Origin: Candidatus Ruania gallistercoris
Lineage (GTDB): Bacteria > Actinomycetota > Actinomycetes > Actinomycetales > Beutenbergiaceae
Assembly (NCBI GenBank): GCA_019116305.1
Contig: DXBY01000078.1
Span: 1 to 64,000, forward strand
Direction: 5' to 3'
Length of the DNA: 64,000 nt
This document shows positions 1-64,000 of this stretch, one piece after another (the stretch's first letter is position 1; each line of letters opens with the position of its first letter). A program made the translations under genes and the position numbers. The notes beneath the pieces were generated by a model. The model was given only the letters and a program-made list of their open reading frames with translations. It was not told where the DNA came from and did no database searches.

Positions 1-21
1 CGGGCTCGCCGCGCCGGCTGA
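1..21 (+). CDS. C-terminal end of an upstream CDS (...RARRAG*); possibly a WhiB-family protein by analogy with whiB1-pdtaS neighbourhoods
   Basis: Open frame cgg gct cgc cgc gcc ggc tga, followed by a terminator-like hairpin; the family guess is inference only. Confidence 0.3.
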   Translation, partial: RARRAG

Positions 22-39
22 CGGCACGCACTTCTCGGA

Positions 40-68
40 CGGCCGATCCCCGCTGCGGGGGTCGGCCG
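40..68. terminator. Terminator-like hairpin between convergent genes
   Basis: CGGCCGATCCCCGC/GCGGGGGTCGGCCG inverted repeat. Confidence 0.5.
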
Positions 69-150
69 TTCGGTGTGTCCGGCCCCTTCGACGAACCCGA
101 CCCCACGTCGGCCAGATGAATCCACCCACCGGGCCGGGGCAACGCTCGGT

Positions 151-1617
151 TCAGACCTCTCGGATCTCCGCCAGGCGTGCCTTGAGCACCACTTCAGTGC
201 CACCACCCTCCAGCGGCGCCCAGTCGATGCTGCCGTCCAGCTCGGTGGCCACCAGCGTGCGCACGATCTGAGTACCGAGCCCGTTCATCGCCGCCTGCGG
301 CTCCATCCCGGAACCGTCGTCCAGCACCCGCACACGGAGCATGTTCCCCGTACGTTCAGCCTCGATCGTCACCGTGCCACCGACCTTCGCCAGACCATGC
401 TCGACGGCGTTCGTCACCAGCTCGGTGAGCACCACCGCCAAGGCGGTGGCATCGGTGGCCGGAACCCGGCCGAAGGTGCCGGTACGTACGGTCTTCACAT
501 GCGCCTCGCCGGAGGCGACGTCGGCCGCGAGCCGGAGAGTGCGCCCGAAGACCTCGTCGAAATCGACCACCTCGTCGATAGTCTGGGACAGCGCCTCGTG
601 CACGGTCGCGATCGTGGCGACCCGGCGCATCGCCTCCTCCAGCGCCGACCGGGCATCGGTGGAATCGGTCCGGCGCGCCTGGAGGCGCAGCAGCGCGGCC
701 ACGGTCTGCAGGTTGTTCTTCACCCGGTGGTGGATCTCCCGGATCGTGGCGTCCTTGGTGAGCAGCTCCCGTTCCCGACGGCGCAGCTCGGAGACGTCCC
801 GGACCAGGAGCACCGCCCCCACGCGCTGGCTGTACTCGGTGACCGGCACGGCGCGCAGGGACAGGCTCACCCCGCGAGCCTCCACCTCGGTGCGCCAGGC
901 CGCCCGACCCATCACCACCAGCGGCAGCGACTCGTCCACCGGTGAGCTCGCCTCGATCAACGGGGTGACCACCTCGGCGAGCGGGCGCCCGACGATCTCG
1001 TCGGTGACCCCGAGCCGGTGGAAGGCGGACAGCGCGTTCGGGCTGGCGTAGAGCACATCGCCCTCGCTGTTCAGCCGGACCAGACCGTCCCCCACCCGCG
1101 GAGCTCCGCGGCGCGGACCGGTGGCAGCGTTCGGCAACGGGAACTCACCGCGGGAGATCATTCCGCACAGCTCGTCAGCGGACTCGACGTAGTTCACCTC
1201 GAGGCGACTCGGCGTGCGGCTGGCGCCGAGGTAGGTCTCGCGGGCGATCAGCGCCAGCGTCCGCCCGGCCCGCACCACCGGGATGATCTCCTCGCGGATG
1301 GCGTAGGTACCGTTCCACCGGGCCTCTTTGGCGCGGCTGATGCCCTCCCGCTGACGGGCCTGGGTGAGCGTGTCCCGCAGGCTGTCCGGCACCGTCGAAC
1401 CGACCACGTCGTCGTGGTGCACGGTGGCGCCGGTGGACGGGCGGGCGTGGGCCACGGCAACGAAGTCCTCACCCGCGGGCAGCCACAGCACCAGATCGGC
1501 GAAGGCCAGGTCGGAGATGACCTGCCAGTCGCCGACCAGGAGGTGCAGCCACTCCGCGTCCTGTGTGGTCAGGTCGCTGTGCTGGTCGATCAATTCACCC
1601 ATCGTGGACACGCGCAT
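151..1617 (-). CDS. PAS-containing sensor histidine kinase, PdtaS-like (HisKA_2/HATPase)
   Basis: IREIHHRVKNNLQTVAALLRLQARR phosphoacceptor motif and C-terminal ATPase motifs (ELVTNAVEHG, DDGSGM). Confidence 0.9.
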   Translation of the reverse strand: MRVSTMGELIDQHSDLTTQDAEWLHLLVGDWQVISDLAFADLVLWLPAGEDFVAVAHARPSTGATVHHDDVVGSTVPDSLRDTLTQARQREGISRAKEARWNGTYAIREEIIPVVRAGRTLALIARETYLGASRTPSRLEVNYVESADELCGMISRGEFPLPNAATGPRRGAPRVGDGLVRLNSEGDVLYASPNALSAFHRLGVTDEIVGRPLAEVVTPLIEASSPVDESLPLVVMGRAAWRTEVEARGVSLSLRAVPVTEYSQRVGAVLLVRDVSELRRRERELLTKDATIREIHHRVKNNLQTVAALLRLQARRTDSTDARSALEEAMRRVATIATVHEALSQTIDEVVDFDEVFGRTLRLAADVASGEAHVKTVRTGTFGRVPATDATALAVVLTELVTNAVEHGLAKVGGTVTIEAERTGNMLRVRVLDDGSGMEPQAAMNGLGTQIVRTLVATELDGSIDWAPLEGGGTEVVLKARLAEIREV

Positions 1618-1740
1618 AGCCTACGCATCCCGAGCCGGCACTCTGGCCCACCGGGAGAGCACGTTCGCCGGCGCCGGCGCCTCAGCCGCCCACCGCGCGT
1701 CCTGGTGCACCGTGCGCCAGGAGCGCACTAGGCTATCGCG

Positions 1741-2532
1741 ATGCAAGCGGATCGTCCGGAGGGCCAGCGCGTCGAAGCGCTCACCCGTGGCCTCACCGTG
1801 CTGCGCAAGCTCGTCGATGCCGGACGGCCGCTCAGTGCCACGGCTATCGCAGCAGAGATGGGCCTGCACCAGTCGTCCGTGTCCCGGTTGCTGGCCACGC
1901 TGGCTGACATCGGCTTCGTCCGGAAGACCGCGGCGGGGTTCAGCCCGGACTTCGGTGTGCTGTCCCTGGCCTCTGCCAGCGAGCAGTTCCCGCTCGTCAA
2001 TCGACCGCGGGCGGCGATGCAGCGCATCGGCGAGCAGGCGGGGGGCCTGAATGTGTCCCTGGGGATGTTCTGGCGCAACCAGATGATCTACTTCCTGCGC
2101 CGGCTCGCCTCCGGAGAGATGATCGACTTCTGGTGGTCCACCTATCCGATCCAGGTCTCCGCGCCCGGCATGCGGCTCCTCCTCGACCAACCCGAGAGCG
2201 AGGCGTTGGACACGCTGCGGGCATCCCGGGCACGGCACGGGTGGCTCGGCAATCAGGACGTCCTGCCCGGGACGGAGGAAGGCGTGCTCGCAGCAGCCCG
2301 GGAGCAGACCGAGCACGACGTCCTCGTCCTGCGGCACTGGCACCACCGGGGCCAGGTCGGTGCCGCGATCCCGATCCACGCGCAGGAGGCCTACCCGGTG
2401 GCACTGGCCCTGTCCGGACCTGGCGAGCGTGCCGACGATGCGACGCTACGCATCTGGCTGCACGAGTTCCGCCGCGAGGTCGAAGCCAGCCTCCGCACGG
2501 ACCCCTCCACCTGGCATGCACATGACGCATAG
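1741..2532 (+). CDS. IclR-family transcriptional regulator
   Basis: N-terminal winged HTH (LSATAIAAEMGLHQSSVSRLLATLADIGFVRK) and IclR effector-domain layout. Confidence 0.85.
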   Translation: MQADRPEGQRVEALTRGLTVLRKLVDAGRPLSATAIAAEMGLHQSSVSRLLATLADIGFVRKTAAGFSPDFGVLSLASASEQFPLVNRPRAAMQRIGEQAGGLNVSLGMFWRNQMIYFLRRLASGEMIDFWWSTYPIQVSAPGMRLLLDQPESEALDTLRASRARHGWLGNQDVLPGTEEGVLAAAREQTEHDVLVLRHWHHRGQVGAAIPIHAQEAYPVALALSGPGERADDATLRIWLHEFRREVEASLRTDPSTWHAHDA

Positions 2533-2565
2533 TCCTCGTATAGGCATGCGTGCTAGCGTGCGATC

Positions 2566-4158
2566 GTGAGGATGACGCAGTCCGACTCCCTGTTTCGTGA
2601 CACCACCATGCGGCGCCGAGCTGTGCTGGGTGGGATGGGCGCCGCAGCACTGGCGTTCACCTTCAACACCCCGGACCCAGCATCGGCCCGGGTCCGGCAA
2701 CCTCGGTTCCGCTCCACTCCGTTCACGCTGGGCGTCGCCTCCGGCGATCCGCGGCGCAACGCCGTCGTCCTGTGGACCAGGCTGGCCCCGGAGAAGTTCG
2801 CCCCCTACGGCGGACTTGACCCGAGCGCCGCCATCCCGGTGCGCTGGCAGCTGTCCACGGACGAGAACTTCACCACCATCGCGCGGGAAGGAACCGAGCT
2901 CGCCCATCCCGAGTACTACTTCTCCGTGCACGTGGACGCCCGCGGACTTCGGCCCGGCTACACCTACTTCTACCGGTTCATCGCCGGGGACTACGTCAGC
3001 GATGTCGGCCGTACCCGCACCGCCCCCGCCGCGGGATCACGCCTGAGCGAGCTCAATTTCGCGTTCGCCTCCTGCAACTCGTTCGGCGCCGGCTACTTCA
3101 CGTCCGCCCGGCACCTGGGGGATGAGGACCTGGACGTGGTGTTCTTCCTCGGGGACTACATCTACGAGTACGCCATCAGCGCCGAGACGAGCCTGCGGGT
3201 CGGGATGGACCCGGTGCCCGCTGAGCTCAATGTCGAGACGGGCACCCTCGAGCGCTACCGGCTGCAGTACTCGTTGTACAAGTCCGACCCGGACATGATC
3301 TATGCGCACCGACAGGCACCGTGGATCGCCACCTGGGACGACCACGAGGTGGAGAACGAGTATCCGGTCGAGGAGGCCACCGCCGACGATGTGCTGCGCA
3401 GGGCCAACGCCTACCGGGCGTACTGGGAGCACATGCCGCTGCGCCCACCGCAACGGCCCGCCGGACCGGCCGCCCGGATGTACCGCGGCTTCGACTTCGG
3501 CCGGCTCGCACGGTTCAGTGTGCTGGACGTGCGCCAGTACCGCAGTGCGGAGCTGGCCGACGAGCCGATCCCCGACTCTCCCGAGCGGCGCGATTCCGGC
3601 CGGACCATGCTGGGCGCCGAGCAGGAGTCCTGGTTCCTGGACCGCCTGACCTCCTCCCGTGCCCGCTGGAACATCGCACCGCAACAGGTCCTGATGGGGA
3701 TGCTGGACACCCTGCCGGGTGAGCAGTCCCGGTTTGCTCCCGCCAGCTGGGACGGCTACCAGGCCTCCCAGCAGCGGGTGCTGAGCACGGTCGCCGAGCA
3801 CGACGTCTCCAACTTCGTCGTCCTCACCGGAGACGTCCACCGCAACTACGTGCTGGATCTCAAGGCCGACTACGACGATCCAGACTCGGCGACGATCGGC
3901 GCCGAGTTCGCCGGTACCTCGTTGACCAGCGGATCTGACGGCGTCGATGACGACGGCGGTCTCGACGATCGTTATGCGGCCAACCCGCACCTGCACTGGG
4001 CGTCCCTGCAGCGTGGCTACGTGCGGTGTCACCTGGAGGAGGACCTCCTGCAGGTCGACTATCGGGAGGTGCCCTACGTCACGACCCCGGGCGCTGGGGT
4101 GTCCACCCGATCCTCGTTCGTGGTCGAAGCCGGAACAGCCGGGGTCCAGCAGGCCTGA
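2566..4158 (+). CDS. phoD: Alkaline phosphatase D family protein (PhoD-like), Tat signal
   Basis: Twin-arginine-type N-terminus (TMRRRAVLGGMGAAALAF); GVASGDPRRNAVVLWTRLAP, FLGDYIYEY, TWDDHEVENEY and LTGDVHRN motifs. Confidence 0.9.
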   Translation: MRMTQSDSLFRDTTMRRRAVLGGMGAAALAFTFNTPDPASARVRQPRFRSTPFTLGVASGDPRRNAVVLWTRLAPEKFAPYGGLDPSAAIPVRWQLSTDENFTTIAREGTELAHPEYYFSVHVDARGLRPGYTYFYRFIAGDYVSDVGRTRTAPAAGSRLSELNFAFASCNSFGAGYFTSARHLGDEDLDVVFFLGDYIYEYAISAETSLRVGMDPVPAELNVETGTLERYRLQYSLYKSDPDMIYAHRQAPWIATWDDHEVENEYPVEEATADDVLRRANAYRAYWEHMPLRPPQRPAGPAARMYRGFDFGRLARFSVLDVRQYRSAELADEPIPDSPERRDSGRTMLGAEQESWFLDRLTSSRARWNIAPQQVLMGMLDTLPGEQSRFAPASWDGYQASQQRVLSTVAEHDVSNFVVLTGDVHRNYVLDLKADYDDPDSATIGAEFAGTSLTSGSDGVDDDGGLDDRYAANPHLHWASLQRGYVRCHLEEDLLQVDYREVPYVTTPGAGVSTRSSFVVEAGTAGVQQA

Positions 4159-4195
4159 CCGCACCTTCCCCGGTCCGGGCACGTACCATCGAGGC

Positions 4196-4681
4196 ATGCG
4201 AATCGGTATCGGGAGCGACGCCTCCGGCAGTGAGCTCAAGTCTGTGGTCATCACGCATCTGCGCGAGCAGGGGCACGACGTCGTCGACTACGGCTACACC
4301 CCCACCAGCGGTGCGGACCCGGAGTACTCGGCCACCTACGCCCGGGAGGTCGCCCATGCGATCCGCGACGAGACCGTGGAGCGTGGTGTGCTGATCTGCG
4401 GAACCGGGATCGGCATCTCGATCTCGGCGAACAAGGTGCGCGGGATCCGTGCCGCCGTGTGCTCCGAGCCGTTCACCGCCCGGCACACCCGGGAGAACAA
4501 CGGCTCCCAGATCATCGCCTTCGGTTCGTTCGTGGTGGGCCCGGCCATGGCGACCAGCATCGTGGATGCGTTCCTCGGTGCCACCTTCAAGGGCGAGACC
4601 GACCCGGAGTTCGTCGGCCGGTTCAACAAGATCGCGGCAATCGAGGACGAGGAGCGTGCCGCGCCCGCAGCCGGGAACTGA
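4196..4681 (+). CDS. rpiB: RpiB/LacA/LacB family sugar-phosphate isomerase
   Basis: MRIGIGSDASGSELK..., GVLICGTGIGISISANKVRGIRAA, ARHTRENNGSQIIAFGS; start is internal to the longer ORF 3947..4681. Confidence 0.9.
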   Translation: MRIGIGSDASGSELKSVVITHLREQGHDVVDYGYTPTSGADPEYSATYAREVAHAIRDETVERGVLICGTGIGISISANKVRGIRAAVCSEPFTARHTRENNGSQIIAFGSFVVGPAMATSIVDAFLGATFKGETDPEFVGRFNKIAAIEDEERAAPAAGN

Positions 4682-4692
4682 GCAGCACTCCC

Positions 4693-5856
4693 CTACAGTG
4701 CCCGGGCGATACTCCGCCGGAGCAGCACGCTGCCCAGCAGCAGTACGCCGACCGCCATCGCGGCCAGCACCCCGAGCGGGCCGAGGATGTCGCCGAGCCC
4801 GGCATCGTGCCGCTGGATCTCCGCGAAGGCGCGGTAGCCCCAGCCGTGCGGGGTGAACGAGGACACGAACTGCAGCGACGCCGGGAAGATCTCCTGCGGC
4901 ACCATGCACCCGCCGAGCGCTGCCAGCACCAGGGCGATACCGACCCCGAACCCGGACGCCGCACCCTCGTTGTCCAGCAGTGACCCGATCGTCATCGCTG
5001 CTCCGGCAGCCACCGTCGCGAAGACCGCCAGCACCAGGACGCACAGCCAGATGTTCCCCCAGCTGACCCCAAAGAGCAGCGAGGTCCCGGCCATCACGTA
5101 CACCCCCTGGAACAGTGCGATCACCCACCTGCCCAGAGCCTGGCCGGCCACCACGGAGACGACGGAGACCGGTGCGGCCAGGGTCCGTGCGATCACCCGG
5201 TGCCGCCGGGCATCGATCAACGTCGCCGAACCCGCCAGCGCCGTGAGGAACACGAACAACAGCGCCTGGGAGGATGCTCCGACGTCGAACCCGGTCACCC
5301 CGGCGAACGCCTGACTGACGTCGTCGACGTCCACCACGTCCAGGTCGGCGGGCGGCACCTGCTCCTCGGCATCCCGCCAGGCCGCGGCAGCGTCCTGGTC
5401 CCCCACTCCGGCGGCGATCAACGCCGCGACGCCGGCCTGCTCCCGGTCCAGCTCGTCCACGCCGGCCTGCACCAGCTGCGCCACGGCGGCCGCATTGCTG
5501 GAGGAGGCCTGGAGCATGTCCAGCTGCACCGGCTCACCGGCGTCGAAAGCGGCCGCGTCCTCGCCGTCCACGAGCAGGCCTACGTCGGCGCGCCCGCGGG
5601 CGAGGCTCTCCCGTGCGTCGTCGGCCGAGCTCACCTGCACGGTCAGGTCCCGTTCGGTCAGCTCCGCGGCGATGCGCTGCCCGAGCGCGCTGGAGTCGTC
5701 GGTGAGGACCACCCGCCCGTTGTCGCCCCCGCCGCCGAACTGCGCACCGATCACCACCACAAGCATGAATGGGAAGATGAAGGTGAAGAAGATGTTCGAC
5801 CGGTCCCGCACGAACCGGCGCAGCTCCACTGTGGCCACCGCCCAGGCCGCGCTCAC
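4693..5856 (-). CDS. ABC-2 type transporter permease
   Basis: N-terminal TM then a large extracytoplasmic loop and C-terminal TM bundle; 4-bp overlap with the upstream permease gene. Confidence 0.85.
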   Translation of the reverse strand: MSAAWAVATVELRRFVRDRSNIFFTFIFPFMLVVVIGAQFGGGGDNGRVVLTDDSSALGQRIAAELTERDLTVQVSSADDARESLARGRADVGLLVDGEDAAAFDAGEPVQLDMLQASSSNAAAVAQLVQAGVDELDREQAGVAALIAAGVGDQDAAAAWRDAEEQVPPADLDVVDVDDVSQAFAGVTGFDVGASSQALLFVFLTALAGSATLIDARRHRVIARTLAAPVSVVSVVAGQALGRWVIALFQGVYVMAGTSLLFGVSWGNIWLCVLVLAVFATVAAGAAMTIGSLLDNEGAASGFGVGIALVLAALGGCMVPQEIFPASLQFVSSFTPHGWGYRAFAEIQRHDAGLGDILGPLGVLAAMAVGVLLLGSVLLRRSIARAL

Positions 5857-7013
5857 TGCGCCACCCCACGGTTCGGGATCAGCCGCGAGACCACCAGGCA
5901 CACCGCCGCGAAGCCCACCATGATCGCCACCGGCACCCCGATCGCGGCCAGTCCGCCACCGCCGGAGGTGATCCCCAGCCCGCGGGTGAACGCGGCGATC
6001 GGGTTCAGGTCCACGATCGCGCCGAGCGCGCCCTGTGCAGTGATCGGGAAGAACGCACCGCCGGACATTCCCAGCACCAGCGCGATGATCGACTGCACCA
6101 CGTTCGCCTGCTCTGCCGTCCGGGCCAGCCGGACCACCACGAACGTCAGCGAGGTCGCCGCCAGCACGGCAGCGAGCACCAGGACCGCCACCGCACCCGC
6201 CGAGCCGAAGTCCACCCCGAACAACAGCGACCCGATACTCAGCAGCACACCGGTGGCCACCAGCCCGAGCACGAAGGCGGTCAGCGCCTTGGCCGCCACG
6301 ATCGTCGACAGCCGCACCGGCATCGACCGCAGCCGCACCAGTGTGCCCTCCTCACGTTCGACGACCAGGCCGAGCACCCCGAAGCCCACGGTGAACATCA
6401 GGAACAGCCCCGCCTGGCCCGCGATCAACATGCCACCGGTGCTCAGCTGCTCCGAGGATGCCTCGCCCTGTTCCAGCTGCACCTGCACCTGAGCGGCAAG
6501 CACCTGCTGCGCAAGCGCCCCGGCCTGCTCAGGGTCGAGCCCGGCGGCACCACCGGCCACCGCGGCCACCGAGGCACCCCGGAACTGCTCCACCACCGCC
6601 TGCGCCACGGTGACCAGCACCTGCCCGGACAACCCTGCGCCGTCGCCGACCACGAACTGCACCGGCGCCTCCTCACCGGAGGTGAGCGCAGCCGTGAACC
6701 CTTCCGGTACCACCATGCCCAGGTCGGCGGAGCCGGCGTCCACCTCGGCGCGCGGATCGTCGCTGTCGATCACGGTCACGTCCACGATCCCGGGATCGGC
6801 GAGCGCATCCACGAGCGCACCGGCGAGCTCATCGTCCGCCGGTGCGGACACCGCCAGGTCCACCGGCTCGAACTCCCCCTCGTTCACCCCGCCGAGGAGC
6901 AGGTTGAGCACACTCATCAGCGCCAGCGGCACCGCGAGGGAGAAGATCAGCACGGACTTGTCCCGCAGCCGGCGGCGCAGGTCCACCGCGGTCATGGTGA
7001 GCAGGGCGCGCAT
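5853..7013 (-). CDS. ABC-2 type transporter permease
   Basis: MRALLTMTAVDLRRRLRDKSVLIFSLAVPLALM..., ABC-2 topology; co-oriented with the ATPase gene. Confidence 0.85.
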   Translation of the reverse strand: MRALLTMTAVDLRRRLRDKSVLIFSLAVPLALMSVLNLLLGGVNEGEFEPVDLAVSAPADDELAGALVDALADPGIVDVTVIDSDDPRAEVDAGSADLGMVVPEGFTAALTSGEEAPVQFVVGDGAGLSGQVLVTVAQAVVEQFRGASVAAVAGGAAGLDPEQAGALAQQVLAAQVQVQLEQGEASSEQLSTGGMLIAGQAGLFLMFTVGFGVLGLVVEREEGTLVRLRSMPVRLSTIVAAKALTAFVLGLVATGVLLSIGSLLFGVDFGSAGAVAVLVLAAVLAATSLTFVVVRLARTAEQANVVQSIIALVLGMSGGAFFPITAQGALGAIVDLNPIAAFTRGLGITSGGGGLAAIGVPVAIMVGFAAVCLVVSRLIPNRGVAQ

Positions 7014-7015
7014 GG

Positions 7016-7969
7016 TCAGTCCCGCAGTTCCTTGCCGGTCAGGTGCAGGAACACCTGCTCCAGATCCGGCCGGGTGATCTCCACATCCGCCAGCTCCAGC
7101 TCCCGCGAGGCCGCCGTGACGATCGCGGCCAGGTGTGCGGGCGCGTCCGTCACCGCGCACACTGCACCGCCGCTGACCAGATCGACCCGCTGCACCCCGG
7201 CCACCTGCTCCAGCGCGGCTCGGGCGGCGTCCAGGTCGCCGGTCCCGGCCAGCCGCACCTGGTCCAGGCCACCGACCAGCTGGATCAGCTCATCTCTGGT
7301 GCCCTCGGCCTGGATCGCACCCGAGTCGATGATCCCGATCCGGTCGCAGAGCCGCTCGGCCTCCTCCATGTAGTGCGTGGTGTACAACACCGCCATCCCC
7401 TCGCCGGAGAGTGCTTCCACCGACTCCAGGATCGCGTTCCGGGACTGCGGGTCCACGCCCACGGTGGGCTCGTCCAGGATGAGCAGCGCGGGCCGGTGCA
7501 ACAGCCCGGCGGCGATGTTCAACCGGCGTTTCATCCCCCCGGAGTACTCCTTCACCGGGTCCTTGGCCCGGTCGGCGAGCCCGACCACTTCGAGCACCTC
7601 GTCCACCCGGGCGCGCAGCTCGGTGCCGCGCAGCTTCTGCAGCGCCCCGAAGTAGCGCAGGTTCTCCCGGCCCTTCAGGTCCGGGTACAGTGCCAGGTCC
7701 TGCGGGACCAGCCCGATCCGGGACCGGATCGCCACGTGCCGCGGGCCCATCGGTTCACCCAGGAGGGACACGCTGCCGGAGTCCGGCGCGATCAGGCCCG
7801 AGATCATCGAGATCGTGGTGGTCTTGCCCGCGCCGTTCGGGCCGAGCAGACCGTAGGTCTCCCCCGGAGCGATGTGCAGGGACACCCCGGCCACGGCCTG
7901 CAAGTCGCCGAAGGTGCGCGTGACGTTCTCCACCCGCACCACGGCGGTACTGGTCCCGGCTTCCGTCAT
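7016..7969 (-). CDS. ABC transporter ATP-binding protein
   Basis: Walker A GPNGAGKTTTIS, signature YSGGMKRRLNIA, Walker B LLILDEPTVGVD. Confidence 0.95.
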   Translation of the reverse strand: MTEAGTSTAVVRVENVTRTFGDLQAVAGVSLHIAPGETYGLLGPNGAGKTTTISMISGLIAPDSGSVSLLGEPMGPRHVAIRSRIGLVPQDLALYPDLKGRENLRYFGALQKLRGTELRARVDEVLEVVGLADRAKDPVKEYSGGMKRRLNIAAGLLHRPALLILDEPTVGVDPQSRNAILESVEALSGEGMAVLYTTHYMEEAERLCDRIGIIDSGAIQAEGTRDELIQLVGGLDQVRLAGTGDLDAARAALEQVAGVQRVDLVSGGAVCAVTDAPAHLAAIVTAASRELELADVEITRPDLEQVFLHLTGKELRD

Positions 7970-8047
7970 CTGCGTGCCCCGTCCGTGGCTGCCAGTGTTT
8001 CCCGCGCCGAATACTACACAGCCGGATCAGCGGCGTAGGCTCGCCCT

Positions 8048-8776
8048 GTGTCGCATCCTGCCCGTGGAGACCTGCTCGCCGTCGCCGACCGGGTCCGCCA
8101 CGGCACTTTCGAGGCACTCGCCGGCCCGCACAGCTACGACCCGGCCTCGGCCACCGGCTTCCGGCGGGCCGCTGTGCTCATGCTCTTCACGCCGACGGCG
8201 CAGCTCGCCTCGGCCGGGCAGCCGGCACCGCCGGTAGCCCTTCGGGACACGGACGTGTTCCTGGTGCAGCGCTCCCCGCTGCTGCGGCACCATCCCGGGC
8301 AGATCGCGCTGCCGGGCGGCTCGATCGACCCCGATGACGACGGCCCGGTCGCTGCCGCGTTGCGGGAGACCGAGGAGGAGACCGGTATCGGTGCCGACCA
8401 GGTGGAGGTGCTCGGCGAGCTGCCGCCGGTGCTGGTGCCGATCAGCTCGTTCGTGGTCACGCCGGTGCTGGGCTGGGCGCCGGCGGTACGGCCAGCGCCG
8501 GTGCTGGAGACCGAGGAGGTGCTGCACACCTTGCGCGCGCCGGTCGATGAGCTGATCGATCCGCGGGCACGCGCCACAGTGTGGATGGGCGGGCACGGGT
8601 CCAGCGGCTTCCGGGTGCCGACCGGCTGGGTGTGGGGCTTCACCGGGAACCTGCTGGACCACCTGTTCACCCAGCTCGGCTGGACCCGGGACTGGGACAC
8701 CTCAGTGCGGCACCAGATGAGCTGGGACGAGGCCCGTGGTGCCCAGCTGCTCGGGCACGCTCCCTCCCCGGACTGA
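8048..8776 (+). CDS. NUDIX hydrolase, CoA pyrophosphatase-like
   Basis: HHPGQIALPGGSIDPDDDGPVAAALRETEEETGI Nudix/CoA signature. Confidence 0.9.
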   Translation: MSHPARGDLLAVADRVRHGTFEALAGPHSYDPASATGFRRAAVLMLFTPTAQLASAGQPAPPVALRDTDVFLVQRSPLLRHHPGQIALPGGSIDPDDDGPVAAALRETEEETGIGADQVEVLGELPPVLVPISSFVVTPVLGWAPAVRPAPVLETEEVLHTLRAPVDELIDPRARATVWMGGHGSSGFRVPTGWVWGFTGNLLDHLFTQLGWTRDWDTSVRHQMSWDEARGAQLLGHAPSPD

Positions 8777-8813
8777 CCCGATCCACCCTCGGTCGCCGGG
8801 TCCGGGGTGCGCT

Positions 8814-9797
8814 CTAGCGCACTGTTGACCGGACGACCTGGTCGAAGACTGCCTCCAGGTGCGCCTCGCCGCCCTGCCGGGACTCCTCGGCCAGGTACCA
8901 GTCCAGGCTCTCGGCGAAGCCCTCCTCCAAGGTGGCCACGGGTGCAAACTCGGGCACCAGGGAGCGGATCTTGCTGTTGTCCAGCACGAAGTCGTTCGCC
9001 TTGTCCCCGAGGGCTGAGGCGCCGAGGCGTTCGTCGACGGCGGCGATCGCCTCCGCGGGCACGTGCGCCAGCTCGGGGCGCACTCCGAGCAGGTCGGCGA
9101 GAGTGGTGTAGATCTCGTTCCAGGTGGGCGCCAGGTCGAAGGTGATGTGGAACGCCTCGCCGAGCGCTTCCGCACGGCCGAGCAGCCCGGTGAAGCCGAT
9201 CGCGAAGTCCTTCGCGCGGGTCACCGTCCACCGGGTGGTGCCATCGCCGAGCACCACGACCGGGGCGCCGCGGCGCAGCCGCTCCACATCGGTCCAGCCA
9301 CCGAACGTGGGGATCCGGGTGTGGTCGTAGGTGTGCGAGGGGCGCACCACGGTGACCGGGAATCCAGCCTCCCGGTGCTCACGGAACAGCAGGTCCTCGC
9401 TGGCGGCCTTGTCCCGGGAGTACTGCCAGTACGGGTTCTCCAGTGGCGTCTCCTCGGTGACCGGGAGCCGCGCCGGTGGGGTCTGGTAGGCGGAGGCGGA
9501 GCTGATGTACAGGTACTGGCCGGTACGGCCGGCGAACAGGTCCACCGCAGTACGGGCATGCTCGGGGGTGAAGGAGACGAAGTCCGCGACGGCGTCGAAG
9601 GTGCGCTGCCCGAGGGCGGCGCGCACAGCGGCCGGGTCCCGGACGTCCGCGTGGGCGGCCCGTACCCCGGCGGGCAGGCGACGCAGGCTGGACGCGCCGC
9701 GGTTCAGCACGGTCACGTCCCAGCCGCGGGCCAGCGCCACCGGTACGCAGGCAGCGCTGATCGTTCCGGTCCCTCCGACGAACAGCACACTGGGCAT
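8814..9797 (-). CDS. NAD-dependent epimerase/dehydratase (extended SDR)
   Basis: N-terminal VLFVGGTGTISAACV dinucleotide-binding motif; YxxxK-like YSRDKAASE. Confidence 0.85.
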   Translation of the reverse strand: MPSVLFVGGTGTISAACVPVALARGWDVTVLNRGASSLRRLPAGVRAAHADVRDPAAVRAALGQRTFDAVADFVSFTPEHARTAVDLFAGRTGQYLYISSASAYQTPPARLPVTEETPLENPYWQYSRDKAASEDLLFREHREAGFPVTVVRPSHTYDHTRIPTFGGWTDVERLRRGAPVVVLGDGTTRWTVTRAKDFAIGFTGLLGRAEALGEAFHITFDLAPTWNEIYTTLADLLGVRPELAHVPAEAIAAVDERLGASALGDKANDFVLDNSKIRSLVPEFAPVATLEEGFAESLDWYLAEESRQGGEAHLEAVFDQVVRSTVR

Positions 9798-9809
9798 GGC
9801 TCCATCCTC

Positions 9810-12800
9810 TCAGTGCTCGGTGGTGGGCAGGTGCCCGAACCGGTGCATCGTGCGGGAGATCGCCTGCTCCCGGAGCACGCAGAGCAGCTCGCGGCGGCCG
9901 GACGCGAGCACTTCACCGGTCAGCGGGTCCACATCGGCGCGCTCGTCAGCGGCCGCCTGCCACAGCCCAGGCACCTCGCCGATCACCCGGAGCCGGCCGG
10001 TCACGTCCCCGGCAGCCACCCGGCTGCAGAAGTCCTCGTCGGACTCCACACCCCAGCCCAGCTCACCTACTTCGGCGCCGAGGCCCGCCTGGGCCGCCGC
10101 GGCCACCTCCGGGTGCAGGCTCACCTCCACCGGCACCCCGGCGCACGCCGCCGCGAGCACCATCCGGCCCACCTCCACCGGCAGGGCATCGCCGCCGGCA
10201 CGCACAGCGAGCAGCGGAGCCGGCCGGTACCGGAAGATGTTCGCCTCAGCGCGCAGACCGGTCGGGTCGCTCTCCCCGCGGTAGTGCTCATCCCGGGCCC
10301 AGGCATCGCTGGCCACCGAGGCCCGTAACCACTCCGCCTGAGCGGGGTCGGCGGCCAGGCGCAGATAGGTGTCCAGCAGCTCCGCCACCCGGCTGCCGAC
10401 CGCCCCCTGGCCGCGGGGTCGGTCCCGGGTGGTCCAGCTGCCGAGCTGTGCCACGTAGTTCGGGCCACCCGCCTTCGCCCCCGGGCCCACGGAGGACCGC
10501 TTCCAGCCGCCGAAGGACTGCCGTTGCACGATCGCGCCGGTGATGTGCCGGTTGATGTAGGCGTTGCCGACCTCCACATGCGCCAGCCAGTGCCGGATCT
10601 CGTCCTCGTCCAGGCTGTGCAGCCCGCCGGTGAGACCGTAGGCGGTGGCGTTCTGCCACTCGATCGCCTGCTCCAGGGTCTCCGCGGTCATCACCCCCAG
10701 CACGGGGCCGAAGTACTCGGTGAGGTGGAACGGCGAACCCGGCCAGACCCCCTCTTTCATCCCGGGCGACCAGAGCCGTCCGGACTCGTCCAGCTGACGC
10801 GGCTCCACCAACCAGCGCTCCCCCGGTTCCAGGCGGGTGAGTGCGGTGAGCAGCTTGCCCTGCGGTGGCTCGATCACCGGACCCATCGCCGTGCTCAGGT
10901 CGGTCGGCCAGCCCACCTGGAGCGAGGCGACCGCATCGACGAGCTGGCGCCGGAACCGCTCCGAGGTGGCCACCGATCCCACCAGGATCAGCAGTGACGC
11001 GGCCGAGCACTTCTGCCCGGCGTGCCCGAAGGCGCTGCGCACGGCATCGGCCACGGCGAGGTCGTAGTCCGCGCTCGGCGTGACGATCAGGGCGTTCTTT
11101 CCGGAGGTCTCGGCGAGCACTCCGGGGCCAGCGGGATGCTCGGCCCGCCAGGCGGTGAACAGCCGGGAGGTCTCATAGCCGCCGGTGAGGATCACCCGGT
11201 CCACGTCCGGGTGGGCGACCAGGCGCTGCCCGGCCCCGTCCTCCTCGGCCCGCACGATCTGGATCGTCTCGGTCGGGATGTCGTGGGCGGCCATCGCCGC
11301 GTGGATCGCCTCCACGGCGATCTCCGAGCAGCCGGGCACCGGCGGCGCCGGCTTGATCACCACGGCCGACCCGGCCGCGAGCGCGGCCAGCATCCCTCCG
11401 GTGGGGATCGCCACCGGGAAGTTCCACGGCGGGGTGACCAGCACCACCGGGTCGGGGGTGAAGGTCAGGCCCTCCTCGGCCTCGATCGTCGCCAGCTCCT
11501 CGGCGCGGTCGGCGTAGTACCGGGCGAAGTCGATCGCCTCGGAGACCTCCGGGTCCGCCTCGGCCACGGTCTTGCCCCCCTCGTGGCTCATCGCCGTGAT
11601 CAGCGCGCCGCGGCGGACCTCGAGCTCATCGGCCACAGTGCGCAGCACGGCGGCCCGTTCGCTCGCCGGCCGGGCCGCCCAGGCCTCGGCGGCGGACCGG
11701 GCGCGCGCCACCACCTGGTCCACCTCCTCGGCGCCGGCGAGCAGGTCCGAGGTGAGCTCCCGGGCCGGTGCGTCCACCCACTGCCGGGCGGCGGCGCGTA
11801 CCTGCGGCAGCGCCGGGTCGGAGTCGGTGGTGTTCACGAACTGGTCCGGAGCGCTGGGACGAACGTCGCTGCGCCGCCGCTCGGCGCTCAGCTCCGCAGC
11901 GGCGGTCACACTGGTGCGGAACCGGCGCTCCTGGTCCGCCATCGGTGAGGTGCTCACCTCGTCCCCCTCGTGCGGGGCGAAGATCGCGTGCACGAAGTTC
12001 TCCGGAGCGGCGTTCTCCTCCAGCCGCCGCACCAGGTAGGAGACGGCGACGTCGAAGTCCTTCGGGGCGACCACCGGGGTGTACAGGATCAGTGGTCCGT
12101 GGGTGTCCACGTCCGCCGCCACCGCCCGGGCCTGCGCCGGCGCCATCCCTTGCAGCATCTCCACGTCCATCGACCGGCTCACCCCGCGGGCGGTGGCGAG
12201 CTGGAAGGCCAGCGCCAGGTCGAACAGGTTGTGCGAGGCGACGCCGGTGCGCAGTGCCTCGGCCACCTCCGGGCGGAGCATCCGGTCCAGCATCCGCACG
12301 TAGTTGGCGTCCACATCCGCCTTGGTGGCGTACGGCGCCTGTGCCCAGCCGTGCAGCTCCGCCTCGACCGCCTCCATCGCCAGGTTAGCGCCCTTGACCA
12401 GACGCACCTTGATCGGCGCACCTCCACCGGCCACCCGCTTCTGGGCGAACGTGGTCAGCCGCTCCAGTGCCGCCACCGAGTCCGGCAGGTAGGCCTGCAG
12501 CACGATGCCCATCTGCAGCCGGGCGAACTCCGGTTCGGAGCAGATCGCCTCGAAGGCCGCCACAGTCAGGTCCAGGTCGCGGTACTCCTCCATGTCCAGG
12601 TTCACGAACGCGGCGGGCGACTTGGCCGCTGCGGTGCGGTACAGCGGTCGGAGCCGCTCCAGCACCCGGGCCACGTTCTGCTCGGTGTCCCAGGTGGAGA
12701 GCTGGGAGACCAGCGAGGACACCTTGATGGAGACGTAGTCCACGTCCGGACGCTCGAGCAGGGCGCGGGTGCGTTCAGTGCGGGCAGCGGCCTCCCCCTC

Positions 12801-13274
12801 ACCGAGCACCGCCTCGCCGAGCAGGTTGATGTTCAGCCGCCGACCGTCCGCCTTCGCATGGGCGAGGTGATTCGCCAGCGCCGGGTCCTCGGCGTCGACC
12901 ACCAGGTGCCCGACCAGCTGCCGCAACCGGGTGCGGGCGAGCGGCACCACCACCGACGGTGCCAGCCGGGAGACGGCCGCGCCGGTACCGAGCATCAGCC
13001 GGTCCACCGGGGAGAGGAAGCTGCTGGCGTCGGAGGCGGACAGCCGGGCGAGCTCCCGGGCCGCCACCTGCAGATCCTCGGGCCTGGCCACCCGGTCCAC
13101 GAACCGCACCGCCAGGTCCAGCCCCGCCGGGTCCGCGACCAGCGCCGCCAATCGCTTGCTGGTCCGGGACTCCGCACCGGTGGTGGACTGTGCGGTCGCC
13201 TGCGCCCACCGGTGCGCCAGCTCGACGGCGGGCTCGACCATGGCGTCGATCGTCACAGAAGTCATGGCATCCAT
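9810..13274 (-). CDS. putA: Bifunctional proline dehydrogenase / L-glutamate gamma-semialdehyde dehydrogenase
   Basis: N-terminal PRODH domain (VRLVKGANLAMEAVEAEL) and ALDH domain (TGGYETSRLF, FGHAGQKCSAASLLI); start taken at an internal Met of ORF 9810..13340. Confidence 0.93.
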   Translation of the reverse strand: MDAMTSVTIDAMVEPAVELAHRWAQATAQSTTGAESRTSKRLAALVADPAGLDLAVRFVDRVARPEDLQVAARELARLSASDASSFLSPVDRLMLGTGAAVSRLAPSVVVPLARTRLRQLVGHLVVDAEDPALANHLAHAKADGRRLNINLLGEAVLGEGEAAARTERTRALLERPDVDYVSIKVSSLVSQLSTWDTEQNVARVLERLRPLYRTAAAKSPAAFVNLDMEEYRDLDLTVAAFEAICSEPEFARLQMGIVLQAYLPDSVAALERLTTFAQKRVAGGGAPIKVRLVKGANLAMEAVEAELHGWAQAPYATKADVDANYVRMLDRMLRPEVAEALRTGVASHNLFDLALAFQLATARGVSRSMDVEMLQGMAPAQARAVAADVDTHGPLILYTPVVAPKDFDVAVSYLVRRLEENAAPENFVHAIFAPHEGDEVSTSPMADQERRFRTSVTAAAELSAERRRSDVRPSAPDQFVNTTDSDPALPQVRAAARQWVDAPARELTSDLLAGAEEVDQVVARARSAAEAWAARPASERAAVLRTVADELEVRRGALITAMSHEGGKTVAEADPEVSEAIDFARYYADRAEELATIEAEEGLTFTPDPVVLVTPPWNFPVAIPTGGMLAALAAGSAVVIKPAPPVPGCSEIAVEAIHAAMAAHDIPTETIQIVRAEEDGAGQRLVAHPDVDRVILTGGYETSRLFTAWRAEHPAGPGVLAETSGKNALIVTPSADYDLAVADAVRSAFGHAGQKCSAASLLILVGSVATSERFRRQLVDAVASLQVGWPTDLSTAMGPVIEPPQGKLLTALTRLEPGERWLVEPRQLDESGRLWSPGMKEGVWPGSPFHLTEYFGPVLGVMTAETLEQAIEWQNATAYGLTGGLHSLDEDEIRHWLAHVEVGNAYINRHITGAIVQRQSFGGWKRSSVGPGAKAGGPNYVAQLGSWTTRDRPRGQGAVGSRVAELLDTYLRLAADPAQAEWLRASVASDAWARDEHYRGESDPTGLRAEANIFRYRPAPLLAVRAGGDALPVEVGRMVLAAACAGVPVEVSLHPEVAAAAQAGLGAEVGELGWGVESDEDFCSRVAAGDVTGRLRVIGEVPGLWQAAADERADVDPLTGEVLASGRRELLCVLREQAISRTMHRFGHLPTTEH

Positions 13275-13392
13275 TTTGCTCTGGATCCCAGCCCCGCGTC
13301 TTGTCGGATCGCCGCGGGCGGACCCGCGCTCCACCACCAAAAATGGTCACCGTGGGCCGGCTGGTCGGTACGCAGTAGCATCAGCCCTCGTC

Positions 13393-14115
13393 ATGTCCAC
13401 TCCTGCCGACCGGGCTCGCCGTGCGCTCAACCCGGCGATGACCGAGCTGTTCGCCTCGCTGACCACCACGATGTTCTGCGCCAAGGACGTCACCGGAACC
13501 TACGTGGCGGTCAACGACGTGTTCGTCGCCCGGACCAACGAACGCACCCGGGCTGCCGTGCTCGGCCGCACCGCCGGCGAGCTGTTCGTCACCCCGCTCG
13601 CGCTGCGGTACGAGACCCAGGACGCCGCGGTACTCACCGGTCGCACGCTGCGCCGCGAGCTCGAGCTGATCCGCCGCCCCGGCGGCAGCCCGGGCTGGTA
13701 CCTGACCACGAAGGTCCCGCTACCCGCGGACGGCGAGATCGTCGGTGTGGTGAGCATCTCCGAGGATCTGCAGGTGGCCACCGAGACCGCGGAGCCAATG
13801 CAGTCCCTGGCCCGGGTGCAGGAGTGGATCGCGGCCCACCTGCACGAGCCGATCCGGGTGGCGGACCTGGCCGCCGTGGCCGGATGCTCCCGGCACGCCC
13901 TGGAGCGGCGCACCCGCCGGGTGTTCCACCTCTCCCCGACACAGGTGGTGCTCCGCGCCCGGATCGACCGCGCCACCGAACAGCTCACCAGTACTGGCAC
14001 CCCGATCGCGCAGATCGCGACCGCCTGCGGTTTCTACGACCAGGCGGCCTTCACCCGAACCTTCGCCCGGGTGACCGGCGAGACCCCGGCCCAGTTCCGC
14101 CGTCGGGCAGGTTGA
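13393..14115 (+). CDS. AraC-family transcriptional regulator with N-terminal PAS-like domain
   Basis: PAS-like N-terminus (FCAKDVTGTYVAVNDVFV) and C-terminal AraC HTH (IAQIATACGFYDQAAFTRTFARVTGETPAQFRRR); divergent from putA. Confidence 0.85.
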   Translation: MSTPADRARRALNPAMTELFASLTTTMFCAKDVTGTYVAVNDVFVARTNERTRAAVLGRTAGELFVTPLALRYETQDAAVLTGRTLRRELELIRRPGGSPGWYLTTKVPLPADGEIVGVVSISEDLQVATETAEPMQSLARVQEWIAAHLHEPIRVADLAAVAGCSRHALERRTRRVFHLSPTQVVLRARIDRATEQLTSTGTPIAQIATACGFYDQAAFTRTFARVTGETPAQFRRRAG

Positions 14116-14188
14116 CCAGGGACGACGCCGATCACGCCATACCGCTCTGCCGCCGAGGAGCGGCGGCGACGGCCATAAGGTGGTGCTC

Positions 14189-15289
14189 ATGACCACCGCT
14201 GAGCAGATCGCGGCGTGCGAGCGCACGTTCCGGCGCTACGGGCTGCCGCTGCTGGTGCACGGTCACACCGCGCGGCGGGACGTGTTCGGCCGGGCCGCGC
14301 CGTTCCTGGTGGTGGTGCTGCTGCTGGAGGCGTTCGCGACCATCCAGCTGGACTGGCCGTGGTGGGCGAACCTGCTCGCTCCGATCGGGGTACTGGCGGC
14401 GCTCGGGGCCTCCTACGCGGGGTTGAATGTGCTCCGTGGCCGGCGCTGGTCCACGCTGCCGCAGGACGTCGGTGGACCGGAGCTGGCGTTCTTCGTGCTC
14501 GCCCCGGCGGTGCTGCCACTGCTGTTCGGCGGGCAGTGGGTGACCGGACTGGTGAACGCCGGTGTGAATGTGCTCCTCCTGCTGCTGGTGCGGGCGGTGG
14601 TCGGTTACGGTCTGGCCGCCACGCTGTGGTGGGGGCTGAGCCGGGTCGGCAGCGAGCTCGGATCCTCGCTGGTGCGGCTGATCCGCTTCCTGCCACTGCT
14701 GCTGATCTTCTCCATCGCGCTGTTCTACAACGCCGAGGTGTGGCAGGTCTTCGACCACACCCCAGGGATCTCGGACGTCATCCTGGGCATCTTCTTCGCC
14801 GCGCTCATCCTGGTGATCCTGTCCATGCGGCTGGGACCGGAGACCCGGGAGGTGCTCACCCGGGCGGAGGCCGAGCACCCGAGCGCAGCCGATCTTCCGG
14901 CGCTCACCCGCGCGCAGCAGTTGAACGTGACCGCGATGGTGGGCGCCAACCAGCTGCTCCAGGTGATCGTGGTCAGCCTCGGGGTGGGGCTGTTCTTCTT
15001 CGCCCTGGGCGTGCTCACCATCACCCCCGGCGTGCTGGAGGAGTGGGGGATCGACGGCGGCACCTGGCAGGTGGAGCTGCCGCTGCTCGGTGAGACGCTG
15101 CTGGTCAGCCAGACGTTGCTGCGGGTCTCGGTGGCGCTGGCCACGTTCACCGGGCTGTACTACGCCATCTCGGTGCTCACCGACGGGGTCTACCGGGCGG
15201 ACTTCATCGACGAGATGGTGGTGAAGATGTCCGATGTGGCCGGGCACCGGGTGACCTATCACCAGCTGCTGCAGCGGGCGGCCGCCTGA
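14189..15289 (+). CDS. Polytopic membrane protein of unknown function
   Basis: Several hydrophobic segments; ATG MTTAEQIAACERTF. Confidence 0.75.
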   Translation: MTTAEQIAACERTFRRYGLPLLVHGHTARRDVFGRAAPFLVVVLLLEAFATIQLDWPWWANLLAPIGVLAALGASYAGLNVLRGRRWSTLPQDVGGPELAFFVLAPAVLPLLFGGQWVTGLVNAGVNVLLLLLVRAVVGYGLAATLWWGLSRVGSELGSSLVRLIRFLPLLLIFSIALFYNAEVWQVFDHTPGISDVILGIFFAALILVILSMRLGPETREVLTRAEAEHPSAADLPALTRAQQLNVTAMVGANQLLQVIVVSLGVGLFFFALGVLTITPGVLEEWGIDGGTWQVELPLLGETLLVSQTLLRVSVALATFTGLYYAISVLTDGVYRADFIDEMVVKMSDVAGHRVTYHQLLQRAAA

Positions 15290-15334
15290 TCTACCGACCG
15301 CGCCGGCACCCCGGCGCCGTGGGAAGATCGGCGG

Positions 15335-15832
15335 ATGGAGCACTCCCCCACCGCCGGACCCGACCGCACACCCGGCACCGCCGACAGCACTGTCCCCGCC
15401 GCCCCTGAACCCGCACCCGGGCCCGCCCCGGTGCACGTCGAACGCACCGGCACCCGCCGCTACGTCGCCCGGAACGACCGCGGCGCCGAGGTACAGATCG
15501 GCGGTGAGGAGGTCGACGCCGTCTTCACCCCGGGTGAGCTGCTCGCGATCGCTCTCGGGGCCTGCAACGTGATGAGCACCGACCTCCCCCTCGTCCGGCG
15601 CCTCGGCGAGGACTTCACCGCACAGGTCTCGGTCCGCAGGACCAAGCTGGCCGAGGAGAACCGGTACACCGCCGCCGACGTGGAGCTGGTCCTCGGCCCG
15701 GAGGCCGCCGACCGGTTGGCCGAGCTGGAGCCGGTGATCACCCGGGCGGTCGAGCGCGGCTGCACCGTGGGCCGTACCCTCGAAGCCGGGCTGACCGACA
15801 CCCTGACCATCCGCACCGACCAGGAGAGGTGA
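15335..15832 (+). CDS. OsmC family protein
   Basis: TPGELLAIALGACNVMS and VERGCTVGRTLEAG-type OsmC pattern. Confidence 0.75.
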   Translation: MEHSPTAGPDRTPGTADSTVPAAPEPAPGPAPVHVERTGTRRYVARNDRGAEVQIGGEEVDAVFTPGELLAIALGACNVMSTDLPLVRRLGEDFTAQVSVRRTKLAEENRYTAADVELVLGPEAADRLAELEPVITRAVERGCTVGRTLEAGLTDTLTIRTDQER

Positions 15833-15836
15833 TCCA

Positions 15837-16586
15837 TTGCCTCGTCCACCGACCCGAAGCGAACGGCTCCTCGATGCTGCGGTGACCATCCCGAGCCAGC
15901 GGATCCGGGCCTACGTCGAGGGCGTGCGCCGGGACCACCCGGACGCCGACCCGGAGGAGATCATCGAGATCCTCACCAGCCGCTACCTGTGGACGGTCAG
16001 CGGTTCCGGTGGGGCTGTCGGTGCCGCTGCCGCGTTCCCCGTGGTCGGCACGACGGCGGCACTCGCCCTGACCGCCGGACAGGTCACCGCCTTCCTCGCC
16101 GCCTCGAGCGCGCTGTGCCTGGCGGTGGCCGAAGTGCACGGCATCAGCACCGATGACGCCGCGCGGCGCCGCGCTCTGCTGGTGAGCACCCTGCTCGGTG
16201 AGAGTGGCCCACGCCTGCTGGAGCAGCAGCTCGGCCTGTCCACCGCCACCTGGGGCAAGGTGCTGCTCACCCGGCTCCCGGTGGCCACGGTCAAGACGGT
16301 GAACCGCACGCTGCGCGGCCGGATGGCCAAGACCGTGATCGCCAAGGGGTCCACCGTGTTCGTCGGTCGGCTGCTGCCGTTCGGGATCGGCGCGGTGATC
16401 GGCTTCGCCGGCTCCCGGGCGATGGGGAAGAACCTGGTGGTCGGGCTCGCGCGGGCGTTCGGCCCGGCACCTGCTGCCTTCGCCCGTGAGCTCGGCGCCG
16501 CCCCCACGGCCGGCGAGCTCGAGCCGGACCTGTTCCGCGGTGCCGAGGCGCTCACCGAGCCCGCTGAGGAGTCCGGCACGCCCTGA
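15837..16586 (+). CDS. Hypothetical membrane protein (glycine-rich, EcsC-like character)
   Basis: Hydrophobic glycine-rich segments; follows the OsmC gene by 4 bp. Confidence 0.6.
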   Translation: MPRPPTRSERLLDAAVTIPSQRIRAYVEGVRRDHPDADPEEIIEILTSRYLWTVSGSGGAVGAAAAFPVVGTTAALALTAGQVTAFLAASSALCLAVAEVHGISTDDAARRRALLVSTLLGESGPRLLEQQLGLSTATWGKVLLTRLPVATVKTVNRTLRGRMAKTVIAKGSTVFVGRLLPFGIGAVIGFAGSRAMGKNLVVGLARAFGPAPAAFARELGAAPTAGELEPDLFRGAEALTEPAEESGTP

Positions 16587-16628
16587 GCGTGTCGGCGCTC
16601 CGGGACCGGACCCACCTACACTGCGGGT

Positions 16629-17429
16629 ATGCCGGACACTCAATTCGAAGACCTGCTCGCCCATGTGCTGCGCGAGGGCACGGCGAAGTCGGACCGGACC
16701 GGCACCGGTACCCGCTCGGTCTTCGGCCACCAGCTGCGCTATGACCTGCAGCGCGGTTTCCCGCTGGTCACCACCAAGCGGGTGTTCCTGCGCGGACTGG
16801 TGGAGGAGCTGTTGTGGTTCCTGCGCGGTTCGACGAACGCGAACGAGCTGATCGCCAAGGACGTGCACATCTGGGACGAGTGGGCCGACCCGGACACCGG
16901 TGAGCTCGGACCGGTCTACGGCGCCCAGTGGCGATCCTGGCCGACACCGGACGGCGGGCACATCGACCAGCTCGAGCGCGTGCTGCAGCAGCTGCGCGAG
17001 CAGCCCGACTCCCGCCGGATGCTGGTCTCGGCCTGGAACGTCGCCGAGCTGGACAAGATGGCCCTCGCCCCCTGCCACGCGTTCTTCCAGTTCTACGTGG
17101 CCGACGGCGCGCTCTCCTGCCAGCTCTACCAGCGCAGTGCCGACCTGTTCCTCGGGGTGCCGTTCAACATCGCCTCCTACGCACTGCTCACCCACATGGT
17201 CGCCCAGCAGACCGGCCTGGCCGTCGGGGACTTCATCTGGACCGGCGGGGACTGCCACATCTACGACAACCACCTCGACCAAGTGCGCACCCAGCTGGAC
17301 CGGGCCCCGTACGAGTTCCCCACCCTGGAGCTGCGCCCGGCGCCGGACCTGTTCTCCTACAGCTACGAGGACGTGCAGGTGCTCGGCTACCAGCACCACC
17401 CCGGCATCAAGGCGCCGGTGGCCGTCTGA
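16629..17429 (+). CDS. thyA: Thymidylate synthase
   Basis: [27 protein letters not shown] active site, [18 protein letters not shown]. Confidence 0.97.
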
Positions 17430-17430
17430 G

Positions 17431-17913
17431 ATGCTGGGGATGATCTGGGCGCAGGCCCACGACCGGGTGATCGGCCGGGCCGGCGACCTGCCCTGGCACC
17501 TGCGCGAGGATCTGAAGCACTTCCGCTCCACCACGGCCGGCGATGCGGTGGTGATGGGCCGCCGGCAGTGGGAGTCGCTGCCGGAGAAGGTCCGCCCGCT
17601 GCCCGGCCGGCGGAACGTGGTGCTCACCCGGAATCCGAACTACCGGGCACCCGGCGCCGAGCTCGCCACGACCCTGGAGCAGGCGCTGGCGCTGGTCGCC
17701 GACCAGGATGCCTGGATCTGCGGCGGCGGTCAGGTCTACGACGAAGCACTCCCGCACGCCGATCTGCTGGTGGTCACCGAGATCGACCTGCACGTGGCCG
17801 GGGACACCTACGCCCCGCCGATCGGTGCCGAGTTCGAGGCCACCGAAACCGGTGACTGGCAGCACGCCGAGAACGGGATGCGGTACCGGATCCGCACCTA
17901 CCGGAGGCGATAG
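17431..17913 (+). CDS. folA: Dihydrofolate reductase
   Basis: MIWAQAHDRVIGRAGDLPWHLREDLKHFRSTT, VVMGRRQWESLP; starts just after thyA. Confidence 0.95.
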   Translation: MLGMIWAQAHDRVIGRAGDLPWHLREDLKHFRSTTAGDAVVMGRRQWESLPEKVRPLPGRRNVVLTRNPNYRAPGAELATTLEQALALVADQDAWICGGGQVYDEALPHADLLVVTEIDLHVAGDTYAPPIGAEFEATETGDWQHAENGMRYRIRTYRRR

Positions 17914-17918
17914 CACCG

Positions 17919-18728
17919 GTGCCCTCTCCCGTTCCGCCGACGACGCCGGACGCCCGCCGCGACGATGCCGCGCGGGGGCGGCGGTTGCACGCCCTCACCC
18001 AGATCGTGGCCGTGGGCTTCGTGGCCCTGCTGCTGGTGGTCGCGGCCACGGCCACCGGGCGGTGGGAGCTGGACCCGCGCTGGCAGCTCGAGGCACCGAG
18101 CACCACCGATGTGCCGCCGCCGCCAACAGCCACCGGGATGCCGAGCAACACACCGTCCGAAGACCCACCGCTCGACCTGGACGAGGTACCGAGCCCGGAC
18201 CTGACCTGGCTGGCCGTGACGATCGGCGTGATCGCTGCAGCCCTCCTGCTGCTGGTGCTGCTGCGGGTCCTCGCCTACCTGCGCCGGCCCCGGGCCGAGG
18301 AGCTGCCCGATCCGGGCACCAGTGCCGACTACGGCGAGGACGAGCCGGAGCCGGACCTGCCGGCGCTGCACCAGGGCGTACGCGACGCCGTCGAGCAGCT
18401 GCGGGCCGTGGGCCCACCGCGGGATGCGATCGTCTCCGCCTGGTTGGCACTGGAGGAGGCGGCGGACCGCTCCGGTGCCCGGCGCCGCCCGTCGCAGACC
18501 CCCACCGAGCACGCCGCGGCGGTGCTCGAGCGCACCGGGGCGGACCGGGAGGCCACTGAGGAGCTGCTGCACCTGTACCACCGGGCGCGGTTCTCCAGCC
18601 GGGAGCCCGGTAGCGCGGATCTGGCCGCTGCCGGGCGTGCCCTGCAGACCCTCGCCGACTCCTGGCCCGAGCTCGCACACGGATCGGTGCCGAGCCAGGC
18701 CGAGCCCGGAAGTGGAGCGAACCGGTGA
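17919..18728 (+). CDS. DUF4129 domain-containing membrane protein
   Basis: TM segments and the C-terminal pattern DAIVSAWLALEEAADRSGARRRPSQTPTEHAAAVLERT...LYHRARFS. Confidence 0.8.
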   Translation: MPSPVPPTTPDARRDDAARGRRLHALTQIVAVGFVALLLVVAATATGRWELDPRWQLEAPSTTDVPPPPTATGMPSNTPSEDPPLDLDEVPSPDLTWLAVTIGVIAAALLLLVLLRVLAYLRRPRAEELPDPGTSADYGEDEPEPDLPALHQGVRDAVEQLRAVGPPRDAIVSAWLALEEAADRSGARRRPSQTPTEHAAAVLERTGADREATEELLHLYHRARFSSREPGSADLAAAGRALQTLADSWPELAHGSVPSQAEPGSGANR

Positions 18729-19222
18729 CCCGCGCCGAGGATCGACAGGAACGCCGCGCCGCCCGCCGCCGACGGTGGGCACCGCTGGCCGCAGCGATCC
18801 TCACCCCGCTGTTCGCCCTGCTGATCGGCACCGGACTACCGCACGCCCTGCTCCTCGGCGGGGTGGTGGTGGTCGCCATCCTGGTCAGCCGGGCGCTGCC
18901 GTACGGTAGTCGGGCGGCCTGGCCAGTGCTGCCCTACGGCCGCCGGGCCGGTGCCCGGCGGGACGTCTCCAGCCTCACCTGGACGATGATCGACCGGGGC
19001 GGCTCGATCTCCTCCTCTGGTGAGCAGCGGCTGCGCACTGTGCTCACCGCCGCCCTGGAGCTGCGCGGGGTGGACCTGGCCTCGACCGATGGTGGCGAGC
19101 AGGCCGCCGCCATCGTGGGCCCGAGTGTGGCGCGCTGGCTCAGCGACCCCGACGCCCCCACCCCGGACCCGCGCGCGGTCCGGCGCACCATCGCCGACGT
19201 CCTCGAGGCGAACGGCACCTGA
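18725..19222 (+). CDS. Conserved hypothetical protein in DUF4129/MoxR/DUF58 cluster
   Basis: 4-bp overlap with the preceding gene; N-terminal hydrophobic segments. Confidence 0.65.
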   Translation: MTRAEDRQERRAARRRRWAPLAAAILTPLFALLIGTGLPHALLLGGVVVVAILVSRALPYGSRAAWPVLPYGRRAGARRDVSSLTWTMIDRGGSISSSGEQRLRTVLTAALELRGVDLASTDGGEQAAAIVGPSVARWLSDPDAPTPDPRAVRRTIADVLEANGT

Positions 19223-19237
19223 GAAGAGAGGCACTAC

Positions 19238-20242
19238 GTGACCGAGACCCCCATCACCCCGCTGCCCGCCGCCGAGGTCGCCCGCCTGGGCGAGCAGGTG
19301 CTGACCGAGGTGAGCTCCGCCGTCGTGGGGATGAGCGAACCGTTGCGGACGGCGCTGGCAACGATCTGCGCCGGTGGGCACGTGCTGTTCGAGGACGTGC
19401 CCGGGCTCGGCAAGACCCTCGCCGCCCGCTGCCTGGCCGCCGCTCTCGGCCTGGAGTTCGCCCGGCTGCAGTGCACTCCGGACCTGCTACCGGCGGACAT
19501 CACTGGCTCGTTCGTGTACGACCCGGCCAGCTCGGAGTTCACCTTCCGGCCCGGTCCGCTGTTCACCGGGCTGTTCCTGGCGGACGAGATCAACCGCACC
19601 CCACCGAAGACCCAGTCCGCGCTGCTGGAGGCGATGGCCGAGCGGCAGGTGACCGTGGAGGGCACCAGCTACACCCTGCCGCAGCCGTTCCACGTGCTCG
19701 CCACCTCCAACCCGGTGGAGTACGAGGGCACCTACCCGTTGCCGGAGGCGCAGCTGGACCGGTTCATGGTGCGGCTGGCCGTGGGCTACCCGGATGCCGA
19801 CGGCGAGGCGGATGTGCTGCTGCGCCGGATCGCGCGGCGGCAGGAGGCGGCCACTGTCGCCCAGGTCACCGATGCCAGCACGCTGCGCGCGATCCAGGCC
19901 GGTGTGGAGGCAGTGGACGCCGACCCGGACGTTGCTCGGTACTGCGTGGACCTGGCCGTGGCCACCCGGTCCCACCCGGCGGTGGAGGTGGGCGCCTCAC
20001 CGCGGGGCTCGCAGGCGTTGCTGCTGGTGGCCCGGTCCCGGGCGGTGCTGGACGGGCGGGAGTTCGTCACGCCGGAGGACGTGAAGGCGATCGCCGTCCC
20101 CGCACTGGCGCACCGTCTGGTGCTCACCCCGGCCGCCTGGGCCCAGGGCACCACGCCCGAAGCCGTGGTCGCCCAGCTCCTCGACCAGGTGCCCGGACCG
20201 GCCACGACCGCGACAGCGAGCGCGGGCGTGGGCCAGCAGTGA
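19238..20242 (+). CDS. MoxR family AAA+ ATPase
   Basis: GGHVLFEDVPGLGKTLAARCLA, FLADEINRTPPKTQSALLEAMAERQVTVEG. Confidence 0.95.
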   Translation: MTETPITPLPAAEVARLGEQVLTEVSSAVVGMSEPLRTALATICAGGHVLFEDVPGLGKTLAARCLAAALGLEFARLQCTPDLLPADITGSFVYDPASSEFTFRPGPLFTGLFLADEINRTPPKTQSALLEAMAERQVTVEGTSYTLPQPFHVLATSNPVEYEGTYPLPEAQLDRFMVRLAVGYPDADGEADVLLRRIARRQEAATVAQVTDASTLRAIQAGVEAVDADPDVARYCVDLAVATRSHPAVEVGASPRGSQALLLVARSRAVLDGREFVTPEDVKAIAVPALAHRLVLTPAAWAQGTTPEAVVAQLLDQVPGPATTATASAGVGQQ

Positions 20243-21588
20243 GCTCGCCGCGCTGGTTCCTCGGGCTGGAGTCGCTGACCCTGGCCGTGATCGGCGTGCT
20301 CGCGCTCGCCGTGGGGGTGCTGGTGCGGCGACCGGACGTGGCACTGCTCGGCGTCCCGTTCCTGCTCTCCTTCGCCTGGGGCTGGATCACCCGCCCGACG
20401 GCGGAGCCTGAGGTGGTCCTGCGCCGTCGGGGGGCTCGTGCTCGAGCAGGCGCTGTCGGCGCCGAGGTGCAGCTGCGGCCCACCCCCGGGGTCGCGATGG
20501 CCCGGCTGCGGATCTCCTCGGCCGGGTTCCGCCCGGTGGAGGCCCTGGTGGACGCCCGGAACGAGCGGGTCCTGGCCACCGAGCTGGCCACGGCGCGCAC
20601 CGGGAGGCAGGAACTGTTCCGGCTGGACCACCTCAGCGCCGGGTTCGAGGCCACTGTGCTCTCCCCGGTGCAGACCGCGCAGCCGTTGCAGATGAGTGTC
20701 CACCCGCCGCTGGTCACCCTGCAGGGCACCCCGGTGCCACCGCAGCTGGCCGGGCTGACCGGGAACCACACCTCACGCCGGGTGGGCGACGGTACCGCGT
20801 TCCGGGACGTGCACCTGTTCACCCCCGGTGACCGGCTGCGCCGGATCGACTGGCGGGTCAGCGCCCGGCGCTCCCTGGACGTGCGCACCGGGCGGTTGAC
20901 CGAGCTGTACACCCGCCGCACGTTCGCGACGGCCGATGCCTCGGTGATGCTGGTGGTCGACTCCCGGGACGCGGTCGGGCCGGACGTGTCCGCCTGGGGT
21001 GGTGGGCAGGCGGCAGCCGTCGACGAACCGATCTCTCTGGACCTGGCCCGCGAGGCGGCGGCCGCGATCGCGCACGTGGTGCTCGCCGCCGGGGACCGCG
21101 TGGGGTTGGACGATCTCGGACTGCGCCGCCGACCGGTGGCCCCGGCGGCGGGCCGGAGCCAGTTCGAACGGATCTCCCGGCGCCTGGCCGCCCTGCACCC
21201 GGAGAGCTTCCCGACGCCCCGCAAGCGTGCTCCGCAGGTGCCCTCGAGCGCACTGGTGGTGGTGTTCTCCACGTTCCTGGACGACGAAGCCGCCCGGATG
21301 GCCCGGACCTGGCGCGGGCAGGGGCACCGGGTGATTACCGTGGACACGCTGCCGCCGGTGCGCACCACTGAACTGGACACCCTCGGCGACTTCGCCTACC
21401 AGGTGGTCCGGCTGGAGCGGCAGGTGCGGTTGGCGCAGCTGACCCGGGCGGGTGTGGAGGTGCTGCGTTGGATCGACCCGCACGCCCCGGCGGGGAGCCG
21501 GGCGATCGACGTGGCCTGGCGGCTGCTCACCCGTGCGCACCGCCGCCGAGGCAGCGGCGTGCCGGGTCGGCCGGGAGCAGTGCGATGA
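20239..21588 (+). CDS. DUF58 domain-containing protein
   Basis: FRDVHLFTPGDRLRRIDWRVSARRSLDVRTGRL DUF58 motif; GTG start overlaps the MoxR stop. Confidence 0.9.
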   Translation: MSSPRWFLGLESLTLAVIGVLALAVGVLVRRPDVALLGVPFLLSFAWGWITRPTAEPEVVLRRRGARARAGAVGAEVQLRPTPGVAMARLRISSAGFRPVEALVDARNERVLATELATARTGRQELFRLDHLSAGFEATVLSPVQTAQPLQMSVHPPLVTLQGTPVPPQLAGLTGNHTSRRVGDGTAFRDVHLFTPGDRLRRIDWRVSARRSLDVRTGRLTELYTRRTFATADASVMLVVDSRDAVGPDVSAWGGGQAAAVDEPISLDLAREAAAAIAHVVLAAGDRVGLDDLGLRRRPVAPAAGRSQFERISRRLAALHPESFPTPRKRAPQVPSSALVVVFSTFLDDEAARMARTWRGQGHRVITVDTLPPVRTTELDTLGDFAYQVVRLERQVRLAQLTRAGVEVLRWIDPHAPAGSRAIDVAWRLLTRAHRRRGSGVPGRPGAVR

Positions 21589-21693
21589 CCGAGGACGGTG
21601 TGCGATGAGCGCGAGGAGCCCCCGTGGAGGTACGCCGAGGAACGAGGTGTGCCGCAGCGAGGCACCGCAGCGGTCATCGAGATACGAGCACCA

Positions 21694-22317
21694 ATGAGCG
21701 AGGCGGAGCGCGGACCGGGGATGCGTGAGCAGATCGCCTCGATGTGGGGCGACTGGGACGTGACCACGCCCCGTCCGCGGCGCATGCCCCAGGTGCAGCT
21801 GCAGCTCGGCCGCAGTGTGCCGGCCTGGCTGGTCCGAGGGCTGGCGGGGCTGCTGGTGGCCGTGGCCGGGGTGCTGGTGGCCAGCGGGGTGATGCAGCTG
21901 GTGGCCGCCCTGGTGCTGGCCGTCGGCGTGGCGGTGAGCCGGAGCGGGGTGCTGCCAGGCACGAGTGTGGCCCTGCTGCTGGTGGCGCTGGTCACCCGGC
22001 TGCCCGGGGAGCCGGGCCTGGTGACCGTCTCCGGGCACCCGCTGGTCACCGCGGCCCTGCTGCTGGTGCTGCACGCGATGGTGTTCCTCAGCCAGAAGAC
22101 CACGGAGCTCGGGGCCGGGGCACGGATCGAGCTCGCCGCGCTGGCAGCCGGTCTGCCCGCGGCCGCCGCGATCCAGGGCTTCGCCCAGCTGCTCGGGGTG
22201 GTGGTGGCCGTCGCGGGGGACGCCGGCGACGGCCTGACCTGGCTGGCGGTGGTGGCCCTGGTGGCGCTGGTGGCGCTGGTCTGGACCGGTCTGCGCGCGC
22301 TCCGCCGCCAGGAGTAA
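21694..22317 (+). CDS. Membrane protein of unknown function in the MoxR cluster
   Basis: Hydrophobic segments; start could be 21598 or 21694. Confidence 0.65.
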   Translation: MSEAERGPGMREQIASMWGDWDVTTPRPRRMPQVQLQLGRSVPAWLVRGLAGLLVAVAGVLVASGVMQLVAALVLAVGVAVSRSGVLPGTSVALLLVALVTRLPGEPGLVTVSGHPLVTAALLLVLHAMVFLSQKTTELGAGARIELAALAAGLPAAAAIQGFAQLLGVVVAVAGDAGDGLTWLAVVALVALVALVWTGLRALRRQE

Positions 22318-22399
22318 CCCCACCCGCCCCCGGCAGGTGCGGGGACTACAGCCAGCAGCGGCCACTAGATTGTTGTCCACGACGACGGAAGAGGCGGCG

Positions 22400-23635
22400 A
22401 TGACCGAGACGAACTGGGCCGGCTGCTACACCTACACCGCGCAGCGGCTGCACCAGCCGGACACCGTGTCCCAGGCGCAGCGGATCGTGGCCGGGGCGAG
22501 CCGGATCCGCGCGCTCGGTTCCCGGCACTCCTTCAATGACCTGGCCGACACCGCCGGGGACCTGATCAGCCTGGCCGCACTGCCCACCGACATCCACGTG
22601 GACGAGGAGGCACGCGTGGTACGCGTGGCTGCCGGTGTGCGCTACGGCGACCTCGCCGCCGAGCTGGACCGGGCCGGCTGGGCCCTGGCCGCGATGGCCT
22701 CGCTCCCGCACATCGCGGTGGCCGGCGCGATCGCCACGGCGACCCACGGCTCCGGTGACGGCGTGCAGAACCTGGCGAGCGCCGTCGTCGGCCTGGAGCT
22801 GATCTCCCCGGAAGGGGACCTGGTCACCCTCGGTGCGGACCACCCGGACCTGCCCGGCGCGGTGGTGCACCTGGGCGCACTCGGGGTGATCACCACCGTG
22901 TGGCTGCGGATCGAACCGAGCTACCAGGTGGCTCAGTACGTGATCAACGATGTGCCCTGGGAGCACGTTCTGAGCCACTTCGACGACATCACCTCGGCTG
23001 CCTACAGCGTGAGCCTGTTCACTCGCTGGGACGCCGACGTGGTAGACCAGGTGTGGCTGAAGAGCCGTACCGGGGAGGTGAGCCTGCCGGTCGGTGTGGC
23101 GGCTCCCGGCCCGCAGCACCCGATCCGGGGTGTGGACCCGGCCTGGGCCACCGAGCAGGCCGGGGTCGCCGGGCCATGGTTCGACCGGCTGCCGCACTTC
23201 CGGCTGGAGTTCACCCCCAGTGCCGGTCAGGAGATCCAGGCCGAATACCTGGTGCCCCGCCCGGCCGCGGTAGCGGCGATCGATGCCGTCCGGGAGATCG
23301 CACCGCAGATCGCGCAGCATCTGCAGGTGTGCGAGTTCCGGACGATGGCCGGGGACGAGCTGTGGTTGTCGATGGCCCAGGGGCAGGACAGCGTGGCGCT
23401 GCACTTCACCTTCGACCCGGCACCGGACCCGGTGCGGGCGCTGCTCCCGCTGCTGGAGGAGACCCTCGCCCCGTTCGACGCCCGACCGCACTGGGCCAAG
23501 TGGTTCGCCATGGGCGCTGACCGGCTCGAGCGGCTGTACCCGCGGATGGGAGCCTTCCGCGACCTGGTTCGCCGTTACGACCCGGACGGCAAGTTCCACA
23601 ACGCGTTCCTGCAGCGCACCGTGCTGGAGCGCTGA
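22400..23635 (+). CDS. FAD-binding oxidase, alditol/L-gulonolactone oxidase-like
   Basis: NWAGCYTYTAQRLHQP, ALGSRHSFNDLADT, ATHGSGDGVQNLASAVVGLELISPEGD; C-terminal HWAKWF typical of aldonolactone/alditol oxidases. Confidence 0.88.
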   Translation: MTETNWAGCYTYTAQRLHQPDTVSQAQRIVAGASRIRALGSRHSFNDLADTAGDLISLAALPTDIHVDEEARVVRVAAGVRYGDLAAELDRAGWALAAMASLPHIAVAGAIATATHGSGDGVQNLASAVVGLELISPEGDLVTLGADHPDLPGAVVHLGALGVITTVWLRIEPSYQVAQYVINDVPWEHVLSHFDDITSAAYSVSLFTRWDADVVDQVWLKSRTGEVSLPVGVAAPGPQHPIRGVDPAWATEQAGVAGPWFDRLPHFRLEFTPSAGQEIQAEYLVPRPAAVAAIDAVREIAPQIAQHLQVCEFRTMAGDELWLSMAQGQDSVALHFTFDPAPDPVRALLPLLEETLAPFDARPHWAKWFAMGADRLERLYPRMGAFRDLVRRYDPDGKFHNAFLQRTVLER

Positions 23636-23666
23636 GCCCCGGCCGGTCCGCCGCGCGGCTGTGGTC

Positions 23667-24509
23667 TCAGCCCTTCACTGAGCCGGTGGCCAACCCACTC
23701 ATGATGAACCGCTGCATCACGATGAAGATCACCAGGATTGGCACCACTGCGAGCAGCAGGGTCGGGAACACCACCTCGTAATTGGTGCTGTAGCTGGAGA
23801 CCGCCGCATACACCCCGGTGGTGATGGTCTTGAACTCCGAACCCGGGCCGAGAATCAGCTGTGGGCTGACGAAGTCGTTCCAGGCGCTGAGGGCGTTCAG
23901 GATGAACGCCGTGGCCACGATCGGCTTCATCAGCGGGAACACGATGGTCCACAACACTCGCTGCCGGCCCGCACCGTCGATCGCCGCGGCCTCGTCCAGG
24001 GAGCGCGGCAGCATCCGGATGTAGCCGGTGAAGATGAACAGCGTGAACGGCACCATCGTGGCGGACATGAACAGCACCAGCCCGGGGATCGTGCCCATCA
24101 GCCCGAGGCCCTTGAGCACCAGGATCGCCGGCACCAGGATGATCTGCGGTGGGATGAACATCCCGGCGAGGAAGAACAGCAGCAGGAACCGGAACAGCGG
24201 TGTCGGCGTCCGCGCGATGACGTAGGCGGCCGGGACCGCCGTACCGATCGCCACCAGGTTGCAGGCCAGCACCAGGAACAGCGTGACCGCGTAGCCGTCG
24301 AGCACCGGGAAGGCGGTGTTCGACCAGGCGGCAGCGAGGAAGTCGGTGGAGGCCGTGTCCGGGTCCAGCCCCAGCGGGCTGCGCAGGATCTCCTGCTGTG
24401 GCTTGAACGCGTTCACCACCATGATGTACATCGGCACCAGCATCGCGATCGACAGGAGTGCCACGAACACCACACGCACCCTGGACGCGAACCGCGAACC
24501 ACCCCTCAT
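23667..24509 (-). CDS. Carbohydrate ABC transporter permease (MalG-like)
   Basis: EAAAIDGAGRQRVLWTIVFPLMKP EAA loop; 4-bp overlap with the next permease. Confidence 0.92.
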   Translation of the reverse strand: MRGGSRFASRVRVVFVALLSIAMLVPMYIMVVNAFKPQQEILRSPLGLDPDTASTDFLAAAWSNTAFPVLDGYAVTLFLVLACNLVAIGTAVPAAYVIARTPTPLFRFLLLFFLAGMFIPPQIILVPAILVLKGLGLMGTIPGLVLFMSATMVPFTLFIFTGYIRMLPRSLDEAAAIDGAGRQRVLWTIVFPLMKPIVATAFILNALSAWNDFVSPQLILGPGSEFKTITTGVYAAVSSYSTNYEVVFPTLLLAVVPILVIFIVMQRFIMSGLATGSVKG

Positions 24510-25417
24510 GAGAGAGCCTCCGCTCCGGATTCCGCGCGCCGGCGCAGCGCGATGATGGTGAACGAGAGCAGCCCGGCAACCAGGATGAGCAGGACGGCCT
24601 GGGCCGAGGCGAGACCGACCTTGTTGTTCGCGAACGACACGGCGAGGATCTCGTACGCCCAGGTCTGGGTGGCATCACCTGGTCCGCCGTTGGTCAGACC
24701 GAGGACCACGTCGTACACCTTCAGCAGGGACAGGATCGAGGTGACGATGGTGACCGTGACCGTGGGTGCCAGTGCCGGCCAGGTGACGTGCCGGAACACC
24801 TGCACCCGGTTCGCACCGTCGATCCGCGCTGCCTCCTGCAGCTCGGCAGAGACCGCCTGCAGGCCGGCCAGGTACAGTACGAGCTGCACCCCGAACTGGC
24901 CCCAGACGATCACGCCGATCATCGTGGCCAGCGCCCAGGTGGGGTCGGACAGGAACGGCAGCGTGTCCGCCCCGGCGCCGGAGAGGATGTTGTTCACCGC
25001 CCCCTGCGGGCCCAGGATGGCCTGCCAGAGGAAGCCGACGATCAGCGCGGACAGCACGTGCGGGTAGAACATCACCGCCCGGGCGAAGGTGTTGAACCGG
25101 TTGGTGCGCTGCAGCAGCAGGGCGAGCCCGAGAGCTATGGCGTTCACCAGGAACGCGCCGATGAGCGCGACCGCAGCGGTCACCACCACAGCCGGACGCA
25201 TCTCGTCGATCGGATCGGTGATGATGCGCAGGTAGTTGTCCCACCCGATCCACTCCGGAGCCTGGCTGGGGATGCCGTTGTAGCTGGTGAAGGAGTAGTA
25301 CACGGCGAAGCCGACCGGGACCACCAACAGTCCGATGTAGACCGCAGCGGCGGGGACGGTCATCACCAGGGAGCCCAGCATCTCCCGTCCCCGCGCCGCC
25401 CTGGAGCGCGCGACCAT
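24506..25417 (-). CDS. Sugar ABC transporter permease (MalF-like)
   Basis: EAARIDGANRVQVFRHVTWPALAP EAA loop; start chosen at internal Met just after the SBP stop. Confidence 0.92.
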   Translation of the reverse strand: MVARSRAARGREMLGSLVMTVPAAAVYIGLLVVPVGFAVYYSFTSYNGIPSQAPEWIGWDNYLRIITDPIDEMRPAVVVTAAVALIGAFLVNAIALGLALLLQRTNRFNTFARAVMFYPHVLSALIVGFLWQAILGPQGAVNNILSGAGADTLPFLSDPTWALATMIGVIVWGQFGVQLVLYLAGLQAVSAELQEAARIDGANRVQVFRHVTWPALAPTVTVTIVTSILSLLKVYDVVLGLTNGGPGDATQTWAYEILAVSFANNKVGLASAQAVLLILVAGLLSFTIIALRRRAESGAEALS

Positions 25418-25418
25418 C

Positions 25419-26693
25419 TCAGCCCATGGCCTCCGCGTCATACCAGGTGGTCAGGTCCGCGGCGACATCAGCGGCGGGCCGGCCCTGCCACAGTCCCTGC
25501 ACCAGCTCGGTGAACTTCGGGTTGAACCCGGCCACCGGGAGCGCGAAGTCTCCGACGGTCTGGTTCCCGGGCACGGCGAACGACGGCGCCGCCTCCACCA
25601 GCTCCTGCACGCTCGCCGCAAACTCGTCGGCGGTGACGTCCAGGCCCTCCCGGTTGAAGTTGTCCATCTCCGCCTGGGTGGCGATGGCGTCCTCGTCGGT
25701 GACCAGGTACTCGACCAACTGGGTGGCGGCGTCCACGTCGCTGGCCCCCTGGCGCACCATGTACGGGAAGGCGAGGGTCGCCCCCATCGGGCCCGGGTAG
25801 TCGCCCGCCTCCTCGACCGGTGCGGCGAACACCCCCACCTCGAAGTCCGGCGGCGAGGCCGCCAGCGTGGTGGTGAACCAGGAACCCATCGGGTAGATGC
25901 CCACGTCGCCGGCGATGAAGTTGGCCTCCTGGGTACCGCTGTCGGTGGCGACGTCATCGGCGGTGGTGTAGCCGGCCTCGATCCAGTCGGCGACGTGGTC
26001 GAACATGGGCTGGAACTGCTCACCCAGCGTGCTCGAGCCATCCGCCACGCTCTGCTGCCAGCCCGGGGTGGCCACATTCTGCTGCGGGTGCCACATCTGC
26101 TGCACCTGCACACCGGTGGCCCAGTCGGCGGCGAAGCCGATCGGCGTGGGCACCCCCTCGTCCTGGAGCGCCGCCAGCGCGGCGTCGAACTCGTCCCAGG
26201 TCTGCGGGGTCTCGCTGATCCCCGCCTGGGCGAACAGGTCCTTGTTGTAGAAGAGCAGGGACTGCGCCTGCATCCCCACCCCGACGACGTTCACCTGGCC
26301 GTCGGTGGCGTACAGATCGGACATCGGGGTGTCCTGGGCCCACTCGAACTCGGTGAGATCGAGGATCTCCGGTGCGGTGTCCGCACTCGGGAAGATCGAC
26401 TCGATCACATCCGGTGCGGTACCGGCGGCCAGCTGGGAGGGGAACGTCTCGGCGACCGACTGCCCGCTGGGGCCCTCGATCTGGACGTCGATACCGGTCT
26501 CCTCCTCGAACGGGGCGACCAGTTCGTCCCACTTCGCCTGGGTGAGGTTGTCGGTGATGTTCACCAACATCCGCACCGTGCCGCTGCCGCCGTCTTCTTC
26601 TCCTCCGCCGCTGCCACCACAGGCGGTCGCCACCAGTGCCGTGGCCAGGGCGAGAGCGGTCACCGGGACTGCTCGGATGCGTCGTACCGACAT
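25419..26693 (-). CDS. Extracellular sugar-binding lipoprotein of ABC transporter
   Basis: Lipobox LVATACGG; family 1 solute-binding layout. Confidence 0.9.
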   Translation of the reverse strand: MSVRRIRAVPVTALALATALVATACGGSGGGEEDGGSGTVRMLVNITDNLTQAKWDELVAPFEEETGIDVQIEGPSGQSVAETFPSQLAAGTAPDVIESIFPSADTAPEILDLTEFEWAQDTPMSDLYATDGQVNVVGVGMQAQSLLFYNKDLFAQAGISETPQTWDEFDAALAALQDEGVPTPIGFAADWATGVQVQQMWHPQQNVATPGWQQSVADGSSTLGEQFQPMFDHVADWIEAGYTTADDVATDSGTQEANFIAGDVGIYPMGSWFTTTLAASPPDFEVGVFAAPVEEAGDYPGPMGATLAFPYMVRQGASDVDAATQLVEYLVTDEDAIATQAEMDNFNREGLDVTADEFAASVQELVEAAPSFAVPGNQTVGDFALPVAGFNPKFTELVQGLWQGRPAADVAADLTTWYDAEAMG

Positions 26694-26742
26694 CCTCGTC
26701 TCCTTCATCGATCCTGTCACTTGTCATACATCCTATCTATGC

Positions 26743-28209
26743 TCACGGGTGGAGGGAACCCTCGCCCGACCGGATGTGGCCCAGGTAGGGGCGGTCACCG
26801 ATCACGGTGACGTCGGTGGGTCGGTTGGAGTCGTCGATGCGGTAGATGCCCTCGTCGGCCACGAAGAACACCGGCGCCTCGGGGTAGGTCAGCTCCTCGG
26901 CCAGCGGCTCCTTGTCCGTCCAGGCGAAGAACGTGCGGCCGAACGTGTCGAGGTCCTTGCGGCCGAAGATGCTCAGGTCGCCGGCGGTGAGCGGGCTCTG
27001 GATCGACCAGTGCTCGCCGTGCTCGGCCCAGATCGCCCGGTCGCTGAGCAGCACCGACTGCCGCTGGCGGGGTGCGAAGACCTCGTCCCAGAATGCGGTC
27101 GGGGTGTCCTGATGGCGCACCAGGAACATCAGGTCGTGGGCGTGCCAGGCGGTACTCGGGGCGACATCGGCCTCGTTGTGCCAGCCGGTGGCCGAGGCAA
27201 AGTAGCCGGCTGGGCTCTGGTACGCCGCGTAGGTGCGCAAGCACTGCTCCAGGAAGTCGGACAGCTCGGGGTCGTCCCGGTCAGCGAGCAGCTCGTCCAT
27301 CCCGTACAGGGACAGGCCCATCCCGGCGATGAGCATCGGCGTGCTGGTCCGACGCCGGAACTCACCGCGCACGTACCAGTACCGGTGGAACCGGGTCTGC
27401 CCACGTTCGTCCCCCCAGGCCGAGCGGACCACGTGCCGGGCGATCCCGAACGCCTCCTCGCGAAGGTCCGGGCGGTCGAATCGCCGCGCACCGAGCACCA
27501 GCGGCACGATCATCAGTCCGTAGTACTCGGCCGGTTCCAGGATCCCGCCCTCGGCCCGGTCAGCGGGTTGCCGGTAGGTGGCCACACAGTCGGCATCGGG
27601 CACACCGGACAGATGGGCCAGCTGCACCAGGGAGTCCAGGTCGTCCTCGAGCTCGTCGGCGTAGACCGGGTCCTCGGACAGCTCGGTATAGCGCAGCTTG
27701 GCCCACACCCGGGCGTACTCCTGGTTGACCGTGCCCTCCGGACTCGGCCGGCCGCCACCGTAGCGGCGGCAGGCGTCCAGGTTGCGGCGCACAGCGGCGA
27801 GGATCTCGGTGACCTCGGCCGCCGGGAGCAGGTCACCGGCCACGCGCAGCCCCTCGAGCAGGCCGAGGCAGCCGGCCATGTTGTGGATCAGCCCGGAAGT
27901 GGCCGACTCTCCCACCTGGAACCCGATGTGCCGGAACTGCCCGTCCGGCTGCACTCTCCTGGCCTGGAAGAGCATCATCGAGCGCCACAGCACCTTCGCC
28001 CGGTCGTCCGGCCGGCGGGCCAGCGCCGTGGCGAAGCCGGCGAGCGCCGGTGCAGCAAACGCCTGGTGGCCGCTGGTGAAGTCCTGGAAGGTTGCCGGGT
28101 TCGTGCCCCACACGCTGTGGTTGTGGAAACCGTGGAGCGCTCCGTCCTCGCCCACCCAGCTACGCAGCCATCCGGCCAGCGCTGCCACGTCGGGAACTGC
28201 TGTGCTCAT
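26743..28209 (-). CDS. Uncharacterised protein, possible alpha/alpha-toroid glycoside hydrolase-like enzyme
   Basis: 488 aa, helix-rich with conserved-looking W/H/D/E stretches; translationally coupled in the sugar operon; family not recognised. Confidence 0.6.
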   Translation of the reverse strand: MSTAVPDVAALAGWLRSWVGEDGALHGFHNHSVWGTNPATFQDFTSGHQAFAAPALAGFATALARRPDDRAKVLWRSMMLFQARRVQPDGQFRHIGFQVGESATSGLIHNMAGCLGLLEGLRVAGDLLPAAEVTEILAAVRRNLDACRRYGGGRPSPEGTVNQEYARVWAKLRYTELSEDPVYADELEDDLDSLVQLAHLSGVPDADCVATYRQPADRAEGGILEPAEYYGLMIVPLVLGARRFDRPDLREEAFGIARHVVRSAWGDERGQTRFHRYWYVRGEFRRRTSTPMLIAGMGLSLYGMDELLADRDDPELSDFLEQCLRTYAAYQSPAGYFASATGWHNEADVAPSTAWHAHDLMFLVRHQDTPTAFWDEVFAPRQRQSVLLSDRAIWAEHGEHWSIQSPLTAGDLSIFGRKDLDTFGRTFFAWTDKEPLAEELTYPEAPVFFVADEGIYRIDDSNRPTDVTVIGDRPYLGHIRSGEGSLHP

Positions 28210-29210
28210 CTCGTCCTCGCCTGTGTCACGGGGAGCCGGACCAGACCGCGGCGGTCCAGCTCGGCCCAGAGTGTCTCCGGCACCTGGGACCGGATCCGGT
28301 CCACGTTCGTGGCCACGTGTGCGCCGGTCCGCATCCCGAGCACCACCGAGGCCACCGGGGCGAACTGCAGCGGGTACTGCACGGCCAGGTCGGGCAGGGT
28401 CAGTGCGTACTGCTCGGCGATCTCGGCGATCTGCTCGGCTCGGCGGCGCAGGTCCTGCGGTGCCTGCTGGTAGTCGTACCGGGCATCGGCGGGCGGTCGG
28501 GGCCGGGAGAGCAGCCCGGAGTTGTACACCCCGGCCGCCACCACTGCGACTCCGCGCTCCTCAGCAGCGGGCAGCAGCTCAGTCCGGGCCTCGGGGTCGA
28601 GCAGGGTGAGCCGGCCGGCGCACATCACCAGGTCCACATCGGTCTCCCGGATGAACCGGGCGAGCATACGTGCCTGGTTCATCCCCACGCCGACGGCGGA
28701 GATCACCCCTTCCTCGCGCAGCTCCAGCAGTGCCTCGATCGCCGTGGTCGAGGCGTCCCGCCAGTGGTCGTCCGGGTCGTGCAGGTAGACGATGTCCACC
28801 CGGTCCACACCGAGCCGCTCCAGGCTGCCGGCGAGCGAGCGCCGCACCCCGTCGGCAGAGAAGTCCCAGCCCCGGGTGTGCGTCGCCGGGACGTCGAACC
28901 CGTGCTCGTCGCGCAGGTGGGCACGCTCCGGGGTGGGCACCAGGTCACGTCCCACCTTGGTGGAGAGCACGTAGTCCTGCCGGGGCCGGGCCGCCAGAGC
29001 CGCACCGAGGCGGCGTTCGGACAGGCCGAGACCGTAGTGCGGGGCGGTGTCGAAGTACCGGATCCCGGCGTTCCAGGCCGCGTCGACGGCGTCGGTCGCC
29101 ACCTCGTCGGAGATCGCCTGGTTCAGGTTGCCCAGCTGGGCCGCGCCGTAGCCGAGACGGGTCAGCAGTGTCCCGGTGCGCAGCCGGGTCCGGATACCGG
29201 GGTCGCTCAT
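28206..29210 (-). CDS. Aldo/keto reductase
   Basis: TKVGRDL, DIVYLHDPDDH, RYFDTAPHYGLGLSERRLG AKR motifs. Confidence 0.92.
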   Translation of the reverse strand: MSDPGIRTRLRTGTLLTRLGYGAAQLGNLNQAISDEVATDAVDAAWNAGIRYFDTAPHYGLGLSERRLGAALAARPRQDYVLSTKVGRDLVPTPERAHLRDEHGFDVPATHTRGWDFSADGVRRSLAGSLERLGVDRVDIVYLHDPDDHWRDASTTAIEALLELREEGVISAVGVGMNQARMLARFIRETDVDLVMCAGRLTLLDPEARTELLPAAEERGVAVVAAGVYNSGLLSRPRPPADARYDYQQAPQDLRRRAEQIAEIAEQYALTLPDLAVQYPLQFAPVASVVLGMRTGAHVATNVDRIRSQVPETLWAELDRRGLVRLPVTQARTR

Positions 29211-30190
29211 CCCAGCTCCTCGGGATGGTGCACCGGCTCGTCCCGGACGAAGCGTTCCACGTCCTGTACCACCTGCAGACCGATCCGGTGCAGTTCGGTG
29301 CCCATCGAGCCGGCGATGTGCGGGGTGAGGACGACGTTCGGCAGCCGCCACAGCTCGCTGGTGGAGGCGGGCGGCTCCGGGTCGGTCACATCCAGGACCG
29401 CCTCCAGCCGGCCCCGGCGCAGCTCCGCCAGCAGCGCTGCCTCATCGACGACGGCTCCGCGGGCGGTGTTGATCACCGTGGCCCCGTCCGGCAGGAGCGC
29501 GAGGATGCGGGCGTCGATCTGCCCGGTGGTGGCAGCGGTGAGCGGCTGGTGCAGGGAGAGCACATGGCTGGCGGCCGCCACCTCCTCCAGGGTGCCGGTG
29601 CGCACGCCCAGGTCCACTGCCTCGCCCTCGGTGAGCATCGGGTCGTAGACGATCACCTCGAGGTCGAACGGGCGGAGCAGCTCGATCACCAGGCGGCCGA
29701 CCTGGGAGGCACCGACGATCCCGACCACCCGTCGGTAGTTGCCAACCCCGGGCCGCGGTGCCGGCTTGTGCCGGAGCACGGAAAAGTCCCCGATAGCCGC
29801 TCGGGTCGCCTTGTTCGCCAACAGGATCATCGCCAGGGTGTACTCGGCCACCGGCACCGCGTTCGCAGCCCGGGCGTTGGCGGCCACCACACCGCGAGCC
29901 GACAGCTTCTCCGGGTCGGCCAAGCAGGTGCGGGCCACACCACCGGCATAGAACACCCCGCGCAGTGCCGGCACCAGACCGCTGTCCACTCGCGGAGCGC
30001 CCCACCCTGCAATCAGCACCTCGGCCTTGGCCAACCGGTCCCGGGCCTCCGGCGAGTCGGTCTCGGTGAGCACCGTACCCACCTCCACCCGGACGGAGCT
30101 GGCCAGTCGTCCCCACAGGTGCGGAGGGAAGATCTCCTCCGCCAGGCTCGGCTCACCGAAAGCGAGCACGGCACGGGGTCGCCGGTCCAT
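29207..30190 (-). CDS. D-isomer-specific 2-hydroxyacid dehydrogenase family protein
   Basis: VGIVGASQVGRLVIELLRPFDLEVIVYDP, LPDGATVINTARGAVVDEAALLAELRRGRLEAVLDV. Confidence 0.92.
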   Translation of the reverse strand: MDRRPRAVLAFGEPSLAEEIFPPHLWGRLASSVRVEVGTVLTETDSPEARDRLAKAEVLIAGWGAPRVDSGLVPALRGVFYAGGVARTCLADPEKLSARGVVAANARAANAVPVAEYTLAMILLANKATRAAIGDFSVLRHKPAPRPGVGNYRRVVGIVGASQVGRLVIELLRPFDLEVIVYDPMLTEGEAVDLGVRTGTLEEVAAASHVLSLHQPLTAATTGQIDARILALLPDGATVINTARGAVVDEAALLAELRRGRLEAVLDVTDPEPPASTSELWRLPNVVLTPHIAGSMGTELHRIGLQVVQDVERFVRDEPVHHPEELG

Positions 30191-30218
30191 CACAACCTCC
30201 CTGGGTGACAGTGCGACA

Positions 30219-31373
30219 TCAGCCGACCCGCGCATCCCGGCGCTGCGCGAGCTGCAGGCCGGCGTCGGCAGAGCGGACATGCGGTCCCGCGGGCACCTCC
30301 CACGCCCCGGTGGCGGTGCGTGCCTCGATCGCTGCCTCGTCCACCTCGATGCCGAGCCCGGGGGCGTCACCGAGCACCAGCCCGCCGTCCTCGATCTCCT
30401 GGTCGACCCGCAGGCCCACCGGCGAGTGCAGGTTCTGCAGCTCGGTGCTCAGGTGGTTCGGCACTGCGGCAGCGGCATGGGCGACCGGGTTGGTGTTGTA
30501 GGCGACCGGGCTGACCGGCAGATCCCGGCCGAGGGCGAGCACGGCAACCCGGAGGAAGTGCGTGATCCCCCAGACGCTCCCGGTCTGCACCACCTCGACC
30601 GCATCGCCGTCCAGCAGGGCCCGGTACTGCTCGAGACCGGTGAGGTTCTCGCCGGTGGCGACCGCCGCCGACGCCGCCCGGGCCACGGCGCGATGCCCGG
30701 GGACGTCCCACCGGCGCACCGGCTCCTCGATCCAGGTCAGCTCCGCACCCTCGTCCACCCGACGGGCCAGGCGCACGGCCTGGTGGCGGCCCCAGCTCTC
30801 GTTGACGTCGTACATCATCGCCGGCTGGTCGCTGTTCGCCCGGAGCACCTCGCGCACGGCGGCGATCCGTTGCAAGTCTCTGTCGACGTCCACCCCGCCC
30901 TTGACCTTGGCGCCGGTGAATCCGCGGTCGGCCCAGTGCTGGTAGAGCGCCACCAGGTCGGCGTCGGAGAGCGCGTAGTCCAGCCCCGAGGCATATCCGG
31001 GCACGAACCGGTCGGCGGCACCGAGCGTGCGCCAGAGCGGTTCGTCGGCCGCTTTGGCCTTGAGGTCCCAGAGCGCCATGTCCAGGGCACCGATCGTGGC
31101 GAACGTCGCCCCGCCGTGCCCGGTCTTGAACACCCGGGCGAGCATCCGGTCATACAGCGCGAAGGTGGCGCGCGGGTCCTGGCCCTCAAGCGCGGGGAAG
31201 AGTCGGTCCACCTCGGCATGACCACCGAGTCCGACGCCGGTGAGCCCCGCATCGGTCTCCAGCAGTACGAGCGGGACCTCGGTCACCCCGTCGGCCACCA
31301 CACCATTGACGTCACCGACCGGTCGCCCCCAGTCGTGCACCGTGGTCAGGGTGCGGTATCCGATAATGCGCAT
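30219..31373 (-). CDS. Enolase-superfamily (mandelate racemase/muconate lactonizing enzyme family) protein
   Basis: GALDMALWDLKAKAADEPLW, KVKGG (KxK), YDVNESW, WIEEPV, ATGENL. Confidence 0.9.
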   Translation of the reverse strand: MRIIGYRTLTTVHDWGRPVGDVNGVVADGVTEVPLVLLETDAGLTGVGLGGHAEVDRLFPALEGQDPRATFALYDRMLARVFKTGHGGATFATIGALDMALWDLKAKAADEPLWRTLGAADRFVPGYASGLDYALSDADLVALYQHWADRGFTGAKVKGGVDVDRDLQRIAAVREVLRANSDQPAMMYDVNESWGRHQAVRLARRVDEGAELTWIEEPVRRWDVPGHRAVARAASAAVATGENLTGLEQYRALLDGDAVEVVQTGSVWGITHFLRVAVLALGRDLPVSPVAYNTNPVAHAAAAVPNHLSTELQNLHSPVGLRVDQEIEDGGLVLGDAPGLGIEVDEAAIEARTATGAWEVPAGPHVRSADAGLQLAQRRDARVG

Positions 31374-31557
31374 GGTGTGCGTTCTTCTCCTGTCTCGGCG
31401 TCGAGGCAGAAGGCCCCGGTGCCCGAACCAGCGTCTCTCTCAGCGCTCGTCACTTGTCACTTATGATACGAGTTATAACAGTACCACGGTCGGCTACCCT
31501 GGGAGTTCCCTCGGGCGCGGTCGCCCGGTCAGAGGTCGAGTGCGATTGGCGAATCAG

Positions 31558-32307
31558 ATGGAGTCCACACCGGTGCGTCCCCCCGCGGTACCGCTGCCCC
31601 ACCGGCACCGCCCTCCGCTGTCCGAGGCAGTGATCCGAAGCCTGGTCACCGAGATCGTGGTCGGCACCTACCCGCCCGGCTCACCACTACCCACCGCCGG
31701 AGTCCTCGGCGAGCACTACCAGGTGAGTCGGACGGTGATCCGGGAGGCCACCACCTCGTTGACCGAGAAGGGACTCGTGGCCACCCGGCAGGGCTGGGGC
31801 ACAGTGGTCCTGGACGAAGGCCAGTGGAGCCTGCTCGACCCGATGGTCCTGGACGCGCTCTTCCAACGCGAGGACCGGCTGGTCTACCTGGACAACCTGA
31901 TCGAGATCCGCGCGCTGCTGGAGTGCGCGATGGCGTCCCGGGCCGCGGACCGGATCGATGACGAGGGCCGCCGGGAGCTGCGCGGCGCCGTCGAGCGGCT
32001 CGCCGCACTGCGCGAGGACCCGGACGGCTACTCCCAGGCGGACATCGAGTTCCACGAGTGCATCCACCAGATCTCCGCGGACGCGTTCGGGCGTGCCATC
32101 GTGAAGGGCATCCAGGACAAGGCCGTCCGTTCTCCGCAGTACCGCGGACGCCCCGGCGAGGAGGAGATGGCGATCACGCACAGCCAACACACCAAGATCG
32201 CCGAGGCAATCCTCGCCGAGGACGGCGACGCTGCCGCAGCCGCGATGCGCGAGCACATCACCTCCTCCTGGCAGCGGCGCCGCCCGGACGCCGACGACAC
32301 CCCCTGA
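31558..32307 (+). CDS. FadR-type GntR-family transcriptional regulator
   Basis: GntR wHTH (GSPLPTAGVLGEHYQVSRTVIREATTSLTEKGLV) with all-helical FCD C-terminal domain; divergent from the sugar operon. Confidence 0.9.
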   Translation: MESTPVRPPAVPLPHRHRPPLSEAVIRSLVTEIVVGTYPPGSPLPTAGVLGEHYQVSRTVIREATTSLTEKGLVATRQGWGTVVLDEGQWSLLDPMVLDALFQREDRLVYLDNLIEIRALLECAMASRAADRIDDEGRRELRGAVERLAALREDPDGYSQADIEFHECIHQISADAFGRAIVKGIQDKAVRSPQYRGRPGEEEMAITHSQHTKIAEAILAEDGDAAAAAMREHITSSWQRRRPDADDTP

Positions 32308-32524
32308 CGACGGAGCCCCGTCCGGGCTGAGCCCTGGGCCGACCCGCGCCATCGCGCACGCCACGACGCCCCGCACCCGATCCAGATGGCCTGCCACAGG
32401 CGGGACATCGGCACCGCACCCTCCGCCGTCGTCAGCGAGCACATGTGATATGTGTTAAGTGCTACCTGTCCGATCAGGCTCGTGGCGGTGCTGCCGCCAC
32501 CACACATTGGGAGAGAGCTCGACG

Positions 32525-35500
32525 ATGAGAACACGACAGCGGCTCCGCATCGCGGCGCTGACGCTGGCCCTGGGGTTGACCGCACCGCTGGTCAGCACCG
32601 GCGGCACGGCCACTGCAGAGGCCACCACCGGCACCGGGCCGGTGGTCTACGTGGCCACCGACGGCGACGATGCCAACCCCGGCACCCTGGCCGAACCCTT
32701 CGCCACCATCACCGCCGCACGGGACGCCCTCGCCGGGCGCACGAGTGCGGAGGAGGTGGGTACTGTATGGATCCGCGGCGGCCAGTACACCCTGAACGAG
32801 GCGATCACCCTCTCCGGTGAGGAGAACTCCTGGGTCACCTACGGTGCCTACCGCGGCGAGGACGTCCACCTCACCGGCGCACACCACCTGCCTACTGAGG
32901 ACTGGGACCGGCTCGGTGACCTCAGCGAGGACGAGCTGTCCCAGACCGCACTCTCCTCCCACTCCCGCCTACCGGAGAACGTCCGCGACGACGTCTGGGT
33001 CTACGACCTGGGCGAAGCCGACGTGAACCCCGGCACCCTGTACAAGAACGGCTTCAACTGGGTGCCGCAGCCGTTCGCGCCCGAACTGACCGTGGACGGC
33101 GGACTGCAGACCCTCGCCCAGTACCCGAACGAGGGCGACTGCAGCACCACCGAGACCGAGTGCCACCTGTGGGGTACCGGGGACAAGTGGGGCGCCGACG
33201 GCACCGAGGACCTGATCCAGGTAGACCTCGACGAGCGTTTCGGGCTCCAGGACGACTGGCAGACCAGTGGCACCACGCCCCGCTCGCAGTTCGAGGACAA
33301 GAAGCAGACCCGCGAGGACCCGGACACCTGGAGCCTGGAGGAGATGTACCGGATGACGCCCTCGATCTTCGAGGTCGGCGGCCGCCTCCTGGACGGTGAC
33401 CGGTACCAGACCTGGGCCCCGGAGACGGTGCCGACCGTCGAGGATGCCGGCACCCGCGGGTTCGACGAGTACTCCGACATCCCGGTGCAGGCCGACCCCG
33501 CCTGGATCGAGGACATCGACAACTCCCAGTACGAGACCGAGGGCTGGCTGTCGGGCTACCTGGGCAACAACTACGCGGTCGACATGGTGCGCATCCTGTC
33601 CTGGGACGGCACCACGATGTACACGAAGTACCCGTCGATGTATATCCCGCAGGACGAGTGGACGAAGGTCACCGCGATCAACATCCTCTCCGAGCTGGAC
33701 GTGGCCGGGGAGTACTACATCGACCGTTACGACGGTAACGACGTGCTCTACTACCTGCCCGAAGACGGCACGATCGAGGGGCACGACATCTCCCTGTCCA
33801 CCTTCGACGACAACTTCTTCCGGCTGGAGGGCACCAGTGGTGTGACTCTGCGCGGCCTGACCATGACCGACTCGCTCACCTCCGGGGTCCAGCTCCTGGA
33901 CGCCCACGACACCCTGGTCGACGGGGTGGAGATCGCGAACGTGAGCATGGACGCCGTCCGGATCGGTGAGACCACCGAGTCGATCACGGCGATGCCCGAC
34001 TACGAGGCAGTCCGGGGTGGCACCGGCAACGTGGTACAGAACTCCTACCTGCACGACCTCGGTGGCGGTGGGGTGCTGCTCGGCGGCGGTGACCGGGACA
34101 CGCTGGAGCCTGGCAACAACGTCGCCCGGCACAACGAGATCGCGCGGTTCTCCCGGTTGGCGACCTACACCCCGGCCGGCTACCTGTACGGCGTCGGGAA
34201 CACCTTCGAGTACAACGAGGTCTACGACGCACCGCACATGGCGATCCAGATCATGGGCAACGACATGCAGATCACCAACAACTACTTCCACGATCTCGTG
34301 CTGAACGCGGGTGACCAGGGCGTGATCTACACCGGCCGGGACTACACCTACCTGGGCAACGAGGTGGCCTACAACCTGTTCGAGGGCATCGGCGGTTCGA
34401 ACGATGCGTTCTACATGGACGACGGTGCCTCCGGGATGAGGTTCCACCACAACGTGGTCAAGGACGCGCACTCCGGTCTGTACTTCCAGTCCGGGCACAG
34501 CAACACCGCGAACGACAATGTGTTCATCAACGTCGGGCGGACCGGTCATGACCGCCAGTACGCCCTGGACGGGGAACCGGGTCTGCCGGTCTCGAACGCC
34601 TGGGTGGTGCACAGCAGGTTCAACGCCTTCCTCGACGTGCGCGAGGGAGAGAAGTACTCCGCCACCCCGGAGATCGTCCAGACCTGGCACGATCACTACA
34701 CCAGCGGGGAGCACTCCTACACCGACGGCGAACCCATCCTGTTCCCGGAGATCGAGGACTGGTACATCCCGCGGGTGAGCGAGACCGGCGAGGAGTGCCT
34801 GCCGGAGGACTACGCCGTCGATGCGACCAACGGCTGCAGCCGGGCCACGGTGTGGGAGGACCCGAACTCGCTCTATGTGCCGGCGCGGGTGGAGATCGAC
34901 CACTCGGTGATCATCGACGGCGGCGAGTACGCACCCAGTACGGCCCACTTCAGCGAGCCGGCGGCGGAGTACACGCTGTCCACCTGGTCCGAGAAGATCA
35001 ACACCAACCTGGTGCAGCCGGAGAGCACCGAGGCTGCCGGGTTCGACCTGGACACGATGCAGTTCACCGAAGCCGGACAGGTCGCCGAGAGCTTCGGCAC
35101 CGAGTGGGTCCAGACCTGGAACTCGCTGGTCTCCCGCGACGGCATCGGCCGACCGGAGGCCGGCGATGCCACCGAGCTGTGGCAGACGGTCTCCCAGGCG
35201 GAAGAGGTGCTCGCCACCGACCCGGACGAGGACACGGCCGCCCTGGAGGAGGCCCTGAGCCACGCGATCGAGGTCGGCGGGCGCACCGATGCCGGTCAGG
35301 CGGAGATCGACGAGGCTGTGCAGGCACTGCGTGCAGAGCTCGAGGCACTCCTCCCGCCGGCACCCGGGACCCCGGTGCTCAGCGACGACAACGCCCATGA
35401 TGGTCTGCGCGGCAGCGCGTACACCGTCACCGCGAACCTGTGGTGGGGGCAGAACGGCACCTCGTTCCGCCTCTTCGAGAACGGTGAACTGATCGCCGAG

Positions 35501-35929
35501 GAAGAGCTGAGTGACGACACCCCGCACGCGCAGGAGGTCCAGGTCCCGATCGAGGGCCGGGCCAACGGTGAGTACACCTACACCTGCGAGCTGGTGAATG
35601 CCGGCGGTGTCACCGAGTGCGAGGCGCACACTGTGGTCGTGGACGCGGCCGCGCCGGGCACACCGGTGCTCAGCCACGACAACTGGGACGGCGACGGGGA
35701 CTTCACTCTGCGCGCCGACCTGTGGTGGGGCACGAACGCGACGTCCTGGACGTTGACCGAGGACGGCGAGCAGATCGACACCGGGGAGCTGACCGACCAC
35801 ACCCCGCGTGCCCAGCAGGTCGAGATCCCGGTCACCGGGGCCGAGTCCGGCTCGCGGACGTACGTGATCACGTTCAGCAACGAGCTCGGCAGCACCGACA
35901 GCGAGGAGCTCACCGTCACGGTCGACTGA
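32525..35929 (+). CDS. Secreted right-handed parallel beta-helix repeat protein with C-terminal FIVAR-like and tandem Ig/Fn3-like modules
   Basis: Signal peptide (MRTRQRLRIAALTLALGLTAPLVSTGGTATAEA), VYVATDGDDANPGTLAEPFATITAARDAL, beta-helix region, two C-terminal APGTPVLSxDN...LWWGxNxTSxxLxExGE repeats. Confidence 0.88.
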   Translation: MRTRQRLRIAALTLALGLTAPLVSTGGTATAEATTGTGPVVYVATDGDDANPGTLAEPFATITAARDALAGRTSAEEVGTVWIRGGQYTLNEAITLSGEENSWVTYGAYRGEDVHLTGAHHLPTEDWDRLGDLSEDELSQTALSSHSRLPENVRDDVWVYDLGEADVNPGTLYKNGFNWVPQPFAPELTVDGGLQTLAQYPNEGDCSTTETECHLWGTGDKWGADGTEDLIQVDLDERFGLQDDWQTSGTTPRSQFEDKKQTREDPDTWSLEEMYRMTPSIFEVGGRLLDGDRYQTWAPETVPTVEDAGTRGFDEYSDIPVQADPAWIEDIDNSQYETEGWLSGYLGNNYAVDMVRILSWDGTTMYTKYPSMYIPQDEWTKVTAINILSELDVAGEYYIDRYDGNDVLYYLPEDGTIEGHDISLSTFDDNFFRLEGTSGVTLRGLTMTDSLTSGVQLLDAHDTLVDGVEIANVSMDAVRIGETTESITAMPDYEAVRGGTGNVVQNSYLHDLGGGGVLLGGGDRDTLEPGNNVARHNEIARFSRLATYTPAGYLYGVGNTFEYNEVYDAPHMAIQIMGNDMQITNNYFHDLVLNAGDQGVIYTGRDYTYLGNEVAYNLFEGIGGSNDAFYMDDGASGMRFHHNVVKDAHSGLYFQSGHSNTANDNVFINVGRTGHDRQYALDGEPGLPVSNAWVVHSRFNAFLDVREGEKYSATPEIVQTWHDHYTSGEHSYTDGEPILFPEIEDWYIPRVSETGEECLPEDYAVDATNGCSRATVWEDPNSLYVPARVEIDHSVIIDGGEYAPSTAHFSEPAAEYTLSTWSEKINTNLVQPESTEAAGFDLDTMQFTEAGQVAESFGTEWVQTWNSLVSRDGIGRPEAGDATELWQTVSQAEEVLATDPDEDTAALEEALSHAIEVGGRTDAGQAEIDEAVQALRAELEALLPPAPGTPVLSDDNAHDGLRGSAYTVTANLWWGQNGTSFRLFENGELIAEEELSDDTPHAQEVQVPIEGRANGEYTYTCELVNAGGVTECEAHTVVVDAAAPGTPVLSHDNWDGDGDFTLRADLWWGTNATSWTLTEDGEQIDTGELTDHTPRAQQVEIPVTGAESGSRTYVITFSNELGSTDSEELTVTVD

Positions 35930-35939
35930 CCGACCGGCT

Positions 35940-35982
35940 GCGAGCGGCAGGGGAGGCTACGAAAAGCTCCCCTGCCGCTCGC
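35940..35982. terminator. Intrinsic terminator-like hairpin
   Basis: 16-bp perfect stem GCGAGCGGCAGGGGAG/CTCCCCTGCCGCTCGC downstream of the beta-helix gene. Confidence 0.7.
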
Positions 35983-36014
35983 GGCCGCCGGCCCGTTGGT
36001 GGCACGATGACGTC

Positions 36015-36749
36015 ATGTCCGTACCCACTCCTCAGGTGATCGGCATGCTCGGCGGGATGAGCTGGCAGTCCACGGCGACGTACTACCAGCTCGCCAACGA
36101 GCTGGTCGGCGAGCGCCTCGGCGGCCTGCACTCCGCCCGCCTCGTGCTCGCCTCCGTGGACTTCGCCGAGGTCGAGCAGATGCAGCAGGAGGACCGATGG
36201 CAGGAGGCCGGTGAGCTTCTCGCCCGCGAGGCCGCCGGGCTGCAGGCGGCCGGTGCCGAGCTGCTGCTGATCTGCACGAACACGATGCACAAGGTGGCCG
36301 GCCAGGTCCAGGACGCGGTCGACATCCCGCTGCTGCACCTGGCGGATGCCACCGCCGCGGCCATCACCGGCCGCGGACTGACCACTGTGGGGCTGCTCGG
36401 TACCGCGTTCACCATGGAGCAAGATTTCTACCGCGACCGGCTGGCCGCGCACGGACTGCGGGTGCTCGTGCCGGAGGCAGCGGACCGGACCGAGGTGCAC
36501 CGGATCATCTTCACCGAGCTGGTCCGCGGCGACCTGACCGAAGCCTCCCGGCAGGTCTACCGGGAGGTGATCGGCCGCCTGGTCGCCGCCGGCGCGGAGG
36601 GCGTGATCCTGGGCTGCACGGAGATCGAACTGCTGATCGCCGCGGCGGACTCCCCCGTGCCGGTTTTCCCCACTACCCGGCTGCATGTGCAGGCGGCCGT
36701 GGACGTGGCGCTCGGCACAGTCGAGGTCGGCGCGTTCGGGCCTGGCTGA
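36015..36749 (+). CDS. Aspartate/glutamate racemase family protein
   Basis: IGMLGGMSWQSTATYYQLAN, LICTNTMHKVA, GVILGCTEIELLI. Confidence 0.9.
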   Translation: MSVPTPQVIGMLGGMSWQSTATYYQLANELVGERLGGLHSARLVLASVDFAEVEQMQQEDRWQEAGELLAREAAGLQAAGAELLLICTNTMHKVAGQVQDAVDIPLLHLADATAAAITGRGLTTVGLLGTAFTMEQDFYRDRLAAHGLRVLVPEAADRTEVHRIIFTELVRGDLTEASRQVYREVIGRLVAAGAEGVILGCTEIELLIAAADSPVPVFPTTRLHVQAAVDVALGTVEVGAFGPG

Positions 36750-36776
36750 GGCTGCCGCTCGGCCATACTTGTTCGG

Positions 36777-37991
36777 GTGAGCAATCGTGGGTCCGGGCGC
36801 CGGTGGGTCCCGTGGGTGGCCGCCGCCGTGCTGGTGGCGCTGCTGGCTGGGTTCGACCAGGGCGTCGTGATCGTCGTGCTCGCACTGGTCACCGGCGTGC
36901 TGGGGCTGGTGCTGCTGCTGATTCGCGGGTATCGCCGCCGCGGTGCGGGCCTGATCGCTGCCGGACTGGTGGCCACACTGGTCGGGGCTGCGGTCCTGGA
37001 TCCGGAGCCCACCGCCGAGCTACCGACCCCGACCGCTTCCGCGGAAGCGCCTACCACTCCCCCGGTGAACACACCTACGCCGGCCCGGGAGTCGCCGTCG
37101 CCGACGGTCGCCACGGACGAGACTCGGACCGCTTCCGCGGAAGCGCCCTCGGCAACCCCGACCCCGGCCGCACCGGAACCCGACTCCGACGGCGAGCTGC
37201 GCGCCGTCGACGTGCTCGCCCTGCTCGAGGTCAAGGGGCGGGCGCCGAAGACCGGCTACGACCGGGAGGCGTTCGCCTACCGGGAGGTGGACCTGGACCG
37301 CAACGGCTGCGACACGCGCAACGACATCCTGAACCGCGACCTGCAGGCCACCACCCACCGCCCGGGCACCGGCGGCTGCGTCGTGCTGACCGGCATGCTC
37401 GCGGACCCCTACAGCGGCGAGTGGATCAGCTTCGTGCGCGGCGCGGACACCTCCAGCGATGTGCAGATCGACCATGTGGTGGCCCTCTCCGACGCGTGGC
37501 AGAAGGGGGCGCAGGCGTGGGATCCAGGCACCCTGCAGGCGTTCGGCAACGACCCGCTGAACCTGCTCGCCGTCTCCGGCCCGCTGAACTCGCAGAAGGG
37601 CGACGGGGACGCTGCCACCTGGCTGCCGCCGGACCGGACCTACCGCTGCGACTACGTGGCCCGGCAGATCGCCGTGAAGTTCGCCTACGAGCTCTGGGTC
37701 ACCCCGGCCGAGCACGGGGCGATGGCGCGCATCCTGGACTCCTGCCCGGAGCAACGTCTGCCCGAGGGCCACACCCCGGCCCAGGAGCCTGCCACCGATC
37801 CCCCGACGCCACCGCCGGCCTACGAACCCAGCCCGGCTCCGCCGTCCACCCCGGCCGGCGACGCGCCCGCCGAACCGTACTACGCCAACTGCTCCGAGGT
37901 GCGCGCCGCGGGGGCGGACCCGATCCGAGAGGGTGATCCGGGGTGGAGCACCCGGTTCGACGGCGACGGCGATGGCGTGGGGTGTGAGTAG
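36777..37991 (+). CDS. Membrane-anchored or secreted HNH-type (DUF1524) nuclease with C-terminal excalibur domain
   Basis: QIDHVVALSDAWQKGAQAW...FGNDPLNLLAV nuclease core; C-terminal YYANCSEVRAAGADPIREGDPGWSTRFDGDGDGVGCE. Confidence 0.88.
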   Translation: MSNRGSGRRWVPWVAAAVLVALLAGFDQGVVIVVLALVTGVLGLVLLLIRGYRRRGAGLIAAGLVATLVGAAVLDPEPTAELPTPTASAEAPTTPPVNTPTPARESPSPTVATDETRTASAEAPSATPTPAAPEPDSDGELRAVDVLALLEVKGRAPKTGYDREAFAYREVDLDRNGCDTRNDILNRDLQATTHRPGTGGCVVLTGMLADPYSGEWISFVRGADTSSDVQIDHVVALSDAWQKGAQAWDPGTLQAFGNDPLNLLAVSGPLNSQKGDGDAATWLPPDRTYRCDYVARQIAVKFAYELWVTPAEHGAMARILDSCPEQRLPEGHTPAQEPATDPPTPPPAYEPSPAPPSTPAGDAPAEPYYANCSEVRAAGADPIREGDPGWSTRFDGDGDGVGCE

Positions 37992-38003
37992 TGCGCCCTG
38001 CGG

Positions 38004-38201
38004 CTATCGCCGGTCTCGACGACGCCGGCCGAGCACGTCGGATACGGCGCTCATCGCAGCGCCCACTGCGATCCCGATCGCGATGCCGATCGGCAGGTTG
38101 TCCGTCAGGATGCCGATGGTCACGCCGATCACCGCGCCGATGCCCATCCCGGCCCAGGATTCTGTCCCCCGGGCCCGGTCCTCGTTCGGGTCGGCAGCCA
38201 T
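38004..38201 (-). CDS. Small glycine-zipper-like membrane protein
   Basis: GMGIGAVIGVTIGILTDNLPIGIAIGIAVGAAMSAV hydrophobic small-residue repeats; ORF could start at 38210. Confidence 0.6.
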   Translation of the reverse strand: MAADPNEDRARGTESWAGMGIGAVIGVTIGILTDNLPIGIAIGIAVGAAMSAVSDVLGRRRRDRR

Positions 38202-38232
38202 GAGAATCACTCTATGCGGCCGATGTCATTGC

Positions 38233-38279
38233 CGGATCCCCCGTGCGGCGGAGATCTGCCCCGCCGGCACGGGGGTCCG
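38233..38279. terminator. Terminator-like hairpin
   Basis: CGGATCCCCCGTGCGGCGG/CCGCCGGCACGGGGGTCCG near-complete inverted repeat. Confidence 0.55.
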
Positions 38280-38281
38280 GA

Positions 38282-39052
38282 TCAGGCGGTGGCGCGGGCG
38301 ATGAACTCTAGCTGCTCGGGGCTGGGCCCGCCGTGCTCGCGCTGGATCTGCTCGGCGTTCTCCGCCTGCATGGTGTACAGCGAGTCGCGCAGCTGCTCAT
38401 CGCCGCGGTGGAACTGCGCCAGCAGGTCCTGCCACTCCTTGCCGAGTGCGCGCCCCTCCTCGCTGGTCGGGTCCACACCGTTCTCGACGGCGTTCTGCAC
38501 CCGGGCGATCAGGTCCGGCCAGGCGTGCTGCACCTGGGCGATCTGCTCCGCCTCGCTCTCCTGGCGCTGCGCCAGTTCGGCGAGCTGGTCCGGGGTGAAG
38601 TACTTCTCAACGGTCTTGTCCACGACGATCACCTTTCTGATCAGGGTCAACAAGTCGGCGGAAGTGCGGTCCTCGGCCGCGGTCAGGGTGGCCTGCAGGC
38701 TCGCCCGGAGCCGCGTCAGCTCGGTGAGCTGGCTCTGCACAGCGGCCAGGTGCCGGCTGAGCACGACCTCGAGCGGGACCGCGTCGGCCAGCACCGCACC
38801 GATGGTGTCCAGCGCCACGCCGAGCCGGCGCAGCGCCAGCACCTGGTAGACCCGCTCCACGTCGGCGCCGGTGTAGTACCGGTGCCCGGAGAACGCCTCT
38901 CGGGCCGGTGCGACCAGCCCGAGGTCGTCCCAGTGGTGCAGGGTGCGCACCGTCAGACCGGTGGCGCGGGCGAGATCGCCGATCTTCCAGGTCTGCCGGC
39001 CCGTCAATGCCTCCTGCTCCCTGGTCACGAGGGATCCTTCCGTCGACTTCAC
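38282..39052 (-). CDS. MerR-family regulator with TipAS-type antibiotic-recognition domain
   Basis: WKIGDLARATGLTVRTLHHWDDLGLVAP MerR HTH; C-terminal TipAS-like helical domain. Confidence 0.88.
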   Translation of the reverse strand: MKSTEGSLVTREQEALTGRQTWKIGDLARATGLTVRTLHHWDDLGLVAPAREAFSGHRYYTGADVERVYQVLALRRLGVALDTIGAVLADAVPLEVVLSRHLAAVQSQLTELTRLRASLQATLTAAEDRTSADLLTLIRKVIVVDKTVEKYFTPDQLAELAQRQESEAEQIAQVQHAWPDLIARVQNAVENGVDPTSEEGRALGKEWQDLLAQFHRGDEQLRDSLYTMQAENAEQIQREHGGPSPEQLEFIARATA

Positions 39053-39106
39053 CGGCCACGGATGCGGCCGGCGTCATGGACGCTAGGACCTGACCTTACG
39101 TGAGGT

Positions 39107-39505
39107 TCAACCCCTCGGTTCCCCGCGGTAGGACCCGAAGGACCAGAGGTTGCCCTCCGGGTCGGCAGCGGTGAAGTCGTAGTTGCCGTAGTCCTGGGTG
39201 GCCGGTTCGCGCACGATGGTGGCACCAGCGGCCTTCGCCCGCGCGTAGACGTCGTCGACGTGGTCGGTGACCACGTAGCCGCCGAACGTCCCCGGTTCGC
39301 GGGTCCATTCGCGGTCGGGCTGGTAGGAGCCGAGCATGATGCCGCCGCCCTCGGGCCAGTCGAGCTGAGCATGGGCGACCTGGTCACCGTCGGCGTACAC
39401 GGCGGTCTTGATGAAGCCGAAGGCCTCGAGGAGAAAGTCGATCAGGGCCGGGCAGTCCCGGGCCTGCAGAGAGGGCCAGACAGTGGGTGCGGGTGTGTTG
39501 TTCAT
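39107..39505 (-). CDS. VOC (glyoxalase/bleomycin resistance) family protein
   Basis: VTDHVDDVYARAKAAGATIVREPATQDYGNYDFTAADPEGNLWSFGSY. Confidence 0.9.
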   Translation of the reverse strand: MNNTPAPTVWPSLQARDCPALIDFLLEAFGFIKTAVYADGDQVAHAQLDWPEGGGIMLGSYQPDREWTREPGTFGGYVVTDHVDDVYARAKAAGATIVREPATQDYGNYDFTAADPEGNLWSFGSYRGEPRG

Positions 39506-40419
39506 AGGCTCGACTCTGCCCCGCGCTGGTGCCCACCGGCTTGGATGTTTCGGCGCTCTTCGCCGACCCAGCCGGTGGGTGCGGCGCCGGCGAACTCGTG
39601 GAACTCCCGGACCAGGTGGGACTGGTCGGCGTAGCCACAGCTGTGCGCAACCTCGGCGAGCGGGCGCGGGCGGCCGGTGCGCAGGCCGTCGGCGATCTGC
39701 CCGGAAGCGTGGGAGAACCGCATCAGCCGACTCACCATCTTCGGGCTGTGGCCCACCTCCCGGTCGAAGAGGGTGCGCAGCTGCCGCGGGCTGAGCGCCA
39801 CATGCTCGGCCAACCCGCTCATCGACCCGGTGCCGCGGTGGCGAGCCATCCAGGTCCAGGCCTCGGCCAGCTCCGGGCGGACCCGGGCCGAACGGCCGGC
39901 CGACTCGTAGCGCCCGCGCAGGTAGGCGGCGAGCCGGTTGAAGCGCCGGGACCAGTCCGGCTCCTCGAGCAGCTGCTCGCGCAGCCGGGCGACCTCCGGA
40001 CCGAGCAGATCGGTGCCCTCGATGGTGAGCACGTTCAGCTCCCGGGCCGGAACGCCGAACACGGCATGAGCAGCCAGCGGGTGGACAGCCAGCTGGATAC
40101 CGGCTTCATGGCTGGGCCGGCGGACGTAGGCGGAGACCGTGTGCAGGCCGGCGACCAGCACCTCGTTGCACGCGGCGTCGGTCGAAGCCAGGTGCTCTGG
40201 ACTCGCCCCGGTGGTGATCGGTTCGTCCAGAGAGAGGATGAACGTCAGGTGCGGCGAGGGCAGACCGCGATGGATCCCTGGCTGCTGATCAGCGCTGTGG
40301 TAGCCGACCGTGGAGGCGATCAGACCGGGCAGTGCCGGGGCGGCGCGCAGGAACGTGTACGGCGGCTCAACCTCGTCCCGCTGCGCCCGCTGGTCGCGCA
40401 CCGTCTGCCCGGAAGCCAT
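39502..40419 (-). CDS. AraC-family transcriptional regulator
   Basis: C-terminal RPLAEVAHSCGYADQSHLVREFHEFAGAAPTGWV; overlaps the VOC gene start. Confidence 0.88.
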   Translation of the reverse strand: MASGQTVRDQRAQRDEVEPPYTFLRAAPALPGLIASTVGYHSADQQPGIHRGLPSPHLTFILSLDEPITTGASPEHLASTDAACNEVLVAGLHTVSAYVRRPSHEAGIQLAVHPLAAHAVFGVPARELNVLTIEGTDLLGPEVARLREQLLEEPDWSRRFNRLAAYLRGRYESAGRSARVRPELAEAWTWMARHRGTGSMSGLAEHVALSPRQLRTLFDREVGHSPKMVSRLMRFSHASGQIADGLRTGRPRPLAEVAHSCGYADQSHLVREFHEFAGAAPTGWVGEERRNIQAGGHQRGAESSL

Positions 40420-40512
40420 CCGGCCACGATAGGCCGAAGGCGACCGGGGCGACAGTGCCACGTGCCAGCCGTCGGCGACTCGCCCGTCAGAGCAACCGCG
40501 TGACCAGGCCTC

Positions 40513-41478
40513 TCAGGGGCGGTAGCGCTCGGCGATAGCAGCGGCACGGCGATGCAGGGCGACCCGTAACGTGTCCGGGGCCACCACCTCGGCGTCGGTC
40601 TCCAGCTGCCAGAAGGCCCACACCGCGTGCCGCAGGTCCTCGAAGTCGACGTCGAGACGAACCCAGCCGTCCGCCTCGGGCTCCTCACAGCGGACTGCGC
40701 GCACAGTGCTGAGCAGTTCTTCGCGCCGCGTCGGATTGATCCGGACCAGGACCCGAAGGCGCTTCTCGGCGAGGAACTGGGCGGTTCGCTGAGTCCAGAT
40801 GCGATCAAGGTCAACTTCCGCCGGACGCTCCGCGCGGTCCGGCAGCGACTGTGCCGTCAGCATCCGGGAGACACGGTAGGTGCGGTCCTCCCGCGCCTTC
40901 ATCGCCACCAGGTAGGTGCGATCGCGGACGGTCACCAGACCGATCGGGTCGACGGTGTGCCAGGCGGGCTCCTTCTCGGGCGCGGCATACTGGAAGCGGA
41001 GCCGGTGGCCGGTGAGCACCGCCTGGCGGACCTGCCCCATCACTGCGCTGGCCGCCTCCTCGGGGACCAACCGCCTGGAGAGCAGATCTGTCTCCGGCTC
41101 GACCAGGAACCGCTGGGCGGCATCGCTCAGGCTGACTCGGTGACCCTCGGGCAGTGCATCCACCACTTTTCGCATGGCAGAGGCCAGAGCAGTGCTGAGG
41201 CCGAAGACCTTCTGGCTGCGCCCTGAGCTGGCGGTGAGCAGGGCGAGCGCCTCGTCATAGTTCAGCCCGGTCAGCTCGGTGCGCAGCCCGGGGAGGAGGG
41301 AGAACCCGCCGTATCGCCCGCGGTCGGCGTAGATGGGGACGCCTGCGGTCGACAGCGCCTCGACGTCGCGCAGCACGGTCCGCACGGACACCTCCAGCTC
41401 GCGAGCCAGCTCGCCCGCGGTCAGCCGACCTCGCTGCCGCAGGAGCAGCACCAGGGAGACCAACCGATCGGCGCGCAC
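40513..41478 (-). CDS. YafY-type HTH/WYL-domain transcriptional regulator
   Basis: N-terminal HTH (RLTAGELARELEVSVRTVLRDVEALSTAGVPIYADRGRYGGFSLL) and WYL-like domain. Confidence 0.9.
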   Translation of the reverse strand: MRADRLVSLVLLLRQRGRLTAGELARELEVSVRTVLRDVEALSTAGVPIYADRGRYGGFSLLPGLRTELTGLNYDEALALLTASSGRSQKVFGLSTALASAMRKVVDALPEGHRVSLSDAAQRFLVEPETDLLSRRLVPEEAASAVMGQVRQAVLTGHRLRFQYAAPEKEPAWHTVDPIGLVTVRDRTYLVAMKAREDRTYRVSRMLTAQSLPDRAERPAEVDLDRIWTQRTAQFLAEKRLRVLVRINPTRREELLSTVRAVRCEEPEADGWVRLDVDFEDLRHAVWAFWQLETDAEVVAPDTLRVALHRRAAAIAERYRP

Positions 41479-41587
41479 CCGATCATTCTGTCCAACAAAC
41501 ATGCCATGACGTGTCGTGTTTCGGGTTCAGGCTTGCTCTGACGGCGTTGAGGACAGTGGCTGCCCAGCCACTGGGCGCCGCGCAACG

Positions 41588-41995
41588 ATGGGAGTCGCAG
41601 TGGAACGCACAGCAGTCAATCCGGTGAACTGGTCGCTGGAACTGGGGTTCAACCAGGGCGAGGTCGTGTCCGGGGTGAACCGGACCCTCTACATCTCGGG
41701 GCAGACGGCGATGAGCAAGGAGGGTAGGCCCGAGCACGAGGGCGACATCGCCGCGCAGCTCCGGCTCGCCGTGGACAACCTCGACGCAGTACTCACCGAG
41801 GCCGGCATGTCACTGATGAACCTGGTTCGGCTCACCGTGTACACCACGGACGTGGACGCGCTGTTCCCGCACTACGGTGTGCTCACTGCACGGCTCGACG
41901 CGGCGGGCGTCGCACCGACGACCACGATGCTCGGTGTGGGGCGACTCGCGGTCCCTGGCCAGCTGGTCGAGCTCGACGGCATCGCCGTGGCCTAG
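41588..41995 (+). CDS. RidA family protein
   Basis: LYISGQTAMSKEGRPEHEGDIAAQLRLAVDNLDAVLTEAGMSLMNLVRLTVYTTDVD. Confidence 0.9.
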   Translation: MGVAVERTAVNPVNWSLELGFNQGEVVSGVNRTLYISGQTAMSKEGRPEHEGDIAAQLRLAVDNLDAVLTEAGMSLMNLVRLTVYTTDVDALFPHYGVLTARLDAAGVAPTTTMLGVGRLAVPGQLVELDGIAVA

Positions 41996-42024
41996 AAAGA
42001 CCACCGGCCGGAGCGGGAATGACG

Positions 42025-42062
42025 AACGGCGCGATCCCAGCTTTCGCTGGGATCGCGCCGTT
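42025..42062. terminator. Bidirectional intrinsic terminator between RidA gene and tRNA
   Basis: 17-bp perfect stem AACGGCGCGATCCCAGC-TTTC-GCTGGGATCGCGCCGTT. Confidence 0.8.
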
Positions 42063-42065
42063 CCT

Positions 42066-42142
42066 TGGTGGCGGGGGGAGGATTTGAACCTCCGACCTCC
42101 GGGTTATGAGCCCGGCGAGCTACCGAACTGCTCCACCCCGCG
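42066..42142 (-). tRNA. tRNA-Met (CAT), initiator type, CCA encoded
   Basis: CGCGGGGTGGAGCAGTTCGGTAGCTCGCCGGGCTCATAACCCGGAGGTCGGAGGTTCAAATCCTCCCCCCGCCACCA; 1:72 C/C mismatch and three G-C pairs in the anticodon stem. Confidence 0.95.
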
Positions 42143-42239
42143 TCGGTGTCATCCACTCTACGGCAGCGTCGGGAGCAGGGGCAAATCCGCCGGCGGTGGC
42201 CCCGGTCACACCCCGGGGCCACCGCCCTCCGCTGGAAGG

Positions 42240-45200
42240 TCAGCCCTCGCCGTCGGTCGGTTCCTCGGTCGCACCCTCGTCGCCGGAGCCGTCACCGGTG
42301 ATCGACTGACCGGTCAGCTCCTCCTCGGCCTCGATCGCCTCGGCCAGGGCTGCGTTCAACCGGTCCTGGGCGTCGCCGTAGGCGGCCCAGTCCCCGTCAG
42401 CCAGTGCGGTGCTGGACTCCTCCATCGCCTGGGCGGCGTCCGCGAGCGCCTGGTTCAGGCGCTGCTGGGCGTCGGAGTCGCTACCGCTACCGTCACCGCC
42501 GTCCTGACCAGAGCCGTCCCCGGTACCCTCGTCGGACCCGTCCCCGCTGGCCTCGTCCTCTCCAGGCTCCACTCCGGCGTCACCGGCGTTCGCCCCGGAG
42601 TCACCCTGGAACACCTGGTCGAGGGCTTCGTCCAGGGTTTGCGCGAACCCGATCTCGTCACCGAAGGCCACCAGCACTCGCCGCAACAACGGGAACTGGG
42701 TGCTGCCCGAGGACTGCACGTACACCGGTTGCACATACAACATGCCTTGACCGACCGGCAGGGTGAGCAGGTTGCCCTGGATCACCTGCGAACCGCCGCG
42801 GGAGAGGATGTTCAGCTCGTTGGCGGCGTCGGTGTCGGAGTCGAAGTTGTTCTGCACCTGCCCCGGTCCGGGCACTGTGAGATCTCGCGGCAGTTCGAGC
42901 AAGGTGATCGTGCCGTAATCCTCGGACACCTGCCCGGCCTCGCTTCCGGGCTCGGCGTTCACCGCCATGAACCCGGTGAGCACGTTGCGTTGGTCATCAT
43001 CCAGGATGAACGAGGAGGTCAGCGAGAAGTTCGCATTCTGCTCGTCGCCCGGCATCGCCAGGCTCAGGTAGTACGGCGGTTGTGGCACCTCGTTCGACTC
43101 CGTCGGGTCGTTCGGGACCCGCCAGAAGTCACTGCCGGTGTAGAAGGTGGACGCATCGGTCACGTGGTACTGGCTGAGCAGCTCGCGCTGCACCTTGAAC
43201 AGGTCCTCCGGGTACCGCAGGTGACCCATCAGGTCACCGCTGATCTCCGACAAGGGCTGGATCGTGTCCGGGTAGACCTCCATCCAGGTCTGCAGCACCG
43301 GGTCGTCGGGGATGAACTCCTCACCCTCACCACTGCCCTGCCCCCAGGCATACAGGGTCACCGAGCCGTCGTAGGCGTTCACCACCGCCTTGACCGAGTT
43401 GCGGATGTAGTTGATGTACTCCGGTAGCTCGGTGATCTGCTGCTGCTCACCGGTGGAGAGCGAGTCGGTGATCGCCGACTCCAGCTCCTGCCGAGCCGAG
43501 TACGGGTACTCGTTGGAGGTGGTGTAGGCATCGACCACCCAGACCACCTCGTTGGTGCCGTCCTCGTCGGTGTCCACGACCGCCGGGTAGGTGGTGCCGT
43601 CGGTGGTCAGGAACGGAGCCACCCGGTTCACCCGCTCGATCGGGTCCCGGTTGTACAGGATCTGCGACTCCTCGGTGACCCGGTCGGAGAAGATGATCTG
43701 CTCACTGCCGAACCGTGCGGCGTAGAGCAGCCGGTTCCACCAGTTGCCCACGGACGGTCCGCCGTCACCGGAGTAGGTGTTGTTCACCACGCCGTTCGGG
43801 GCACTGTCGTCCGGGTAGTCCAGCTCCCACGGTTCGGTCCCCTCGGGCGCACCCACGATGGAGTATTCCGGCGAGCTCGGGCTGAAGTAGATCCGCGGCT
43901 CGTAGTCACCGAACTCACCGACGCTCGGGATCCCGCGCTGGATGAACTGCGGGCGTCCGTCCGAGGTCACGGTGTTCCCGCGCGCGGCGACCACGCCGAA
44001 CCCGTGGGTGAAGACGGTGTGGTCGTTCACCCAGCTGCGCTGCCCGGAGCCCTCCAGGTCCAGCTCACGGACGGCGATCACGGTGTCCGTGCTCTCGCCA
44101 TCGATGTCGTACCGGTCCACGGCGAGGGTCTCCGGGAACGTGTAGTACTGCTTGTTCTGCTGCAGCTGGCGGAACGTCGGGGAAACGATGTTCGGGTCCA
44201 GCAGCCGGATGCTCGCCGTGGAGGCGGCATCCTCGCGCAGCGCCCCGGCCTCGGCCACCGTCTCCGCCTCGTACGGCTCCACCTCCACCCGGTTCAGCCC
44301 GTAGGCGTCATAGGTGGCATCGATGTTGCGCTGGATGTACTCGGACTCCAGCGCCTGGGCGTTCGGGTTCACCCGCACCGACTGGATGACCGCCGGGTAG
44401 GCCCAGCCGACCAGCAGACCGGAGACCACCATCAGCGCCACCCCGACAGCGGGCAGGCGCCAGTTCCCGCGGGCGCCGGTCCACACGAACAGCAGCGCCA
44501 CGAACACCGCGATGACGGCGAGGATCGCCTTGGCCGGCAGCACGGCGTTGATGTCGGTGTAGGAGGCGCCGTCGAACCGGTCCCCCACATCGGACAGCAG
44601 CGAGTACCGGTCCAGCCAGTAGTTCGCGCCGATCAGCAGGGTGATCACCGCGGCCAGGATGGCCGTGTGGATCCGCGCCGCCCGGGAGATCTTCTCCCCC
44701 TGGCCCATCGGCTGCAGCGCACCGTAGAGATAGTGCGTGAACACCGAGACCACGGCCGACAGGATCGCGGCCACCAGCAGGAAGGAGACGATGAACCGCA
44801 GGAACGGCAGCGTGAACATGAAGAAGGACAGATCGACACCGAACTGCGGGTCGTTCTGCCCCCACTCCTGCCCGTTCAGCGCCAGCAGCGCGTTCTGCCA
44901 CTGCGCAGTGGCGGTCGAGCCGGCGAAGAACGCGGCCACGATCGGCGCGCCCACGAACACTGCCCGCCGCAGCGGTTCGAACGCTTCCCGGTACCGGTCC
45001 AGGTCCTGCTGCTGTGGTGTGGTCGGCACGTACATCGGCCGGTTCCGGTAGGCCACCCGCAGGTTCACCCAGAGCGCGGCACCCATCACCAACGCGCCCG
45101 CCACGAACAGCACCGCCCGGGTGATCCACTCGGTCCGGATCACCTGGGTGTAGCCCAGCTGGTCGTACCACAGGTACTCGGTCCAGAACCGGGAGAGGAT

Positions 45201-45317
45201 GAGGAAGAGGACAACCACACCGACGATCACCAGGATCGTGGGCAGCAGCGGGCCCCGCCGTCGGCGCCCGGTGGAGCCTGATGCGGGGCGGCTGGCAGCA
45301 AATGACACGAAAAGCAC
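42240..45317 (-). CDS. UPF0182 family membrane protein
   Basis: N-terminal TM bundle followed by a long extracytoplasmic domain typical of UPF0182, with an acidic C-terminal tail. Confidence 0.93.
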   Translation of the reverse strand: MLFVSFAASRPASGSTGRRRRGPLLPTILVIVGVVVLFLILSRFWTEYLWYDQLGYTQVIRTEWITRAVLFVAGALVMGAALWVNLRVAYRNRPMYVPTTPQQQDLDRYREAFEPLRRAVFVGAPIVAAFFAGSTATAQWQNALLALNGQEWGQNDPQFGVDLSFFMFTLPFLRFIVSFLLVAAILSAVVSVFTHYLYGALQPMGQGEKISRAARIHTAILAAVITLLIGANYWLDRYSLLSDVGDRFDGASYTDINAVLPAKAILAVIAVFVALLFVWTGARGNWRLPAVGVALMVVSGLLVGWAYPAVIQSVRVNPNAQALESEYIQRNIDATYDAYGLNRVEVEPYEAETVAEAGALREDAASTASIRLLDPNIVSPTFRQLQQNKQYYTFPETLAVDRYDIDGESTDTVIAVRELDLEGSGQRSWVNDHTVFTHGFGVVAARGNTVTSDGRPQFIQRGIPSVGEFGDYEPRIYFSPSSPEYSIVGAPEGTEPWELDYPDDSAPNGVVNNTYSGDGGPSVGNWWNRLLYAARFGSEQIIFSDRVTEESQILYNRDPIERVNRVAPFLTTDGTTYPAVVDTDEDGTNEVVWVVDAYTTSNEYPYSARQELESAITDSLSTGEQQQITELPEYINYIRNSVKAVVNAYDGSVTLYAWGQGSGEGEEFIPDDPVLQTWMEVYPDTIQPLSEISGDLMGHLRYPEDLFKVQRELLSQYHVTDASTFYTGSDFWRVPNDPTESNEVPQPPYYLSLAMPGDEQNANFSLTSSFILDDDQRNVLTGFMAVNAEPGSEAGQVSEDYGTITLLELPRDLTVPGPGQVQNNFDSDTDAANELNILSRGGSQVIQGNLLTLPVGQGMLYVQPVYVQSSGSTQFPLLRRVLVAFGDEIGFAQTLDEALDQVFQGDSGANAGDAGVEPGEDEASGDGSDEGTGDGSGQDGGDGSGSDSDAQQRLNQALADAAQAMEESSTALADGDWAAYGDAQDRLNAALAEAIEAEEELTGQSITGDGSGDEGATEEPTDGEG

Positions 45318-45432
45318 CTCAGGAAGTCGTCAGGGCGTGGCAGGCCCGGCACTCGCCGGGGCTCTACTGCCACAACGCACGGGCCTGTAGGAAAGTTTCG
45401 CACACCCTGGAAGGCCTGCGACCATAGCGGGC

Positions 45433-45969
45433 ATGGACGCTGAGCACTCCCCGCGGACCGCCGCCCTGGCCGAGACCGTCCGTGAGGTCGAGCGGCACGT
45501 GGCCGCCGAGGGCTGGGACGCCCCGGTGGCGGTGTACGCACTGGTCCGGTCGGCGTCGTTGGTCGCCGCTAGTCCCGAGCTGGCGGCCGAGCTTCCGGAC
45601 GGCGCAACCTCCGATCCGGAGCATCTCACCGCAGTCGTCCAGGACGGTCTGCCCGAGGCGGACACGTTGGAGGACCTGCTCGCCCAGCTCGCCTGGCCGG
45701 AGACCGTGGACGGTGCCGCCGTCGTCGTCGAACGCCTCGTCGTGCCGCCGGAGGCGGAGGCGCAGCTGCCGGGCGAGGATGCCGACCAGGTGGAGTACCT
45801 GATGAACCACCCCGAGCGCCAGGACGTGCGGATCGCCGCCGGGGTGCTGCGCACCGGCGAGTCCTGGTGTGCGCTGCGCTCCCGCGCCAACGACGACGAT
45901 GCAGCGGTCGGCGGCGGGCCGACGGCGGTTCCTGGCCTGGTCGAGGCACTCGCCGCGACGTTGCGTTAG
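45433..45969 (+). CDS. PPA1309 family protein
   Basis: TVREVERHVAAEGWDAPVAVYALVRSA... and RIAAGVLRTGESWCALRSR pattern, next to UPF0182 gene. Confidence 0.8.
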   Translation: MDAEHSPRTAALAETVREVERHVAAEGWDAPVAVYALVRSASLVAASPELAAELPDGATSDPEHLTAVVQDGLPEADTLEDLLAQLAWPETVDGAAVVVERLVVPPEAEAQLPGEDADQVEYLMNHPERQDVRIAAGVLRTGESWCALRSRANDDDAAVGGGPTAVPGLVEALAATLR

Positions 45970-46715
45970 CCGGTCCGGCCCAGGCCGCCGATCAGTTCCA
46001 GGACCAGTGCGGCAAACTGCGACTGGCCCTGCGGCGCTGCATCGTCGAGGTAGCTCGAGTGCTGGTAGCCGGCCAGCACCTCGGTCCGCACCAGCGCGTC
46101 CAGACCGTACGCGCGGAGCGTGGCCAGCAGCACCTCGGTCTGCTCCCGGCGCCCCGGGACGTCGTCGGCGGCGAGCACGATCAGCGCGGGGGCCAACCGG
46201 CTCTGGGTGCCGACATGGAACAACGGCGCCGCCTCATCGACCAGCACGCGACGCGGATCGATCCCGCGTTCGCGCAGCACGGCGAAGTGCGTGGTGGGTT
46301 GACCGGCGTCGAACACCCAGCCGGCCACCTCAGCCACGGCCACGTCGGCCTCCGCCAGCCAGCGCGCATCGAAGCAGAGCATCATCGCCAGGTACGCACC
46401 GGCCGAGCTCCCGCCGACCAGCAGGCGATGGCCGGGGAACGCGGCCCGTGTCCACGCGATGGCCTCGGCCGCATCGGTGAGGTACTGCGGGTACCGAGCC
46501 TGCGGGTAGAGGCGGTAATCGGGTGCGGCGACGGTGACCCCGGCACCGGCCAGCGCATCGAGGACACCGGCCGCGTCCCGTCGGCTCCCTCCCGCCAGAC
46601 CACCACCGTGGAAGTAGACCAGCACCGGCTCCTCGCGTGCCGGCCGGGCAGTGCGGATGTCGAGGAGCTGGTCCGGGCGCGGGCCGTACGCCACGGTGCG
46701 TAGATCCACGAGCAC
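45966..46715 (-). CDS. Alpha/beta hydrolase fold protein
   Basis: YFHGGGLAGGS oxyanion motif, VGGSSAGAYLA nucleophile elbow. Confidence 0.9.
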   Translation of the reverse strand: MLVDLRTVAYGPRPDQLLDIRTARPAREEPVLVYFHGGGLAGGSRRDAAGVLDALAGAGVTVAAPDYRLYPQARYPQYLTDAAEAIAWTRAAFPGHRLLVGGSSAGAYLAMMLCFDARWLAEADVAVAEVAGWVFDAGQPTTHFAVLRERGIDPRRVLVDEAAPLFHVGTQSRLAPALIVLAADDVPGRREQTEVLLATLRAYGLDALVRTEVLAGYQHSSYLDDAAPQGQSQFAALVLELIGGLGRTG

Positions 46716-46716
46716 C

Positions 46717-47847
46717 TCAGCCGGTGCAGCCGGGTAGATCGGCAGCGGTGCCGTCGGCGATCGCCTGCACCGCCTCCTGGGCCTCGGCCAGCGTCGCGAC
46801 CCGGATCACCTGCAGCCCTTCGGGCACATGCCCGACCACCTCCGCGCAGTTGCTCGCCGGTGCCAGGAAGTACTCGGCACCGTCCCGCACCGCACCGAGC
46901 AGCTTCAGCCTGATGCCGCCGATCGGTCCGACCTGTCCGTCCGGGGTGATCGTGCCGGTACCCGCCACCACATGTCCGCCGGCCATCGGTCCCGGGGTGA
47001 GCAGATCGATGATGCCGAGCGCGAACATGGTGCCGGCACTGGGACCGCCGACGTTGTCGATCTCGATGTGCACATCGATCGGATAGTCGAACTCGGCGTT
47101 CAGGTATACCCCGAGCACGCTGCCGCCATGCCCGTCGTCCCCGGTGCGAATCTCCAGGTCGGTCGGCTCACCGCCGCGATCCACCGTCATCGTGACCACT
47201 GTGCCGGGCTCGGTGGCCGCGAGCGCATCGGAGAGATCCTGGTAGGTGGTGATCGCGTGCGCCCCCTCGGGAGTGCGCAGATCGGTGATCACATCACCGT
47301 GCTGCACCTGGCCGACCGCTCCGCTACCGGAGACGGGTTCGGTGACGGTCAGCACAGCGGGAACGTCGTACCCGAGCGCAGTCAGTGCGGACACGGTGGC
47401 ATTCTGCTGCGAGGACGCCATCTGCTGCGCAGCCATCTGGCTCCGCTGCTCCTCGGTGACCTCGGGAGCGAACACGGCCTCCGCCGGCTGCACCACCATG
47501 TCCTCGGCCAACCATCCGCGCAGCACGCTTCCGGCCGTGACCGGGAACCCGGGCCCACCGGCGGAGGTGACCGTGGTCAGTCGCAGCTGGCCCTCGTCCT
47601 CGGGGTAGGTCTGCGCACCGTCCACGCTGATCAGCGGGTGCTCAGCCACCTCACCGAGGGTGTTGAACGTGGGCCCGGAGGCTTCGACGGCGTAAGGTAC
47701 CGGCACCAGCAGCATCGCCACCAGCAGGCCCAAGGCGGTCAGCCCGGAACCCACCATGGTGATCGCCCGAGTGCCGATCCGGTAGCGCTGGCGGATCCGC
47801 TGCCACCGGGTCGGGCCGGGAGGCGGCGCGGAGGTATCGGGCGTCAT
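46717..47847 (-). CDS. Secreted/membrane PDZ plus Lon (S16)-type protease domain protein (YlbL-like)
   Basis: N-terminal TM, PDZ-like GDVITDLRTPEG, C-terminal GPSAGTMFALGIIDLLTPG...GTGTITPDGQVGPIGGI...KLLGA. Confidence 0.9.
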   Translation of the reverse strand: MTPDTSAPPPGPTRWQRIRQRYRIGTRAITMVGSGLTALGLLVAMLLVPVPYAVEASGPTFNTLGEVAEHPLISVDGAQTYPEDEGQLRLTTVTSAGGPGFPVTAGSVLRGWLAEDMVVQPAEAVFAPEVTEEQRSQMAAQQMASSQQNATVSALTALGYDVPAVLTVTEPVSGSGAVGQVQHGDVITDLRTPEGAHAITTYQDLSDALAATEPGTVVTMTVDRGGEPTDLEIRTGDDGHGGSVLGVYLNAEFDYPIDVHIEIDNVGGPSAGTMFALGIIDLLTPGPMAGGHVVAGTGTITPDGQVGPIGGIRLKLLGAVRDGAEYFLAPASNCAEVVGHVPEGLQVIRVATLAEAQEAVQAIADGTAADLPGCTG

Positions 47848-47961
47848 ACCTCCATCATCGCGCGTGCACGACGATGCCGAGGCACAGCGGGCCTGGTGCG
47901 CCGAGAGCGAAAGCACCGCTCGGAGTCTGGTCCGGCCCCGGGCTGATGGTTACCGTGAAGC

Positions 47962-49431
47962 ATGACCGAGGATGACTCCCGCGAGCAGATGCGCCGGATG
48001 CTCGAGCAGATGCTCGGGCCGGACGGTGCGGAGGAGGCGCTGCGCGCCCTGGAGGCCAGTGGGATGGACCCGGCCGCCTGGTCCTCGGCGGGTATGCCGG
48101 TCAACCCGGAGCAGCTGCAGGCAGCGATGGCGCAGATGCGTCAGGTGCTCGCCGCCGGGGATGACGACGAGTCCCGCTGGCGGATGGCCCACGACGTGGC
48201 GCGGCAGGTGGCGCACAGTGGTGGGGATCCCTCGGTCACCTCAGCAGAGGCTGCCCGGGCCCGCTCCATCCTGTCCGTGGCGGACTTGTGGCTGGATGCG
48301 GCAACCGACCTGCCACCCGCCGGTGGACAGCACCTCGCACTCTCCCGGGCGCAGTGGGTGGAGCGCACCCTGCCCACCTGGCGCGCAGTGGCCGAACCGG
48401 TGGGTTCCTCGGTGGCGGACGCACTCGGTCAGCTGGTGGATCCGGAACAGCTCGCCGAACAGGGGCTGGCCGTCCCGGAGATGCCGATGCTCGCCGGCCT
48501 CGACATCGGCTCGATGATGCACACGATGGGTTCGCTGAGCTTCGCGATGCAGGTCGGTCAGGCCGCCGGCACCCTTTCGCGTGAGGTGTTCGGCGGCACG
48601 GACGTCGGACTGCCGCTGCTGTCCGAGCCGGCGCTGCTGCTGGTGCCGGCGAATGTGGCCGAGTTCGCCGAGGGTCTGGATGCACCCGCGGACGAGGTCT
48701 GGCACTTCCTCGCGGTCCGGGAGGCCGCGCACGCCCGCCTGTTCGCGCACGTTCCCTGGCTGCGGGCCAGCCTGCTCGGCGCCGTGGAGGAGTACGCCCG
48801 CGGGATCGAGATCGACCTGGAACAGATGGAGGAGTCGATGCGCGGCATCGACCCCACCAACATGGACCAGCTGCGCTCGGCCCTGGCCGGCGGGATCTTC
48901 GCCCCGCACCACACCGAGACCCAGACGCGGGCACTGAACCGGCTGGAGACCTCCCTGGCGCTCGTCGAGGGCTGGGTGGAGGAGGTCACGGCCACGGCCG
49001 TCGCCCCGCACCTGCCGCATGCGGTCCCGCTGCGGGAGATGCTCCGGCGACGGCGCGCCGCCGGCGGCCCCGCCGAGGACACGTTCCGCACTCTGGTCGG
49101 ACTGGAGCTGCGGCCCCGGCGGGCCCGCGATGCCGCCACCCTGTGGGCGATCGTCGCCCGCGAGCAGGGACCGCAGGCTCGGGACGAGCTGTGGTCCCAC
49201 CCGGACCTGTTCCCCACGGCCGAGGACCTGGACTCGCCCACCGACTTCCTGCAGCGGCGGGCCGACCGGGACGCCGAGTCCTCCGAGATCGACGCCGCCC
49301 TGGAGGCGATGCTGGACGGCACCCTGGGCACCGAACCTGCCGATGAGGAGGCAGCCACCGGCGAGGCGCCTGACGAGGGCGATGCGGACGACGCGGACGA
49401 CGACGCTGACCCGGGGCGCCGCACCGACTGA
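47962..49431 (+). CDS. Zinc-dependent metalloprotease family (DUF2342)
   Basis: VREAAHARLFAHVPWLRASL and ALVEGWVEEVTATA motif layout. Confidence 0.88.
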   Translation: MTEDDSREQMRRMLEQMLGPDGAEEALRALEASGMDPAAWSSAGMPVNPEQLQAAMAQMRQVLAAGDDDESRWRMAHDVARQVAHSGGDPSVTSAEAARARSILSVADLWLDAATDLPPAGGQHLALSRAQWVERTLPTWRAVAEPVGSSVADALGQLVDPEQLAEQGLAVPEMPMLAGLDIGSMMHTMGSLSFAMQVGQAAGTLSREVFGGTDVGLPLLSEPALLLVPANVAEFAEGLDAPADEVWHFLAVREAAHARLFAHVPWLRASLLGAVEEYARGIEIDLEQMEESMRGIDPTNMDQLRSALAGGIFAPHHTETQTRALNRLETSLALVEGWVEEVTATAVAPHLPHAVPLREMLRRRRAAGGPAEDTFRTLVGLELRPRRARDAATLWAIVAREQGPQARDELWSHPDLFPTAEDLDSPTDFLQRRADRDAESSEIDAALEAMLDGTLGTEPADEEAATGEAPDEGDADDADDDADPGRRTD

Positions 49432-49507
49432 CCCACTCTCCGTCCTTCCCTGTTCTGTCACTCCGCTCCCGCCGTCAGCGACCGGGTGCCGCAGAGCGGG
49501 GGCGCGG

Positions 49508-50035
49508 TCAGCCGTGCCAGACGTGGCTGACGCCGAGGAGGAAGCCGCGCGCGCGTTCGGTGTGCGGGTAGTCGGCCAGCAGTGCCCAGAACTCCTCCCC
49601 GTGCCCCGGCTCGATCAGGTGCGCGAGCTCGTGCAGCAGCACGTAGTCGATCACCCACGGCGGCATCCCCTGGACCCGGTCGGAGATCCGCACCGTACCG
49701 CGCGCCGGGGTGCATGAGCCCCACCGGGTGTCCTGGTTCGCGGTCCACCGGATCGAGGTCGGCACAGCACGCTCGTCCAGGTACTGGCGCGCGAGCGCGG
49801 CTGCCCGGCGGGTGAGCTCGGCGCCGTTCGGACTGCGTCGCCGGTCGGAGTCGGCGAGCCGGGCAAGCATCCGTCGCACCCAGGTGTCCTCCTCAGCCCG
49901 GGTGAACCCACTGGGGATGGCCACGATCGTGCGGCCCGCCTCGCGGTAGGCGGAGACTGTCTTGCGACGGCGACTGCTGCGGCGCACCACCACACGGTGG
50001 CCGTCCACCTGACGCGCAGAGTCGCGGGTGCTCAC
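49508..50035 (-). CDS. YgjP/SprT-like metallopeptidase (DUF45)
   Basis: DYVLLHELAHLIEPGHGEEFWALLADYP HExxH motif. Confidence 0.9.
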   Translation of the reverse strand: MSTRDSARQVDGHRVVVRRSSRRRKTVSAYREAGRTIVAIPSGFTRAEEDTWVRRMLARLADSDRRRSPNGAELTRRAAALARQYLDERAVPTSIRWTANQDTRWGSCTPARGTVRISDRVQGMPPWVIDYVLLHELAHLIEPGHGEEFWALLADYPHTERARGFLLGVSHVWHG

Positions 50036-50134
50036 CGGACAAGCGTGGCACACCCCGTCTGGGTTATCCACAGCCTCGGCGGCCGGCGCGCAGGCGAGAG
50101 GTGCGGTGTGTCAGCCTCTCTGCAGGAGGAGGCG

Positions 50135-51163
50135 ATGATGCGGTTACGTCCCGGCTATCAGGTGTACTGGCACGGCCCCGGGTCCATGCAGATCGGTGTG
50201 GACCCCCGATGCGCGGTCGTGCTGGACCGGCTCAGCGAGGCCGAGCAGCGGCTGCTCACCGAGCTTCCGAAGATGATGGATGTGACCTGGCTCCAGGCAC
50301 GCGGCAACGAGCTCGGGATGCGCCCGGCGCAGGTGCGCACGCTGCAGCGCCGGTTGTCCCGCGCCGGGGTGCTCACCGCTGCCCCGGCCGCCGGGACACC
50401 GAGCGAGGACGAACGATACTGGCAGCTCGCCGAGGCCGCCGGGGTGAAACGCCCCGCCGACCGGCGCCGCGCCGTGGTCGAGCTCCGGCATGCCGATCCG
50501 GTAGGGCTACGCACCGCGCTGGTGCTGGCCCGGGCGGGTGTGGGCACCATCGTGCTCACCGATCCCGGGCAGGTGCTCGCCGAGGACATCGACACCGGCC
50601 TGTACGACGGCGACGATCTGGGCGAGCCTCGGTCCCGGGCAGGGCTGGGGGTGCTCCGCAGCGTGGCACCGCACCTGCGCACCAGCGCACCGGCGGGCAC
50701 CCGGCCGGACGTGGTGCTGCTGGTGGATCAGCTGGTGGTCGACCCGGTGCCGGTGCGCCGGTTGCAGCGCACCGGGCAGCCGTACCTGAACGTGCTGGTC
50801 ACCGAGGTGGCGGTGCGGGTGGGCCCCTTGGTGCGCCCCGGCAACGGTGCATGCAGCACCTGCGTGGAGCACTACCGCAGCTCGACCGATCCGCGCTGGC
50901 CGGCGGTGGCGGCACAGGCGGCAGTGCGCGGGCGGGGCACTGTGGAGCCCAGCCTGGGCTGGTGGGCTGCGGTCACCGCTGCGCAGCAGCTGCTCGCCCT
51001 GGTGGACGGGCGGGAGGTGGCTACCGAGTCGGCGACGGTGGAGCTGGCGGCCTGGGAGCCGATGCCGACCCGCACGGTGTGGGCACCGCACCCGGACTGC
51101 GAGTGCGCCGGGTCGCGGCAGGGTGGGACGGGCCCGTCCTCACGCAGCACCACGGCTGCGTGA
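50135..51163 (+). CDS. ThiF/E1-like fold protein (conserved actinobacterial)
   Basis: N-terminal winged-helix-like region, LRTALVLARAGVGTIVLTDPGQV, Cys pairs CSTC and CEC. Confidence 0.8.
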   Translation: MMRLRPGYQVYWHGPGSMQIGVDPRCAVVLDRLSEAEQRLLTELPKMMDVTWLQARGNELGMRPAQVRTLQRRLSRAGVLTAAPAAGTPSEDERYWQLAEAAGVKRPADRRRAVVELRHADPVGLRTALVLARAGVGTIVLTDPGQVLAEDIDTGLYDGDDLGEPRSRAGLGVLRSVAPHLRTSAPAGTRPDVVLLVDQLVVDPVPVRRLQRTGQPYLNVLVTEVAVRVGPLVRPGNGACSTCVEHYRSSTDPRWPAVAAQAAVRGRGTVEPSLGWWAAVTAAQQLLALVDGREVATESATVELAAWEPMPTRTVWAPHPDCECAGSRQGGTGPSSRSTTAA

Positions 51164-51505
51164 GGACGAGGCCGCGTACGGGTCGTTCTTGCGGGGGCGT
51201 CCGCGGCCGCGCTTGCGAGCGACCACGGCGCCGTCGACGAACACCTCACCACCCCAGACGCCCCACGGCTCCTGCCGATCGAGGGCGCCGGAAAGGCACT
51301 CGGCCTTCAGTGGGCAGTCGGCACACAGTGCCTTGGCTGCTTCGACGTCCTCGGTGCGCTCAGCGAACCAGAGGTCCTGGGTGGTGGTGTCCTGACACGG
51401 CAGCGGCTGGTCGGTGACACCGACGCTGTCGGTCAGCGCCGGGAAGGTCCAGCTGGTTGCCGAGCCTCCGCGGGACAGTTGATCGAGTACGGAGGTGTAC
51501 TGCAC
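51140..51505 (-). CDS. whiB7: WhiB7-like transcriptional regulator with C-terminal AT-hook
   Basis: Cys pattern (C...CADCPLKAEC), GVWGG motif, RGRGRPRK AT-hook; adjacent to uvrD2. Confidence 0.95.
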   Translation of the reverse strand: MQYTSVLDQLSRGGSATSWTFPALTDSVGVTDQPLPCQDTTTQDLWFAERTEDVEAAKALCADCPLKAECLSGALDRQEPWGVWGGEVFVDGAVVARKRGRGRPRKNDPYAASSSRSRGAA

Positions 51506-51576
51506 GACGTGCTCCTGGTGCGAGTTCTGGGTGGTCTGCCAGCCAGGTCCGTGCTTCCGGGAGAGGGGTGAGACCC

Positions 51577-51614
51577 GGAATGAGAAAAGCCACGGACCCG
51601 AGGGGTTCCGTGGC
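51577..51614 (-). terminator. Intrinsic terminator/attenuator in the whiB7 leader
   Basis: Minus strand GCCACGGAACCC-CTC-GGGTCCGTGGC then TTTTCTCATTCC, lying between the leader ORF and whiB7. Confidence 0.8.
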
Positions 51615-51639
51615 CGCTACGAAGCAGGTGTGATCTGCT

Positions 51640-51810
51640 CTAACGAAGTGCTGGCCCGGAACCCGGTGCGAGAGTGCCGCCAATGGCGCCGCCTGCGGCG
51701 GTCATGCCACGGAAGCCGGCGGTGCGATCGATGCGCGGGTAGGTGAACACCTGGGCATCGCGCAGTCGTGCGCCGGTCTTCGGCAGACTCATCGTGATGA
51801 TCATCTCCAT
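51640..51810 (-). CDS. 56-aa leader ORF (uORF) of whiB7
   Basis: Strong SD (AAGAAGGAGGTG) then ATG; MEMIITMSLPKTGARLRDAQVFTYPRIDRTAGFRGMTAAGGAIGGTLAPGSGPALR*; just upstream of the attenuator; below the 60-aa cutoff apparent in the supplied track. Confidence 0.75.
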   Translation of the reverse strand: MEMIITMSLPKTGARLRDAQVFTYPRIDRTAGFRGMTAAGGAIGGTLAPGSGPALR

Positions 51811-51887
51811 GGGGTATTCACCTCCTTCTTCTCATCGAACCGCTGGTGCTGGCTAGGCACGGCTCGTACCGGTCAGGAACGTTGACC

Positions 51888-51947
51888 ACCTTACGGGCAG
51901 TGCCCCGGGGGCCCAAGCCTTTTTCTGAACTTTTTTGAAGATTCTTT
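51888..51947 (-). promoter_or_regulatory. Predicted WhiB7-dependent promoter of whiB7 leader
   Basis: Minus strand: AT-rich AAAGAATCTTCAAAAAAGTTCAGAAAAAGGC, -35 TTGGGC (51911-51916), 17-nt spacer, -10 TAAGGT (51888-51893). Confidence 0.65.
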
Positions 51948-52031
51948 CCCGGGACGGGTTTTTCGCTGTGATTCCGGGGAAAACTCAGGTGCGTGAATCG
52001 GCGACTCAGGCCGCGCCGGAGCCGGCAGCGC

Positions 52032-54077
52032 TCAGTCAGCGACGCCGGCCGGATCCTCCCCGCGCACCACGGCGAGGATCTGCGCGCCGTAGGCCTCGAG
52101 CTTGGTCGGTCCGATGCCACGCAGCAGGGCGAGCTGGCGCAGCTGGCTGGGTTGGGCAGCGGCGATCGCCACCAGGGTGGAGTCGTGCAGCACGGTGAAC
52201 GCCGGTTTGTCGATGGCTTGTGCGGTGCTCGCCCGCCAGTCGCGCAGCCGTTCGAAGACCTCCGGGTCGGCGTCGTTCTCGGTCAGCGCCGTGGACAACG
52301 CATCGGCCCGGCCGGCCCGGGACCGCCGGGACTTGGGCGTGCGGGCGCGTTCCTCGGCCGGCCAGATGCCGTCCAGGAACCGGGTGTGCCTCCGGGTACC
52401 GCGCCCGCCCACGTTCCGGGCGCGGGCATAGGACAGGGACAGGTGTTCCCGAGCCCGGGTGATGCCCACGTACAGCAGTCGACGCTCCTCGGCGACCGCA
52501 TCCTCGGTCTCGGCCATCGAGATCGGCAGCAGCCCGTCACTGGCTCCCACCAGGAACACCGCATCCCACTCCAGCCCCTTGGCAGCGTGCAGGGAAGCGA
52601 GCGTCACGCCGTCGACCGTGGGGGCGTGCTGGGCGGAGGCACGCTCCATCAGCTCGGCCACCAGGTCCTCCAGCCGGGCCCCTCGGCTGGTGTGCAGGTC
52701 GTCCGCCAGCTGGACCAGCGCGTTCAGCGACTCCCACCGTTCCCGGACCGCGCCGCGGGCCGCCGGCGGTTCGGGCGCCCAGCCCGCGGTGGCGAGCACG
52801 TCCCGCACCGCATCCGGTAACGGCGTCTCCCCCTGGCTGCGGGCGGCGCCGCGGAGCAGCACGATGGCGTCCTTGACCTCCTTGCGGGAGAAGAACCGTT
52901 CCCCGCCCCGGACCAGGTACCCCAGACCGGCCTCGCTCAACGCCTGCTCGAACGCCTCCGACTGGGCATTGGTGCGGTACAGCACGGCGATCTCGCTGGC
53001 CGGCACCCCTCTGTCCACCAGCCGGCGAGCCTGCTCGGCCACCCCGCGTGCCTCTGCCTGGTCGTCGTCGTAGGCGGTGAAGGTCGGCGCCGGCCCGGTC
53101 GGGCGCTGTGCCTGCAGTTCCACGGTGGCATCCGGCCGAAAACGGCCGGCCCGGGCGAGCACCGCGTTCGCCAGGGACACCACCTGTGGGGTGGACCGGT
53201 AGTCCCGGACCAGGCGGATCACCGGTGCCTCCGGATAGGTCCGGGAGAACGTGGTCAGGTAGCGGGAGGTGGCACCGGTGAAGGAGTAGATCGTCTGCGC
53301 GGCGTCACCCACCACGCACAGCTCCTTCCGGTCCCCCAGCCAGAGGGAGAGCAGTCGGTGTTGCAGCGGAGACACGTCCTGGAACTCGTCCACCACGAAG
53401 TGCCGGTACTGCCGGCGTACGGTGTCGGCGACATCGCCGCGCTCGGCGAGGATGCCGACCATCAGCAGCAGCACGTCCTCGAAGTCGATCACGTGCCGGT
53501 CGGTCTTGGCGTCCTCGTACACCGAGAGCAGGCGGGCGATGGTGGTGGCGTCGAAGCCGGCCACCCCCTCCCGACCGGTCCGGGCCGAGGCGCGGGCGTA
53601 GTCGTCCGGGGTCACCAGGGAGACTTTCGCCCACTCCACCTCCGCGGCCAGGTCCCGGATCGCCAACCGGTCCACGGACAGGCCGAGCCGGCCGGCCGCC
53701 TCGCCGATCAGCGGTGCCTTGTGCTCCATGATCCGGGGCACGCTGCCACCGATCGTGCTGGGCCAGAAGTAGGACAACTGGCGCAGTGCGGCGGCATGGA
53801 AGGTCCGGGCCTGCACCCCGGCGACGCCGAGGTCGCGCAACCGTGAGCGCATCTCCCCGGCCGCGCGGGCAGTGAAGGTCACCGCCAGCACCGTGGTGGG
53901 GTTGTACACACCGGCGGCCACCCCGTGCGCGATCCGGTAGGTGACCGCCCGGGTCTTGCCGGTGCCGGCCCCGGCGAGCACGCACACCGGACCGGTCAGC
54001 TGCTCAGCGACGGCGCGCTGGTCCTCGTCGAGGGCATCGAGGAGAGCATCGGCATCGGGTGGGGCTGGTGTGGTCAT
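52032..54077 (-). CDS. uvrD2: UvrD-family ATP-dependent DNA helicase with C-terminal HRDC domain (UvrD2)
   Basis: CVLAGAGTGKTRAVTYRIAHG, VVDEFQDVSPLQ, VTLASLHAAKGLEWDAVFL, HRDC-like QLRQLALLRGIGPTKLEAYG. Confidence 0.95.
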   Translation of the reverse strand: MTTPAPPDADALLDALDEDQRAVAEQLTGPVCVLAGAGTGKTRAVTYRIAHGVAAGVYNPTTVLAVTFTARAAGEMRSRLRDLGVAGVQARTFHAAALRQLSYFWPSTIGGSVPRIMEHKAPLIGEAAGRLGLSVDRLAIRDLAAEVEWAKVSLVTPDDYARASARTGREGVAGFDATTIARLLSVYEDAKTDRHVIDFEDVLLLMVGILAERGDVADTVRRQYRHFVVDEFQDVSPLQHRLLSLWLGDRKELCVVGDAAQTIYSFTGATSRYLTTFSRTYPEAPVIRLVRDYRSTPQVVSLANAVLARAGRFRPDATVELQAQRPTGPAPTFTAYDDDQAEARGVAEQARRLVDRGVPASEIAVLYRTNAQSEAFEQALSEAGLGYLVRGGERFFSRKEVKDAIVLLRGAARSQGETPLPDAVRDVLATAGWAPEPPAARGAVRERWESLNALVQLADDLHTSRGARLEDLVAELMERASAQHAPTVDGVTLASLHAAKGLEWDAVFLVGASDGLLPISMAETEDAVAEERRLLYVGITRAREHLSLSYARARNVGGRGTRRHTRFLDGIWPAEERARTPKSRRSRAGRADALSTALTENDADPEVFERLRDWRASTAQAIDKPAFTVLHDSTLVAIAAAQPSQLRQLALLRGIGPTKLEAYGAQILAVVRGEDPAGVAD

Positions 54078-54208
54078 CACCCCTGATTCTCGCAGCCTGC
54101 GCCGACATCGCCGGCGGGAGTGTGCACAGCGTGCCGGGGAGCCCGGAATACCGGATCCGGACCGCTCGTTGACCGAGCAGACCCCCACCGCCGCCCCATG
54201 GAGGACCA

Positions 54209-54472
54209 GTGAGCAGCACCGCCCCACCCCCGCCCGGAACAGTCGTGATGTACAGCACCACCTGGTGCGGTTACTGCCGCCGACTGAAGACCCAGCTGAC
54301 GGGCGCCGGCATCCCGTTCACCGAGGTGAACATCGAGACCGAGCCGGAGGCGGCTGCCCTGGTGGAGCGGGTGAACGAGGGCAACCAGACCGTGCCCACC
54401 CTGGTGTTCCCGGACGGCTCGGCGGCCACGAACCCGTCCCTGGCGCAGGTGCAGGAACGCCTCGGCGCGTAG
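54209..54472 (+). CDS. mrx1: Mycoredoxin/glutaredoxin-like protein
   Basis: VVMYSTTWCGYCRRLKTQL and QTVPTLVFPDGS. Confidence 0.92.
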   Translation: MSSTAPPPPGTVVMYSTTWCGYCRRLKTQLTGAGIPFTEVNIETEPEAAALVERVNEGNQTVPTLVFPDGSAATNPSLAQVQERLGA

Positions 54473-54493
54473 GGGTGACCCCGCCGGAGACAG

Positions 54494-54536
54494 AGCAGCG
54501 GGCCCCGACCACGGTGACTGGTCGGGGCCCGCTGCT
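54494..54536. terminator. Bidirectional intrinsic terminator
   Basis: 18-bp perfect stem AGCAGCGGGCCCCGACCA/TGGTCGGGGCCCGCTGCT between convergent genes. Confidence 0.85.
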
Positions 54537-54547
54537 GTGCGGTGGGC

Positions 54548-55081
54548 TCAGGCGCTGCCGAAGTTCACCGAGGCGTTCTCCCCGCCGTGGGAGATGGCGA
54601 CCCGGATCGCCGGGATCGACTCGTCCGCCAGGCCGGTGATCAGCTCGGTGAGCTGGTCCGAGCGCTCGTCGGCGGTCGCGGCGAGGTCCTCGGCGTACTC
54701 GGCGATCTCGTCGTGCTCGGCGAAGCTGTCGGCCTCGGTCAGCGCGGCGAGGACGTCGGCAACGGAGTCCTCGGTCACCTCCACCTGGGTCAGTTCGGCG
54801 AGTTGGTCGGCAGACACTGTGAGCACGGTCCGGTAGTCGTCGTCGGTGAGCACGGTGTAGGCCGGGCCCTCGGTCGCGGTGTGCCCCTCGGAGGACAGGC
54901 CCACGTCGGAGCCGGTGGAGTCCTCGTCGGCGGCCTCACTCTCGGCCGCTGTGTCTTCGCCCGGTTCTGCCGAGGCCGGGGCGCTCTCCTCCGGAGCGTC
55001 GGAGGTGGCGGATCCGGCGCCACCACAACCAGCAAGGGCGAGCACTGCCAGCAGGGCTCCCGCAGACCACAACCGCTTCAC
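54548..55081 (-). CDS. Putative lipoprotein
   Basis: MKRLWSAGALLAVLALAGCGG lipobox followed by an acidic Ser/Glu-rich linker. Confidence 0.8.
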   Translation of the reverse strand: MKRLWSAGALLAVLALAGCGGAGSATSDAPEESAPASAEPGEDTAAESEAADEDSTGSDVGLSSEGHTATEGPAYTVLTDDDYRTVLTVSADQLAELTQVEVTEDSVADVLAALTEADSFAEHDEIAEYAEDLAATADERSDQLTELITGLADESIPAIRVAISHGGENASVNFGSA

Positions 55082-55272
55082 GTTCTTCCTCCGATTCTCC
55101 GCTGGGCAGGACGATGTCGGCCGGATATCCCGGCCATCGATGAAGCCCCCGTCGCGCCCCGATATCTGGACGCTACGCCGCGCCGAGAACGGCGGTCAAA
55201 CCGTTTTCCGTGACCCTGGTCGCAGTGTGAGCAAGGACACCTGTGCGGCGCCTCGACCGCGAGGATTCCCCC

Positions 55273-56238
55273 TCATCGTGGCCGCGGCAGCGGCTGCCCG
55301 AACCAGTCCTCGATCAGCGCGCGGGCCACCGAGGTCGGCCGGGGCGGGCGGATCAGTCCGTCCGCCCATGCCTGGGCGATCTCCGCCCGGGCGACGAACC
55401 GGGCATCGACCACCTCATCTCCGTCGGCGACCGGTTGGCGGTCCTGGCTGCGCCCGGTGAACGCGCACATCAGCGAGGCGGGGAACGGCCATGGCTGGCT
55501 CGCTCGGTAGGCCACCGGGCCGACCCGAACCCGGGTCTCCTCGAGCACCTCCCGACGCACTGCCGCCTCCAACGACTCCCCCGGTTCGACGAATCCGGCC
55601 GGTACCGAGTACTGGGTGGCCGGCCAGTGCGCGGAGCGCGCGATCAGCAACCGGTCGTCCGGGTCGGTGATCGCCATGATCACCGCCGGGTCGGTACGTG
55701 GGAAGTGCTGGGACCCCTCCTGTGGGCAGCGGCGGACCCACCCGGCCGCCTCCACCACGGTGCGAGCACCGCAGCGCGGGCAGTGCTGGTGCCCGCTGTG
55801 CCAGTTCGCCAGGGCGAGCGCCGCAGTGGCCAGAGCGGCATCCACCTCACCGAGCAGCGCGCCGATGTCGCGCAGGTTCACCGCCCGGGGCCCGTCCGCG
55901 GCACGGTCGGCGGGCCCGTTCCCGGCCGGCCAGTGCTGCCCGGGGCTTTCCTCGGTGGCGGCCGGCTCGAGTGCGGCGAGGTAGTGCCGGCCCGCGGCTG
56001 TGCCCAAGTAGGCCCAGAGCACGTCGGCGTCTGCTGCCCCGGACGGTCCGCCGTCGGCTGGAGTGGTGACCAGCTCCGGCTCCTCGGTGCTGAAGTCGGC
56101 GAGCACCTGGGTGCCACGCACGGTGAGCACGCGGGTGGCCGGATCGGCCGCGAGGCTCTCCAGCAGTCCGGCTTGGGTGCGCCGGGCAGTGTCTCGGTCC
56201 AGCCCGAGGCGGGAGAGCGGGAGGTCGTCCGAGTTCAC
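55273..56238 (-). CDS. nudC: NAD(+) diphosphatase NudC
   Basis: Zn motif HCPRCGARTVVEAAGWVRRC; Nudix GFVEPGESLEAAVRREVLEET; SQPWPFPAS signature. Confidence 0.95.
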   Translation of the reverse strand: MNSDDLPLSRLGLDRDTARRTQAGLLESLAADPATRVLTVRGTQVLADFSTEEPELVTTPADGGPSGAADADVLWAYLGTAAGRHYLAALEPAATEESPGQHWPAGNGPADRAADGPRAVNLRDIGALLGEVDAALATAALALANWHSGHQHCPRCGARTVVEAAGWVRRCPQEGSQHFPRTDPAVIMAITDPDDRLLIARSAHWPATQYSVPAGFVEPGESLEAAVRREVLEETRVRVGPVAYRASQPWPFPASLMCAFTGRSQDRQPVADGDEVVDARFVARAEIAQAWADGLIRPPRPTSVARALIEDWFGQPLPRPR

Positions 56239-56310
56239 CGATCCACCGTAGTTCACAACGCGCCGCGGCCAGCGCCCTGGTCTGCGCCGTGCCTGGCCTA
56301 CCGTGGTGCC

Positions 56311-57492
56311 GTGTCCGAGAACCAGCGCTCCCCTCTCGCCCTGGCGGCCCTGGCCACAGTGGCGATCCGTGGTTTGGACGTGGTCGCCACCCGGCCCCCA
56401 CGCCACCCCGGCGCCGACTTCGACGTGGTCGGGGTGATGGATGCCGAGAAGCGGCGCTGGATCGTGCGCGCACCGCGCACCGCAGCAGCCGGTGCCGCGC
56501 TCGAAGGAGAGGTCGCGCTGCTGGAGGTGCTCGGGCAGGCCGTCGACGGCGGAGCGTTGCGGTTCCAGGTCCCTCGCCCGGGCGGGTTCGCCCCGTTGCC
56601 CGAGGGCGGCCGCGCGATGGTCTACCGCGAGTTGGTCGGCACCCCGGTGCAGATCACCGGGCTACGGCCTGGACCGGGGCTGGCGGCCGCGCTTGGCCGG
56701 GCGCTGGCGTCGGTGCACGAGCTGGACCCGCGCCCGGTGGCCGATGCCGGTCTGCCGTCCTACGACGCCGAGTCCTACCGGCAGCGTCGGCTCACCGAGG
56801 TCGACGAGGCGGCCCGCACCGGCCACGTCCCGGCGGGGCTGCTGCGCCGGTGGGAGCACGCGTTGGAGAACGTGGCCCTGTGGCGGTTCGGGGCGACCCC
56901 GGTGCACGGAGACCTGGCCGCGGAACACGTGCTGGTCAAGGATGGGGAGATCGCCGCGATCCTGGACTGGTCCGAGGCGCGGGTGGCCGATCCGGCCGAC
57001 GATCTCGCCTGGCTCTACGCCGAGGCCGATGACGAGGCGCTGGAGTCGATCCTGGAGGCCTACGCGCTCGCCCGCACGGAGAGCACTGACGATCACCTGG
57101 GTGACCGGGCACTGCTCGCTGGTGAGCTGGCGCTCGCCCGGTGGCTGATGCACGGCGTGCGGGCCCGGGACGGTCAGGTCATCGATGACGCGATCGGGAT
57201 GCTCGGCCAGCTCGAGGTGGATCTCGCCGGTGCCGGACCGATCGGCCAGGTGGAGCCGGTGGTCGAGCCGGTGGTCGAGCCGATTGAGCCACAGGATCTC
57301 GAGGACGATGAGCTTGAGGACGATGAGCTCGACGAACCGCGGGCCACCTTCACCGGCGATGACTCGGACACCGCCGAGCTACGGACCGACGAGCTCCGGG
57401 TCCCCGACTACGAACGGCGGGCAGTGCCGCGCGGCCAGGACGACACTCCCACAGCGCAGCTGCCGCCCCAGTCGCCCGCTGACCGGGACTGA
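56311..57492 (+). CDS. Aminoglycoside/macrolide phosphotransferase-family protein with acidic C-terminal tail
   Basis: VHGDLAAEHVLVKDGEIAAILDWSEARVADPADDLAW Brenner-type and DFG-like motifs. Confidence 0.85.
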   Translation: MSENQRSPLALAALATVAIRGLDVVATRPPRHPGADFDVVGVMDAEKRRWIVRAPRTAAAGAALEGEVALLEVLGQAVDGGALRFQVPRPGGFAPLPEGGRAMVYRELVGTPVQITGLRPGPGLAAALGRALASVHELDPRPVADAGLPSYDAESYRQRRLTEVDEAARTGHVPAGLLRRWEHALENVALWRFGATPVHGDLAAEHVLVKDGEIAAILDWSEARVADPADDLAWLYAEADDEALESILEAYALARTESTDDHLGDRALLAGELALARWLMHGVRARDGQVIDDAIGMLGQLEVDLAGAGPIGQVEPVVEPVVEPIEPQDLEDDELEDDELDEPRATFTGDDSDTAELRTDELRVPDYERRAVPRGQDDTPTAQLPPQSPADRD

Positions 57493-57510
57493 GCCGGCGA
57501 GCCGGCGCCG

Positions 57511-59376
57511 TCAGGCTGCGGCCGAGCGGAACTGGGACCGGTAGAGCTCGTCGTACCGGCCGCCGGTGGCGAGCAGCTCGGTGTGTGAGCCGGTCTCCAC
57601 GATCCGGCCGGCTTCGAGCACCAGGATGGTGTCCGCAGCCCGGATGGTGGACAGCCGGTGGGCGATCACGATCGCCGTGCGGCCGGCCAGCGCCTCGGTG
57701 AGTGCCTCCTGCACTGCGGTCTCGGAGGTGTTGTCCAGGTGCGCCGTGGCTTCGTCCAGGATCACCACCTGGGACCGGGCGAGCAGAACCCGGGCGATGG
57801 TCAGTCGCTGTCGCTCCCCGCCGGAGAGGCGGTACCCGCGTTCACCGACCACAGTGTCCAGCCCGTCCGGCAGGGAGCTGATCAACGGCTGCAGCCGGGC
57901 GCGGGCCAGGGCGTCCCAGAGCTCGGCGTCGGTGGCCTCGGCGCGGGCCAGCAGCAGGTTGGCCCGGATGGTGTCGTGGAACAGGTGACCGTCCTGGGTG
58001 ACCATCCCGATGGTGGCCCGCAACGAGTCCGCGCTGAGCTCGCGCACATCGGTGCCGCCGATCCGCACCGCACCCTCGTCCACGTCGTACAGCCGGGGCA
58101 GCAACGAAGCGATGGTGGACTTGCCCGCACCTGAGGAACCGACCAGTGCCACCGTCTGTCCGGCCTCGGCCCGGAAGGAGACCTCGTGCAGCACTCTCTC
58201 CCCGCCCCGTTCGTCGAGGGTGGCCACCTCCTCCAGCGACGCCAGCGAGACCCGCTGGGCCGAGGGGTAGGCGAAGCTGACCCGGTCGAACTCCACCGAG
58301 ACCGGCCCGGTCGCCGCTGCCCGGGCGTCCGGGAGCTCCTGGATCAGCGGTCGCAGGTCGAGGACCTCGAAGACCCGCTCGAAGCTGACCATCGCACTCA
58401 TCACCTCCACCCGCGCGTTCGCCAGCGCGGTCAGCGGCGCGTACAGCCGGGTGAGCAGCAGCGCCAGGGAGACCACGTCTCCGGCGGCGAGCGTGCCGTT
58501 CAGCGCGAGTGCGCCACCGAGGCCGTAGACCAGGGCGAGCGCCAGAGCGGACACCAGGGTGAGCGCGATCAGGAACACCTGCTGCAGCATGGCGCTGCGG
58601 ATGCCGATGTCGCGCACCCGTCCGGCGCGCACGGAGAACTCCGCCGACTCCTGCGCCGGCCGGCCGAACAGCTTGATCAGCGTGGCTCCCGGTGCGGAGA
58701 AGCGTTCGGTCATCCGGGTGGTCATTGCGGCGTTGTGGTTCGCGGCCTCGCGGCGCAGCCGGGCCAGCCGTGCCCCGAGCCTGCGGGCCGGCAGCACGAA
58801 CACCGGCAGCAGCAGCAAGGTCAGCAGGGTCACCTGCCAGGACAGGCTCACCATCACCACCAGTGCCAGGAGCAGGGTGACCGCGTTGCTGACCACTCCG
58901 GAGAGGGTGTCGCTGAACGCGCGCTGGGCCCCGAGGACGTCGTTGTTCAGCCGGCTGACCAGCGCCCCGGTGCGGGTGCGGTTGAAGAAGGCGACCGGCA
59001 TCCGCTGCACGTGGTCGAAGACCGTGGTGCGCATGTCCAGGATCAGTCCCTCACCGATGGTGGCCGAGAGCCACCGCTGCGCCATGCTCAGCCCGGCCTC
59101 GGCCAGGGCAATCACCGCGATCACCACCGCCAGGGTGAGCACCACCGAGAGCGCCGCCTCGGCCACGATCGCGTCCACGACCCGCCCGGCGAGCAGCGGG
59201 GTGGCCACAGTGACCGCCGCGAGCACGACGCCGATCGCGACGAACAGCACCAGCCGCCGGCGGTGCGGGCGGGCGAAGGTGCCGATCCGGCGCAGGGTCG
59301 CCCGCGAGAACGGCCGCCGGTCCTGCTGTGCGGTCATCGTGGTGTACATCGAGTGCCAGGCGGCCGTCTCCATGCT
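57511..59376 (-). CDS. ABC exporter, fused TMD-NBD (multidrug type)
   Basis: TM domain plus [49 protein letters not shown]. Confidence 0.93.
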
Positions 59377-59425
59377 CATCCGGATCCCTCCCCGGCTCAG
59401 GTGCACTTGCGGAACTCAGCCTGCT

Positions 59426-59445
59426 ACCTCAACATTGGTTGAGGT
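59426..59445. promoter_or_regulatory. Predicted SoxR operator
   Basis: Perfect inverted repeat ACCTCAAC-ATTG-GTTGAGGT between soxR and the divergent ABC exporter gene. Confidence 0.75.
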
Positions 59446-59461
59446 CAACCGGGCGGGAGGT

Positions 59462-59923
59462 GTGACGGTGACCACTCCGACATGGCACCAGGGCGAACTC
59501 AGCGTGGGCGAGGTGGCCGCGCGCAGTGGAGTCGCGGTCTCCGCACTGCACTTCTACGAACGGCACGGGCTGATCCAGGCTCGGCGCACCTCGGGAAACC
59601 AGCGCCGGTACCGGCGGGACGTGCTCCGCCGGGTGGCGCTGATCCGGATCGCGCAACGCGTCGGGATCCCGCTCGCCGACATCCGCGCGGCGCTGGCCGA
59701 GCTTCCGGAGGCGCGCACGCCCACCCGCCGGGACTGGCAGCAGCTCTCCGAGCGGTGGCGGTCCGAGCTGGACGAGCGGATCCACCGCCTGCAGCAGCTC
59801 CGGGACGACTTCACCGAGTGCATCGGCTGCGGCTGCCTGTCCATCGACCGGTGCTCACTGGCCAATCCCGAAGATGCGCTGGCCAGTCACGGGCCGGGGC
59901 CGCGGCGGTTGCTGGAGAACTGA
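59462..59923 (+). CDS. soxR: SoxR, redox-sensitive MerR-family activator
   Basis: [27 protein letters not shown]; [2Fe-2S] motif [12 protein letters not shown]. Confidence 0.95.
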
Positions 59924-59945
59924 GCGCCGGCACGGCGCCTCGACC

Positions 59946-60563
59946 TCAGAGCACGGTCGCTGCGTCGTCGAACTCCAGCCGGGGCAGCCGCGGCAGTGGT
60001 GTGCCACTCCCCTCGGCCCGGCCCACGTTGACCACCATCAGGGACCGCCAGCCGTTCTCGGTGAAGAACTCGGCGTCCACAGCGTCGGCGTCCATCCCGT
60101 CCATCGGACCGGCCGCCAGCCCGGCCGCGCGCAGCCCGACGATCAGGTAGCCGGCCTGGATGAGGGCATTCTTGCGGGCCATCGGCTCGCAGACCTCCGG
60201 CGACCGGCTCAGCTGCTCCTGCACCTGGGGGGCGTGCGGGAACAGGGTGCCCATGTGCTGATGGAAAGCGGGGTCGGCGGCCAGCACCAGGGTCAGGGGC
60301 GCCGAAGCCACCCGGTCCCGGTTGCCCTCGTCCATCAGCGGCACCAGTCGCTCGCGGGCCGCACCCCGGCGGAGCACCAGCAGCCGCAGCGGCACGATGT
60401 TCATCGCCGTCGGACCCCATTTGATCAGGTCGTACACCTGCCTGATCTGCTCCACGTCCACCTCGTCGTCGGCGAACTCGCGCGCCGTCCGGGCGGTGCG
60501 GAAGAGCTGGTCCGCGGTCTCGGAGTCGATGTGCAGGTCTCGGACGAGGGTGTCGATGCTCAT
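59946..60563 (-). CDS. Nitroreductase-family protein (RutE/malonic semialdehyde reductase-like)
   Basis: RTAREFADDEVDVEQIRQVYDLIKWGPTAMNIVPLRLLVLRRG, AGPMDGMDADAVDAEFF. Confidence 0.88.
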   Translation of the reverse strand: MSIDTLVRDLHIDSETADQLFRTARTAREFADDEVDVEQIRQVYDLIKWGPTAMNIVPLRLLVLRRGAARERLVPLMDEGNRDRVASAPLTLVLAADPAFHQHMGTLFPHAPQVQEQLSRSPEVCEPMARKNALIQAGYLIVGLRAAGLAAGPMDGMDADAVDAEFFTENGWRSLMVVNVGRAEGSGTPLPRLPRLEFDDAATVL

Positions 60564-60638
60564 CTCTCCAGCATACAGTTGAACCTTAAAGCATCCAGCG
60601 GGTGCGGGCGTGAGATTCGCCACCAGGCTGCTCCCGGA

Positions 60639-63600
60639 TCAGCTGACGGCGGCGAGCACCTCCTCGATCTCCTGCTCGGTGATCGTGCCCGAGCTGATGC
60701 TCTGCCCGGCGCCGACGTAGACGAACGAGGCCTGGATCTGTTCCAGCGGCTGGTTGTGCAGCCGGGACCAGGCGAGCCGGTAGAGGGCGAGCTGCATCTG
60801 CCGGGCACGTAGCGTGCCGGCATCGGTCGGCGGTGCGCCCGTCTTCCAGTCCACGATGTGCACTCCGCCTTCGGCAGCGGCGAACACCGCGTCGATCCGA
60901 CAGCGCACCATCACCGAGCGCACCGGGGTCTCGATGTCCACCTCCACACCGAGCGGGGTGGCGCCGGCCCACTCGCTGGCCAGGAAAGCTCGCTGCAGCT
61001 CGGCCAGCGCCACGTCCTCCCCGGTGAGGTCGTCGTCGGCGCCGGGCAGGTCCTCCCAGTCGAGCAGGGCTCGGGACCCGAAGTACTGCTCCACCCAGGC
61101 GTGGAACCTGGTCCCGCGCCTGGCCTGCACGCTGGGCTGGTGCGGGACCGGACGGCGGCGGCTGCGCTGGAAGGCGTCCCGGTCCTGGGCGAGCGCCACC
61201 ACGGCGGAGGCGGACAGGTGTGCCGGGCGGTCCGGCGCCGGTGTTGCGGCACGGTCCCGTTCGGCGAGCAGTAGCTCCGCGTCCCGCCACCAGTCCTGGG
61301 CCTGGGCACTCACCCCGGGCAGCACCGCCGCAGCCTGCTCCGGCCAGAGCTGGTCCCACTGCCGGCCGATGGTCACCTCCGGCTCCGGCCAGCTGGCAAC
61401 CTGGCTGGCAGCCCCGGCCGGGTTCGTCTCGTGCCGGGACTCGGCGGGCAGATCGGCGCCGGCCACCAGGCCCGCCTCGACCAGCTCCCGAAGGAATGGC
61501 GAGGGCCGTTTCGGCCGGGTCTGGTTCACCCAGAAGGAGCCGGTGAGCAGCAGCTCGTGCCGGGCGCGGGTGAGCGCCACATAGGCCAGCCGTCGCTCCT
61601 CGCGAAGCAGCCGCTCCCCCTCCGCCAGCCGGAACTGCTCCACAGCGGACTCCACCTCGGTGTGCGTACCGGCCTCTTCCACCGCCAGCTCGGGCAGCGA
61701 TCCGGCGTCCCCCCGCAGGAAGTACGGCAGCGTGCCGATCGGGGTGAGCCAGCCACCGCTGGTGACCGGCTTACCCTCGGCCGGGGTGTGCTGAAGTGAG
61801 GGGAAATCGCCCATGTTCATCCCGGCGACCACCACACAGTCCCACTCCAGCCCCTTGGCGGCGTGCACGGTCATGATCTGGATCGCCTGCGGATCAGGTT
61901 CGGCCTCGATCACTTCCAGGCCGCGCTCCTCGTCCTCGGCGACGTCCAGGTAGGTGAGGAAGCCGCTCAGCGTGGGGCTGTCGGCGGATCCGGCGAAGTC
62001 GGCGCCCGCGGCGGTGAAGGCATCGAGGTGCCGGCGGGCGTGCCCGGCGCTGCCCGGAGTGGCGGCGAGCACCTCGATGTCCAGCTCGAGGGCCTGCTCG
62101 GTGGCTGTGATCAGCTCCGGTACGGACAGGTGGGTGAGCGCGCGCACCTGTCGGATTGCCCCGGCCAGGCGCTGCAGCCGGCTGGTGGCGGCTGCGCTCA
62201 GCGACACCCCGCGCGAGTTCTGCCAGCCCTCCCGCGGCAGCCGGTCGACCGCCTCGACCAGGCTCGCCTCCTCCACGGCCTCCCGGACCTGGGGCACCTC
62301 CTCGGCCGGCGCACCGGCCCCGGCCGCACCCTCCTGACCGTCGGGTCGGGCCCAGGACGTCGCCTGGCTGCGGGCCCAGTCGGCGAGCACCCGCAGATCG
62401 GCGGCGCCGAGGTTCACGCTCGGTCCGGTGAGCAACCGCATCATCGCGTCCCCGCGCGAGGGGTCGTGCGCCACCTGCAGCGCCGCACGTACGTCGGCAA
62501 CCTCCGGTGTGGACAGCAGTCCAGCCAGACCGACCACCTGGCAGGGCAGACCGGCCGCGGTCAGCGCCTGTTCCACGGCCACGAACTGGGCGCGCCGTCG
62601 GCACAGCACGGCCGCGGAGAACCCCTCCGGGGACCAGCGTGCGGCCAGGTAGGCGGCGATGTACTCGGCTTCGGCCAGATGGGTCTCGGTGTAGTGCGCC
62701 TGCACCCGGCCCGCACCGGCGCCGGGGCGCGGGACGAGGGCGGCGACCGCGTCGGTGCGCAGCGGGGCGGCAAGGTGGTTCGCTGCAGCCAGCACAGCCA
62801 GGTCGTTGCGCCAGGCGGTGCTCAGGTTCACGATCCGCGCCGGGCCCGCTGTCCCGGGGAACGTCGCCGGGAAGTCGAGCAGGGTGCCGGCGGCGGCGCC
62901 GCGCCAGCCGTAGATGGCCTGGTTCGGGTCGCCGACCGCGGTCACCGGGTGGCCGCCACCGAACAGCGCACGCAGCATCTGCACCTGGGCGATCGAGGTG
63001 TCCTGGTACTCATCCAGCAGCACGGCCCGGTACCGGGACTGCTCCCCGGCGCCGACGTCGTCGACCTGGTCGGCGATCGTGGCGGCCAGCCGCACCTGGT
63101 CACCGAAGTCGACCACGCCGTCGGCACGTTTACGCGCGATGAACGCCTCGACCAGGTCCATCAGCTGACGCCGGGTGCGCAACGAGGCCACCACTTTCGC
63201 CACCGCAGCCCGCACCCCGGGCTTCTTGCCGGGCTCGTCCTCCTTGGCCAGGATGTCCTGGACCAACCGGTCGATGGCGGTGGCCGCCTCCTCCGGGCTG
63301 CGGCCGTGCTCGGAGAGCTCGGCCGCCAGCGCCGCCACCGCATCGACGACGGTACTCACCGCCGAGGTCGTCTCCACCTCCTCGGTCCAGGTCTGGACCA
63401 GGTCGTCGGCGAGCTGGTACCGGCCGGCGTCCCCGATCAGGGTCGCGTCCGGATCGACCCCGATCCGGAGCGCATGGTCGGTCACCAGTCCGGCGGCATA
63501 GGAGTTGTAGGTGGCGATCCGTGGCTGGTCCTCGACCGGATCGGTGCCCAGCCCCCCGACCCGCGCGAGCCGGCGCAGCCGGGACCGGATCCGCACCGAC

Positions 63601-63866
63601 AGCTCCGAGGCGGCTTTCCGGGTGAAGGTCAACCCGAGGATCTCACTGGGCCGCACCAGCTGGTTTGCCACCAGGTAGACGACCCGGGCGGCCATCGTCT
63701 CGGTCTTGCCCGACCCGGCCCCGGCCACCACCAGCATCGGCTCCAGCGCCGCCTCGATCACGCTCTGTTGTTCGGCAGTGGGCGGCGGCTGGCCGAGTGC
63801 CTCGGCGATCGCGGCCGCGGTCCAGATCCGGTGCGGGCCCGCGGCAGGTTCCTCGTTCGTGCTCAT
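60639..63866 (-). CDS. adnB: UvrD-like helicase with C-terminal PD-(D/E)XK nuclease, AdnB-like
   Basis: VVAGAGSGKTETMAARVVYLVAN, LLDEYQDTSIAQVQML, IMTVHAAKGLEWDCVVVAGM, VHIVDWKTGAPPTD. Confidence 0.88.
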   Translation of the reverse strand: MSTNEEPAAGPHRIWTAAAIAEALGQPPPTAEQQSVIEAALEPMLVVAGAGSGKTETMAARVVYLVANQLVRPSEILGLTFTRKAASELSVRIRSRLRRLARVGGLGTDPVEDQPRIATYNSYAAGLVTDHALRIGVDPDATLIGDAGRYQLADDLVQTWTEEVETTSAVSTVVDAVAALAAELSEHGRSPEEAATAIDRLVQDILAKEDEPGKKPGVRAAVAKVVASLRTRRQLMDLVEAFIARKRADGVVDFGDQVRLAATIADQVDDVGAGEQSRYRAVLLDEYQDTSIAQVQMLRALFGGGHPVTAVGDPNQAIYGWRGAAAGTLLDFPATFPGTAGPARIVNLSTAWRNDLAVLAAANHLAAPLRTDAVAALVPRPGAGAGRVQAHYTETHLAEAEYIAAYLAARWSPEGFSAAVLCRRRAQFVAVEQALTAAGLPCQVVGLAGLLSTPEVADVRAALQVAHDPSRGDAMMRLLTGPSVNLGAADLRVLADWARSQATSWARPDGQEGAAGAGAPAEEVPQVREAVEEASLVEAVDRLPREGWQNSRGVSLSAAATSRLQRLAGAIRQVRALTHLSVPELITATEQALELDIEVLAATPGSAGHARRHLDAFTAAGADFAGSADSPTLSGFLTYLDVAEDEERGLEVIEAEPDPQAIQIMTVHAAKGLEWDCVVVAGMNMGDFPSLQHTPAEGKPVTSGGWLTPIGTLPYFLRGDAGSLPELAVEEAGTHTEVESAVEQFRLAEGERLLREERRLAYVALTRARHELLLTGSFWVNQTRPKRPSPFLRELVEAGLVAGADLPAESRHETNPAGAASQVASWPEPEVTIGRQWDQLWPEQAAAVLPGVSAQAQDWWRDAELLLAERDRAATPAPDRPAHLSASAVVALAQDRDAFQRSRRRPVPHQPSVQARRGTRFHAWVEQYFGSRALLDWEDLPGADDDLTGEDVALAELQRAFLASEWAGATPLGVEVDIETPVRSVMVRCRIDAVFAAAEGGVHIVDWKTGAPPTDAGTLRARQMQLALYRLAWSRLHNQPLEQIQASFVYVGAGQSISSGTITEQEIEEVLAAVS

Positions 63867-64000
63867 CGGGCGACCCGATCGCCGGTGGGTTGTGCCGGGC
63901 ACGAGGTGAGCACCGGGCAGGTGCGGCAGGTCTCGTTCGGCCGGGCTTCGAACCTACCGGCCGCCATCGTCTCGGCACCGGTGCGGATCAAGGCCTCGGC
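63863..64000 (-). CDS. adnA: C-terminal fragment of AdnA-like helicase-nuclease with Cys-rich Fe-S-type tail
   Basis: Minus-strand open frame AEALIRTGAETMAAGRFEARPNETCRTCPVLTSCPAQPTGDRVAR*, stop overlapping the adnB ATG; C-x2-C-x5-C motif. Confidence 0.75.
   Translation of the reverse strand, partial: AEALIRTGAETMAAGRFEARPNETCRTCPVLTSCPAQPTGDRVAR

Follow-up and report, generated by a model that had tools for sequence, protein, structure and literature searches.

The window analysed here is a stretch of 64,000 nt, to which all coordinates refer; we read positions 51000-52300 directly, listed their open reading frames, and found the whiB7 leader on the minus strand. The whiB7 gene (51505-51143, minus) encodes a protein of 121 amino acids with a Whib domain (PF02467, 1.1e-13) and an RGRGRPRK AT-hook, and it lies in a whiB7 neighbourhood, with a gene for a UvrD-like (uvrD2-type) helicase adjoining it directly upstream. 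The closest genomes belong to Ruania, with Ruania albidiflava and R. rhizosphaerae as the named relatives, and whiB7 was present in all 7 congeners and in the 23 family members that were compared. In actinomycetes, including mycobacteria, WhiB7 governs intrinsic resistance to ribosome-targeting antibiotics. The set of leaders used for comparison was drawn from the family, the order and, elsewhere in the class, about 110 more genomes.

The leader contains a translated-looking upstream open reading frame (uORF; 51810-51640, minus) of 56 codons, which starts with ATG behind a GGAGG Shine-Dalgarno sequence (MEMIITMSLPK...APGSGPALR, then stop) and ends at the stop codon 51642-51640. Equivalents of this uORF were found in 148 of 161 leaders, and the gaps within the alignment of the relatives' uORFs were mostly multiples of three. 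Just 3' of the uORF, we identified an intrinsic terminator hairpin (GGCCACGGAACCCCTCGGGTCCGTGGCT, 51615-51588, minus, followed by TTTCTC) with a predicted energy of -20.6 kcal/mol (z=-3.9), which is kept across actinomycetes. Its 5' arm GCCACGGAA spans 51614-51606 and its 3' arm TCCGTGGC spans 51596-51589, the latter followed by TTTTCTC. Since this U-tract is short in the window and even poorer in many relatives, NusG or another factor may be required for termination. Within the order set (e.g. L047 and L058), a poor U-tract (TCGTGTTTC) commonly trails the conserved hairpin.

Upstream of the uORF, reading by eye revealed a putative sigma70-type whiB7 promoter (51916-51888, minus), with a -35 element TTGGGC (51916-51911), a 17-nt spacer and a -10 element TAAGGT (51893-51888); a strict consensus promoter scan made no call at TTGGGC-17-TAAGGT. 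An AT-rich tract (51936-51919) lies directly 5' of the putative promoter, and the congeners also carry an A-rich tract and then a TTGG element at this position. Since an AT-rich tract upstream of the -35 element is a trait of WhiB7-autoactivated promoters, the segment 51936-51888 is a plausible promoter of this kind.

Two further genes were observed in connection with whiB7. A gene for a ThiF-domain protein resembling TOMM leader-peptide-binding proteins (49997-51163, plus) converges on whiB7, and the 3' ends of the two genes overlap by about 20 nt. Moreover, a second WhiB7-like protein (58-59% identity, also with an RGRGRPRK AT-hook) is encoded in the window's genome (L002, G000:C246:4250-4519) and in its sister genome (L014, G007:C2:201151-201399); the gene is absent in the other congeners, and no recognisable uORF or terminator was found in its upstream region.

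Complementarity of uORF codons 33-35 to the terminator

The original prediction had located the uORF, the terminator and whiB7 where our direct reading and ORF list also place them, and had proposed that codons 33-35 (TTC CGT GGC; TTCCGTGGC, 51714-51706, minus; hereafter site A) act as the antiterminator strand. By direct reading, we confirmed that site A is exactly complementary to the terminator 5' arm over 9 nt, all in Watson-Crick pairs, and that this pairing and the terminator stem are mutually exclusive. If site A were the antiterminator strand, only a stall before about codon 28 would permit read-through. A match of at least 9 nt to the 13-nt arm arose in 1.8% of codon shuffles (P ~0.02) and in 26% of synonymous-codon permutations, and the match is thus only modestly beyond chance.

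We then compared site A among the leaders. In the sister genome L007, the corresponding sequence is CTCCGTGGC and 8 of the 9 pairs are retained, in keeping with the proposal; however, this retention is unremarkable because it is predicted by the 12% uORF divergence of the two genomes. The terminator 5' arm of R. albidiflava (L008) is identical to that of the window, but site A is replaced by unrelated sequence, indicating that site A was lost without a change of its partner, and in the remaining congeners site A was not found by leader comparison. The covariation between site A and the arm, by which the prediction was to be judged, was absent, and site A is conserved no further than the sister species.

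We also employed a swap test, in which the duplex energy with the cognate arm was compared with that of arms from other species for six zones of the leader. No cognate pairing was detected in the site A zone at the class level (one genome per family, 30 leaders, p=0.17) or the order level (58 leaders, p=0.39). A small near-family set (n=10) gave a nominal p=0.012 for the site A zone and p=0.05 for the zone of a second site, site B, which is described below, with the positions being non-homologous. When the intact leader was folded, the arm paired with site A at a probability of 0.000, and site A was otherwise folded within the uORF. It took the arm, at a probability of 0.6-0.7, only when site B was forcibly masked in silico. 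We rejected site A as the antiterminator strand on the grounds of its non-conservation, the lack of covariation and its lack of use in intact-leader folds, and we consider that role highly improbable. Its complementarity is probably incidental, and site A is at most a lineage-specific backup.

A covarying strand at the end of the uORF

About 50 bases downstream of site A, codons 49-53 carry the sequence GGGTTCCGGGCC (GGGTTCCG-GGCC; 51664-51653, minus; site B), which ends 10 nt before the uORF stop codon. Site B pairs with GGCC-A-CGGAACCC (51615-51603) to form 12 bp with one bulged A, and its duplex energy is -25.8 kcal/mol vs -19.1 kcal/mol for site A. In intact-leader folds, the arm paired with site B at a probability of 0.89-0.92. 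The structure encloses an inner hairpin, GAGCAG-ATCACAC-CTGCTT (51640-51622, minus), whose first base is also the last one of the uORF stop codon, and the whole antiterminator (-32.7 kcal/mol, z=-5.4) is predicted to be a more stable hairpin than the terminator.

A segment complementary to the arm was found in the last uORF codons, about 40-50 nt 5' of the terminator, in the congeners and in most other relatives. The equivalent of site B is GGCTCCGC with the arm GCGGAGCC in Occultella, and GACTCCGC with GCGGAGTC in Cellulosimicrobium and Oerskovia. Exact cognate 6-mers were present in 62 of 139 site B zones, as compared with 40 of 834 non-cognate combinations. Restricted to one genome per family, the exact 6-mer test gave 5 matches vs 2.6 expected and was not significant (p=0.075). 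The weakness of this test is probably due to shifts of the arm register between families, and we therefore relied on the duplex-energy swap test. In the zone 28-65 nt 5' of the terminator, the cognate arm performed better than swapped arms with p=0.0002 (one genome per family, 30 leaders). Among the 58 leaders of the order set, the same zone was the strongest (z=-7.9), followed by the overlapping 10-45 nt zone (z=-5.6), and it was the only one of the six zones that was significant in both the family and the order sets.

Covariation was assessed on an alignment of 117 leaders that was built from sequence alone. The site B pairs scored 0.217, while shuffled alignments scored 0.129 ± 0.009 and slid pairings at most 0.133. 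There were 82 two-sided changes vs 39 in the shuffles, and these counts are conservative because MAFFT splits site B with gaps. One position separates the two structures: the terminator leaves A51606 as a bulge, and the antiterminator pairs it with U51661. The base is thus unconstrained by terminator pairing, and wherever it is bulged, covariation at this position is not explicable by the terminator, whereas it is expected of an antiterminator. Among the 117 leaders, the equivalent column pair was C-G in 26, G-C in 19 and U-A in 18; in some relatives, a neighbouring base is bulged instead. As judged from these comparisons, covariation at the bulge base is the cleanest single piece of evidence for site B as the antiterminator. 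Site B, unlike site A, thus provides a covarying antiterminator from uORF sequence that is mutually exclusive with the terminator, and the alignments argue that this strand is kept at one position across the class Actinomycetes.

One arrangement would have site B as the main antiterminator and site A as a spare strand, confined to the branch of Ruania that holds the window and L007; in its favour, site A can pair with the arm when site B is unavailable, and both sister genomes keep site A. However, site A lacks conservation, it is folded away inside the uORF, and a ribosome masking site B would sit downstream of site A, so that site A could act only behind the ribosome. We regard such a redundant arrangement as improbable and take site B as the antiterminator strand in what follows.

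Anchoring to the stop codon and predicted switching

The length of the uORF varies widely (5-95% range 43-111 codons) and the peptide is poorly conserved, but the distance from the uORF stop to the terminator is only 10-28 nt, with a median of 21 and quartiles of 18-23, in the 148 of 161 leaders with a uORF, where a 60-nt window was allowed. In our model, the inner hairpin and at least some of site B would lie under a ribosome that has reached the stop codon. We simulated ribosome positions by masking, for which the free-energy treatment is crude. Before the 3' arm is made, the predicted sequestration of the arm in the window was 0.91 for stalls at codons 1-44 and fell from codon 45 onwards. 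The original prediction that a ribosome must stall early in the uORF should therefore be widened to any stall before about codon 45, or no translation at all. Sequestration above 0.7 was predicted for 126 of the 148 leaders with an upstream stall, for 44 with a shuffled upstream region, and for none with the ribosome at the stop. In the equilibrium ensemble of the complete RNA, the terminator is still favoured, to different extents (P 0.43-0.87 with the ribosome stalled upstream). Since equilibrium can favour the terminator, we infer that the switch must act kinetically and that the order of synthesis matters.

Across the class, a C-terminus of the WSPPV-stop type is common to the uORFs of many families (e.g. 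leaders L118, L148 and L123). This motif coincides with the antiterminator RNA elements CCTGGAG and CCGGTC, suggesting that RNA pairing may drive WSPPV, and the Pro-Pro before the stop could slow termination and prolong masking.

Proposed mechanism and relation to known attenuators

Our observations comprise the anatomy of the leader, covariation between site B and the arm, a fixed distance from stop to terminator and predicted folding energies; for the window's organism, we infer the use of the promoter, the masking by the ribosome and the induction. It is very likely that the locus is a whiB7 transcription attenuator of a Ruania-like actinomycete in which the site B antiterminator is masked by a ribosome at the stop codon. 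RNA polymerase would transcribe the 56-codon uORF and then the intrinsic terminator. During normal translation of the uORF, a ribosome at or near the stop would mask site B (51664-51653) and the inner hairpin, which would leave the terminator 5' arm free, and transcription would end before whiB7. When translation is slowed, stalled or never begun, as under antibiotics or amino-acid starvation, site B would be free as the 5' arm emerges. The 12-bp pairing could then form the antiterminator of -32.7 kcal/mol while the terminator 3' arm is yet to be made, and RNA polymerase would continue into whiB7.

Control at the level of translation was also considered. Translational attenuation via a uORF is common among Gram-positive resistance genes, and alternative structures might likewise gate the whiB7 ribosome-binding site. 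However, more than 80 nt separate the terminator end (51588) from the whiB7 start (51505), no conserved element extends to the whiB7 Shine-Dalgarno sequence, and transcription in mycobacteria drops at the uORF end (PMC4128351). Such gating is exceedingly improbable here, and the evidence points to transcription attenuation through site B.

The ribosome-mediated attenuation in the original prediction agrees with published work on whiB7/wblC, while its specific site A pairing found no support in covariation or in fold use. The whiB7/wblC uORF attenuator has reportedly been described in Streptomyces and Mycobacterium by Lee, Lee and Roe in 2022, Burian and Thompson in 2018 and Dinan in 2014. Attenuation of whiB7/wblC through a uORF, with an antiterminator formed from uORF and terminator sequence, is already documented in papers and reviews (PMC4128351, PMC11550727, PMC9618640, PMC10727445, PMC13393426). 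The window shares with these attenuators a translated uORF, then a Rho-independent terminator, and, as proposed here, relief by stalled translation (PMC11550727, PMC9618640, PMC10727445, PMC13393426). It differs from them, as far as the summaries in later papers describe them, in its local sequences, and Ruania is without the CCTGGAG/CCGGTC inner elements.

Like the trp and M. tuberculosis ilvB1 attenuators (the latter described in PMC13236596), the proposed switch would use a ribosome at the stop to mask the antiterminator strand and a stall to free it. However, MEMIITMSLPKTGARLRDAQVFTYPRIDRTAGFRGMTAAGGAIGGTLAPGSGPALR contains no cognate regulatory codon run, homopolymeric or biased, of the trp/ilv type. 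Together with the poorly conserved peptide, this suggests that general translation, rather than one tRNA, is sensed. The ARE-ABCF attenuators (lmrC, vgaA, vmlR, are5sc) are similar in that an antibiotic-stalled uORF switches the terminator to an antiterminator, but the cases described in PMC12421871 have very short leader peptides with start-codon stalling, whereas the uORF of the window has 56 codons. Moreover, those attenuators control an ABC-F protein, and that of the window controls a transcription factor.

To the known attenuation, the present analysis adds a correction of the antiterminator strand named in the original prediction, covariation across the class that extends to the bulge base, and the anchoring to the stop codon. 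The map fixes the antiterminator strand, and a base left unpaired by the terminator but paired by the antiterminator offers a single-base test of the mechanism. The anchoring of site B also indicates the ribosome position required for repression. Antibiotic stalling inside the whiB7 uORF had not yet been tested according to a 2025 paper (PMC12121999).

A conserved hairpin upstream of the uORF

Between the putative promoter and the uORF, the leader carries a further hairpin (51865-51836, minus) with an outer stem CGAGCC/GGTTCG, a 4-nt 3' bulge, an inner stem GTGC/GCAC and the loop CTAGCCA. Across 27 leaders, the 7-nt loop CUAGCCA is near-invariant, the inner stem mostly measures 2-4 bp and the 3' bulge 3-5 nt. 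The outer stem showed two-sided changes at all six modelled pairs, with 86% of cells paired, and its covariation score was 0.466 vs 0.191 in shuffles. Curated Rfam covariance models gave no relevant match in the window region and six relatives, and the hairpin has no entry there. A search for a conserved downstream partner of the CUAGCCA loop gave none.

A covariance model built for the hairpin gave the whiB7-leader copy as the best match in nearly every family genome, and another match precedes whiB7 in one genome of another family. The hairpin is specific to whiB7 leaders, in this family and in some relatives. The other genome-wide matches that were inspected lay within or beside unrelated genes and were discarded as chance. 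Judging by its place directly in front of the ribosome-binding site of the uORF, the hairpin may influence translation of the uORF or stability of the transcript. We tentatively propose that it might be a second, undescribed regulatory RNA, which, by binding a protein or the ribosome, might set the frequency of uORF translation, and with it the set-point of the switch.
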